From the NCBI GenBank assembly GCA_001180065.1, contig CVSM01000121.1, positions 1 through 42,935 of the forward strand: a stretch of DNA of 42,935 nt, written 5' to 3'. The DNA comes from Candidatus Pelagibacter communis. GTDB lineage: Bacteria; Pseudomonadota; Alphaproteobacteria; Pelagibacterales; Pelagibacteraceae. The notes under the pieces were generated by a model, which saw nothing but the letters and a program-made list of their open reading frames with translations, was not told the DNA's origin and ran no database searches. Numbering within the stretch: position 1 is the stretch's first letter; every line of letters begins with the position of its first letter. This document shows positions 1 through 42,935 of the stretch, piece after piece. Made by a program: the position numbers and the translations under genes.

Positions 1-429
1 CCAGTCTCTTTGGCTATCGCTCAAGCAGCAAAAGAAACAGGGTGGGGTACTTCAAGATTTGCTCAAGAGGGAAATGCTTTGTTTGGCCAATGGACCTGGT
101 CAGGTGAGGGATTAAAACCCAAAGATTCTGAAAAAAATGAAGGTCATAAAGTTATGAAATTTAATGTTCTGCAGGCTTCAGTTAGAGCATATCAAAGAAA
201 TCTAAACACGCATTCTAGTTACAAAGATTTTAGACAAGAAAGAGCAAGATTAAGAGATGGTGGAAAACCTTTAGACAGTATCATTTTATCTGAATTTTTA
301 GACGAATATGCTGAGACTGGAAATGAATATGTTGAGGTTTTAAAAAAAATTATTAAACAAAATAATCTTCAAGATTTTGATGATGCAAAATTGTTACCCT
401 CAAGTATTGAGCTTGAGAGTTTAATTTAA
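1..429 (+). CDS. Bax-type glucosaminidase (N-terminally cut by window edge)
   Basis: The reading frame is open from the first base, so the true start lies upstream. The remaining residues contain the glucosaminidase-family (PF01832) signature 'AQAAKETGWGTSRFA' followed by 'GNALFGQW', which is typical of Bax-like N-acetylglucosaminidases that cut the glycan chains of peptidoglycan in the periplasm. The Glu in 'AKETGWG' is the expected catalytic acid of this family. The rest is a helical segment with 'SVRAYQRNLNTH', also usual for Bax homologues. The signal peptide, if any, is outside the window. The gene ends convergently with the polysaccharide deacetylase, the two stop codons overlapping by four bases (TTAA). 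Family assignment is good; the exact bond cleaved is inferred. Confidence 0.85.
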   Translation, partial: PVSLAIAQAAKETGWGTSRFAQEGNALFGQWTWSGEGLKPKDSEKNEGHKVMKFNVLQASVRAYQRNLNTHSSYKDFRQERARLRDGGKPLDSIILSEFLDEYAETGNEYVEVLKKIIKQNNLQDFDDAKLLPSSIELESLI

Positions 430-1487
430 TTTGTCACAACAGTGAATTGAGTACCAAACCATCTCCATTTACCGTTATCATTTAAAGAACAATTAATTCT
501 TCCTCTACGCGGTACAAATTTTTCATCCAGTTTAATATTCATAAAATTATTTTTAAAAGATAAATTTGTTTTTTTCCAATTACCACCATCATTAGAATAA
601 CATGTCATATTATTTAAATTCTTTTGGTCTTCAAAAAATTCAACTGTTATTGAGGGAGGGTTTGTTTTATCATTGATTTTTTTTTCTTCTGGTTTAATAG
701 ATTTGTATTCTAGTGGATTATAACTAATTACAGACTTAAATCTTTTTAAATCTCCATATTTTTCATTAATTGGAAATCTTGGAAGTTCAAATCTATCTTT
801 GTTCAAGTCTATAACACCAGAATGCTGACCGAAAGCTATCGTAAACTTATCTGAAATATAATCTTTCATAAATTTAGAATATTCCCCAAATGGATATGAA
901 AATATTGATGGAACATAGCCTAATTTTTCTTTAAAGATAATACTAGCCGTTTCTATGTCTTCTATAAAATCTTCGTGTGTCATATCAATTAAATATTCAT
1001 GTGTATGGGAGTGATGTCCAATAGTGCCTAACTCAGATTTTTCAATTTCTAGTATTTGATTCCATGTCATAAAACCATTTTTCCCTACTGGCTGCGTTGA
1101 TACAAATAAAATAAATGGTATATTATTTTTTCTTAAGTATGGCCATGCCTCGTCATAAAAAGATTTAAAAGCATCATCAATACTTACTAATATTTTTTTT
1201 TTATCTTTAACTTCATCAAATTCTTTTTCAAAAAGCTTAGGATCATAAAAATCATATCCTAAATCTTTTATCATTTGCATTTGCTCATCAAAAATGTTCA
1301 TTCTAATATTTGTAGAGGGATATTTATTTTCATTAAATCGATGATACATAATTGACAAAACTCCCTCATCTTTTGAATAATATTTACTATTGCTATTGTC
1401 TGCACTAGTATTCACAATAAAAAAAAATAAAAATATGAACAAACTTATTATAGATGCTGCAAATGATAGTATTTTTTTAATGATCAT
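426..1487 (-). CDS. Secreted polysaccharide deacetylase family protein (CE4-like)
   Basis: The 353-residue product begins with a classical signal peptide or anchor: 'MIIKKIL' then a hydrophobic run to about residue 26 and 'NTSA' at the cut region. A NodB-like deacetylase domain (PF01522) follows, with 'MYHRF' near residue 48, the metal/catalytic motif 'SIDDAF' at 102-107 (usually TFDD) and the metal-binding 'HHSHTH' at 158-163. These carry the Asp and two His residues expected for a metal-dependent amide hydrolase acting on peptidoglycan or another exported polysaccharide. Roughly the last 100 residues form an extra domain I cannot name. The start overlaps the first 53 bases of the divergent tsaB gene. 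A later start would remove the signal peptide, so I keep this one. Substrate is unknown. Confidence 0.82.
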   Translation of the reverse strand: MIIKKILSFAASIISLFIFLFFFIVNTSADNSNSKYYSKDEGVLSIMYHRFNENKYPSTNIRMNIFDEQMQMIKDLGYDFYDPKLFEKEFDEVKDKKKILVSIDDAFKSFYDEAWPYLRKNNIPFILFVSTQPVGKNGFMTWNQILEIEKSELGTIGHHSHTHEYLIDMTHEDFIEDIETASIIFKEKLGYVPSIFSYPFGEYSKFMKDYISDKFTIAFGQHSGVIDLNKDRFELPRFPINEKYGDLKRFKSVISYNPLEYKSIKPEEKKINDKTNPPSITVEFFEDQKNLNNMTCYSNDGGNWKKTNLSFKNNFMNIKLDEKFVPRRGRINCSLNDNGKWRWFGTQFTVVTN

Positions 1488-1821
1488 TAAGAATCATAAT
1501 ATTTATAATATTAGTCACGAAAATAGCAAAACTAATTATGAAAAACTAACAATTTTGATTTATGATTTTTTAAAATCTAAAGGTCTTAATTTAAAGGAAA
1601 TCGCATCACTTTACGTAAATAGAGGCCCTGGGAGTTTTGCTGGTATCAGAAATTCACTTTCTATTGTTAAAGCTATGCATTTCATCCAAAAAATTGACTA
1701 TTATTGTTATAGTTTAAAAGATTTTAAGGATGAAAATGACATAAAACATGAAAATATTCCCAATCTATGCGAAAAATTTAAAGTTAAAAAAAATTTGATT
1801 AATCCTATTTATTTGAGTTAA
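1435..1821 (+). CDS. tsaB: TsaB-like tRNA t6A biosynthesis protein, short form
   Basis: The first residues 'MNKLIIDAANDSIFL' and the motif 'RGPGSFAGIR' around residues 63-72 match the N-terminal ASKHA fold of TsaB (YeaZ), the partner that supports TsaD in making N6-threonylcarbamoyladenosine at position 37 of tRNAs. I chose the ATG at 1435 because it gives the canonical TsaB N-terminus; the frame is open further upstream to a possible TTG at 1390. The protein is only 128 residues, against about 230 in Escherichia coli TsaB, so nearly the whole second half is missing. It is followed nine bases later by fur, in the place where rimI often sits in other alphaproteobacteria. Identity is fairly sure; whether the short form is fully functional is not. 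Confidence 0.78.
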   Translation: MNKLIIDAANDSIFLMIIKNHNIYNISHENSKTNYEKLTILIYDFLKSKGLNLKEIASLYVNRGPGSFAGIRNSLSIVKAMHFIQKIDYYCYSLKDFKDENDIKHENIPNLCEKFKVKKNLINPIYLS

Positions 1822-1829
1822 AATTAATC

Positions 1830-2255
1830 ATGTCAGATACAATAGAGCAAAAATGTTTATCCAAAGGGGTTAAACTCACTGAACAAAGAAAAATTATCGC
1901 AAAAGTGATATCAGAGTCTAAAGAGGCGTACGGAAAGTCAGATCATCCTGATGTAGACGAATTATATAACAGAGTATCTAAAATTGATCCAAAGATTAGT
2001 ATTGCAACAGTATATAGAACTGTGAAACTTTTTGAAGAAGCAGGTATACTAGTTAAACATGACTTTAAAGCTGGTAAGGCTAGGTATGAAATTAATGATG
2101 ATCACAATCACTTAATTGATATTAAGACTGGAGAAATAATAGAGTTTGTTGATCAGGAAATAGAAAAGCTTCAAAAAAAAGTTGCAGAAAAATATGGTTA
2201 TACCTTAGTTGACCATAAGCTAGAACTTTATGGTGTAAAAAAAAAACCCCAGTAA
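1830..2255 (+). CDS. fur: Fur-family metalloregulator (Fur/Mur)
   Basis: This 141-residue DNA-binding protein has the Fur winged helix, including 'LTEQRKIIAKVI' and the recognition helix region 'ISIATVYRTVKLFEEAGIL', then the dimerisation domain with 'ARYEINDDHNHLIDIKTGEIIEF'. The H-N-H cluster retains the regulatory metal-ligand type of alphaproteobacterial Fur/Mur proteins. There is no CxxC structural zinc motif, as is usual in this class. It represses metal uptake genes when loaded with Fe(II) or Mn(II); which metal it senses cannot be read from sequence. The gene lies between tsaB and miaB, with one base separating its stop from the miaB ATG, a known alphaproteobacterial order. Confidence 0.88.
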   Translation: MSDTIEQKCLSKGVKLTEQRKIIAKVISESKEAYGKSDHPDVDELYNRVSKIDPKISIATVYRTVKLFEEAGILVKHDFKAGKARYEINDDHNHLIDIKTGEIIEFVDQEIEKLQKKVAEKYGYTLVDHKLELYGVKKKPQ

Positions 2256-2256
2256 A

Positions 2257-3582
2257 ATGAGTCGTAAAATATTTATAAAAACATTTGGTTGCCAAATGAA
2301 TGAATATGACTCAAATCGTATTTATGACTCTGTTAAAAAAATTGGTTACACCAAGACAGACCGATACGAAGATGCTAGTTGTTATCTTTTAAATACATGT
2401 CATATAAGAGATAAAGCTAAAGAGAAAGTGTATCATGAAATAGGTCGTGTAAAAAAAAGGTTTAGATCAAAAAAAAAGCCGTTAGTTATAATCACAGGGT
2501 GTGTAGCACAGGCTGAAAATCAAGAAATGCTAAAAAGGGAGCCTTATATTGATTTAGTAATAGGACCTCAAGCTTATCATAAAATAAATGATAAAATTTT
2601 AAATTACACAGAAAAACAAAAAATTGAAGAGACTGAATTTGATGCTGAAAGTAAATTTAATTACCTGAGTAGAATTAAAAATCAATCAAGTAGTTCATCC
2701 TCTTTTTTAACAGTTCAAGAAGGATGTGATAAATTTTGTCATTTCTGCGTAGTTCCTTTTACACGAGGACCAGAGTATTCAAGGCCTTTTGATCAAATTA
2801 TTAATGAGGCAAAAAATTTAGCTGATCAAGGAACAAAAGAATTAATACTTCTCGGTCAAAATGTTAACGCTTATAACAATGATGGTAAAAAACTATCACA
2901 CTTAATTTTAGAAATTGAAAAGATAAATCAAATTAAGCGTATCCGGTACACCACTTCACATCCAAAAGACATGACAGATGATTTGGTTGATGTGTATAAA
3001 AATACGGAAAAATTAATGCCTTTAGTTCATCTTCCAGTACAAAGTGGATCTAACAAGGTGCTTAATTTAATGAATAGAAAACATACAATTAAGGAATATT
3101 TAAATATATTTGAAAAATTGAAAAAGATTAATAAATCAATTGAGTTTTCCAGTGATTTTATTATTGGATATCCTGGCGAAAAAACAAAAGATTTTAATGA
3201 AACATTAGATTTAATTAGAGAAATTCAATTTATAAATTCTTATTCTTATATATTTAGTCCAAGACCAGGCACAGTTGCTGAAAATTTAAAATTGATTGAT
3301 AAAAAAATTTCTTTAAAAAGGTTAGAAAAAATTCAAAATGAATTATTCAAATATCAAATGGAAAAAAACAAATCATTAGAAAATAAGATAATAAAAGTCT
3401 TAATTGAGAATCAAACTAAAGACAAAACTAAACTTTTTGGGAGATCAGAATATATGATGCCAGTTATAATTAACGGTAATATTAATTGTGTAGGAAAAAT
3501 TTTGCCTATAAAAATAAATAAAAGTAATAGAAGTACATTATTTGGTGAAGTAATTAACACTTCAAATCAAAAGGTAGCATAA
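2257..3582 (+). CDS. miaB: tRNA-2-methylthio-N6-dimethylallyladenosine synthase MiaB
   Basis: The 441-residue protein is a radical-SAM methylthiotransferase that adds a methylthio group to i6A37 in tRNAs reading codons that start with U. The N-terminal MTTase domain starts 'KTFGCQMNEYDS' with Cys12 and continues with 'NTCHIRD' and 'TGCVAQ', the three cysteines of the auxiliary iron-sulfur cluster. The radical-SAM motif CxxxCxxC is 'CDKFCHFC' at residues 157-164. A C-terminal TRAM-like segment follows. Length and motif spacing are standard. It is followed four bases later by phoH, as in many proteobacteria. Confidence 0.96.
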   Translation: MSRKIFIKTFGCQMNEYDSNRIYDSVKKIGYTKTDRYEDASCYLLNTCHIRDKAKEKVYHEIGRVKKRFRSKKKPLVIITGCVAQAENQEMLKREPYIDLVIGPQAYHKINDKILNYTEKQKIEETEFDAESKFNYLSRIKNQSSSSSSFLTVQEGCDKFCHFCVVPFTRGPEYSRPFDQIINEAKNLADQGTKELILLGQNVNAYNNDGKKLSHLILEIEKINQIKRIRYTTSHPKDMTDDLVDVYKNTEKLMPLVHLPVQSGSNKVLNLMNRKHTIKEYLNIFEKLKKINKSIEFSSDFIIGYPGEKTKDFNETLDLIREIQFINSYSYIFSPRPGTVAENLKLIDKKISLKRLEKIQNELFKYQMEKNKSLENKIIKVLIENQTKDKTKLFGRSEYMMPVIINGNINCVGKILPIKINKSNRSTLFGEVINTSNQKVA

Positions 3583-3585
3583 AAA

Positions 3586-4581
3586 TTGAGTGGTTTAATA
3601 AAAAAAAATATCAATTCTTCTTTAAAATTTGTTTATTCAGAAAATAATTCTATAAGCGTTATCTTTCATGATAATGAGCTACTTATGGGTGTGGCTGGAG
3701 AATTTAATAAAAATTTAAAGGAATTAGAAAGCATTACCAAATCAAGTATTTATTCAAGAGGTAACTCAATACTTATCAAATCAGACATAAAAAAAAATGA
3801 GTTAGTTAAAAACGCAATTCAATTTTTGGCAAATCAATTTATAAATAATGGCACTATAGAAAATAAAGATATAGTTTCATCTGTTGATAATTTTATGATT
3901 AATGAAAAAGTGAAAAATAATAATGTTACAGATATTATCAAAACACCCAAAAAATCTATCATTCCAAGATCTGAGAAACAAAAAAGTTATGTGCGAGCTT
4001 TGAGACAAAGCGATATTATAATTTCAGCAGGACCGGCAGGGACAGGGAAAACTTTTTTAGCAGTAGCAGTTGGTCTTACAATGTTGTTAGAAAAAAAAAT
4101 TGAAAGAATAATATTATCAAGACCAGCTGTAGAAGCTGGTGAGCGCCTTGGTTTTTTGCCTGGAGATATGAAAGAAAAAGTAGACCCATATTTAAGACCT
4201 TTGTATGATTCTCTATACGATCTTTTTGATTTTGAAAAAATTCAACGAATGATAGAAATTGGAGATATTGAAATCGCACCACTTGCATTTATGAGAGGTA
4301 GAACATTAAAGAACTCTTTTGCTATTTTAGATGAAGCTCAAAATGCAACAGATACACAAATAAAGATGTTTCTCACTCGTATTGGCGAAAACTCCAAAAT
4401 AGTTGTTAATGGAGATCCATCACAGATAGATTTGCCTAATAAAAACTTGTCAGGCTTAGTAAGATCAAAACAACTATTAGGTCATTTGAATGAAATAGCA
4501 GTAATTGATTTTGATCATTCAGATGTAGTTAGACATCCGCTTGTTTCAAAAATTGTAAAAGCTTATTCAAATAATGATTAA
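3586..4581 (+). CDS. PhoH family ATPase (YbeZ)
   Basis: This 331-residue P-loop protein has the Walker A motif 'GPAGTGKT' at residues 149-156, the PhoH signature 'SRPAVEAGERLGFLPGD' downstream, and the Walker B-like 'FAILDEAQN'. An N-terminal KH-like domain of about 80 residues precedes the ATPase domain. PhoH/YbeZ proteins are RNA-associated NTPases coupled with YbeY in ribosome or RNA maturation. The start is a TTG four bases after the miaB stop with no strong ribosome-binding site, suggesting translational coupling. The gene overlaps ybeY by eight bases. Confidence 0.93.
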   Translation: MSGLIKKNINSSLKFVYSENNSISVIFHDNELLMGVAGEFNKNLKELESITKSSIYSRGNSILIKSDIKKNELVKNAIQFLANQFINNGTIENKDIVSSVDNFMINEKVKNNNVTDIIKTPKKSIIPRSEKQKSYVRALRQSDIIISAGPAGTGKTFLAVAVGLTMLLEKKIERIILSRPAVEAGERLGFLPGDMKEKVDPYLRPLYDSLYDLFDFEKIQRMIEIGDIEIAPLAFMRGRTLKNSFAILDEAQNATDTQIKMFLTRIGENSKIVVNGDPSQIDLPNKNLSGLVRSKQLLGHLNEIAVIDFDHSDVVRHPLVSKIVKAYSNND

Positions 4582-5035
4582 TGTTGATGTCTTCTCAGAT
4601 GAGAGGGGCTGGTCTTCAAAATTAAAAAAAAAACAAATATTTTTTAATGAAGTTTGTAAGGCATTTCCTAAAAGATACAAATTTTCAAAAAAAAAAGTTA
4701 GTCTTTCTATTTTGCTGTCTAATAATAAAAAAATTAAAAAACTTAATAAAAATTTTAGAAATAAAAATAAACCTACAGATATTTTATCTTTTCCTACTAG
4801 TGAAAAAAATAAAATAAAAAAAAAAACTTATATAGGAGATATTATAATAAGTTATGATTTTTTAAATAAACCAAAAATGCAAAAAATTGAGATTTTTAGA
4901 GAAAAATTAATTAAAATATTTATTCATGGATTTCTTCATTTATTAAATTTTGATCATAAAAAAGATATAGATTACAAAAAAATGTTGAAAGAAGAAAAAC
5001 GAATTTTCAAATCAGTTATTTCTAAGATCAATTAA
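4574..5035 (+). CDS. ybeY: Endoribonuclease/rRNA maturation factor YbeY
   Basis: The 153-residue protein carries the UPF0054 zinc motif 'HGFLHLLNFDH' with His118, His122 and His128, preceded by the 'PTDILSFP' strand that is highly conserved in the family. YbeY is a metal-dependent RNase needed for 16S rRNA 3' end maturation and ribosome quality control. It overlaps the phoH stop by eight bases and is followed one base after its own stop by lnt. In Escherichia coli ybeX (corC) sits between ybeY and lnt; it is absent here. Confidence 0.93.
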   Translation: MINVDVFSDERGWSSKLKKKQIFFNEVCKAFPKRYKFSKKKVSLSILLSNNKKIKKLNKNFRNKNKPTDILSFPTSEKNKIKKKTYIGDIIISYDFLNKPKMQKIEIFREKLIKIFIHGFLHLLNFDHKKDIDYKKMLKEEKRIFKSVISKIN

Positions 5036-5036
5036 A

Positions 5037-6584
5037 TTGAAAACAAAACTTTATATAGAAATATTATTCTTAATTATTCTGGGAGCAGTAACCTCCTTAA
5101 GTTTACCTCCTTTAAATTTTTTTATAGTAAATTTTTTTACTTTTACTTCATTTTATTTATTTTTAGTAAAAAAATCTGAACAACATAAAAATTTTTTTAT
5201 TTTTTTTTTATACGGATGGTCATTCGGTTTTGGTTATTTTGTAACTAATTTATACTGGATATCGATCTCTCTAACATTTGATCAAAATTATAAATTTTTG
5301 ATCCCACTTACAGTATTTTTGATCCCCGCTTTTTTAGCAATATTTTATGGATTTGTTTCTTGTTTATTTAGAATATTTAAACCAAGATCTAAGGTTGTTT
5401 CTTTTTTGATTTTTTCATTAATTTTTGGTGCTATTGAATTTGTAAGAGGTTCTATACTAACAGGTTTCCCATGGAATTTAATTGCTTATAGTTTTTCAAA
5501 CTTTTTAGAATTTATTAGTATAATTTCAATACTTGGGACTTATGCCTTCAATCTATTTTGTATTTCTTTATTCACGATGCCATCAATTTTCTTAACATCT
5601 CACAAAAATAAAAAGAACTTAAGTATAGGAATCTTAACTTTAACAATAGCACTATCATTTTACGTATATGGCGTATTGTATAAAGCTAAATTTGATAAAA
5701 TAGCTGCTAAGACGAATGAATTTAAAATTAGAATAATTGGATCTAATATTAGTCTAGATAGATTTTACTTAGATGTAGATCCTGTTTCTGTAATTAAAGA
5801 ATTGATAAATGTAAGTAATCCAAATAATAAAGAAAAAATGATTTTCGTCTGGCCAGAGGGAATTCTTCCAAAAATTCCACAAGACGAATTAGTTGAGTAT
5901 AGTTCTTTGTTTGATAATAGATTTAATGAAAATCATTTACTTATAATTGGAACAAATAATTATTTAGACAACAATGGGACAAGAAAATATTTTAATACAT
6001 TATCAATTTACGATAATAAGTTAAGAGTACTTAATTCTTATAATAAGATTAATCTAGTACCGTTTGGAGAATTTTTACCACTTGAAAATTTATTAAGAAA
6101 GTTTGGTCTTAAATCACTTACTAATAATTATCATTCATTCACAAAAGGATCCAAAAGAAATATAATTAAAATTAGTAAGGATAATTTTTCTTTCAAAATT
6201 TTACCTCTTATATGCTACGAAATAATTTATTCTGGCAAACTATTTAACAATTCTGACTTTGATTTAATAGTTAATCTTTCGGAAGACGGATGGTTTGGTA
6301 AATCTCTTGGCCCAAAGCAACACTTTGATCATAGTATTTTTAGAGCTATAGAAAGTGGAAAATATATAATTCGTTCTTCAAATAATGGGATTGCAGGAAT
6401 AATAAATCCTTTAGGTTTTGTTGAGCAAAGAGTAAACTTTGGCAAATCAGGATATATAGATTTTAAAGCAATGAAAAAAATACAACCAACGATATTTTCT
6501 TTATATGGAAATAAAATTTTTTTATTAGTAATTTTAATGTATATTGTTATGATATTTTTATTTAACAAAATTAAACATGAGTAA
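5037..6584 (+). CDS. lnt: Apolipoprotein N-acyltransferase
   Basis: The 515-residue inner-membrane enzyme adds the third acyl chain to the N-terminal cysteine of lipoproteins. Several hydrophobic segments occupy roughly the first 210 residues, followed by a periplasmic nitrilase domain and a last membrane helix near residues 490-510. The catalytic triad is visible as Glu274 in 'WPEGI', Lys337 in '[11 protein letters not shown]' and Cys393 in 'LICYE'. The start is a TTG one base after the ybeY stop, so translation is probably coupled. The 3' end overlaps metK by eight bases. The small lipoprotein at 34793 is one likely substrate. Confidence 0.94.
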
Positions 6585-7743
6585 TCTTAAAAATTATCTT
6601 TTCACAAGTGAATCAGTTTCTGAAGGACATCCAGATAAAGTATGTGATAGAATTTCAGATATGGTTGTTGATACATACTTAGGTATGGAGCCACAAGCTA
6701 GAGTAGCTTGCGAGACTTTAACAACTACAAATAAAGTTGTATTGGCTGGAGAGACAAGAGGACCTGATATTAATAAAGAAGAATTAATTAATAAAGTTAG
6801 AGATTGTATTAAGGATATTGGTTATGACCAAGATGGTTTTACGTGGAGAGACGCAACTAAAATTGAAAGTCATTTACATTCTCAATCAACTGATATTGCT
6901 ATGGGAGTAGACTCATCAGGTAATAAAGATGAGGGTGCTGGGGACCAAGGAATAATGTTTGGATACGCTTGTAAAGAGACAGAGGCATTAATGCCTGCTC
7001 CAATACATTATTCTCACAAAATTCTTAGATTGATGGCTCAGGATAGAAAATCTGGAAATCTTAACGGAATAGAACCAGATTCCAAGAGCCAGATTACTAT
7101 TGAATATAAAGATGGTAAACCATCAGCTGTAAAATCAGTAGTCATTTCCACACAACATTCTAAAGATATCAATTTGGCAAAAGTAAAAGAACTTTGTATG
7201 CCATACATTGAAAGATCTATTCCAAAAAATTTATTAGGAAATTTAGATGAAAATGAAATTTATATTAATCCCACTGGAAATTTTGTAATTGGTGGTCCAG
7301 ATGGAGATAGTGGTTTGACTGGTAGAAAAATTATTGTCGATACATACGGAGGTGCAGCACCTCATGGTGGAGGAGCTTTTTCAGGAAAAGATCCAACAAA
7401 AGTAGATAGATCAGCCGCATATGCTTCGAGATATGTTGCAAAAAATATTGTAGCATCTGGGATTGCTGATAAATGTTTAATTCAATTAGCTTATGCTATC
7501 GGTGTTTCTAAACCTTTGTCAATTTATGTAGACTTATTTTCTAATGATGAGGAAAAAAATAGGCATGTTGAAAAGTTAATAGGTGAAAATTTTGATTTAA
7601 GCCCCAGAGGCATTAGAGAAATGCTAGGTTTAAACAAAGCGATATATCAAAAAACAGCTGCATATGGTCATTTTGGAAGAGAACCAGAGTCTGATGGCTC
7701 ATTTTCATGGGAAAAAACTGATAAATCTGGGGTCTTCAAATAA
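6577..7743 (+). CDS. metK: S-adenosylmethionine synthetase
   Basis: The 388-residue enzyme makes S-adenosylmethionine from methionine and ATP. Visible signatures are '[14 protein letters not shown]' near the start, '[12 protein letters not shown]' (ATP/methionine binding) and the P-loop-like '[16 protein letters not shown]'. Length is normal. It overlaps the end of lnt by eight bases, so there is no room for a SAM riboswitch directly in front and it must be transcribed from upstream. It supplies the cofactor used by MiaB and UbiE, both encoded in this window. A hairpin/T-run follows before nusA. Confidence 0.97.
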
Positions 7744-7753
7744 TCGATAAAAG

Positions 7754-7781
7754 TTGAAAATGTAAAAAAAATACTTATATT
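7754..7781 (+). promoter_or_regulatory. Possible sigma-70-like promoter for the nusA operon
   Basis: TTGAAA at 7754-7759 and TATATT at 7776-7781 are separated by 16 bases in the only sizeable gap (103 bases) between metK and nusA. A transcript from here would begin around 7788, just before the hairpin at 7803. In such AT-rich DNA chance matches are common, so this is a weak call. Confidence 0.3.
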
Positions 7782-7802
7782 TCAGATACATTGTTAAATT
7801 TT

Positions 7803-7830
7803 AAAAATGGGCTTTGGCCCATTTTTTTTT
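7803..7830 (+). terminator. Hairpin plus T-run between metK and nusA (terminator or attenuator)
   Basis: The stem AAAAATGGGC (7803-7812) pairs with GCCCATTTTT (7817-7826) around a four-base TTTG loop, and the T-run continues to 7830. This is the standard shape of a Rho-independent terminator. It sits 17 bases before the nusA ATG. It could end the metK transcript or act as an attenuator of the nusA operon if transcription starts at 7754-7788. NusA itself modulates hairpin termination, so autoregulation is possible but not shown. Confidence 0.75.
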
Positions 7831-7846
7831 GGGTCAAACAAAAATT

Positions 7847-9400
7847 ATGTTAAATAAAAGAGCAGACAAATTAGAGTTATTAAGAATTGCTGAGGCCGTA
7901 GCGTTAGAAAAATCTATTGATAAAGAACTTATAATCAATTCAATGGAAACAGGAATTGCAAAAGCAGCTAAATCAAAATTTGGTCAAGAAAACGATATCA
8001 AAGTAGAGATTAATCGAGAAAATGGAAACATAGAAATTTTTAGAAAATTAGTTATTTCAGAAAATCCAGAAAATTCTAATACTGAAATAAAACTAGAAGA
8101 TGCAATTAATTTGAATGAAAATAATAAAGGTAAGAATATTGGTGATGAAATTTTACAACCTTTACCATCTTTTGATTTTGGAAGAATTGCAGCACAAACT
8201 GCAAAACAGGTAATAAGCTTTAATGTTCGAGAAGCTGAAAGAGAGAGGCAATATAATGATTTTATTGATAAAAAAGATTCAATCTTAAGCGGGATCGTAA
8301 AAAGACTAGAATTTGGAAATGTAATAGTTGATCTTGGAAGAACAGAAGCTATCATTCAAAAAAATGAGTTAATACCTAGAGAAAACATCAAAGCAGGTGA
8401 TAGAATTAAAGCTTATTGCTATGATGTAAAAAGAGAACCAAGAGGGCAGCAAATTTTCCTTTCTAGAGCACATCCTAAATTTATGGAAAAACTTTTTGTT
8501 CAAGAAGTTCCTGAAATTTATGATGGACTAATAGAAATAAAATCTTCATCTAGAGATCCTGGTAGTAGAGCAAAAATTTGTGTTAAGGCAGTGGATACAT
8601 CACTTGATCCAGTTGGTGCTTGTGTAGGTATGAGAGGTTCGAGAGTTCAAGCAGTAGTAAATGAGTTGCAAGGTGAAAAAATTGATATTGTAAACTGGTC
8701 AGAAGACCCGGCAATACTAGTTTCAAACGCTTTATCACCAGCAGAAGTTCAAAGAGTAAATGTAGATTCAGATAGAAAAAAACTGGATGTTATACTTTCA
8801 GAAGAAAACTTAAGTAAAGCAATAGGTAGAAGAGGTCAAAATGTTAGATTAGCCACAAAATTGATAAATTACGAGATTAACATAATGACTGATCAAGAAG
8901 ACTCAGAAAGAAGACAATTGGAATTTAAAGAAAAAACAGACAACTTTGTTAAAAATTTAGAATTAGACGAGACACTCGGACAGTTGTTAGTTGCTGAAGG
9001 TTTTTCAACTATAGACGATATTAAAGATAGCCAACCAGAAAATTTAACAAAAATTGAAGGTATTGAGGAAGAAACTGCCTTGGCTTTAATAGAAAGGGCG
9101 AAGGAATTTTATGAAAAAGATCAACAAGATATCTCTCAGAGAATAAAAGATCTGGGGCTCGCAGATGATCTAATAAACTTGAAAGGTTTAACTCCAGGCA
9201 TGTTAGTTACTTTAGGGGAACAAAAGATACTTAATCTCTCTGATTTTGCTGATTTAGCATCAGATGAATTAACTGGTGGATACGATGTTGTTAAGGGAGA
9301 AAGAATTAAGATACAAGGTTTTCTAGAAGATTTTGCGTTATCAAAAACAGAAGCAGATGATTTAATTATGTCAGCAAGAAACATTATTTATAAAGATTAA
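7847..9400 (+). CDS. nusA: Transcription termination/antitermination factor NusA
   Basis: NusA binds RNA polymerase and nascent RNA to control pausing, termination and rRNA antitermination. The ATG at 7847 gives 517 residues and the usual N-terminus; an in-frame TTG at 7814 lies inside the hairpin and is unlikely. Domains in order are an N-terminal polymerase-binding domain, an S1 domain from about residue 145 ('SGIVKRLEFGNVIVDLG'), tandem KH domains with 'GACVGMRGSRVQAV' near 257 and 'AIGRRGQNVRLA' near 324, and C-terminal helix-hairpin-helix repeats. rimP, normally just upstream, and ylxR, normally just downstream, are both absent. infB follows ten bases later. Confidence 0.96.
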   Translation: MLNKRADKLELLRIAEAVALEKSIDKELIINSMETGIAKAAKSKFGQENDIKVEINRENGNIEIFRKLVISENPENSNTEIKLEDAINLNENNKGKNIGDEILQPLPSFDFGRIAAQTAKQVISFNVREAERERQYNDFIDKKDSILSGIVKRLEFGNVIVDLGRTEAIIQKNELIPRENIKAGDRIKAYCYDVKREPRGQQIFLSRAHPKFMEKLFVQEVPEIYDGLIEIKSSSRDPGSRAKICVKAVDTSLDPVGACVGMRGSRVQAVVNELQGEKIDIVNWSEDPAILVSNALSPAEVQRVNVDSDRKKLDVILSEENLSKAIGRRGQNVRLATKLINYEINIMTDQEDSERRQLEFKEKTDNFVKNLELDETLGQLLVAEGFSTIDDIKDSQPENLTKIEGIEEETALALIERAKEFYEKDQQDISQRIKDLGLADDLINLKGLTPGMLVTLGEQKILNLSDFADLASDELTGGYDVVKGERIKIQGFLEDFALSKTEADDLIMSARNIIYKD

Positions 9401-9410
9401 AGGATGAAAA

Positions 9411-11624
9411 ATGGAAAAAAAAAAAACAAAATTAACTATTTCCGGCAGCTCCAAAAAATCTTTTAAAAACATAGATACTTCAAAATCTCAAGGAACAAAA
9501 ACTGTAATAATAGAAAAACAATCATCGAGATATTCTGGTAAAAGTGGACTCCCAAACAAGTCTACAAATAAATCTTTTGTAGCAAATAATAAATATGGAT
9601 CCAATTTAAAAGGTAATTTTCCACAAAAAACATTTCCTACTGTATCTGATTTTGAAAAAAGAAAACTTGCAGAGCAAAGAGCAACAAAAAAACTTAAAAT
9701 TAATATAGATGGAGATAAAAAACAAAAATTAGGAACAGAAAAAAGACAAAAAAAACTTACTGTGTCGAGAGCTTTAAGTGATGAGATCGAAACAAGAGAG
9801 AGAAGTTTGGCATCTGTTAAACGAGCAAGGCAAAAAGAATTAAAAAACACAAATAAAGAGGCTGATCAAGAAAATTTAAAACCTATTAAGAGAGATGTAA
9901 ATATACCTGAAGCAATTACAGTAAGAGAGCTAGCAAATAGAATGGCTGAACAATCATCTAGTGTTATAAAGTTTTTGTTTGGAATGGGAGTTACCGTGAC
10001 AATAAACCAAACCTTGGCTGCAGATACTGCTGAGTATTTAGTGAAAGAGTTTGGTCATAATCCTATTCGTGAGGAAAAAGCAGAGGAAATTATTAAAAAG
10101 ATAAAAGAGTCTCGATCAGAAAATTTAAAAAATAGACCACCGATTGTAACAGTGATGGGACATGTTGATCATGGTAAAACTTCTGTATTAGATGTTCTAA
10201 GAAGTGCAAATGTTGTATCTGGTGAGTTTGGTGGAATAACACAACATATAGGTGCATACCAAATTGAGAGTCAGTCAAATAGATTAACATTTATTGATAC
10301 ACCGGGTCATGCTGCTTTTACTGAAATGAGAGCTAGGGGTTCTAAACTTACTGATGTAGTTGTATTAGTTGTTGCAGCTGATGATGGTGTAAAACCTCAG
10401 ACTGTAGAGTCAATCAAACACGCAAAAGCTGCTAATGTACCGATTGTAGTAGCTATAAATAAATGTGATTTACCTGATGCTGATCCACAAAAAGTCAAAA
10501 ATCAATTATTAGAACATGAATTGATAGCTGAGGATTTATCAGGAGATACTCTAATGGTTGAAATATCAGCAAAGACAAAATTAAATCTTGATAAACTAAT
10601 TGAAGCTATAATTCTACAAGCTGAAATCTTGGATTTGAAAACGAATTTTGAGTCAAAAGCTACAGGTATTGTTTTGGAATCCAAGATTGATATTGGTAGA
10701 GGACCAGTTGCAACAATTATAGTGACTACGGGAACTTTAAAGAAAGGTGATTTTTTTGTAAGTGGATCAAGATGGGGAAAAGTAAGAGCGATAATTAATG
10801 ATAATGGAATGAACATTAGTCATGCAATGCCATCAACTCCAGTAGAAATTTTAGGAATAAATGGTGCTGCAAAATCTGGAGATGATTTTATTGTTTTAGA
10901 TAATGAAAAAGAGGCAAAAACATTAAGTGAAAATAGAGCCCAAGAGATAAAAGAGGGTAAAAATCCTCTTACATTCGCAACTCAAGAATCTGCATTTACT
11001 AATAAGTCTACTGAAGAATTAAATTTGATTATTAAATCTGATGTTCATGGATCTTCAGAGGCTATTAAAAATGCTATAAGACAAATTAAACATGATGAAG
11101 TTAAGCCAAAAATTATTTTATCTGACATTGGTATGGTTACAGAAACAGATGTAACATTAGCAAAAGCTTCAAATGCAGTATTAATTGCTTTTAACGTTAA
11201 ACCAAGCAAAGAAGCAAAAAAACTCGCAGAAAATGAAGACATTAAGATTTCTTCATTTAATATTATTTATGAATTATTAGATTATATAAAAAAAAGAATG
11301 TCAGGTCTATTATCTCCGGATGTAAAAGAAACAATCATTGGTACAGCCCAAATTTTAGAAATTTTTAAGGTCTCTGGCGCCGGGAAAGTTGCAGGATCTA
11401 AAGTTACAGAGGGTGAAATAACCAGTGTGTCCGAGGTAAGAATTATTAGAGATGGAACAATAATTTATACTGGAAAAGTTGGATCTTTATTTAGAGAAAA
11501 AAATCAAGTAAAACAAGTGAGTAATGGTCAAGAATGTGGGATAACCATCAAAGATTATATGGATTTCCAAAAAAATGACACAATAGAGGCTTTTAGCAAA
11601 ACTTCTACAGAAAGGTCTATTTAA
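9411..11624 (+). CDS. infB: Translation initiation factor IF-2
   Basis: This 737-residue GTPase delivers initiator tRNA to the 30S ribosome. The first 150 or so residues are a lysine-rich, low-complexity linker, shorter than in many alphaproteobacteria. An IF2_N domain ('ITVRELANRMAEQSSSVI') follows near residue 165. The G domain has G1 'GHVDHGKT' at 250-257, 'DTPGH' and 'NKCDLPDAD', followed by domains II to IV. The start codon is preceded by an AGGA-type ribosome-binding site. Its last base is shared with the rbfA ATG. Confidence 0.97.
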   Translation: MEKKKTKLTISGSSKKSFKNIDTSKSQGTKTVIIEKQSSRYSGKSGLPNKSTNKSFVANNKYGSNLKGNFPQKTFPTVSDFEKRKLAEQRATKKLKINIDGDKKQKLGTEKRQKKLTVSRALSDEIETRERSLASVKRARQKELKNTNKEADQENLKPIKRDVNIPEAITVRELANRMAEQSSSVIKFLFGMGVTVTINQTLAADTAEYLVKEFGHNPIREEKAEEIIKKIKESRSENLKNRPPIVTVMGHVDHGKTSVLDVLRSANVVSGEFGGITQHIGAYQIESQSNRLTFIDTPGHAAFTEMRARGSKLTDVVVLVVAADDGVKPQTVESIKHAKAANVPIVVAINKCDLPDADPQKVKNQLLEHELIAEDLSGDTLMVEISAKTKLNLDKLIEAIILQAEILDLKTNFESKATGIVLESKIDIGRGPVATIIVTTGTLKKGDFFVSGSRWGKVRAIINDNGMNISHAMPSTPVEILGINGAAKSGDDFIVLDNEKEAKTLSENRAQEIKEGKNPLTFATQESAFTNKSTEELNLIIKSDVHGSSEAIKNAIRQIKHDEVKPKIILSDIGMVTETDVTLAKASNAVLIAFNVKPSKEAKKLAENEDIKISSFNIIYELLDYIKKRMSGLLSPDVKETIIGTAQILEIFKVSGAGKVAGSKVTEGEITSVSEVRIIRDGTIIYTGKVGSLFREKNQVKQVSNGQECGITIKDYMDFQKNDTIEAFSKTSTERSI

Positions 11625-11992
11625 TGGTTGATAGAATAGGAAAACCAGTTTCTCAAAGACAGCTAAGAGTTGGAGAAATGATTAAGCAGTCTTTAAGCAT
11701 GATTTTTATTAGAAATGAGGCTAAGGTGCCGAACTTAGAAACTAATACTATAACGGTTACAGAAGTAAAAATGAGTCAGGATTTAAAAATTGCCAAAGCT
11801 TATGTCCTTCCTTTAGGAGGAAAGAACGCGGAGGAAATAATTTATGTGTTGAAACAATACTCTTTTCTTATAAGGAAAATTCTTTCTCAAAAAGTAGCTT
11901 TGAAATTTTTACCAAAATTAATTTTTAGAAAAGATGAGTCTTTTGAATATGCTGAAAAGATAGAAAATTTAATTAAACAAACAAATAAATAG
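11624..11992 (+). CDS. rbfA: Ribosome-binding factor A
   Basis: The 122-residue protein matches RbfA, a small KH-fold factor that matures the 16S rRNA 5' end on the 30S subunit. The N-terminal 'SQRQLRVGEMIKQSLSMIF' and the strand 'ITVTEVKMSQDLKIAKAYV' are typical, as is the C-terminal 'LKFLPKLIFRKDES'. It overlaps infB by one base and is followed eleven bases later by rpsO. truB, normally between rbfA and rpsO, is missing. Confidence 0.93.
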   Translation: MVDRIGKPVSQRQLRVGEMIKQSLSMIFIRNEAKVPNLETNTITVTEVKMSQDLKIAKAYVLPLGGKNAEEIIYVLKQYSFLIRKILSQKVALKFLPKLIFRKDESFEYAEKIENLIKQTNK

Positions 11993-12003
11993 GAAAAAAA
12001 AGT

Positions 12004-12252
12004 ATGAGTAAAAAAGGAAATGAGTTAGCAATTCATGATAAAGATACTGGATCATCAGAGATACAGATCGCTTTGCTAACAAGTAAAATTGAAACTCTCT
12101 CTAAACACATCAAACAATTTAAGAAAGATAAACACTCGTCAGTGGGTTTGTTGAGAGCTGTAAATAGAAGAAAAAAATTGTTGGAATACTTAAAAAAAAA
12201 TAAGATTAATTCTTACAAGAATGTACTATCGAAATTGAATTTAAGAAAATAG
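12004..12252 (+). CDS. rpsO: 30S ribosomal protein S15
   Basis: The 82-residue basic protein has the S15 core 'HDKDTGSSEIQIALLTSKIETLSKHIK' and 'DKHSSVGLLRAVNRRKKLLEYL', which binds 16S rRNA helices h20-h22. It is slightly shorter than the 89 residues usual elsewhere. A short spacer rich in GAAACGAACGAAAAG separates it from pnp; I see no terminator there, so rpsO and pnp are likely co-transcribed as in other bacteria. Confidence 0.95.
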   Translation: MSKKGNELAIHDKDTGSSEIQIALLTSKIETLSKHIKQFKKDKHSSVGLLRAVNRRKKLLEYLKKNKINSYKNVLSKLNLRK

Positions 12253-12309
12253 AAGTCAAAATAGATAGAAAATGATGGAACGAAACGAACGAAAAGAAAT
12301 GGAAATGAA

Positions 12310-14382
12310 ATGTTTAAAGTATATAAGAAGGAAATTGAAGTAGCAGGAAAGAAGATAAGTTTAGAAACAGGTAAAGTAGCAAGACAATCAGACGGTGCAA
12401 TAATCGCAACATGTGGAGAAACAGTTGTTTTAGCAACAGTAGTTGGAGCAAAAAAAGTAAATCCTGATGTGGATTACTTTCCATTATCTGTAAATTACCA
12501 AGAAAAATATTATGCAGCTGGAAAAATCCCAGGTGGATATTTCAAAAGAGAAGCAAGACCTACTGAGAGTGAAACATTAATCTCTAGATTAATTGATAGA
12601 CCAATCAGACCTTTGTTTCCTGATGAATTTAAAAATGAAGTTCAGCTGTTACCGACGGTAATCTCTTATGACAAAGAAAATGAAGCAGATATTTTATCTA
12701 TTACAGCTTCATCTGCAGCATTGGCTATATCAGGAATGCCATTTATGGGTCCAGTCGGTGCCTCTAGAGTTGGATATATTGATGGAAAATATGTTTTAAA
12801 TCCCTCCAAAGCAGATTTAGAAAAATCCAAATTAGATTTAGTTGTAGCTGGGACAAAAGATGCTGTGCTTATGGTGGAATCTGAAGCAAATGGTTTAACT
12901 GAGGAAGAAATGTTAAATGCAGTTAAATTTGGTCATGAAGGCTTTGTACCTGTAATCAAAATGATTGAAGAACTTGCAAAAGAATGTAAAAAACCTGAGT
13001 GGACTATTGAAAAAAAAGATCTATCTGAGGTAAAGAAAAAACTTGAAAAAACTTTTACAGAAGATCTTAAAAAAGCTTTTGCGACAAGAGACAAACAAGA
13101 TAGATCAAACCAAATTTCAGAGATTACTGATAAAGCTAAAAAACTTTATGAGGAAGACGAAAATTACACTGATCTTGATGTTAATAGTCAGTTAAAAAGT
13201 CTTGAAAAATCTATTGTCAGAACTGATATCCTTAAAAATAAAAATAGAATTGATGGAAGAGGGTTATCTGATGTAAGACCTATCTCATGTGAGGTTGGTA
13301 TTTTACCTAGAACTCATGGTTCTGCCTTATTTACTAGAGGAGAAACACAAGCAATTGTAACAGCTACTTTAGGTACATCAGATGATGAACAAAGAATTGA
13401 AAGTTTAGATGGTTTGCAACGAGAAAGATTCATGCTTCACTATAATTTTCCTCCTTTTTCAGTTGGAGAAACTGGAAGGATAGGCACTGGTAGAAGAGAA
13501 ATAGGACATGGTAAACTAGCTTGGAGAGCCATTCATTCTTCATTACCGTCAAAAGAAGCTTTTCCTTATACTTTTAGGGTAGTTTCAGAGATTACAGAGT
13601 CTAACGGCTCATCTTCAATGGCAACTGTTTGTGGAACATCATTAGCACTAATGGATGCTGGTGTGCCAATTAAAGAACCAGTTGCAGGTATTGCAATGGG
13701 ATTAATTAAAGAAGGTAATGATTTTAGTGTCCTATCAGATATATTAGGTGATGAGGACCACTTAGGTGATATGGACTTTAAAGTGGCTGGAACTAAAGAT
13801 GGAATTACTTCACTTCAAATGGATATTAAAATTACTGGTATTACATTTGAAATTATGGAGCAAGCTTTAAGTCAAGCTAAAGACGGAAGAGTTCATATCT
13901 TAGGTGAAATGAATAAAGCTTTATCAGCTTCAAGAGCAAATGTTGGAAAACACACTCCAAAAATGGAAAAAATTAATGTCGATAAAAAAGACATTGCTGC
14001 TGTGATTGGAAAAGGTGGAGCAACGATAAGAGAAATAGTTGAAAAATCAGGTGCAAAAGTAGATGTGAATGATGAAGGGGTTGTAACGGTGGCTGCTCCA
14101 GATGAAGATTCTAGAAACATTGCTATGCAGATGATTAAAGATATCACTGCCAAAGCTGAATTAAATAAAATTTATTCAGGTAAAGTCATGAAAATTATGG
14201 AGTTTGGTGCATTTGTAAATTTCTTAGGTAAACAAGATGGACTAGTTCATATTTCAGAACTAGCGGATAAGAGAGTTGCTAAAGTTACTGACGTTGTTAA
14301 GGAAGGCGATGAAGTAAAAGTTAAAGTAATTGGTTTTGATAGAGGTAAAGTGAAACTTTCAATTAAACAGGCTTCAGGTTAA
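12310..14382 (+). CDS. pnp: Polyribonucleotide nucleotidyltransferase (PNPase)
   Basis: The 690-residue enzyme degrades RNA 3' to 5' with phosphate and is a core RNA-turnover enzyme. Two RNase PH domains are separated by a helical linker; the second has the active-site region '[17 protein letters not shown]'. A KH domain with '[11 protein letters not shown]' near residue 566 and a C-terminal S1 domain with '[19 protein letters not shown]' from about 620 complete the standard architecture. The DUF4956 gene starts eight bases after its stop. Confidence 0.97.
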
Positions 14383-14389
14383 TCAAATA

Positions 14390-15061
14390 ATGTTAGAAGT
14401 TTTATATAGTATATATAAAAAAATTGCTTACGGAGATATAAATTATGCAATATTTCTATTAAACTATTTGGTATGTGCAATAAGTGGTTTTACTATAATA
14501 TTTTTTAATTCTTTTTATGGATTTACTTATTTCAGGGACAAGTTTCATATTTATTTAGGAATATTATTGCCAATAATTGGTTATACAATTACGTTAATAA
14601 TCGGATCTAATATTGCTTTAAGTCTAGGTATGATTGGTGCTTTGTCTATTATTCGTTTCAGGACACCAGTTAGGTCTAGCTATGAATTAGTTATTTACTT
14701 TTTATTGTTAACTGTTGGAATAACTGCATCTGTAGACACTATGGTTACCATAATCTTAACTATAGTTTCATTATTAATTTTAGCTCTTTTAAGCACAATA
14801 TTTAAAAATAATCTTTTAGAGTTTTCGGGAAAAAAAAATTCAGATATTTCAAAAATTACATTAAGTTTTTCTATAAAAAATGATAATCAAAATATTAATG
14901 AACTAATTTCTCAAAATAAAAGTATTAATGTGTCAATTAAAAAGGACGGTGATTTCTACTTAATAAGTGGCACAATCGAATTTTTAGATATTATTGGATT
15001 AGAAAATTTTATTAAAAAGAATGAGGAAAAACTCTTGTCCTATGAGATTTATAAAAATTAA
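14390..15061 (+). CDS. DUF4956 family integral membrane protein
   Basis: The 223-residue protein has about four membrane helices in the first 150 residues, the signature 'LGMIGALSIIRFRTPVRSS' of DUF4956 between them, and a C-terminal soluble domain of about 70 residues that ends 'KLLSYEIYKN'. The biochemical function of the family is unknown to me. DUF4956 genes are often found beside CotH-like and VTC-domain genes, as here, which suggests they act together. It overlaps the CotH-like gene by 20 bases and lies eight bases after pnp, so it may be carried on the pnp transcript. Confidence 0.85.
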   Translation: MLEVLYSIYKKIAYGDINYAIFLLNYLVCAISGFTIIFFNSFYGFTYFRDKFHIYLGILLPIIGYTITLIIGSNIALSLGMIGALSIIRFRTPVRSSYELVIYFLLLTVGITASVDTMVTIILTIVSLLILALLSTIFKNNLLEFSGKKNSDISKITLSFSIKNDNQNINELISQNKSINVSIKKDGDFYLISGTIEFLDIIGLENFIKKNEEKLLSYEIYKN

Positions 15062-17192
15062 AAAAAATTTAATAGCACTCCTTTTCCTTTTCTGCTTTTC
15101 AAATTCTTTAGTGTACGCAGACTTAAATTTTGCAAATTCAATACCTAAAGAACTTTATTTTAAACTTACTCCAAAAGATAACAGTGGTTTTAACAAAAAC
15201 TTATTTCAAGCATTTGTAGATGGCGATACAAAAAGAAAAGATAACATTAAAAAAAAATATAAAAAATGGTTTAAAGCAGAACTCACTATCGACAATAGAG
15301 ATCTTATACAAACTAAAATTCGACTGATGGGAAATTGGAAAGACCATTTAAGGCCTCCAATTTCCAGTTTAAAAGTTAAGGTTGTTGATGACAGCAGCGT
15401 TTCTGGTATGAGACGCTTTAGACTATTTTTACCTAGAACCAGAAATAATGATAATGAAATTTTTTTTACTACAATTTTAAGATATGTAGGTTTTCCAAGC
15501 TATTATTCATCTAATGTTAGTGTGAAATTTAATGGAAAAATATATAAAGCAATTTTACAAGAAGATGCTTCTAAAGAATTTCTTGAAAGAAATTATATTC
15601 AAGAACTACCAATATTAAAAATTGATGAGTATAATTATAACAAAGACGAAGCATCTTTAAAATATTACAATAGTCAAAAAATAAAAAATTCATACATAAT
15701 AGAAAATAGAAATTTTTTAAAAAAAAATTACGCTGAGGAAATTGTTTCAAATGCAATATATTTAGCAAATTCGAATACTTTTAAGAATAGAGTTCATAAT
15801 AATAGTTTTTTTGAGTTTTTGATGTTGAAGTACGCTAAACATGCACTGCCAGAACATAATAGAAGGTATATCTATGTACCATATACCAATACTTTTATTC
15901 CTCTTTATTATGATGGCAATGTAAATTTTCCTATTTTTGAAGAAAAAAAAAATTGTAATATTTCAAGTAAATTAATTTCTAAATTCGAAAATTTTAAAGA
16001 TGAGTATGAAGTTTTAAGTAAAAAAAAACTATCAAAAAAAATGGAATGCATAGCAATTGAAATATTTCATGCACATGAAGAAATGCAGAAAAAAGAAAAA
16101 CTATTTCAGGAAAATCTTATTAGTGAAAAAATTGAATTTAGTAAAAATTTTTTAGAATTAACTGAAAATATAAAAGATTTTATCAATAATAATGAAACCA
16201 TTTTAAATGTTAAAGATAAAAATCACGGATATAGTTACTCGTTAATGTACAATAAAAATTTTTACAAATGTTTTTTAAAGTATAAAAATGATAATATTTT
16301 GGGTTGTTTGGAGTTATCAAAAAATGATTATGATAAGATATTATCTAGGGGTCAAAAGCTAAAAAAAAATAAGGATTCTATAAAATTGGCTAATATTAAC
16401 TTAGGTAATTTAGATTATTTTAATAAAGTTAGATTTCTTAATATTAATAAAGATAAAGAAAATATTTATTTTAATATTGATGACCAATTTATTTATATAT
16501 TAAAAATAGATGAAAACATCGAACCAAAAAAAATTATAGCAAAATTCCAGAGTCTCGACTCAAAATTAATTATAACAGGAGATCTTAGTGATCATGAAAT
16601 TATTCTAGAAAATGAAACGGATATTACAAATTTAAATTTTCTACCAGGAAATGATATAAATTATTTAAATGGCTGTACATCAATTATAAGTGCAAAATTA
16701 TCTAATACTAAAATATATGCAAGTAACTTTCATTGTGAAGATACCTTAAATATTATAAAATCTGAGGGAGATATAAATAATATTGAAATAAAAAATTCAT
16801 TGTTTGATGCAGTTGATTTTGATTTTTCTAATCTAAATATTTCAAATATTAAAATTAAAAAAGCCGGAAATGATTGTTTAGACTTATCTTTTGGTAATTA
16901 CCAAGTAAAAAAAGGAGAATTTTTAGAATGTAATGACAAAGGTATATCATTAGGGGAAAAATCAAAAGGAGATTTTGAAAATATAAAAATTTTAGATTCT
17001 AAATACGGACTTGTCTCTAAAGATAGTAGTATAGCAAATATTTTTAATTTATCTGGAAAGAATATTACAAAATTTTGTTTGAGTGCATATAAGAAAAAAC
17101 AAGAATTTGGTGGAGGAAAAATAAATTTTACGAATATTAAATGTAACAAAGAATTCTATAATGATGAATTTAGCATTATATCTAGAAATTAA
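15042..17192 (+). CDS. Secreted CotH-like protein with C-terminal beta-helix-like repeats
   Basis: The ATG at 15042 gives 716 residues and a clean signal peptide ('MRFIKIKKNLIALLFLF' ... 'LVYA'); an earlier in-frame ATG at 15021 would place seven extra residues in front. Residues of about 40-330 resemble the CotH family of atypical protein kinases, with 'KIRLMGNWKDHL', 'MRRFRLFLPRTRNN', 'HNRRYIYVP' and the acidic motif 'PLYYDGNVNF'. The canonical CotH DRH-type loop is altered. After a helical linker, about residues 450-700 show short repeats rich in Asn, Ile, Asp and Leu that look like a right-handed beta-helix. Kinase activity and target are not established. Its last base is shared with the following VTC gene. 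Confidence 0.75.
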   Translation: MRFIKIKKNLIALLFLFCFSNSLVYADLNFANSIPKELYFKLTPKDNSGFNKNLFQAFVDGDTKRKDNIKKKYKKWFKAELTIDNRDLIQTKIRLMGNWKDHLRPPISSLKVKVVDDSSVSGMRRFRLFLPRTRNNDNEIFFTTILRYVGFPSYYSSNVSVKFNGKIYKAILQEDASKEFLERNYIQELPILKIDEYNYNKDEASLKYYNSQKIKNSYIIENRNFLKKNYAEEIVSNAIYLANSNTFKNRVHNNSFFEFLMLKYAKHALPEHNRRYIYVPYTNTFIPLYYDGNVNFPIFEEKKNCNISSKLISKFENFKDEYEVLSKKKLSKKMECIAIEIFHAHEEMQKKEKLFQENLISEKIEFSKNFLELTENIKDFINNNETILNVKDKNHGYSYSLMYNKNFYKCFLKYKNDNILGCLELSKNDYDKILSRGQKLKKNKDSIKLANINLGNLDYFNKVRFLNINKDKENIYFNIDDQFIYILKIDENIEPKKIIAKFQSLDSKLIITGDLSDHEIILENETDITNLNFLPGNDINYLNGCTSIISAKLSNTKIYASNFHCEDTLNIIKSEGDINNIEIKNSLFDAVDFDFSNLNISNIKIKKAGNDCLDLSFGNYQVKKGEFLECNDKGISLGEKSKGDFENIKILDSKYGLVSKDSSIANIFNLSGKNITKFCLSAYKKKQEFGGGKINFTNIKCNKEFYNDEFSIISRN

Positions 17193-17785
17193 TGAGGAGA
17201 TACGAGATAAAATTTGATGTTTCTGAATATGATTTAACAAACCTTATATCAGAATTACAAATGATATATCTCTACCCCCAAAGAAAAATAATTTCAACTT
17301 ATTACGACACTGCCCATTTAAAATATTTTAATGACAGTGAGGAAGGATTATTACCAAGAAAAAAAGTTAGAGTTAGAAATTATGAAAATGATAAAAACTT
17401 TAATTTAGAGATCAAAGAAACAGAAATAGATTTTAGAAGAAAGTTAGTTTTAAACAATATAGATAACAAAAAAGTTAATGATTTATTAATTAAAAATCAC
17501 AAATATGACGAAATTGTATTACCTAAATTAAAGGTTATGTATAATCGAAAATATTTTCAATGTAGGTATGGAAGAATTACATATGATTTCAATATAAAAT
17601 ATCGTGATTTAATATTAGGAAATTTTAATCAAATTTTCTCACAAAAAAAAATACTAGAACTTAAAAATACAAATTTAAAACTTAAAGATGAGTTTATTAA
17701 AAACTTTTCTTTAAAAAATATTAGATTTTCAAAATATTGTGATGGTATTAGTTCTTTTAAAGACCTAAAAAAAAATCGAAATTGA
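17192..17785 (+). CDS. VTC-domain (polyphosphate polymerase-like) protein
   Basis: The 197-residue protein starts 'MRRYEIKFDV' and contains 'STYYDT', 'RKKVRVRNYEND', 'NLEIKET', 'ILELKNTN' and the ending 'RFSKYCDGI'. Together these match the VTC domain, a tunnel-shaped TTM fold whose lysines, arginines and glutamates bind ATP and metal in yeast Vtc4. The family makes polyphosphate in yeast; the bacterial members next to CotH and DUF4956 have no proven product known to me. There is no signal peptide, so the protein is cytoplasmic or bound to the DUF4956 membrane protein. It overlaps the CotH-like gene by one base and converges on fabI with a 19-base gap. Confidence 0.8.
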   Translation: MRRYEIKFDVSEYDLTNLISELQMIYLYPQRKIISTYYDTAHLKYFNDSEEGLLPRKKVRVRNYENDKNFNLEIKETEIDFRRKLVLNNIDNKKVNDLLIKNHKYDEIVLPKLKVMYNRKYFQCRYGRITYDFNIKYRDLILGNFNQIFSQKKILELKNTNLKLKDEFIKNFSLKNIRFSKYCDGISSFKDLKKNRN

Positions 17786-17804
17786 TTTATTGTTTTTAAA
17801 AATC

Positions 17805-18590
17805 TTAAGAAATATTTTTGGGATCTGGCATTCCAACCTTATTGTACCCTGCATCAACATAATGAATTTCACCAGTTACACCGTTAGCAAGCTCACTTAA
17901 TAAGTATAATGCTGAATTTCCAACATCATTAATATCAACGTTTCTTTTTAAAAAAGAGTGGTCTTCATTCCATTTATATAAGAATTTAGCATCACCAATT
18001 GCTGAAGCTGCCAAAGTTTTAATTGGTCCTGCGCTAATAGCATTTACTCTTATATTTCTCGAACCCAAGTCTCTTGCAAGGTACTTGACACTTGCTTCCA
18101 GTGCAGATTTACAAACTCCCATTACATTATAATTTGGAATAGCTTTGGTTGACTCGTAAGTTAAAGTTAACATACTTCCACCATTTTTCATTAGTTTAGA
18201 CGCTTCATTTGCAACTTCAGTAAAAGAGAAACATGAAATTAGCATACTTCTTAAAAAATTTTCTCTAGTTGTATTTAGATATTCACCTGATAATTCTGAT
18301 TTATCAGAGAATGCCACTGCGTGGACTATGAAATCAATTTCACCCCATTTAGATTTAACATCCTCAAATAATTTTTTGACTTCTTCTTTTTTTTCAACAT
18401 CACAACTAAACGTAATTTTAGAATTTAATTTTTCAGCAAGGGGAATTACTCTTTTTTTTAAAGCATCTCCCAAATAAGTGAATGCGAGTTCAGCACCTTC
18501 TTTAGCAAGTTTTTGAGAAATACCCCAGGCAATTGATCTCTCATTTGCTACACCCATGATTAATCCTTTTTTACCTTTCATTAAACTCAT
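17805..18590 (-). CDS. fabI: Enoyl-ACP reductase (NADH), FabI
   Basis: This 261-residue short-chain dehydrogenase reduces enoyl-ACP in the last step of each fatty acid elongation cycle. It shows the FabI-specific nucleotide motif 'GVANERSIAWGI' at 13-24 and the catalytic set Tyr145, Tyr154 and Lys161 in 'TYESTKAIPNYNVMGVCK'. The C-terminal 'NGVTGEIHYVDAGYN' is normal. It lies two bases behind fabB at the end of the fabA-fabB-fabI operon. Confidence 0.95.
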   Translation of the reverse strand: MSLMKGKKGLIMGVANERSIAWGISQKLAKEGAELAFTYLGDALKKRVIPLAEKLNSKITFSCDVEKKEEVKKLFEDVKSKWGEIDFIVHAVAFSDKSELSGEYLNTTRENFLRSMLISCFSFTEVANEASKLMKNGGSMLTLTYESTKAIPNYNVMGVCKSALEASVKYLARDLGSRNIRVNAISAGPIKTLAASAIGDAKFLYKWNEDHSFLKRNVDINDVGNSALYLLSELANGVTGEIHYVDAGYNKVGMPDPKNIS

Positions 18591-18592
18591 AA

Positions 18593-19804
18593 TTAGACTT
18601 TTTCAAAAATTAAAGTTGCGTTAGTTCCTCCAAAACCAAAACTATTAGACATAACAGTGTTTAATTTTACTCCTTTTTCTGTTTTAGAAATAATTGGGAA
18701 TTTTTTAGCTTCGTCATCCATTTCATTGATATTTGCTGATCCAGTAATGAAATTATTTTTCATCATTATTAAACAATAAATAGCTTCATGAACTGAGGCT
18801 GCCCCTAACGGATGTCCTGAAAGAGATTTAGTTGAACTAATTTTTGGAATTTCTGTTCCAAAAGTTTCTTTTACAGCGTTTAATTCGGTTATATCACCTA
18901 CTGGAGTAGATGTGCCATGTGTATTGATATAATCAATTTTATTTTTAGCTGTTGCCATTGCCATTTTCATACATCTTGTAGCTCCTTCCCCTGATGGTGC
19001 AACCATATCATAACCATCTGAAGTTGCTCCATAACCAGTCAACTCTGCATATATCTTAGCTCCTCTTGCTTTAGCGTGTTCGTATTCCTCCAAAACTAAC
19101 ACACCTCCTCCACCAGCAATTACAAAACCATCCCTAGTTTTGTCATAAGCTCTTGAGGCCAATTCGGGAGTTTCATTATATTTTGATGATAAGGCTGTCA
19201 TTGCGTCAAACATCGCAGTCATAGCCCAATGAAGTTCTTCACTACCACCTGCAAATACAATATCTTGTTTTCCCATTTGGATAAGTTCCATAGAATTACC
19301 AATACAATGTCCGCTAGTAGCACAAGCAGAACTCATTGTATAATTTGTACCTTTTATCTTAAAAGGAACAGCTAATGTTGCAGAAGCTGTACTAGCCATT
19401 GTTCTAGGAACAATAAAAGGTCCCATTAATTTTGGTGTTTTAGCTCTAGTTTTATCTGCTGCCAAAATAACATTTTCGATCGAAGGGCCACCCGATCCCA
19501 TTACTATGCCTGTTTTAAAATTGCTAACATCTTTTTCTTCTAAACCAGAATCTTTGATAGCTTCACTCATTGCAATAAAATTGTAAGCAGATCCAGATCC
19601 CATAAATCGTATCGTTTTTCTATCAATATGGTCTTCAAGTTTTATATCTGGTTTACCGTGAACCTGGCTTTTAAGATTATGTTCTTTGTATTCTTCTGCA
19701 AAAGATATTCCTGATTTAGAATTTACAAGTGACTCGTATACTTCTTTTTGATTATTCCCTAAACAAGAAACTATTCCTAATCCAGTAATTACAACTCTTC
19801 GCAT
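18593..19804 (-). CDS. fabB: Beta-ketoacyl-ACP synthase I
   Basis: The 403-residue condensing enzyme has the Cys-His-His triad: Cys161 in '[10 protein letters not shown]', His296 in '[11 protein letters not shown]' and His331 in '[14 protein letters not shown]'. This pattern and its place directly after fabA identify it as FabB, which elongates the cis-unsaturated intermediate made by FabA. The gene shares one base with the fabA stop. Confidence 0.94.
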
Positions 19805-20304
19805 TATTTAAACAATCCTACTTTTAAACTGTCAGCTGAATAAATTTTTTTATTGTCTGCTAAAACCACTCCATTTGCAAGACCTACAGTTGTTCCTCCA
19901 GGTGACATAATTTTTTTCATATCAATTTCATATTTTACTAGTTTTACATCTTGTAAGACTTCACCAGTAAATTTTACAGTTCCAACACCTAATGCTCTTC
20001 CCTTTCCAGGGTTTCCAATCCATCCCAAATAAAAACCTACTAATTGCCACATAGCATCAAGACCTAAACAACCTGGCATCACAGGATCTTCTCTAAAATG
20101 ACAATCAAAAAACCATAGATTTTTTTTTATATCTAATTCAGCTTTTAAAGAACCTTTTTTAAATGCTCCTTTATTATCATTAATTTCTGTTATTCTGTCA
20201 AACATGAGCATTGGAGGGAGTGGTAATTTGGCATTTCCTGGTCCAAAAAGTTTACCTTCACCACAATCTATAAGTTCATCATATGAGTAAGAGTTTTTTT
20301 TCAT
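19804..20304 (-). CDS. fabA: 3-hydroxydecanoyl-ACP dehydratase/isomerase
   Basis: The 166-residue hot-dog fold protein has the FabA active site '[19 protein letters not shown]' with His69 and Asp83. FabA introduces the cis double bond in the anaerobic unsaturated fatty acid pathway. It is the first gene of fabA-fabB-fabI and diverges from the irr/perR-like gene across a 93-base spacer that contains a Fur/PerR-type operator. That operator may therefore influence membrane lipid synthesis too. Confidence 0.95.
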
Positions 20305-20361
20305 AAACTTAAGTACCCTTATTTACTTGATTTTAGTAATATATAATATAATTATAATTTA

Positions 20362-20378
20362 GTTTAGAATAATTATAA
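20362..20378 (+). promoter_or_regulatory. Fur/PerR/Irr-type operator in the fabA-irr spacer
   Basis: The site reads GTTTAGAATAATTATAA. Its 15-base core is an odd palindrome around AATNATT with one mismatched pair. The same 17 bases, differing only at the centre, occur before katG at 20840-20856. The core differs by one base from the Bacillus PerR box TTATAATNATTATAA and also resembles the TTTAGAA half of the alphaproteobacterial Iron Control Element. It lies 20 bases before the GTG of the regulator gene, so autoregulation and control of fabA are both possible. Confidence 0.65.
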
Positions 20379-20397
20379 CTAACAATTTGTTAAAAAA

Positions 20398-20796
20398 GTG
20401 AAATATATAGATAAATTAAGAAATTCTGGATTAAGACCCACTAAACAGAGACTTCAAATATGCGAGGTATTATTTAATACTGAAAAAACATTTCATTTCA
20501 CAATAAATGAGTTAGAACAAAAAATTAAAGATAAAATAGATAATAAAATATCTTTAGCGACAGTCTACAATACGGTTCATGCTTTTGAAAAAAAAGGATA
20601 TTTAAAACAGATACCAATAAATTCAAATCAAACTTATTTTGACACCAACGTAACGGATCACCATCATTTTTATGATTTAAAAAATGAAAAGCTTATTGAT
20701 TTAGAAAATTCTGATGTAGGACCTATAAACATTAAAAGAAAAATTAATGGAAAAAAAATTAAGTCTGTTGAGGTTCTAATAAAACTTGAGGATTAA
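20398..20796 (+). CDS. Fur-superfamily regulator, Irr/PerR-like
   Basis: The 132-residue protein has the Fur winged helix ('LRPTKQRLQICEVL', 'ISLATVYNTVHAFEKKGYL') and a dimer domain with likely metal ligands His33, Asp82, His88-His90 and Asp101, the set expected for PerR and Irr proteins. There is no CxxC zinc site and no Gly-Cys-Pro haem motif. Divergence from fabA-fabB-fabI is the classic irr setting in alphaproteobacteria, so Irr is the best name by synteny. The PerR-like box before katG makes a peroxide role equally reasonable. The start is a GTG; the first ATG would cut into the DNA-binding domain. Confidence 0.85.
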   Translation: MKYIDKLRNSGLRPTKQRLQICEVLFNTEKTFHFTINELEQKIKDKIDNKISLATVYNTVHAFEKKGYLKQIPINSNQTYFDTNVTDHHHFYDLKNEKLIDLENSDVGPINIKRKINGKKIKSVEVLIKLED

Positions 20797-20829
20797 GTTA
20801 TTAATTAATTCAGCGTCATTATTAACCAA

Positions 20830-20856
20830 TTGACACTTGTTTAGAATCATTATAAA
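20830..20856 (+). promoter_or_regulatory. Candidate katG promoter
   Basis: A perfect -35 TTGACA at 20830-20835 is followed by TATAAA at 20851-20856 with a 15-base spacer, or TAAACA at 20853-20858 with a 17-base spacer. The operator palindrome at 20836-20860 fills the spacer and -10, the usual position for a repressor that blocks polymerase. Confidence 0.55.
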
Positions 20857-20860
20857 CAAG
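20836..20860 (+). promoter_or_regulatory. Operator palindrome overlapping the katG promoter
   Basis: A 25-base near-perfect inverted repeat with outer arms CTTGTTTA and TAAACAAG surrounds the core TTAGAATCATTATAA. The inner 17 bases match the site before the irr/perR-like gene except at the central base. It covers the -35/-10 spacer and the -10 of the predicted katG promoter and lies 35 bases before the katG ATG. By comparison with PerR and Irr, it is a likely binding site for the regulator encoded immediately upstream. Confidence 0.72.
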
Positions 20861-20894
20861 ACTAAAATTACACAAACGTGGGGAACTAAACTAA

Positions 20895-23132
20895 ATGAGC
20901 ACAGAATATCTAAAAGATAAGTCTTTTAAAACTAGAGAATTAAATAAATGTCCATTCACTGGAGCAGGAACACCTGCAAAATTTTCTGCAGGAAGAGGTC
21001 AGACTGTAAGAGATTTTTGGCCAAATAGTTTAAATCTTAAAATTCTTAGTCAGCATTCTAATTTATCTAATCCCATGGATAAAAAATTTAATTATGCAAA
21101 AGAATTTAAAAAACTTAATTACAATTCGCTGAAAAAAGATCTAAAAAAATTAATGACAGACTCACAAGAATGGTGGCCTGCAGACTATGGACATTATGGT
21201 CCTTTATTTATCCGATTAGCTTGGCACGCTGCAGGAACTTACAGAACTGGCGATGGTAGAGGTGGTGCCGGTACTGGTAATCAAAGATTTGCACCACTCA
21301 ATTCTTGGCCAGATAATGTGAATTTAGATAAAGCAAGATTACTTTTATGGCCAATCAAAAAAAAGTATGGAAGAAAGATTTCATGGGCTGATTTATTTAT
21401 ATTAGTCGGAAACGTAGCATTAGAATCTATGGGTTTTAAAACTTTTGGTTTTGGTGCAGGTAGAACTGATATCTGGGAACCAGAGGATGATATTTATTGG
21501 GGTTCAGAGAAGGAAATGCTAGGCGTGGAGAGATACAGTGGAAAAAGAGATTTAGAGCAGCCGTTAGGAGCTTCCCACATGGGTTTAATTTATGTAAATC
21601 CACAAGGTCCCGACGCAAATCCAGATCCATTACTAGCAGCACACGACATCAGAGAGACATTTGGAAGAATGGCTATGAACGATTATGAGACAGCAGCTTT
21701 AGTAGCTGGAGGACATACTTTTGGAAAATCTCACGGGGCAGCATCAGAATCTTTCAAAGGTCCAGATCCAGAAGCTTCAAGACTCCAAGATCAATCGACT
21801 GGATGGAACAGTGGATATAAATCTGGAAAAGGTGTTGATACAATAAGTAGTGGTATCGAGGGAGCTTGGACTCAAAATCCTATTAAATGGGATATGGGTT
21901 ACTTAGATTGTTTATACGGACATGATTGGGAGCTAACAAAAAGTCCAGCTGGAGCTCATCAATGGACTCCAAAGAAAAATGGTCAAAAAATTAAAATGGT
22001 TCCTGATGCACATCAAAAAGGCGTGCTTCATCCACCAATGATGCAAACAACAGACATATCAATGAAGGTTGACCCAAGTTATGGACCAATTACAAAGCAT
22101 TTTCATCAAAATCCAAGAGAGTTTCATGATGCATTTGCTAGAGCATGGTTTAAATTAACTCACAGAGATATGGGTCCAAGAGTTTGCTACTTAGGCAATG
22201 AAGTTCCGAAAGAACAATTAATTTGGCAAGATCCAATCGATAAACCAAAATATAAACTTAAATCTAAAGATATAAAAGATTTAAAAAATAAAATCTTTAA
22301 ATCAAAAATATCGATTTCAGATTTAGTTTCTACTGCATGGGCATCAGCATCAACTTTTAGAGGATCAGATAAAAGAGGTGGTGCTAACGGTGCAAGAATA
22401 ATGTTAGAACCACAAAAAAATTGGATGGTAAATAATCCAAAGAAATTAACAATTGTGATTAAAGCTTTAAATAAGATTAAAAATCAATTTGACACTAAGA
22501 AGAAAAGTGTTTCAATGGCAGACTTAATTGTCTTGGCGGGTAGTGTTGGTATTGAGATGGCTGCTAAAAAAGCAGGTTATAAAGTTAATGTCCCATTTAC
22601 AGCAGGTAGAGGAGATGCAAGACAAGATCAGACTGATATTCATTCTTTTGGTCTTCTTGAGCCTCAGGCTGATGGTTTTAGAAATTATCTTAATGGAGGA
22701 GCCTCAAATGTTTCAGCAGAAGAAAAGTTGGTTGATAAATCACAACTAATGGGTCTAACTGCACCAGAAATGACAGCACTTATTGGTGGTATGAGGGTCT
22801 TAAATACTAACTATGATGGTTCAAATTATGGTGTTTTTACAAATAAACCCGGCACTCTTACTAATGATTACTTCGTAAATTTATTAGACATGAATACTAC
22901 ATGGAAAGAGGAAAATAAATCTGAACAAACATTTATAGGAAAAGATAGAAAAACTAAAAAAACTAAATGGAAAGCAACAAGAGTTGATTTGATTTTTGGT
23001 TCAAATTCTCAATTAAGAGCTCTCGCAGAAGTTTATGCTTGTGAGGACTCAAGTGAGAAATTTCTTAACGATTTTGTAGCTGCATGGGTAAAAGTTATGA
23101 ATTCTGATCGATTTGATTTGAAATTAAATTAA
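20895..23132 (+). CDS. katG: Catalase-peroxidase KatG
   Basis: The 745-residue bifunctional haem enzyme removes hydrogen peroxide. It has two peroxidase-like domains. The first has the distal site '[18 protein letters not shown]' with Arg107, Trp110 and His111, and the proximal '[11 protein letters not shown]' with haem ligand His274; '[11 protein letters not shown]' carries the Tyr of the Met-Tyr-Trp adduct. The C-terminal half is the usual degenerate repeat. No signal peptide is present, so it acts in the cytoplasm. It is directly behind a Fur-superfamily regulator with a shared operator, which suggests peroxide- or iron/haem-responsive control. Confidence 0.97.
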
Positions 23133-23155
23133 ATTTGAAAAAAAGATAAAATTAT

Positions 23156-23752
23156 ATGGCAACAACAAATTTTGAGGATTTTTATGAGGTTCCAAATTTA
23201 AATTTTGACATTTCAAAGTTAAAAGATGATTTAGATAAAATTCTGAAATTGAAAAAATTTAACTCACCAGGTGTTACTCACTTCGGCGCAATTCCATTAA
23301 ACCAAATTCCTAACGATAAGAGTTCAATCGAGGGAAGTAATATTAGAGGAAAATATTGGACAATTGCAGACGAAACTGGAAAAGAAGTCTCAAGAGATGT
23401 TGATATTGATGAGTCTAAATATACACAATTAATTCCTGAATTTGAAAATACATATTTTGCAGAAGTTTATAAAGTATTAAGTAAGAGATTTAAGTTAGGA
23501 AGAGTTAGACTTTTATTAAAAGAGCCAAGATCTACTTTAAGTTGGCATAAAGATCCTGAATGTAGACTACATGTGCCAATAATAACAAACAAAGGATGCT
23601 CGATGGTAATCGAGAACGTTGCTAAACATTTGCCAGCAGATGGTAAAGTTTGGATAACAAACAACACAAAGTATCACAATTTTTTTAATGGTGGTGAACA
23701 AGCAAGAATTCATTTAGTAGCTTGTGTATTAGAAAGTCCATTTAAAAAGTAA
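23156..23752 (+). CDS. Aspartyl/asparaginyl beta-hydroxylase-like 2OG-Fe(II) oxygenase
   Basis: The 198-residue protein has the double-stranded beta-helix signature of PF05118-like oxygenases. 'SWHKDPECRLHVPI' provides His131 and Asp133 for iron, with Arg137 and His139 nearby; 'YHNFFN' provides a distal His174, and 'ARIHLVA' provides Arg184 for 2-oxoglutarate. It starts 23 bases after katG with no terminator visible, so it may be co-transcribed. Substrate is unknown; protein or amino-acid hydroxylation is the family expectation. It converges on the SH3-protein gene with a four-base gap. Confidence 0.72.
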   Translation: MATTNFEDFYEVPNLNFDISKLKDDLDKILKLKKFNSPGVTHFGAIPLNQIPNDKSSIEGSNIRGKYWTIADETGKEVSRDVDIDESKYTQLIPEFENTYFAEVYKVLSKRFKLGRVRLLLKEPRSTLSWHKDPECRLHVPIITNKGCSMVIENVAKHLPADGKVWITNNTKYHNFFNGGEQARIHLVACVLESPFKK

Positions 23753-23756
23753 ATTT

Positions 23757-24206
23757 CTAATCTTGTATAATTGAACCCCAGACATTATCTATTCTAATCC
23801 AACCTCTGTATTTCCCAGTTTTTATTTTACACCAATTTTTTTCACATTTTTGAACAATTAATACTCTTCCGTTTTTAATTTTTGCAATTGGTTTTGAAAA
23901 ATTTGATGGCTTTTTAAATAAAATTTTATCTTTTAAAGGTATTATAGAATTACTTGTTTTAAGTTGTGACTGATGTATCCATCCACTATTGTTTTTTAAA
24001 TCTATAATTCTCCTCCAATTTTCTTTTTTATCAATTTGTTTAATTGGTAAATTGACTTTTTTGTAAACAAACTTAATTGGAGACTCGAAACTTGGTCCAT
24101 ATCTAACATTTACTTTATCTTTTTTTAATGAAAGAAAAGTTTCTCCTGACAAAACATGTAATGGAATAAAAACCAAGATAAAAACTAAAATGTTAATTTT
24201 TTTCAT
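23757..24206 (-). CDS. Exported SH3-domain protein
   Basis: The 149-residue product has a signal peptide ('MKKINILVFILVFIPLHVLSG') and two bacterial SH3-like repeats: 'VNVRYGPSFESPI' with 'NWRRIIDLKNNSGWIHQSQL' and, after residue 90, 'KNWCKIKTGKYRGWIRIDNVWG'. Such domains usually bind peptidoglycan or other envelope components in the periplasm. It is the last gene of the ubiE-ubiB-coaBC-dut-moeB-like run, 14 bases behind the moeB-like gene. Confidence 0.8.
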   Translation of the reverse strand: MKKINILVFILVFIPLHVLSGETFLSLKKDKVNVRYGPSFESPIKFVYKKVNLPIKQIDKKENWRRIIDLKNNSGWIHQSQLKTSNSIIPLKDKILFKKPSNFSKPIAKIKNGRVLIVQKCEKNWCKIKTGKYRGWIRIDNVWGSIIQD

Positions 24207-24220
24207 TATTTATTTTTGTG

Positions 24221-24958
24221 CTATTTTTTCTTAAACTTAACCTTTCTAAAATTTAGGTTTAAAAGATCTATAATCAATATTTGATTTTTCAAATTTTGAC
24301 CAATTTCCATGATCATTTTTAAAGCTTCATTAGCTTGCGTTGTCCCTACAATTGCAGCAGTTGTACCAAGCACTCCATCAAATTCACAATTAAGAATATC
24401 ATCACTAATTTTTTTTTCTTGATAAAAGTTCTTTAAAGATGCTGTTTTTTTATCTCTGAAATCAAATGTAAATACATGTCCATCAAATTTACTTATTGCT
24501 CCAGTAATCAATTTTTTTTTAAATTTGATACAGTAATCGTTAATTAGAAATTTAGTTTTAAAATTATCAGAACCATCAATTATAATTTCATAATTTTTAA
24601 TTATATTTTTGATATTATTTTTGGTAAGTCTTGACTTGTAAGTCTTAATTTTTGTAAATGGATTTATTTCCCTGAGTTTCTTTGCTGCTACGCTAACCTT
24701 TGATTTTTTTATATCTTTGGAACTAAATAAGCTTTGTCTATGAATATTTGAGAGATTAACAATATCATTATCTATAAGACCAATCGTTCCAACACCAGCT
24801 CTTACCAGACTTTCTGCAGCTGGGCATCCTAGCCCTCCAACACCAACAATCAAAATCTTAGTGGATAAAATTTTTTTTTGGCCATTAGCACCTATATTTT
24901 TTAAAACTAGTTGTCTTGAAAATCTTTCGATTTGAGATTTGTTCAGATTGACTTTCAT
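24221..24958 (-). CDS. MoeB/ThiF/HesA-family adenylyltransferase, zinc-cysteine-poor
   Basis: The 245-residue E1-like enzyme has the nucleotide-binding motif 'VGVGGLGCPAAESLVRAG', the 'LSNIHRQSLF' arginine finger and 'IIDGSDNFKTKFLIND'. This family adenylates the C-terminal glycine of sulfur-carrier proteins (MoaD, ThiS). The expected Cys in 'NCEFDGVLG' is kept. The two CxxC pairs that bind structural zinc in Escherichia coli MoeB are missing: the first position reads 'ASLKNF' and the protein stops before the second. No sulfur-carrier gene is nearby. It overlaps dut by four bases. MoeB versus ThiF cannot be decided from this sequence. Confidence 0.78.
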   Translation of the reverse strand: MKVNLNKSQIERFSRQLVLKNIGANGQKKILSTKILIVGVGGLGCPAAESLVRAGVGTIGLIDNDIVNLSNIHRQSLFSSKDIKKSKVSVAAKKLREINPFTKIKTYKSRLTKNNIKNIIKNYEIIIDGSDNFKTKFLINDYCIKFKKKLITGAISKFDGHVFTFDFRDKKTASLKNFYQEKKISDDILNCEFDGVLGTTAAIVGTTQANEALKMIMEIGQNLKNQILIIDLLNLNFRKVKFKKK

Positions 24959-25392
24959 TTTCCTGTTGAACCAAAACCACCCTCTCCCCTTATTGTTTTT
25001 GGTAAATTTTTAGTTTCCTCTAATTCCATTTTTACAATAGGTGTTAAAACCATTTGAGCAATTCTATCACCATTATTTATAGTAAAATTTTCTTCGCTAT
25101 GATTAAAAATAATTACCTTAATTTCTCCCCTATAATCACTATCAATTGTCCCAGGTGTATTTAAGACACTGATGTTTTTTTTGGCAGCTAAACCTGACCT
25201 GGGTCTTATTTGTATCTCGTATTCTTCAGAAAAAGCAACTGATAATCCAGTAGGAACTAAATAAGATGTTTTTGGTTTAATGTTTATTGGATCCTTTATG
25301 AATGCAATTAAATCCATTCCTGAAGCACCAAAGGTTTTGTAGGCAGGAAGTTCGACAGCTGGATCTAATTTTTTAATCAGTACTTTAACCAT
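24955..25392 (-). CDS. dut: dUTP diphosphatase
   Basis: The 145-residue trimeric dUTPase shows all five family motifs: 'GASGMDLIA', 'RPRSGLA', 'LNTPGTIDSDYRGEI', 'GDRIAQMVL' and 'RGEGGFGSTGK'. It hydrolyses dUTP to dUMP, supplying thymidylate synthesis and keeping uracil out of DNA. It shares one base with the coaBC stop and overlaps the moeB-like gene by four bases. The coaBC-dut order is common in alphaproteobacteria. Confidence 0.96.
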   Translation of the reverse strand: MVKVLIKKLDPAVELPAYKTFGASGMDLIAFIKDPINIKPKTSYLVPTGLSVAFSEEYEIQIRPRSGLAAKKNISVLNTPGTIDSDYRGEIKVIIFNHSEENFTINNGDRIAQMVLTPIVKMELEETKNLPKTIRGEGGFGSTGK

Positions 25393-26597
25393 TAATTAAT
25401 TTGATTGATTATCCTATCAACAATTTCTTCTGATATTTCTGATTTTTTTTTAAATGAAAGTTTTTCTTTTTTATTTTTGAGATCTTTATAATAGATGACT
25501 ACTTCATTATAATCAGTTTCCAAACCACTATCTTTTTTTGAAACATCGTTCGATATTATCCAATCACAATTTTTAATTTCTAATTTTGAAATTGCATTTT
25601 TTTCAATATCATTAGTTTCAGCAGCAAAACCTATAACTAACTTCGGTCTCAAGGAATTATGATTTGAAACATAATTTAATATATCAATATTTTTTTCTAA
25701 ATTAAGAATTAATTTATCTTGTTTTTTTATCTTATTTGTAAATTTTTTATTAATTTTAAAATCAGCTACTGCTGCAGAAAATACAGCTATATCTACAGGT
25801 AAACTTTCTTGTGTTGCTTTAAACATTTCTTCAGCAGTTTCTACTTTTATTAAATTTATTTCTTCATCAATATTTAAATTAGTAGGTCCAGTAATTAATG
25901 TTGTCTCAAAGCCTCTGTTTGACAATGATTTTGCAATTTCATAACCTTGTTTACCGCTAGATTTATTTGATATAAATCTAATAGGGTCAATATATTCTTT
26001 AGTGGGACCGGCAGTTACTAGTGCTTTAATTTTTTTATATTTATTTTGATTTAAAAAGAAATTATTTAATTCATTAAAAATAATTGTTGGATCTGACATT
26101 TTACCCTCTCCATATTCACCACAAGCCATGTCGCCAATAACTGGACCAATGATTTTATAACCAAAACTTTTAAGTTTCCTTAAATTATCTTCTGTTGATT
26201 TGTGTTTCCACATTCTAACATTCATTGCGGGGACCAGAAATATCTGTTTATTAGACGCTAAAATTACAGTTGATGCTAAATCCTCTGAAGAACCTTGGCT
26301 GAGTTTTGCAATAGTGTTTGCTGTAGCTGGTACGACAACGATTACATCAGCCCACCTAGACAAGCTAATGTGATCCATTTCATTTTCATTTTCAACACTG
26401 AAAAGATCTTCATATACTTTTCCTTTTGATAAGGAAGCAATTGATAAAGGAGTCACAAATTCTTTAGCACTTTTTGTTAAAATAGTTTTTATTTCAAAAT
26501 TTGCTTTTTTAAATAACCTAATTGTCTCTAAACTTTTATAAGCAGAAATTCCGCCACAAATTATGAATAGAATTTTTTTATTTGGTAAAACTGTCAT
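25392..26597 (-). CDS. coaBC: Bifunctional phosphopantothenoylcysteine decarboxylase/synthetase
   Basis: The 401-residue fusion catalyses two steps of coenzyme A synthesis. The CoaC flavoprotein half has 'CGGISAYKSLETIRL', 'PAMNVRMW' with the substrate-binding Asn, and 'GDMACGEYGEGKM' with the catalytic Cys. The CoaB half has 'TAGPTKEYIDPIRFISNKSSGKQG' in two joined segments and 'VIGFAAET'. It lies eight bases behind ubiB. Confidence 0.95.
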   Translation of the reverse strand: MTVLPNKKILFIICGGISAYKSLETIRLFKKANFEIKTILTKSAKEFVTPLSIASLSKGKVYEDLFSVENENEMDHISLSRWADVIVVVPATANTIAKLSQGSSEDLASTVILASNKQIFLVPAMNVRMWKHKSTEDNLRKLKSFGYKIIGPVIGDMACGEYGEGKMSDPTIIFNELNNFFLNQNKYKKIKALVTAGPTKEYIDPIRFISNKSSGKQGYEIAKSLSNRGFETTLITGPTNLNIDEEINLIKVETAEEMFKATQESLPVDIAVFSAAVADFKINKKFTNKIKKQDKLILNLEKNIDILNYVSNHNSLRPKLVIGFAAETNDIEKNAISKLEIKNCDWIISNDVSKKDSGLETDYNEVVIYYKDLKNKKEKLSFKKKSEISEEIVDRIINQIN

Positions 26598-26605
26598 GAT
26601 CAGAA

Positions 26606-28174
26606 TTAAAATACTAATAGTCCTAAAATTACAAGGACTAATAAACTAATAATAGACTGATTTCTAAAAGTAGTCATTTCTGATTTCTTAGTATTTAAAG
26701 CTGTATATGAATTAGAGTTTTGAGGAATTTGTCCACTAGCCAAAAAAGTAAGAGCTTGATTAGCTTTATCCATTATCTCTGGGAATTCAGGTAATCTTTT
26801 AATAACCTCTGAAGTATTTTGAACTGTTTCATTTATAGTAGTCATCGGATTTTTAGTTTCTTTTAACCAACTTTCAAGAACTGGTTTTGAGGTTGTCCAA
26901 ATATTTGTATTTGGATTAAGTTTTCTTGCGACCCCTTCTACAACTACCATAGTTTTTTGTAACATAAGAAGTTGAGGTTGCGTCTGCATATTAAATTTTT
27001 CTGTAACATCGAATAATTGTTTAAGTAATTTACCTCCTGAAATATCTTTTACAGCTTGTCCAAAAATTGGTTCTCCGATCGACCTCAGAGCTTGGGCAAG
27101 ATCATCAATAGGAACATTTTTAGGTACTAAGCCTGCAACTAAATGTACCTCAGCAACTTTTCTATAGTCTCTTTGTATAAAACCAAATAATATCTCAGCA
27201 AGAAATCTTTTACTCATTTTATCAAGCCTGCCCATTATCCCAAAATCAATGGGAACAATTTGGCCATTATTATCAATAAATATATTTCCTTGGTGCATAT
27301 CTGCGTGAAAAAAACCATCTCTAACAGCATGTCTTAAAAAATTTTGAATAATATTTTCTGCAATTTTTTCAGTATTTAAATTTCTCTTTTTAAGTTCTTC
27401 TGTTTCTCTAATTGAAACACCATCGACCCAGTCTAATGTCATTACATTTTCATTTGTAAAGTTCCAATAAATTTGAGGAACAAGAAATCCTATGTCATTT
27501 TTAGTATTTTCTGCATATTCATTTGCTGCAGCTGCCTCAAATCTTAAATCCATTTCTAGATTTGTGATTTCTTTAAGTAAAAAAACTACCTCAACTAGCT
27601 TTAGTCTTTTTGTTTTCTTAATTGTTGACTCAACCAAAAAAGCAAAAAGCATCATCGCATCTATTTCTTCATTAAATATTTTTTTTATATTTGGTCTCAA
27701 AATTTTTATAGCAACATCTTTAATCGTTCCATTATCATTGATTTGTGCTTTATGTACTTGAGCTATTGATGCAGCAGCTACAGGCTCGCTTAGGTTAATT
27801 ATCGATTCATAAGTCTTTTCGCCTAAGTCTTTTTTAATTATCTGTTTTGCCTGATGAAGCGAAAAAGGAGGCAGTCTATCTTGAAGATTTTCAAGTTTTT
27901 TTGAGAGCTCTTCACCAATAATATCCGGTCTAGTTGCCAAAAATTGACCAAGCTTAATAAACGTTGTGCCCATAGACTCTAGTGAATCAGATAATCTTTC
28001 CCCCTCATCTTTGTTCGTGTGCAAATTTTTTTTAGAAGAAAATGAAAATGATAGAATCTTAAATAAAATTTTTATAATTAAAGGAGGTTCTTTAAACTTT
28101 GATGTAATATTTAAAATATCTGACATCGCAACTTTTCTAGCAAGTTTAAATAAGATAATTATTTTTCCTAGCAT
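26606..28174 (-). CDS. ubiB: Ubiquinone biosynthesis accessory kinase-like protein UbiB
   Basis: This ABC1/ADCK/UbiB-family protein has the family-specific 'KLGQFLATRPD' (KxGQ), the Ala-rich loop 'AAASIAQVHKA', the catalytic region 'HADMHQGNIFID' and 'PIDFGIMGRL', and a C-terminal hydrophobic anchor. UbiB is needed for ubiquinone synthesis, probably as an ATPase that helps extract hydrophobic intermediates. I prefer the ATG at 28174 (522 residues; 'MLGKIIILFKLAR'), which overlaps the ubiE stop as TAATG and fits alphaproteobacterial UbiB N-termini. An ATG at 28186 would add four residues. Confidence 0.92.
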   Translation of the reverse strand: MLGKIIILFKLARKVAMSDILNITSKFKEPPLIIKILFKILSFSFSSKKNLHTNKDEGERLSDSLESMGTTFIKLGQFLATRPDIIGEELSKKLENLQDRLPPFSLHQAKQIIKKDLGEKTYESIINLSEPVAAASIAQVHKAQINDNGTIKDVAIKILRPNIKKIFNEEIDAMMLFAFLVESTIKKTKRLKLVEVVFLLKEITNLEMDLRFEAAAANEYAENTKNDIGFLVPQIYWNFTNENVMTLDWVDGVSIRETEELKKRNLNTEKIAENIIQNFLRHAVRDGFFHADMHQGNIFIDNNGQIVPIDFGIMGRLDKMSKRFLAEILFGFIQRDYRKVAEVHLVAGLVPKNVPIDDLAQALRSIGEPIFGQAVKDISGGKLLKQLFDVTEKFNMQTQPQLLMLQKTMVVVEGVARKLNPNTNIWTTSKPVLESWLKETKNPMTTINETVQNTSEVIKRLPEFPEIMDKANQALTFLASGQIPQNSNSYTALNTKKSEMTTFRNQSIISLLVLVILGLLVF

Positions 28175-28878
28175 TAAATTTTCCATCCACTATGTATTGA
28201 AACTATCCCACCAGATAAATTTCTATAAGCACATTTTTTAAAACCTTTATCTATCATTAATGAAATTAATTCGTCTTGATTAAGAAAATTTTCTATACTT
28301 TTAACAAGATATTCATAGGGTTCCTTTTCTCCTACAACTAATTTTCCAATAGATGGAATAAGTTTAGAGTAATTTTTATATATAAAATTTAAACCAGAAT
28401 TATCTATTTTAGAAAATTCTAGACACAGAAAACGGCCACCCGGTTTGAGCACTCTGTAGGCTTCTGATAATGTTTTTTTCAAATCTTTAGTATTCCTCAA
28501 TCCAAAACTTATTGTATAAAAATCAAATATTTCTTTTGGAATTGGAAGATTTTCTGCACTTGAAATAATCCACTTTAGTTGCTTATACTCTTTCAATTTT
28601 TCTTTGCCTTTTTTTATCATCCCATGGTTTGGATCTACACATGTAATTTCTGAGGAATTATTTACATAACTTAAAAAAAGTTTTGCTATATCGCCTGTTC
28701 CACATGCTACGTCTATTAATTTTTGATTTCCAGAAGAATTCATCATATTTATCAAATTTTTCTTCCATAACCGATGAGCTCCAAGTGACATTAAATCATT
28801 CATTAAATCATATCGACCATAAACTCGATTAAAGACATTTTGTACTAGTCCTTTTTTATTTTGTAGATATTGTTGCAT
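28174..28878 (-). CDS. ubiE: Demethylmenaquinone/2-methoxy-6-polyprenyl-benzoquinol methyltransferase
   Basis: The 234-residue class I methyltransferase has 'FNRVYGRYDLMNDLMSLGAHRLWK' in two joined parts at its start, the SAM-binding 'LIDVACGTGDIAKLFL' and 'YTISFGLRNTKD', and the C-terminal 'GGIVSIHSGWKI', all diagnostic of UbiE. It C-methylates the benzoquinol ring in ubiquinone synthesis. It is first in the ubiE-ubiB-coaBC-dut run and diverges from mutM across only 32 bases. Confidence 0.95.
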   Translation of the reverse strand: MQQYLQNKKGLVQNVFNRVYGRYDLMNDLMSLGAHRLWKKNLINMMNSSGNQKLIDVACGTGDIAKLFLSYVNNSSEITCVDPNHGMIKKGKEKLKEYKQLKWIISSAENLPIPKEIFDFYTISFGLRNTKDLKKTLSEAYRVLKPGGRFLCLEFSKIDNSGLNFIYKNYSKLIPSIGKLVVGEKEPYEYLVKSIENFLNQDELISLMIDKGFKKCAYRNLSGGIVSIHSGWKI

Positions 28879-28910
28879 AAAATTAAATTATATATTGAAT
28901 ATAGTATTAA

Positions 28911-29774
28911 ATGCCAGAATTACCAGAAGTAGAAATAGTAAGACGGTCGCTAGACAAAAAGATTAAACAAAAAAAGGTAATAAAAGTAATAATTAGAAAT
29001 AGAAATTTAAGGTATAAGGTACCATCAAATTTTGCAACTTTTTTGAAAAATCAAAAGATAAAAAAAGTAAAAAGAATTTCAAAATACTTAATTTTATATT
29101 TATCAAATAAAAGCTATTGTGTATTACATCTCGGAATGTCTGGAACAATCCACATAATTGAAAATAAAAAAAAAAAATTTTTTACTAATACAAGTTTTTA
29201 TAGTTCACCGTTATTGCCAAAAAAACATAATCATTTAGAGATTATATTCGAAAATTTTAAAGTTGTTTATAATGATCCGCGAAGATTTGGTTTTTTTCAA
29301 ATTATAGAAGATGAAAAATTATTAACTAAAAGATTTAGTCATCTTGGTCCTGAACCATTTGATTCAAAATTTAATGAAAATTATCTTATGCATTTTTTTA
29401 ATAAAAAAGAAAAAAAAATTAAAAATTTTCTATTAGATCAAAATTTTGTTTCAGGAATAGGTAATATTTACGCGAGTGAAATTTTATTTTTGAGTAAGAT
29501 AAATCCTAATAAAAAAGCTAAACTAATTAATCAAATAGAGTGTAAAGAAATCATTAAAAATTCTAAAAAAGTTCTTTCTGAAGCAATAGATAAGGGTGGT
29601 TCAAGCATAAGAGATTTTAAAAATATTTTGGGTAAAGAAGGAAATTTTCAAAAAAATTTTAATGTTTATCAAAGACAGGGTTTAGCTTGTAAAAGAAACT
29701 TATGTACTGGGTTTATAAAAAAGAAAAATATTTCTAACAGGTCCTCTTTCTATTGCAATAATTGTCAAAAATAA
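28911..29774 (+). CDS. mutM: Formamidopyrimidine-DNA glycosylase
   Basis: The 287-residue repair enzyme removes oxidised purines such as 8-oxoguanine. The N-terminal 'MPELPEVEIVRR' supplies the catalytic Pro2 and Glu3. 'LHLGMSG' and 'NDPRRFGFF' are typical, 'FVSGIGNIYASEILF' is the helix-two-turn-helix, and the C-terminal zinc finger is 'CKRNLC' ... 'CNNC'. It lies opposite ubiE, as in many alphaproteobacteria, and is followed by rpsT 50 bases later. Confidence 0.96.
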   Translation: MPELPEVEIVRRSLDKKIKQKKVIKVIIRNRNLRYKVPSNFATFLKNQKIKKVKRISKYLILYLSNKSYCVLHLGMSGTIHIIENKKKKFFTNTSFYSSPLLPKKHNHLEIIFENFKVVYNDPRRFGFFQIIEDEKLLTKRFSHLGPEPFDSKFNENYLMHFFNKKEKKIKNFLLDQNFVSGIGNIYASEILFLSKINPNKKAKLINQIECKEIIKNSKKVLSEAIDKGGSSIRDFKNILGKEGNFQKNFNVYQRQGLACKRNLCTGFIKKKNISNRSSFYCNNCQK

Positions 29775-29824
29775 TTAATTATTTGATTGACCAATATAAA
29801 TTCTACAGTTATACCCCTGCGCAT

Positions 29825-30085
29825 ATGGCAAATACTAAATCAGCAATCAAAAGAATTCGTAGAATAACAAAACAGACATCTGTTAATAAAGCGAGAAAAA
29901 GCAGGTATAAGAATGCACTTAAGAAAATGAACTTACTGATTGAAAATAAAAAGAAATCAGATGCTTTAAACTTCTTACCTAAGTTGAATTCTGAACTTAT
30001 GAAGGTTGCAAAAACAGGAATTATAAAAAAACAAAACGCCTCAAGAAACGTCTCAAGAATTACAAAAAAGATTGCATCAATATAA
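29825..30085 (+). CDS. rpsT: 30S ribosomal protein S20
   Basis: The 86-residue basic protein begins 'MANTKSAIKRIRRITKQT' and is the usual length for S20, an all-helical 16S rRNA-binding protein. I chose the ATG at 29825 because it gives the canonical start; the frame is open upstream to a spurious TTG at 29762. It sits between mutM and dnaA, a common alphaproteobacterial order. Confidence 0.95.
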   Translation: MANTKSAIKRIRRITKQTSVNKARKSRYKNALKKMNLLIENKKKSDALNFLPKLNSELMKVAKTGIIKKQNASRNVSRITKKIASI

Positions 30086-30191
30086 TTTATAATACCCCTA
30101 GTTGATTCAACCGAAAGCATACGCATTATATATGAATCATAAAAGGTTATTATCAATATTTAGACTTAGTAAATTTTAGTTTATTTTTTTT

Positions 30192-30216
30192 CAATCATAA
30201 ATTTTATTTTTTTTTT
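30192..30216 (+). repeat. Direct repeat copy 1 upstream of dnaA
   Basis: The unit is CAATCATAAATTTTA followed by ten T. It matches copy 2 at 30269 except for one base (A/G at the ninth position) and starts 77 bases before it. A near-DnaA box overlaps its last base. Confidence 0.8.
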
Positions 30217-30268
30217 GATACACAAAAAAATAATTTGTCAAAGAATTTTTAAAAAAAAAAATAATGCA

Positions 30269-30293
30269 CAATCATAGATTTTATTTTTTTTTT
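30269..30293 (+). repeat. Direct repeat copy 2 upstream of dnaA
   Basis: The unit is CAATCATAGATTTTA followed by ten T, 24 of 25 identical to copy 1. A near-DnaA box TAATGCACA overlaps its first two bases. It ends 63 bases before the dnaA ATG. Confidence 0.8.
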
Positions 30294-30356
30294 ATTATCA
30301 TGATTTATTTGTTGCAAAAAATTTCATTAAAGGTTTATCTCGAGCGTCCCCTATAA

Positions 30357-31766
30357 ATGAATAATTCTTATAAAAATAAAAAACTAAACACCTCTGAGCT
30401 AGATTGGAATTTGATTCAAAATGAAATGCGAGATAAGTTAGGAAAAGATATTTATGAAAGTTGGCTAAAAAAAATAAATTTTGTAGAAGAATTAAATAAT
30501 TATTTAATATTATCTGTACCAACAAGGTTTATAAGAGACTGGATTACCTCAAGGTATCTAGATCAAATATTACAGTTAATAAAAAATCATAAAAAAGACT
30601 TAATAAGAATAGAATTTAAGATTGATGAAAAAATTAATACTAAAGAGATAAATATTAGAGAATTTAATAAAAAGGAAAATATAAAAAATATTTCTTTTTT
30701 AAAAGACTCGTACCTTCAATATAATCGTATAGATCCTAATAAAAGATTTGAAAATTTTATTGTTGGATCAAGCAATAAGCTAGCTTATGAGGCTTCCTTA
30801 AAGGTCGCAGAAAATATTTCTCATTATAATCCACTCTATATTTATGGCGGTGTAGGAATGGGAAAAACACATTTATTAAATTCAATCGGTTTTGAATTAA
30901 AAAGAAATAATAAAGTTATGTTCATTTCTGCAGAGCGATTTATGTACCAATTTGTAAAATCAATAAAATCAAACGAAATGGTTAAATTCAAAGATTATTT
31001 TAGAAATACCGATGTCTTATTAATTGATGATATACAGTTTATGAATGGAAAAGAAGCAATGCAGGAGGAGTTTTTTCACACTTTTAATGCATTACTCGAA
31101 AAAGGATCACAAATAATTCTCTCAGCTGATAGAGCCCCAAATAAGTTGTCTCGTATTCAGGAAAGGATTAAATCTAGATTTTCTGGTGGTTTAGTTGTTG
31201 ATATTCAGAAACCAGATTATGATTTAAGAAAAAAAATTGTAGAAAAAAAAATTGAAGAATTATGCAGCTTATATTCTGATAAACTTAAAGTTTCAAAAGA
31301 AATTCAAGATTTTATTAGTACTGAAATCTCAACAAGTATAAGAGAGCTTACAGGTGCAATAAACAGGATAGTTTCTTTTACTAGGATTTATAATAAAATT
31401 CCGAATATAGCTGAAACAAAAGTTATTTTAAAAGACTTACTAAATCTCACAGAAAACAAAGTTACAATCGATTTAATCCAAACTTTGGTTTGTAAATATT
31501 TTAAAATAAGTAAAAATGAAATGCTATCATCACGAAGATCAAGATATTTGGTTAGACCTAGACAGATTGCCATTTATTTAACGAAAATCTTAACGTCAAA
31601 ATCACTTCCTGAAATTGGAAGAGAATTTTCAAATAGAGATCACACTACAATAATACATTCTGTAAAAACAATTGAAAAAATAAAAGAAAATGATCCATCG
31701 ATGGTTGATAATATCAACAAACTTAAAAATCAGATTTTATATAATAACAAAGAAGATGAAATTTAA
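30357..31766 (+). CDS. dnaA: Chromosomal replication initiator DnaA
   Basis: The 469-residue AAA+ protein opens the replication origin. Domain I starts at the N-terminus ('WNLIQNEMRDKLGKDIYESWL'). The AAA+ domain has Walker A 'GGVGMGKTHLL' near residue 163 and Walker B 'VLLIDDIQF'. The C-terminal helix-turn-helix has the signature 'SNRDHTTIIHSVKTIE'. The start follows a 271-base region with repeats and near-DnaA boxes. It overlaps dnaN by 11 bases, so the two initiation/processivity genes are tightly coupled. Confidence 0.97.
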   Translation: MNNSYKNKKLNTSELDWNLIQNEMRDKLGKDIYESWLKKINFVEELNNYLILSVPTRFIRDWITSRYLDQILQLIKNHKKDLIRIEFKIDEKINTKEINIREFNKKENIKNISFLKDSYLQYNRIDPNKRFENFIVGSSNKLAYEASLKVAENISHYNPLYIYGGVGMGKTHLLNSIGFELKRNNKVMFISAERFMYQFVKSIKSNEMVKFKDYFRNTDVLLIDDIQFMNGKEAMQEEFFHTFNALLEKGSQIILSADRAPNKLSRIQERIKSRFSGGLVVDIQKPDYDLRKKIVEKKIEELCSLYSDKLKVSKEIQDFISTEISTSIRELTGAINRIVSFTRIYNKIPNIAETKVILKDLLNLTENKVTIDLIQTLVCKYFKISKNEMLSSRRSRYLVRPRQIAIYLTKILTSKSLPEIGREFSNRDHTTIIHSVKTIEKIKENDPSMVDNINKLKNQILYNNKEDEI

Positions 31767-32868
31767 TATCAATCAACAAGAATTACAACAAGCATTGAAC
31801 TATTGTCAGGGAGTAATTGAAAAAAGAAGTACGCTTCCAATATTATCAAATATTTTACTTGATGTGCAAAGCAATAAATTAACTATTACTGCTACTGATT
31901 TAGATCTAATTTTTATACACCAAATAGAAAATGTTGAAGTTTTAGAAGAAGGCAAAACGACAACAGTTTCCTCAACTATTTATGATATTGTAAGAAAACT
32001 TTCCTCTGGAAAAAAAATTAATTTGACTTTGACTGACTCAAGTAAATTACATTTAGAGTCTGAAAAATCTATTTTTAATTTAAATTGTATGAGTGCTTCT
32101 GAGTTTCCTTTAACAGATGAAAATTTTGATAAAAATGAATTTTCAATTAAATCAAAACAATTATTAAAATTACTTAATAAATGCAAATTTTCTGTTTCAA
32201 ATGATGAAACTAGACATTATTTAAGTGGCATTTATTTTCATCAAACTGAGGTAGAAGACAAAAATTATTTAACCGCTGTAGCAACTGATAGTCATCGTAT
32301 GTCTATTTCTAAAATAAGGTTAGAGCAAAAGATAGATTTTGATCCTGTAATTTTACCTAAAAAAACTATTTTTCAATTATGTAATTTATTAGATAGCTAT
32401 GATGGAGATGTAAGAATTTCAAACATGAAGTCTAAAATTAAATTTGAATTAAATAATAGTATATTAATTTCTAAATTAATTGATGGAAAATTTCCAAACT
32501 ATATTCAGGTTATACCGAAAAATAATCAGAAAAAACTAGAGGTAGGATTAAAAACATTTTTAGATTCTGTCGACAGAGTTGCTTCTGTATCCCAAGATAA
32601 AAAAGACGGAGTAAAGTTTAATTTGGCTAAGGATACTTTGAATTTATCAGTGAATAATACAAATAGTGGTGATGGAAAAGAAACTATAGGTGTGAATTTT
32701 GGTTATGATTTAGAAATTAGTTTTAATTCAAGATATTTAATTGATGTTGCGTCACAAATAGATGGTGCAAAAATTGAAATTTTTCTTAACGATACTGGTT
32801 CGCCTGCGCTTATAAAAGATCCAGGTGACTTTGATAGTATTTACGTTGTAATGCCAATGAAAGGCTAA
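31756..32868 (+). CDS. dnaN: DNA polymerase III beta sliding clamp
   Basis: The 370-residue protein has three similar clamp domains, beginning 'MKFNINQQELQQALNYCQG' and 'RSTLPILSNILLDV' and ending with the typical 'YVVMPMKG'. I chose the ATG at 31756, inside the end of dnaA, because it gives the canonical N-terminus; an upstream in-frame ATG at 31690 lies well within dnaA. It forms the ring that tethers polymerase to DNA. The stop codon overlaps that of the convergent plsC by four bases (CTAA). Confidence 0.96.
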   Translation: MKFNINQQELQQALNYCQGVIEKRSTLPILSNILLDVQSNKLTITATDLDLIFIHQIENVEVLEEGKTTTVSSTIYDIVRKLSSGKKINLTLTDSSKLHLESEKSIFNLNCMSASEFPLTDENFDKNEFSIKSKQLLKLLNKCKFSVSNDETRHYLSGIYFHQTEVEDKNYLTAVATDSHRMSISKIRLEQKIDFDPVILPKKTIFQLCNLLDSYDGDVRISNMKSKIKFELNNSILISKLIDGKFPNYIQVIPKNNQKKLEVGLKTFLDSVDRVASVSQDKKDGVKFNLAKDTLNLSVNNTNSGDGKETIGVNFGYDLEISFNSRYLIDVASQIDGAKIEIFLNDTGSPALIKDPGDFDSIYVVMPMKG

Positions 32869-33575
32869 TTCAATGAGTTTAATTCTGAGTAAATATTATT
32901 CTCTAAAATTTTGAGAAAATCCTCTTTTGGTAGATTAGCTGAAATAGGTTCTAAGATTGATATTGTAATCGATTTTTGACCTAAGGTAATTCCAGTCTTG
33001 GGCCAAACATAACCCGAGTTTACAGCAATCGGCTGACATGAAATTTTTAATTTTTCATATATTCTTGATGCACCTTTTTTAAATGGCGGTCTCTCATTTG
33101 GCAAAACTCTTGTGCCTTGAGGAAAAATAATTAAAGGTCTATTACTGTTAGACACAGCTTGAAAAATATTTTCATAAAAATTAAGATTACGTTTTGAAAT
33201 TTTATTTCTTTTAATTGATATGGATCCAATTTTTTTTAGATACCAGCCAAATAAAGGAATAAGAAGTAATTCTTTTTTTAATATGAAAATTGGTGAATTG
33301 AAAATCGTTTGCAAGTAAAATGTTTCAAACATTGATTGGTGGGATGAGGCTATAAAAAATTTTTGATTTTGAATAATGTTTTCTTTTCCTTTTATTATAA
33401 TTTTAGTTGATAAAAAAAAATTTAAACAAAAACCAGTCCAATAACCCATTAATTTTCCACCATAAAGTGTTACTTTTTGAGGTAGAAAAAACGATGGTAT
33501 AAACAATAAAGAAATAATTACAATTCCAGTAAAAAATAAAATTAAAAATATTGATTTTTTTATCATTCTTATCAA
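32865..33575 (-). CDS. 1-acyl-sn-glycerol-3-phosphate acyltransferase (PlsC family)
   Basis: The 236-residue membrane-bound acyltransferase has an N-terminal hydrophobic segment, the catalytic block 'SSHQSMFET' (HX4E in place of the common HX4D) and the glycerol-phosphate-binding block 'FPQGTR' (FPEGTR elsewhere), then 'GYVWPK'. Both changes occur in one group of alphaproteobacterial PlsC-like proteins, to my knowledge. It should make phosphatidic acid. It is the last gene of the argH-lipoprotein-lysA-plsC run, three bases behind lysA. Confidence 0.85.
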   Translation of the reverse strand: MIRMIKKSIFLILFFTGIVIISLLFIPSFFLPQKVTLYGGKLMGYWTGFCLNFFLSTKIIIKGKENIIQNQKFFIASSHQSMFETFYLQTIFNSPIFILKKELLLIPLFGWYLKKIGSISIKRNKISKRNLNFYENIFQAVSNSNRPLIIFPQGTRVLPNERPPFKKGASRIYEKLKISCQPIAVNSGYVWPKTGITLGQKSITISILEPISANLPKEDFLKILENNIYSELNSLN

Positions 33576-33578
33576 AAG

Positions 33579-34793
33579 CTAAAGTAAATCTTTGAGCTTT
33601 TGTCTCTTTCTAATAACTTTTATATTTGATCCTTTAATTAACAACTCTGGAAGTTTTGGTCTCATGTTATAGTTAGAGCTTAAAGACATACCATATGCGC
33701 CTACATCACATATAGCAATAAGATCTTTTTCTTTTAATTCTTGAAAGTTTTTTAAACTTATAAACTTATCAGTGCTCTCACAAATAGGTCCAACAAATTC
33801 ATAAGATTTCCTAGATTTATTTTTTTTTCTTTCAGAAGGTAATGTTCTATGAGAGGCCCCATATAAAGCAGGCCTCATAAAATCGTTCATCGCAGCATCA
33901 AGAATTACAAAACTTTTTCTTTTATTTTTCTTAATGTAAATTATCTTAGAGACTAAAACACCTGTATTTCCGATTATAGATCTACCAGGCTCAAAAATAA
34001 TTTTAGATTTATGTTTTTTTAAAAATTTTTTAATTTCTTTACAATATTCATTATAATTAAGTTTTTTATCTTTTTGATTATAAGAAATACCCATGCCTCC
34101 ACCTAAATCAATAAATTCGAATTTATGATCGACTTTATCAATAATTTTATCGATTATTTTTAGCATTTTCTTATATGGTTTATTATCTAAAATTTGACTT
34201 CCAATATGAACACTCAGACATTTTAGTTGTAAATTTTTTGAAATTTTACAATAATTTATTAGTTCCAAGAATGTTTTTTCATTAACACCAAATTTATTTT
34301 CTTCTTTTCCAGTTGAAATTTGTTTTAAAGTTTTTGCGTCTGTATTAGGATTAAGTCTTATACCAATTTGTATTTTTTTATTTTTTAATTTACTAATACG
34401 ATGAATTTCCTGAATTTCACTTTTTGATTCAGCGTTAATTAATAAGATATTTTTATCTATTGCAAAACTGATCTCTTTAGATGTTTTGCCAACACCAGAA
34501 AAAACAATTTTTTTTGGGTTGATTCCAGCCTTTAAAGCAATCATTAATTCACCCATTGATACTACATCTGCACCCAACCCAAATTTTTTAATTTCTTTAA
34601 TTAAATTAACATTAGTATTTGATTTAATAGCAAAACATATCAAAGGTGAAAAAGATTTAAATTTACTTTTAAAGTTGATAATATTTTTTTTTAATTGATA
34701 GTATGAGTAACAATAAAAAGGTGTGCCAAATTTTTTTGCTATATTTTCAATACTTATTTTTTCAATTGTAAATTTTTTATTAATATATCTCAT
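33579..34793 (-). CDS. lysA: Diaminopimelate decarboxylase
   Basis: The 404-residue PLP enzyme makes lysine from meso-diaminopimelate. The PLP lysine is in 'CFAIKSNTNVNLI'; 'SVHIGSQI', the glycine-rich 'DLGGGMGISY', 'EPGRSIIGN' and the C-terminal catalytic 'GPICESTDKF' with 'GAYGMSLSSNYN' are all present. Its ATG overlaps the stop of the small lipoprotein gene as TAATG, so the two are coupled. Confidence 0.95.
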   Translation of the reverse strand: MRYINKKFTIEKISIENIAKKFGTPFYCYSYYQLKKNIINFKSKFKSFSPLICFAIKSNTNVNLIKEIKKFGLGADVVSMGELMIALKAGINPKKIVFSGVGKTSKEISFAIDKNILLINAESKSEIQEIHRISKLKNKKIQIGIRLNPNTDAKTLKQISTGKEENKFGVNEKTFLELINYCKISKNLQLKCLSVHIGSQILDNKPYKKMLKIIDKIIDKVDHKFEFIDLGGGMGISYNQKDKKLNYNEYCKEIKKFLKKHKSKIIFEPGRSIIGNTGVLVSKIIYIKKNKRKSFVILDAAMNDFMRPALYGASHRTLPSERKKNKSRKSYEFVGPICESTDKFISLKNFQELKEKDLIAICDVGAYGMSLSSNYNMRPKLPELLIKGSNIKVIRKRQKLKDLL

Positions 34794-34918
34794 TAAACTT
34801 TGTTTTTAACAATAATTTGCATTATATTTTTTTCTGATTTTTTATACTCAGGATCTCCTTTTTTTCCACAAGAAAAAATTATGCAACACAATAACAAAGT
34901 TAATATTATATTTTTCAT
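34793..34918 (-). CDS. Small lipoprotein between argH and lysA (LptM/LppL-like)
   Basis: A 41-residue reading frame runs from an ATG that overlaps the argH stop (TGATG) to a TAA that overlaps the lysA ATG (TAATG). It encodes a signal peptide 'MKNIILTLLLCCIIFS', a lipobox cysteine at residue 17 and then 'GKKGDPEYKKSE'. Tiny 'CGxKGxxxxP' lipoproteins next to lysA or dapF are known in proteobacteria; Escherichia coli LptM (YifL) helps the LPS transporter LptD mature. Position, lipobox and 1-base overlaps at both ends make it a real gene. The LptM function is inferred. Confidence 0.85.
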   Translation of the reverse strand: MKNIILTLLLCCIIFSCGKKGDPEYKKSEKNIMQIIVKNKV

Positions 34919-36309
34919 CATTTTTGTTTTTTATATTTCATTATCATTTTTTTAATATTATCAAAAGATGTTCCACCATATGATTTCTTAGAATTAACAG
35001 AATTCCTTAGGTCAAACACTTTTAAAACATCATTTGTTAGTTTTGGTACGATCTTTCTTAATTCCTCTAAAGAAAGTTCATTTAGTTTTTTTTTCTTTTT
35101 TTCAGCATAATTTACTATTAAGGCTGTTTTTTCATAAGCATTTCTAAACGACATTGAATGATTTTTGACTAAATAATCTGCTAGATCAGTAGCGGTAATA
35201 TAACCCTTATTAGCTAAGTTTAGCATATTTTTTTTGTTTGGGGCACAATTTTTTAGAATCTCATTAAATATTTTAAGACAATTTACAAGCGTGTCATTCG
35301 AATCAAAAATAATTTTTTTATCATCCTGGAGGTCCTTAAAATAAGATAATGGAAGTCCCTTTAAAATTGTTAGCATTGAAAATAAATTGCCGTATGAGCT
35401 GCCAGATTTCCCTCTTAAATATTCAAGAAGATCAGGATTTTTTTTTTGTGGCATTATTGATGAGCCAGTTAAAATTTTATCAGATAAATTTATAAGTTTA
35501 AAACCATCTGAATTCCATATAATTAACTCTTCTGCTATACGAGAAATATGCATTGAACAGACTGAAACATTGTATAAAAAATCTAAAACAAAATCTCTAT
35601 CAGAAACAGTATCAATTGAATTATTAGTTGGCTTTTTAAATCCAAGCTTTTTACTGGTATAATTTCTATCTATATTGAAAGAAGTTCCAGTCAAAGCTGC
35701 AACACCTAATGGATTTTCATCAAGATTGTTTAAAGTGTGATGAAATCTTTTTTTATCTCTTTTAAACATCTCTATGTACGCCATAAGATAGTGAGCAAAA
35801 GAAACAGGTTGCGCATTTTTAAGATGTGTAAATCCTGGCATTATTGTATCTACATTTTTTGAAGCCAAACTCAGTGTGGTATGAATAATTTTATCTATTA
35901 GCGTAGTTATTTCTTTAATTGATGATCTCATCCAAATTTTAAAGTCTGTAATGACCTGATCATTTCTTGAGCGTCCGGTATGAATATACCCCGCTTCTTC
36001 ACCTATAATTTGGAAGAGTCTTTTTTCAATATTCATGTGTATATCTTCATGATTTTGTTTGAATTCGAATTTTTTGTTTAAGATTTCTTTTTCTATCTTT
36101 TTTAAACCATAAATTATTTTATTTTTAATTTTGAACGAGATAATTTTTTGTTTAAAAAGCATTTCTACGTGAGCTATTGATCCAGCAATATCTTCTTTAT
36201 ATAGCTTTTTATCTACGTCTATAGAATTTCCAAATTTAAGTAGATTTTTAGAAAGATTGCTTTTTATTCTAGTGCTCCATATTGATCTGTTGTTTTTATT
36301 TTTCGTCAT
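34918..36309 (-). CDS. argH: Argininosuccinate lyase
   Basis: The 463-residue fumarase-superfamily enzyme releases arginine and fumarate in the last step of arginine synthesis. It shows 'SIAHVEML', 'HTGRSRNDQV', 'MPGFTHLKNAQPVSFAHYL' and the superfamily signature 'GSSIMPQKKNPDLLE' carrying the catalytic Ser. It heads the operon with the lipoprotein gene and lysA. It diverges from the tlpA-like gene with only 24 bases between the start codons. Confidence 0.96.
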   Translation of the reverse strand: MTKNKNNRSIWSTRIKSNLSKNLLKFGNSIDVDKKLYKEDIAGSIAHVEMLFKQKIISFKIKNKIIYGLKKIEKEILNKKFEFKQNHEDIHMNIEKRLFQIIGEEAGYIHTGRSRNDQVITDFKIWMRSSIKEITTLIDKIIHTTLSLASKNVDTIMPGFTHLKNAQPVSFAHYLMAYIEMFKRDKKRFHHTLNNLDENPLGVAALTGTSFNIDRNYTSKKLGFKKPTNNSIDTVSDRDFVLDFLYNVSVCSMHISRIAEELIIWNSDGFKLINLSDKILTGSSIMPQKKNPDLLEYLRGKSGSSYGNLFSMLTILKGLPLSYFKDLQDDKKIIFDSNDTLVNCLKIFNEILKNCAPNKKNMLNLANKGYITATDLADYLVKNHSMSFRNAYEKTALIVNYAEKKKKKLNELSLEELRKIVPKLTNDVLKVFDLRNSVNSKKSYGGTSFDNIKKMIMKYKKQK

Positions 36310-36333
36310 GATATTTAATTATACCTATTTAAT

Positions 36334-36843
36334 ATGAGATTTTTAATAATATTTATATTTTTAATATCAAATTCTTTTGCGGATGAAGTTATTAATATAA
36401 AGAATCTTGTAATCAATAAAGAATTGAAAAAATATGACGGTTTAACGTTTTTCAATGCTAAAAATAAGCAATTAAATCTGAAAGAATTTGAGGGACAATT
36501 GATTATATTGAATTTTTGGGCAACTTGGTGTGCACCTTGTAAAGAAGAAATGCCTTCCCTAGACGCACTTCAAAATCGTGAGAATTTAGACAATCTAAGA
36601 ATATTTCCAATTAATGTTGGGAAAGATGGTGTCGAAAAGTCAGTTATTTTTTTTGAAGATTTGAAAATTAAAAATTTAGAAATTTACTATGACTCATCAA
36701 TAAACTTGGTTAAAAAATTTGGTCTTAGAGGTATCCCAACGTCAATTTTAATTAATAAAGATGGATTTGAATTTGCAAGAGTTATTGGTTCAATAGATTT
36801 TGGAGACAAAAATTTTATTAAATGGCTGAGCAGTTATAATTAG
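36334..36843 (+). CDS. TlpA-like periplasmic thiol-disulfide oxidoreductase
   Basis: The 169-residue thioredoxin-fold protein has a signal peptide ('MRFLIIFIFLISNSFADE') and the active site 'WATWCAPCKEEMP' with Cys66 and Cys69, as in TlpA/ResA proteins that reduce apocytochrome c or copper-site thiols of cytochrome oxidase. The cis-Pro loop is 'RGIPTSILIN'. A tlpA-like gene opposite argH is usual in alphaproteobacteria. Its stop overlaps that of the convergent HIG1 gene by four bases (TTAG). Confidence 0.88.
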   Translation: MRFLIIFIFLISNSFADEVINIKNLVINKELKKYDGLTFFNAKNKQLNLKEFEGQLIILNFWATWCAPCKEEMPSLDALQNRENLDNLRIFPINVGKDGVEKSVIFFEDLKIKNLEIYYDSSINLVKKFGLRGIPTSILINKDGFEFARVIGSIDFGDKNFIKWLSSYN

Positions 36844-37043
36844 TTTTTGAAAAAATACGCAAAGCTCACTAAAGCTATAATTGCAATAAATTGAAGTAAA
36901 ACTCTTAACTGCATCAACTTATTAGAATATTTTTTACTAGTTTCTCCACCTTTAAATAACGTACCTATACCAAGTATAAGAACGATACCAACACATATTA
37001 ATAAAATTATTGATAATATTTTAATTAATATTCCAGAGATCAT
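36840..37043 (-). CDS. HIG1-domain twin-transmembrane protein
   Basis: The product has two membrane helices joined by the loop 'FKGGETSKKYSNKLMQLRVLLQ', which fits the HIG1 (hypoxia-induced protein) family. Mitochondrial homologues associate with respiratory supercomplexes; the bacterial role is unclear. I prefer the ATG at 37043 (67 residues), directly before the first helix; an ATG at 37067 would add eight residues. It diverges from the esterase gene. Confidence 0.75.
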   Translation of the reverse strand: MISGILIKILSIILLICVGIVLILGIGTLFKGGETSKKYSNKLMQLRVLLQFIAIIALVSFAYFFKN

Positions 37044-37092
37044 TAGTGTATTGTATGATGTTTTCAAAATAAAAAAACATATATTATATACT

Positions 37093-37758
37093 ATGACATT
37101 TTGTCTAGAATCAACCTTAATTAAACCAGAAAATAAAGAAAAGATTAAAAGTGCAGTTATTTTATTACATGGCTATGGAGGAGATGGAAAAGATATAAGT
37201 ATTTTATCTCTTAATTGGAAAAGATATTTGCCAAATACAGTTTTTATTTGTCCAAATGGTCATGAAAAATGTTCAATTAATTCATCTGGATATCAATGGT
37301 TTGATTTAACAAAAGATGATCCAGATCATATTTTGAATGAAACAAAAAAGGCTGAAAATAAGTTAAATATATTCATTGATCAGATAAAAAAAGAATATAA
37401 CTTAGAAAATAATAAAATTTGTTTGTCTGGATTTAGCCAAGGTTGCATGATGTCGATAAATTTAGGATTAATTTCAGATCAAGAATATGCTTGTATAGTA
37501 GGATTTTCTGGAAAAATTATTAATCAAGATGATTTAAAATCTAGAAAAAAAGTTTCGACCCCTACTCTACTTATTCACGGTGACTCAGATCAAGTAGTAC
37601 CTCCTAATTTTATGTTAGAAGCAAAAGACTTTTTCATTAGAAATAATATTAAAATAGAAACTCGTTTAATTGAAAAGTGCGACCATCAAATTCCTGTTGA
37701 AGCATCAAGTATTGCGTTAGAATATATTAAAAAAAATTTAATGACTACAAAATATTGA
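37093..37758 (+). CDS. Phospholipase/carboxylesterase family alpha/beta hydrolase
   Basis: The 221-residue product from the ATG at 37093 matches the PF02230 carboxylesterase family. It has 'AVILLHGYGGDGKD' (oxyanion region), the nucleophile elbow 'LSGFSQGCM', the catalytic Asp in 'HGDSDQVVP' and His in 'CDHQIP'. An in-frame ATG at 37051 would add 14 non-conserved residues and overlap the HIG1 gene. No signal peptide is seen, so it is cytoplasmic. Substrate is unknown. Confidence 0.83.
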   Translation: MTFCLESTLIKPENKEKIKSAVILLHGYGGDGKDISILSLNWKRYLPNTVFICPNGHEKCSINSSGYQWFDLTKDDPDHILNETKKAENKLNIFIDQIKKEYNLENNKICLSGFSQGCMMSINLGLISDQEYACIVGFSGKIINQDDLKSRKKVSTPTLLIHGDSDQVVPPNFMLEAKDFFIRNNIKIETRLIEKCDHQIPVEASSIALEYIKKNLMTTKY

Positions 37759-37789
37759 AATAAAGATTTAATTAAGCTAAAATTAGATA

Positions 37790-38359
37790 ATGAATAATTT
37801 AATTGAGAAAGAACTTTCTTTAGAAAAATGTCCTGCACTGGTTTTAAATGCAGATTACAGACCATTGAGCTATTATCCATTATCATTATGGTCATGGCAG
37901 GATACTGTCAAATCTGTATTTTTAGACAGAGTTATAATAGTTAGTAATTATGATAGGGTTGTTAGAAGTCCGTCATTTAACATGCAATTACCTAGTGTTA
38001 TTGCTTTAAAGGATTATATTATTCCTCAATCAAAACCAAGTTTTACGAGATTTAATGTTTTTTTAAGAGATAAATTTTCTTGTCAATATTGTGGAAGTAG
38101 AGATGAACTCACATTTGACCATTTATTACCTAGGTCAAAAGGCGGAGAAACAAATTGGGATAATGTTGTAACTGCTTGCTCTTCATGCAATGTAAAGAAA
38201 GGTGGAAAATTATTAAAATTATCTGGCATGAAACTGAACCAATATCCTTTTCAACCTTCTACAGAAGATTTACATCGTAATGGCAAGAATTTTCCACCAA
38301 ACTATCTACATAAGAGTTGGATGGATTATTTATATTGGGATGTCGAGTTGGAGTCTTAA
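37790..38359 (+). CDS. HNH endonuclease family protein
   Basis: The 189-residue protein has an N-terminal segment 'CPALVLNADYRPLSYYPLSLW' (in two joined parts) and an HNH domain with 'CQYCGSRDELTFDHLLPRSKGG', 'NWDNVVTACSSCN' and 'KKGGK'. The two CxxC pairs bind zinc, and the DH plus Asn form the nuclease site. Proteins with this exact layout are conserved single-copy genes in alphaproteobacteria; their role is not established to my knowledge, so I do not link it to a restriction system. It converges on coq7 with a three-base gap. Confidence 0.85.
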   Translation: MNNLIEKELSLEKCPALVLNADYRPLSYYPLSLWSWQDTVKSVFLDRVIIVSNYDRVVRSPSFNMQLPSVIALKDYIIPQSKPSFTRFNVFLRDKFSCQYCGSRDELTFDHLLPRSKGGETNWDNVVTACSSCNVKKGGKLLKLSGMKLNQYPFQPSTEDLHRNGKNFPPNYLHKSWMDYLYWDVELES

Positions 38360-38362
38360 AAC

Positions 38363-38893
38363 TTATACTTTTTCAGAAATACGAATGGCTATTTTTGAAC
38401 CAGTTTTAATTATTTTATCCATAATTGAGTATAGACCTTTTTTTGAAGCACCTTCTTCATATGCTATATCTTTATGATCAAGTTCATCTTGCCTAAATTT
38501 AGTTATTTTTTTTTTTAATTCTTTTTCTTCAGGACCCAATTGATTAATTTGATTTAAATAATGTTTATCTATTACTTCTTCAACTGATGCAGTACATAGC
38601 ATTGCTGCTTTTTTCCCCAATAAAGTTGATCCAAAACCTAAACCTACACCTAATAAATCCCATAAAGGTAAAAACTTTGTAGGTTTAATATTTCTTTTTT
38701 TTATTTCAGTTTCGAAGAATTGACAATGCTCTATCTCGTGTTCTTTCATATCCTCAATAGTTTTTTTTAAATTGTCATCTTTGACAATAGTATTTAATGC
38801 CAATAATTGACCTTCATAAATTTTTACAGCACCTCTTTCACCAGCATGATCTACTCTTATAAACTCTTCAACTTTATTGTCTGTTTTTTTCAT
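38363..38893 (-). CDS. coq7: Demethoxyubiquinone hydroxylase (Coq7/UbiF-type)
   Basis: The 176-residue di-iron enzyme hydroxylates the ring in ubiquinone synthesis. It has 'IRVDHAGERGAVKIYEGQ', 'EHEIEHCQFFE', 'VEEVIDKHYLNQ' and 'QDELDHKDIAYEEGA', giving the Glu and ExxH ligands of the di-iron site. Together with ubiE and ubiB it makes three ubiquinone genes in this window. The 5' end overlaps the end of dsbB by 20 bases. Confidence 0.94.
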   Translation of the reverse strand: MKKTDNKVEEFIRVDHAGERGAVKIYEGQLLALNTIVKDDNLKKTIEDMKEHEIEHCQFFETEIKKRNIKPTKFLPLWDLLGVGLGFGSTLLGKKAAMLCTASVEEVIDKHYLNQINQLGPEEKELKKKITKFRQDELDHKDIAYEEGASKKGLYSIMDKIIKTGSKIAIRISEKV

Positions 38894-39362
38894 AAATTGT
38901 ATAAACTTTTGATAATATAATCATAAAAAATAAACTAATAATTATATTAATACTTGTTAGTGATAATCCAAAAATCCTAAATGTCACATCTTTACAGCTT
39001 ACAATTCTCTCATTTAATTGTTTAAGTAAATCTTCTTTTGTAATATTTTCTGTAAAATTTTTAGCATTACAAACTGCTGATTCTTGAAAAAATCCCTGCT
39101 CAATACCGTAATGATAAATTGATATAGCTAAAGAAAAAGCAGAAGTTAAAATTAATAGTAACACAATAAATTTTTTATTCTTTTCTAAAATAAAAATTGA
39201 GATTATCAATATGATACTTAATCCATAAGGAATTCTTTCTATTAAACATAAATTACATGGTTTATGGCCGAGAACATACTCTATGAAATATGCAGAAATT
39301 AATGAAACTATACTTAATATTAAAATTAGATTTAAGTAAAATTTAGCTTTTAAATTAAACAT
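38874..39362 (-). CDS. Disulfide bond formation protein B (DsbB-like)
   Basis: The 162-residue membrane protein has four hydrophobic helices, the first redox pair 'CNLCLIERIPYG' (Cys36, Cys39) and a second pair Cys98 and Cys123 in the large periplasmic loop, as in DsbB. It passes electrons from DsbA-type thiol oxidases to ubiquinone. The gene overlaps the yqaA-like gene by eight bases and coq7 by 20 bases, tying disulfide formation to ubiquinone supply. Confidence 0.9.
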   Translation of the reverse strand: MFNLKAKFYLNLILILSIVSLISAYFIEYVLGHKPCNLCLIERIPYGLSIILIISIFILEKNKKFIVLLLILTSAFSLAISIYHYGIEQGFFQESAVCNAKNFTENITKEDLLKQLNERIVSCKDVTFRIFGLSLTSINIIISLFFMIILSKVYTIYEKNRQ

Positions 39363-39960
39363 AAAATTTAAAGATTAAATAAATTACCACAGCTATAATA
39401 ACAATTAAAATTCCAACAACAGTGAACCATCTTGTACCATGTTCATGCATAAATTTAGTAAATATATCTCCAAATTTATAAGAAAAATATGCGACTATAA
39501 AAAAACGCAGGCCTCTAGAGATTAAACTTATGAAAATAAAGATAAAAAAATTAAATCCTATTAGACCACTAGCTATAGTAAAAACTTTATAAGGAAGAGG
39601 AGTGAAACCTGCCAAAAAAAGAATACTCAACCAAGCATAAAAACCGTCACTACTTATTAGATTATTCTTGATATTTGATAACTTATTTTCATAGCCATAA
39701 AAGCTCATAATTTGTGATCCAAAATCAAAAAAAAAGGCTCCTATAAAATAACCTAGCATACCACCCAAAACTGAAAAAACGGTTGTTATAAAAAAAATCT
39801 TTATAAAGTCATTTTTTTTTGAAATAACCATAGGTATTATCATTACATCTGGAGGAATTGGAAAAAAGGAACTTTCAATAAATGAAACAGCAGCTAAATA
39901 TAATTTTGAACTTTTATGAGCCGCTAATTCTAAACATTTTTTATAAAGTTTATTAAACAT
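39355..39960 (-). CDS. YqaA/DedA-like membrane protein (SNARE-associated family)
   Basis: The 201-residue integral membrane protein contains 'VSFIESSFFPIPPDVMIIPMV' (in two joined parts) and 'LGGMLGYFIGAFFFDFG' and 'AGFTPLPYKVFTIASGL', the motifs of the YqaA branch of the DedA family. These proteins are envelope transporters or flippases of poorly defined substrate. It is first in the yqaA-dsbB-coq7 run, and 59 bases separate its start from the tRNA-Leu gene on the other strand. Confidence 0.87.
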   Translation of the reverse strand: MFNKLYKKCLELAAHKSSKLYLAAVSFIESSFFPIPPDVMIIPMVISKKNDFIKIFFITTVFSVLGGMLGYFIGAFFFDFGSQIMSFYGYENKLSNIKNNLISSDGFYAWLSILFLAGFTPLPYKVFTIASGLIGFNFFIFIFISLISRGLRFFIVAYFSYKFGDIFTKFMHEHGTRWFTVVGILIVIIAVVIYLIFKFYV

Positions 39961-40019
39961 TTTTTGGTTTTATTATAATTTTAGTTCTTATACTATTTAA
40001 TTAATTATTAAATAATTAG

Positions 40020-40104
40020 GGGCGAATGGCGGAACTGGTAGACGCGCACGACTCAAAATCGTGTTTCGCAAGAAGTGAGAGTTCGATTCTCTCTTCGCCC
40101 ACCA
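40020..40104 (+). tRNA. tRNA-Leu (anticodon CAA)
   Basis: The acceptor stem GGGCGAA (40020-40026) pairs with TTCGCCC (40094-40100), followed by discriminator A and an encoded CCA. The D-arm has GGCGGAACTGGTAGACGC, the anticodon stem CACGA/TCGTG encloses the loop CTCAAAA with anticodon CAA, a long variable arm typical of tRNA-Leu follows, and the T-arm contains GTTCGATTC. The following protein gene starts only four bases after the CCA. Confidence 0.96.
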
Positions 40105-40108
40105 AATT

Positions 40109-41818
40109 ATGGAATTGAATAAAATAAACAGTTTAGTAGAACTTTTTTTTACAAAGTATAAAGAAATTAATTCAATTTCTGAAAAACCATTTTTAAAATG
40201 GTTAAAAGAAAATGAAAAAGATTTTTTAACTTGGCAACAAGTTGCATCAAAAATTCAAATTTTATCTGAACATTTAAGAATAAAGTTGAATAAAGGAGAC
40301 AGGTGTATCTTATTATCTGAAAATCGACCTGAATGGCTTATCTCTGATATATCAATAATGAATGCAGGTGGTGTTACGGTACCATTGTTTACAACTTATT
40401 CAGAGAAAGACTATGAGTACATTATTAATGATTGTAAGCCAAAAATTTGTATCGTCTCTAATGAAATCCAATTAAAAAAAATTGAAAAATTTATCTCTGA
40501 TGAGATTAAAGTTTTATCCATTGAAAACTTAAACGAAAGAGTTGAGAATATAGAAAATATCTTTAATGAACATTCAAAAAAAAATAAATCAAATCCTCAT
40601 ATAAGTTTTAATCAAAATCTTGAAAGAAAAGATCTTGCTTGCATCATTTATACATCTGGCACAACTGGCAATCCTAAAGGTGTAATGCTTAGTCATGGAG
40701 GAATTTTATCAAATTGTGAAGGAGCTCAAGAAATATTAAATCAATTAGTTCAAAATAGTGAACCTACTTTTTTGACATGGTTACCGTTATCTCATTCATA
40801 TGAGCATGCAGTTCAATTTGTTCAAATTTCGCTTGGTGCAAAAATTTATTATGCTGAAAGTCTAGAGAAGTTGTTATCAAATATGTCTATTGCAAAACCC
40901 ACAATTATGACAGCTGTCCCAAGATTTTATCAAAATTTATACAGCAAAATTTCAATTAATTTTTCAAAACAGAAAGGTTTTAAAAAAAAATTGATTTCAT
41001 CCACGATTTCACTCGGAATTAAAAAACTTAATAATGAGAATTTAACATTTAGAGAAAAATTGATTAATTTCTTTTGTGAAAAACTAGTAAGAAAAAAGAT
41101 TAAAAATCAGTTCGGTGGAAAACTAAAGGCCTTTGTATCTGGGGGTGGCGCCTTAGACCAAAAAATTGGAGAATTTTTAAACGCTATAGGATTGCCTACT
41201 CTTCAAGGTTACGGTCTTACCGAGGCCTCACCTGTTGTGAGCTGTAATATTCCTGGAAAAATCAGAATCGACACAGTTGGGCCTCCTTTTAAAACAAACC
41301 AGGTAAATATAGCTGAAGATGGTGAAATTTTAGTAAAAGGTGAAAATGTAATGCTTGGTTATTGGAATATGAAAAAAGAGACATCTGATGTCATAATGGA
41401 TGGCTGGTTACATACTGGTGACATTGGAGAGATCACTGAAGATGGAAATTTAAAAATTACTGATAGAAAAAAAGAAATAATAGTTAGTCTTGGTGGCGAT
41501 AATATTTCACCGTCAAAAATAGAAAATTTATTAGTTTTAAATGAAAAAATTACACAAAGTTTTGTTTATGGAGATAAGAAAACTTATTTGGTAGCGCTAA
41601 TTGTTACTGAAAGTACCGAAAATAGAAAAGAAATTGAAATTTTTTTAGAAAATTTAAATAAAACTTTATCTTTAGTAGAAAAAGTCAAAAAATTTAAATT
41701 AATTAAAGAAGAATTTTCAATTGAAAATGGAATGTTAACACCAACACTAAAATTAAAAAGAAAAAAAATTTTAGAAAAATACAAAGAGGATTTAGAAAAA
41801 CTTTATCAATCTAAGTAA
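40109..41818 (+). CDS. AMP-dependent long-chain acyl-CoA synthetase
   Basis: The 569-residue ANL-superfamily enzyme has the P-loop-like 'IIYTSGTTGNPKGVMLSHGG', 'WLPLSHSYEH', 'LQGYGLTEASPVVS', 'GWLHTGDIGEITEDG' and 'ITDRKKEIIV', as in FadD/FAA-type fatty acyl-CoA synthetases. It activates fatty acids with ATP and CoA. No membrane anchor or signal peptide is visible. The ATG lies four bases after the tRNA-Leu CCA, so any ribosome-binding site would fall within the tRNA and the mRNA may be leaderless after processing. A terminator-like palindrome follows. Confidence 0.88.
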   Translation: MELNKINSLVELFFTKYKEINSISEKPFLKWLKENEKDFLTWQQVASKIQILSEHLRIKLNKGDRCILLSENRPEWLISDISIMNAGGVTVPLFTTYSEKDYEYIINDCKPKICIVSNEIQLKKIEKFISDEIKVLSIENLNERVENIENIFNEHSKKNKSNPHISFNQNLERKDLACIIYTSGTTGNPKGVMLSHGGILSNCEGAQEILNQLVQNSEPTFLTWLPLSHSYEHAVQFVQISLGAKIYYAESLEKLLSNMSIAKPTIMTAVPRFYQNLYSKISINFSKQKGFKKKLISSTISLGIKKLNNENLTFREKLINFFCEKLVRKKIKNQFGGKLKAFVSGGGALDQKIGEFLNAIGLPTLQGYGLTEASPVVSCNIPGKIRIDTVGPPFKTNQVNIAEDGEILVKGENVMLGYWNMKKETSDVIMDGWLHTGDIGEITEDGNLKITDRKKEIIVSLGGDNISPSKIENLLVLNEKITQSFVYGDKKTYLVALIVTESTENRKEIEIFLENLNKTLSLVEKVKKFKLIKEEFSIENGMLTPTLKLKRKKILEKYKEDLEKLYQSK

Positions 41819-41875
41819 AAATTTGATTATAAAGCGCATAAATATTAACTTTTTAAACATTTAAAAAAAAAAAAT

Positions 41876-41898
41876 AATTTGTTAACAAATTTTTTTTT
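41876..41898 (+). terminator. Terminator-like palindrome after the acyl-CoA synthetase gene
   Basis: AATTTG (41876-41881) pairs with CAAATT (41886-41891) around TTAA, a perfect 16-base palindrome, followed by T to 41898. An A-run lies upstream, so it may work in both directions. The stem is AU-rich and weak. Confidence 0.5.
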
Positions 41899-41924
41899 AT
41901 AAAATTTTTCTTTTAATTAAAGAA

Positions 41925-41953
41925 TTGACATAACGTGTATAAAAAAATAAAAA
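41925..41953 (+). promoter_or_regulatory. Candidate promoter of the basic microprotein gene
   Basis: A perfect -35 TTGACA at 41925-41930 is followed 17 bases later by a weak -10 TAAAAA at 41948-41953. The same TTGACA precedes katG. It fits the position of the stand-alone gene at 42005. Confidence 0.4.
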
Positions 41954-41963
41954 TAACATAACA

Positions 41964-41982
41964 ACGAATCAAATTGATTCGT
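41964..41982 (+). promoter_or_regulatory. Perfect 9-bp inverted repeat in the microprotein leader
   Basis: ACGAATCAA and TTGATTCGT are exact reverse complements around one A. The arms contain a GAATC and a GATTC, both GANTC sites of the kind methylated by CcrM in alphaproteobacteria. As RNA it would form an eight-pair hairpin with a three-base loop just before the ribosome-binding site. It could be an operator or an RNA control element. Confidence 0.55.
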
Positions 41983-42004
41983 TTAACTTAAAAGGGAGCT
42001 AAAG

Positions 42005-42081
42005 ATGCCTAAGAGAAGAAAAAAAGCAAAGAAGGCTAAGAAAAAAGCTAAGAAAAAAGCTAAAAAAGAAGAAGAAGATAA
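42005..42081 (+). CDS. Lysine/arginine-rich microprotein, end reached by a one-base shift in an A6 run
   Basis: A strong Shine-Dalgarno (AGGGAG at 41993-41998) is six bases before the ATG. The first 21 codons encode only Met, Pro, Lys, Arg and Ala in 'KKAKKKAKKKA' repeats. In the literal frame the coding then turns acidic ('EEEDN') and runs through the terminator and antisense to carD up to 42349, which is implausible. A -1 shift at AAAAAA (42062-42067) instead gives four Arg and a TAA at 42079-42081, just before the terminator, for a 25-residue polybasic peptide. The cause could be transcriptional slippage or a base missing from this sequence. I do not recognise the family; nucleic-acid or ribosome binding is only a guess from charge. 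Confidence 0.55.
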
Positions 42082-42100
42082 TTACTTAGTATTCTTTATT

Positions 42101-42143
42101 AAAAACGCTTCTCATAACGTAAAGTGTGAGAGGCGTTTTTTTT
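42101..42143. terminator. Bidirectional terminator between the microprotein gene and carD
   Basis: AAAAACGCTTCTCA (42101-42114) pairs with TGAGAGGCGTTTTT (42127-42140) with one G-U pair, around a 12-base loop. Eight T follow to 42143 on the plus strand, and a TTTTT tail follows on the minus strand. It is the strongest terminator in the window and serves both convergent genes, overlapping the last base pair of the carD stop. Confidence 0.88.
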
Positions 42144-42935
42144 ATTCCTCTAAAGACACTTCATTATCTGTCTCTGTGTCAGTAATCGTCTCTTCTACCG
42201 GGGGCAAGTTAGACGTAGACGGTTTTGGTGATGGTGTAATTTTAGTTTGGTCTACTAAATTTCTTTTTAAAGCTTTATCTAATTTTTTCTGGGTATCCTC
42301 TAAAGATATATTAAGTATAATTTTGAATTCTGATAATATTCTTTCATAAGCTTTTTCAAAAAGTTGTCTTTCACTATAAGATTGGTCAACCATCAGATCA
42401 TCACCTTTATTTAAGTCTCTCACTACCTCAGCTAGTTCATAAATTTTACCTGATGATATCTTTGCTTCATATTCTTGTGCTCTTCTACTCCACATAGATC
42501 TTTTTATTTTTGGTTTACTTTTAAGAATTGAGATACATTTGTTTACTTGGTTAATAGTCGCTAAGTGACGAAGATGGGACTGTTTATTTACAGGTACCAT
42601 CCCATTTGCTTTGTCTTTTTCAAATTTTATAACGTATGTTTCAACATCAATTCCACCAATATTAATTTTTTTAAATTCAGTGATTTGGCCAACACCGTGC
42701 TTGGGGTATACTACGTAATCTTTAATTTTATATTCTCTCTTTTCCGTATCTTGTTTTTTTACTTTTTTAATTTCTGGCTTTATTTCATTACTTTTTGAAA
42801 TTCTTAAGTTATCTGTTTTTGTATTTAATTTATTTTCGGTTTTATTTAATTGTTTTTTTTTATTAACTTTTTTAACTATAGGTTTAACTATTTTTTTTGT
42901 TTTTTTTGATAAATTTTTTTTTGATTTTGTATGAG
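42142..42935 (-). CDS. CarD/CdnL-family transcription factor with lysine-rich N-terminal extension (N-terminus outside window)
   Basis: The frame is open on the minus strand from the window edge to a TAA at 42142. The CarD RNA polymerase-interaction domain is 'YKIKDYVVYPKHGVGQITEF' followed by 'ETYVIKFEKDKANGMVPV'. The DNA-binding helical domain follows with 'SKPKIKRSMWSRRAQEYEAKI', 'IYELAEVVRDLNKGDD' and 'SYSERQLFEKAYERIL'. CarD/CdnL stabilises open promoter complexes, including rRNA promoters. At least 70 residues before the domain are rich in Lys and Asn, an extension beyond the usual 160-170-residue form, and an acidic tail 'TDTETDNEVSLEE' closes the protein. The start is not visible here. 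Confidence 0.88.
   Translation of the reverse strand, partial: HTKSKKNLSKKTKKIVKPIVKKVNKKKQLNKTENKLNTKTDNLRISKSNEIKPEIKKVKKQDTEKREYKIKDYVVYPKHGVGQITEFKKINIGGIDVETYVIKFEKDKANGMVPVNKQSHLRHLATINQVNKCISILKSKPKIKRSMWSRRAQEYEAKISSGKIYELAEVVRDLNKGDDLMVDQSYSERQLFEKAYERILSEFKIILNISLEDTQKKLDKALKRNLVDQTKITPSPKPSTSNLPPVEETITDTETDNEVSLEE

Follow-up and report, generated by a model that had tools for sequence, protein, structure and literature searches.

A conserved polybasic microprotein gene beside carD in Pelagibacter and its probable antisense partner, the rhtB RNA

The locus described here raises the question of why a very short reading frame, apparently broken, should be surrounded by a complete set of expression signals. 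It lies near the end of a 42,935-nt stretch of DNA from Candidatus Pelagibacter communis (contig CVSM01000121.1), which is called the window in the following. The original prediction, derived from the letters of this stretch, proposed a self-contained gene for a polybasic microprotein with a one-base shift in an A6 run, and ascribed the shift either to transcriptional slippage or to an error or mutation in the assembly. A perfect TTGACA, a perfect inverted repeat, a Shine-Dalgarno sequence with ATG, 21 codons of Met, Pro, Lys, Arg and Ala and a terminator were all located as claimed. The features of the region are the following:

40109..41818, + strand: AMP-binding acyl-CoA synthetase, upstream neighbour, outside the unit
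41925..41930, + strand: -35 element TTGACA, perfect match, part of the microprotein gene
41949..41954, + strand: presumed -10 element AAAAAT, 18-nt spacer, weak match to the consensus
41963..41983, + strand: 5'-leader hairpin or palindrome AACGAATCAAATTGATTCGTT with two GANTC sites, perfect 10-bp arms at 41963-41972 and 41974-41983
41994..42007, + strand: GGGAGCTAAAGATG, from the Shine-Dalgarno sequence to the start codon, where the rhtB sRNA loop is proposed to bind, antisense of the 13-nt RF01814 loop
42005..42081, + strand: polybasic microprotein gene, MPKRRKKAKKAKKKAKKKAKK, in near relatives followed by RRRR and a stop
42062..42067, + strand: A6 run, site of the apparent shift, one base short of near relatives
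42101..42140, either strand: terminator hairpin that separates the microprotein gene from the convergent carD, T run on the + side
42142..42933, - strand: carD (CarD_TRCF_RID and CarD_C domains), convergent neighbour, truncated by the window end

The ATG at 42005 is followed by 21 residues drawn only from Met, Pro, Lys, Arg and Ala. The conserved stop corresponds to TAA at 42079-42081, which is out of frame in the window. Read literally, the frame continues after the polybasic part with EEEDN, runs through the terminator and antisense to carD, and ends at 42349 after 114 aa, which confirms the earlier description. Upstream of the gene, at a distance of 30-150 nt, TTGACA (161 loci) or TTGAC (3 loci) is present in all 164 loci with enough upstream DNA among 176 de-duplicated ones, and the A-rich block around the presumed -10 element is conserved across the genus. 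Transcription would start near 41961, and the microprotein mRNA is expected to have about 180 nt. Promoter-like hits in the region were not above those in shuffled sequences (15 vs 14.8). The segment 41950-42150 folds with a z value of -4.9, and none of 200 shuffles was as low.

GAATC was found within the 5' hairpin region of all 178 distinct leaders collected. In the genera g8, g12 and g15 the leader stem has a different sequence and, as judged by eye, retains its complementarity. The GANTC sequences of the leader hairpin are CcrM sites, and its right arm varies between genera. A function of the palindrome as a regulon operator was considered and rejected: CGAATC-N(3-6)-GATTCG was confined to one place, the microprotein leader, in seven of eight genomes, and was absent in the eighth (G004), where a contig edge cuts the microprotein gene. 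Within the genus, the terminator seems to vary less in its 5' arm (ACGCTTCTCAT) than in its 3' arm, which changes via G·U pairs; the less variable arm may serve an additional function. Within the window, only a tRNA at 40020-40101 scored above an Rfam gathering cut-off. With permissive settings, 41800-42200 yielded 11 hits below threshold; a hit to rli38 (36.1 bits vs 49) was ascribed to terminator resemblance, and a hit to rhtB (20.5 bits, minus strand) over the leader is the antisense signal itself. From this layout, positions 41925-42140 are best explained as what would be a complete transcription unit with a single gene, encoding a nearly pure Lys/Arg/Ala peptide of 25 residues.

To judge whether the gene is conserved, loci collected by DNA similarity have to be kept apart from those collected by pattern. 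Of 36 genus-mates searched by similarity, 29 gave long matches to the region; the other seven genomes are 67-82% complete. The start was included in 27 of these 29 loci, all of them with AGGGAGCTAAAGATG; L029 and L030 were left out since contig ends cut them before the start. At least 120 further contigs were added by scanning for exact copies of the start motif; among the matches listed, 80 titles were all Pelagibacterales, and the exact scan of viral contigs gave none. As these scan loci were picked by a pattern over the start and the first codons, only the 27 similarity loci are suited to testing conservation of the start, and some genomes occur in both sets. With duplicates removed and later loci added, 176 distinct loci were obtained, whose intact peptides have 19-58 aa with KKA-type repeats. 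Over the 175 distinct loci other than the window, 2468 Lys, 956 Arg and 821 Ala residues were counted. In the four largest classes of identical peptides, the variable sites (5, 6, 4 and 3) are all third codon positions, so that the peptide itself is under selection. Judged by these comparisons, the microprotein gene is real and conserved. It is apparently unannotated. Three assemblies break in or beside this low-complexity gene (start of G004:C11, start of G001:C29, end of G005:C14), which is a further reason for its being missed.

The comparison also settles the frame. Among 147 relatives with the start motif, all encode the peptide in a single frame (21-41 aa). The stop is visible in 146, locus L070 ending before it, and is followed by terminator-like sequence in 144, the other three being cut by locus ends (L100 and L146 end before the terminator). 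The alignment and count of A residues that had been proposed as a check gave A7 in the near relatives L002, L004, L006 and L007 compared to A6 in the window, and an interrupted run of equal length in L003. As predicted for the shifted frame, the relatives end in KKRRRR or similar before the stop. In the de-duplicated set of 176 loci the frame is broken twice, in the window (A6) and in L229 (A8; G066 of genus g9, another draft genome), both times at the same run; two further loci were flagged merely for valine residues or N's. On the evidence of the relatives, the shift in the window is a homopolymer error of the assembly or a private mutation from A7 to A6. A programmed frameshift or transcriptional slippage yielding two products, as might be suggested by a literal frame that misses the conserved RRRR-stop by one base, is scarcely credible, since all 147 homologues keep one frame without any shift and the two exceptions lie in draft assemblies with A6 and A8 at the same run. 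Of the original prediction, the self-contained, signal-rich and very likely regulated polybasic gene and the error or mutation therefore stand, and the slippage or programmed shift falls.

What could regulate the gene became apparent from a second copy of its initiation region. Exact sites of GGGAGCTAAAGATG occur twice per genome in all eight SAR11 genomes searched, with two extra one-mismatch sites in all. No gene begins at the second site; its reverse complement is the loop of the rhtB sRNA, Rfam family RF01814. In this RNA, a 9-bp stem leads into a 4-bp inner stem (AGCC/GGUU), which closes a loop of 13 nt, AUCUUUAGCUCCC. The loop is the exact antisense of GGGAGCUAAAGAU and covers the Shine-Dalgarno sequence, the spacer and the AU of the start codon. 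Over the second copy, RF01814 scored 79.6-88 bits in the five loci scanned. The window's own genome has its rhtB RNA at G000:C74:6736-6818 on the minus strand, with 74.4 bits compared to a gathering cut-off of 55, so that the hairpin belongs to the family by Rfam's own measure. As this is a different contig from that of the window, the partner was out of reach of the original prediction.

In a larger set of 101 g1 genomes, GGGAGCTAAAGATGNCTA was found twice in 79 and once in 20, and was missing from two (G266, G324). RF01814 scored above the gathering cut-off in 71 of 147 genomes of the order, all of them g1, and in none of 14 controls. Of the 76 g1 genomes listed, three had no RF01814 hit and two had only sub-threshold hits, located at the leader itself. 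With strict filters, no RF01814 was found above the cut-off in other genera except for the hairpins of g14 (L180) and g17 (L179), the latter with a compensatory change of the inner stem to AGTC/GATT. The pattern GGGAGN{3,9}ATGGC, which does not fit the leaders of g15 or of the second family f2, recovered the leader in 14 of 31 genomes (g5 to g12, g16), in none of which a further site with the leader's spacer turned up; under this pattern a near copy (GGGAGGAACGCAAATGGC) was seen in G069. Near a DUF2805/TIGR03643 gene such a hairpin was present in g17 alone among the other genera, and inside g1 in G324; the G266 hairpin beside such a gene was missed because its loop reads CUCUC. Inspection of the weak RF01814 hits of f2 and g7 recognised no hairpin with a matching loop. 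In G098 (g9) and G073 (g16), which are 65-69% complete, the start region is canonical and no sRNA was seen; the 14-mer may thus be older than the sRNA.

The strand of the RNA was judged mainly on 75 distinct hairpin loci, which were gathered with a loop-containing pattern and are unfit to test conservation of the loop. On the Rfam side, the commonest position for the start of a -10-like box is 12-14 nt upstream of the hairpin; 68 of the 75 loci have a TAATGCA or TAATGAA whose end lies 29-32 nt upstream of the hairpin. These steady upstream boxes fit a transcription start at the first base of the hairpin. At least five T within 14 nt after the stem were found in 26 of the 75 loci on the Rfam strand and in none on the other. 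The inner stem AGCC/GGUU contains a G·U pair in 22 of 28 distinct hairpins, and the outer stem showed three G·U and no A·C over seven distinct arm pairs (68 loci). Another count of the outer stem gave eight G·U and no A·C with a search pattern that partly favoured G·U, so that the former count is the cleaner one. In principle, the second copy could act on the opposite strand, as an RNA with an mRNA-like Shine-Dalgarno sequence and AUG serving as decoy or mini-gene (MAK...), and a Shine-Dalgarno sequence and ATG do stand there, with short reading frames that stay open for 2 to 28 codons. These frames have neither constant length nor constant sequence, however, and the G·U pairs, the T runs and the -10-like box all fit the Rfam strand, which makes this reading highly improbable.

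If the loop of the rhtB RNA pairs with the microprotein leader, changes in one partner should be matched in the other. GGGAGCTAAAAATGG was found in 18 of 399 g1 genomes, two of which (G541, G680) represent unrelated genes. The remaining 16 carry the variant GGGAGCTAAAAATG at one or both partners: both partners were found in 13 and were variant in all 13, two yielded only the mRNA and one only the sRNA. For these three (G603, G408, G554), a degenerate scan of 60 genomes gave no second site. Together with canonical genomes, both partners were read in 26: 13 canonical/canonical, 13 variant/variant and none mixed. A matched change of this kind is seen in G324, with the leader AAAAATG and the loop CATTTTT. 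Among the 60 genomes, 21 canonical pairs are exact-string counts, with G461 alone read at both loci; a third site of G461 was unrelated and was dropped. One-sided changes also occur. Pairing is kept by G·U for the leader of G336 (GCTGAAG) and for the loop of G266 (L311, G266:C6), where CUCUC faces a GGGAG leader. The leader of G280 (TGGAG) results in an end mismatch, and G212 and G238 have an altered inner stem.

The variant leaders do not form one clade: a single clade of the 13 variant leaders that fitted into a tree (11 of these from genomes with both partners) was rejected with p-AU 2.9e-53 on a 50-row tree. The fewest state switches were five for CarD (177 rows), four for CarD plus acyl-CoA synthetase (156 rows) and five for the 50-row subset, the starred branches of the 50-row tree forcing only two. 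Since these are quick trees of neighbours of the microprotein's own locus, the number of switch events is uncertain. Between two (starred branches) and three independent genome pairs differ in state, all of them concordant, a number with which a sign test cannot reach 0.05. The leader and the hairpin lie at separate loci, the loop is complementary to the initiation region and the two change together, in few independent events and with one-sided changes in G266, G280 and G336. Base pairing of the rhtB loop with the microprotein start region is strongly supported.

The predicted energies are in accordance with such a contact. A 19-nt stretch of the loop and a MAK-type leader give -34.8 kcal/mol, compared to a mean of -9.9 and a lowest value of -23.4 for 2000 shuffles, and in MAK-type genomes pairing extends over at least 17 nt including bases of the inner stem. 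In MPK-type leaders, the window's among them, pairing breaks just after the start codon, with duplexes of -26.5 kcal/mol for the window leader and canonical RNA and -28.8 for its own RNA. The hairpin of the window's genome (G000:C74) has UUAGGCC beside the loop and is predicted to pair better with its own mRNA than the canonical one. For variant mRNA and canonical sRNA, which form an A·C mismatch, -27.3 is predicted vs -31.0 kcal/mol. As the target spans the Shine-Dalgarno sequence to the start codon, a block of initiation is the simplest consequence. We propose that the rhtB RNA, a hairpin of about 50 nt (expected RNA length 47-60 nt, with a predicted start near GAUAGUCC) encoded elsewhere in the same genome, would act as a trans-acting antisense sRNA: both RNAs would be made and meet, and the loop would occupy the ribosome-binding site of the microprotein mRNA and block initiation until the sRNA level falls.

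A small peptide whose ribosome-binding site is covered by an antisense RNA through long, near-perfect pairing also resembles a type I toxin-antitoxin pair, with the peptide as silenced toxin. Over-expressed basic DNA-binding proteins can indeed be lethal, as described for HctA in E. coli (PMC4355289). Yet the peptide gene is not always accompanied by the RNA: it is kept in genera without an sRNA over the cut-off, near-complete genomes included, and it has a fixed place by carD. Moreover, most type I toxins are hydrophobic, which this peptide is not. A toxin-antitoxin pair therefore appears quite unlikely.

The second concern is the exporter gene from which the motif takes its name. A LysE-type rhtB lies directly downstream in 54 of the 75 loci, the hairpin ends 0-19 nt before the exporter start, and most of seven loci viewed have AGGA within the 3' arm, close to the start codon, so that this arm may hold the exporter's Shine-Dalgarno sequence. 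In L173, L175 and L179 the rhtB start lies within 20 nt of the hairpin, with an SD-like AGGA in the 3' arm. The hairpin could hence be a cis element of rhtB, with the microprotein mRNA regulating the exporter and not the reverse. Against this, hairpin and loop persist where rhtB is not downstream, namely in 15 of the 69 loci that have enough DNA, among them that of the window's genome (L312, L239), which shows that the hairpin is not tied to rhtB. In 26 of 75 loci the stem is also immediately followed by a T run, which suggests that transcription ends ahead of the exporter gene. We regard the reversed direction as improbable; control of the microprotein by the rhtB RNA is the preferred direction, and hairpin and exporter may interact also in cis.

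What the peptide does has to be judged from its composition and its place. The gene is convergent to carD in g5 to g8, g10 to g12, g15 and g16 as well as in G098 (g9); in G066 (g9) the carD-convergent gene is present and frame-broken. Beside carD of G074 (g17) no such gene was found, and in G070 (g13), G071 (g14) and G124 (g7) carD itself was not found. The second family, f2, has at the same place a 40-91-aa protein in the four loci read, which begins with MEELKVIFAKA... or MEDLKIIFAAA... and continues with KAAPKKK-type repeats:

L170, 1065-1322, - strand: f2 carD-convergent gene
L171, 1050-1280, + strand: f2 carD-convergent gene
L172, 889-1164, - strand: f2 carD-convergent gene
L181, 929-1051, - strand: f2 carD-convergent gene

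These f2 versions share the N-terminus and vary strongly in repeat number. The three g1 peptides submitted to Pfam and NCBIfam gave no match, neither to an H1, Hc1 or Hc2-type model nor to a ribosomal protein family, although very short low-complexity queries may escape such models. The four f2 proteins had no match in NCBIfam and one chance hit in Pfam (E 0.62), again none of the H1 type, and an f2 protein compared to solved structures (PDB) gave no match at E 0.1.

Small, highly charged proteins such as bTHX and eL41 are known from ribosomes, and by size and charge, together with its strong Shine-Dalgarno sequence and terminator, the peptide might be a ribosomal or ribosome-assembly protein rather than a DNA condenser. 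With three peptides lacking a Pfam or NCBIfam match, intact lengths of 19-58 aa with KKA-type repeats, and 40-91-aa KAAPKKK-repeat versions at the same place in f2 (four loci read) that look like an H1 tail, we consider this rather unlikely. The chain is Lys/Ala/Arg-rich and of low complexity, as in H1-like proteins, and the best explanation on this evidence is that it represents a histone-H1-like basic protein in a short SAR11 form, whose gene lies convergent to carD in the sampled genera. Once its translation is released, the peptide would coat DNA or RNA as a protamine- or H1-like condenser.

In summary, we consider it probable (roughly 75%) that the rhtB RNA is a trans antisense sRNA which controls translation of an H1-like micro-peptide in Pelagibacter, the frameshift of the window being an error or private deletion. 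The new element is the antisense link of the rhtB RNA to the microprotein leader, strongly supported as base pairing by comparative data; the frameshift is ordinary. A step further, a dedicated two-gene RNA circuit of a 25-residue micro-histone and a private one-hairpin antisense sRNA that controls SAR11 chromosome condensation, independent of IhtA-hctA, is conceivable and put forward only tentatively. If this circuit exists, sRNA control of H1-like condensers would be a recurring solution in streamlined genomes.

These results give a specific, testable target to an RNA motif of 2009 whose function was open, in a bacterial group that ranks among the most abundant of the ocean, and two matched natural versions of the leader/loop pair are available. 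They also add a widely conserved SAR11 gene that is ill-suited to ordinary annotation and proteomics, being mostly shorter than 30 codons and of low complexity; trypsin would cut such a Lys/Arg-rich peptide to fragments.

According to literature, the rhtB motif is a bulged hairpin with a conserved loop near rhtB; the section on it by Meyer et al. 2009 (PMC2704228) suggests regulation or termination, leaves the function open and names no trans target. The antisense partner of the microprotein leader is this very motif, RF01814. In the literature searched, from which subscription papers were mostly absent, we found neither a published target of the RF01814/rhtB RNA nor, for Pelagibacter and SAR11, the microprotein in print, and the main text of the SAR11 start-site map (PMC5069720) does not contain 'rhtB'.

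Several known systems share single traits with the proposed pair. AbcR, EcpR1 and other alphaproteobacterial sRNAs use C-rich anti-SD loops on many mRNA targets; the C-rich rhtB loop likewise pairs with a ribosome-binding site, whereas it fits one site per genome in the eight genomes searched. Trans-encoded type I antitoxins such as OhsC (ShoB) and IstR (TisB) likewise pair over a long, nearly perfect stretch close to where translation of a very small gene starts. In contrast to their targets, the SAR11 peptide is polybasic, and genera in which no such RNA was found have kept it. With bacterial H1-like proteins and protamines the peptide shares the Lys/Arg/Ala low complexity and, in the f2 versions, KAAPKKK repeats; it differs by its 21-41 residues (147 relatives) and by the lack of any Pfam or NCBIfam match beyond one chance hit. 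HctA, the H1-like protein of Chlamydia, is larger than the SAR11 micro-peptide. The logic is closest to IhtA of Chlamydia trachomatis, a trans sRNA that represses translation of the H1-like hctA by covering its start codon with a hairpin loop; according to PMC4355289, IhtA has three stem-loops and a 7-nt contact and does not interact with the SD. Here too an sRNA hairpin loop would lie over the start codon of an mRNA for an H1-like basic protein, presumably with repression as the result. Unlike IhtA, the rhtB RNA is one hairpin with a 13-nt loop covering the SD to AU(G), and no sequence relation is claimed. If the peptide does condense DNA, SAR11 and Chlamydia would have convergently placed an H1-like protein under sRNA control at the start codon.
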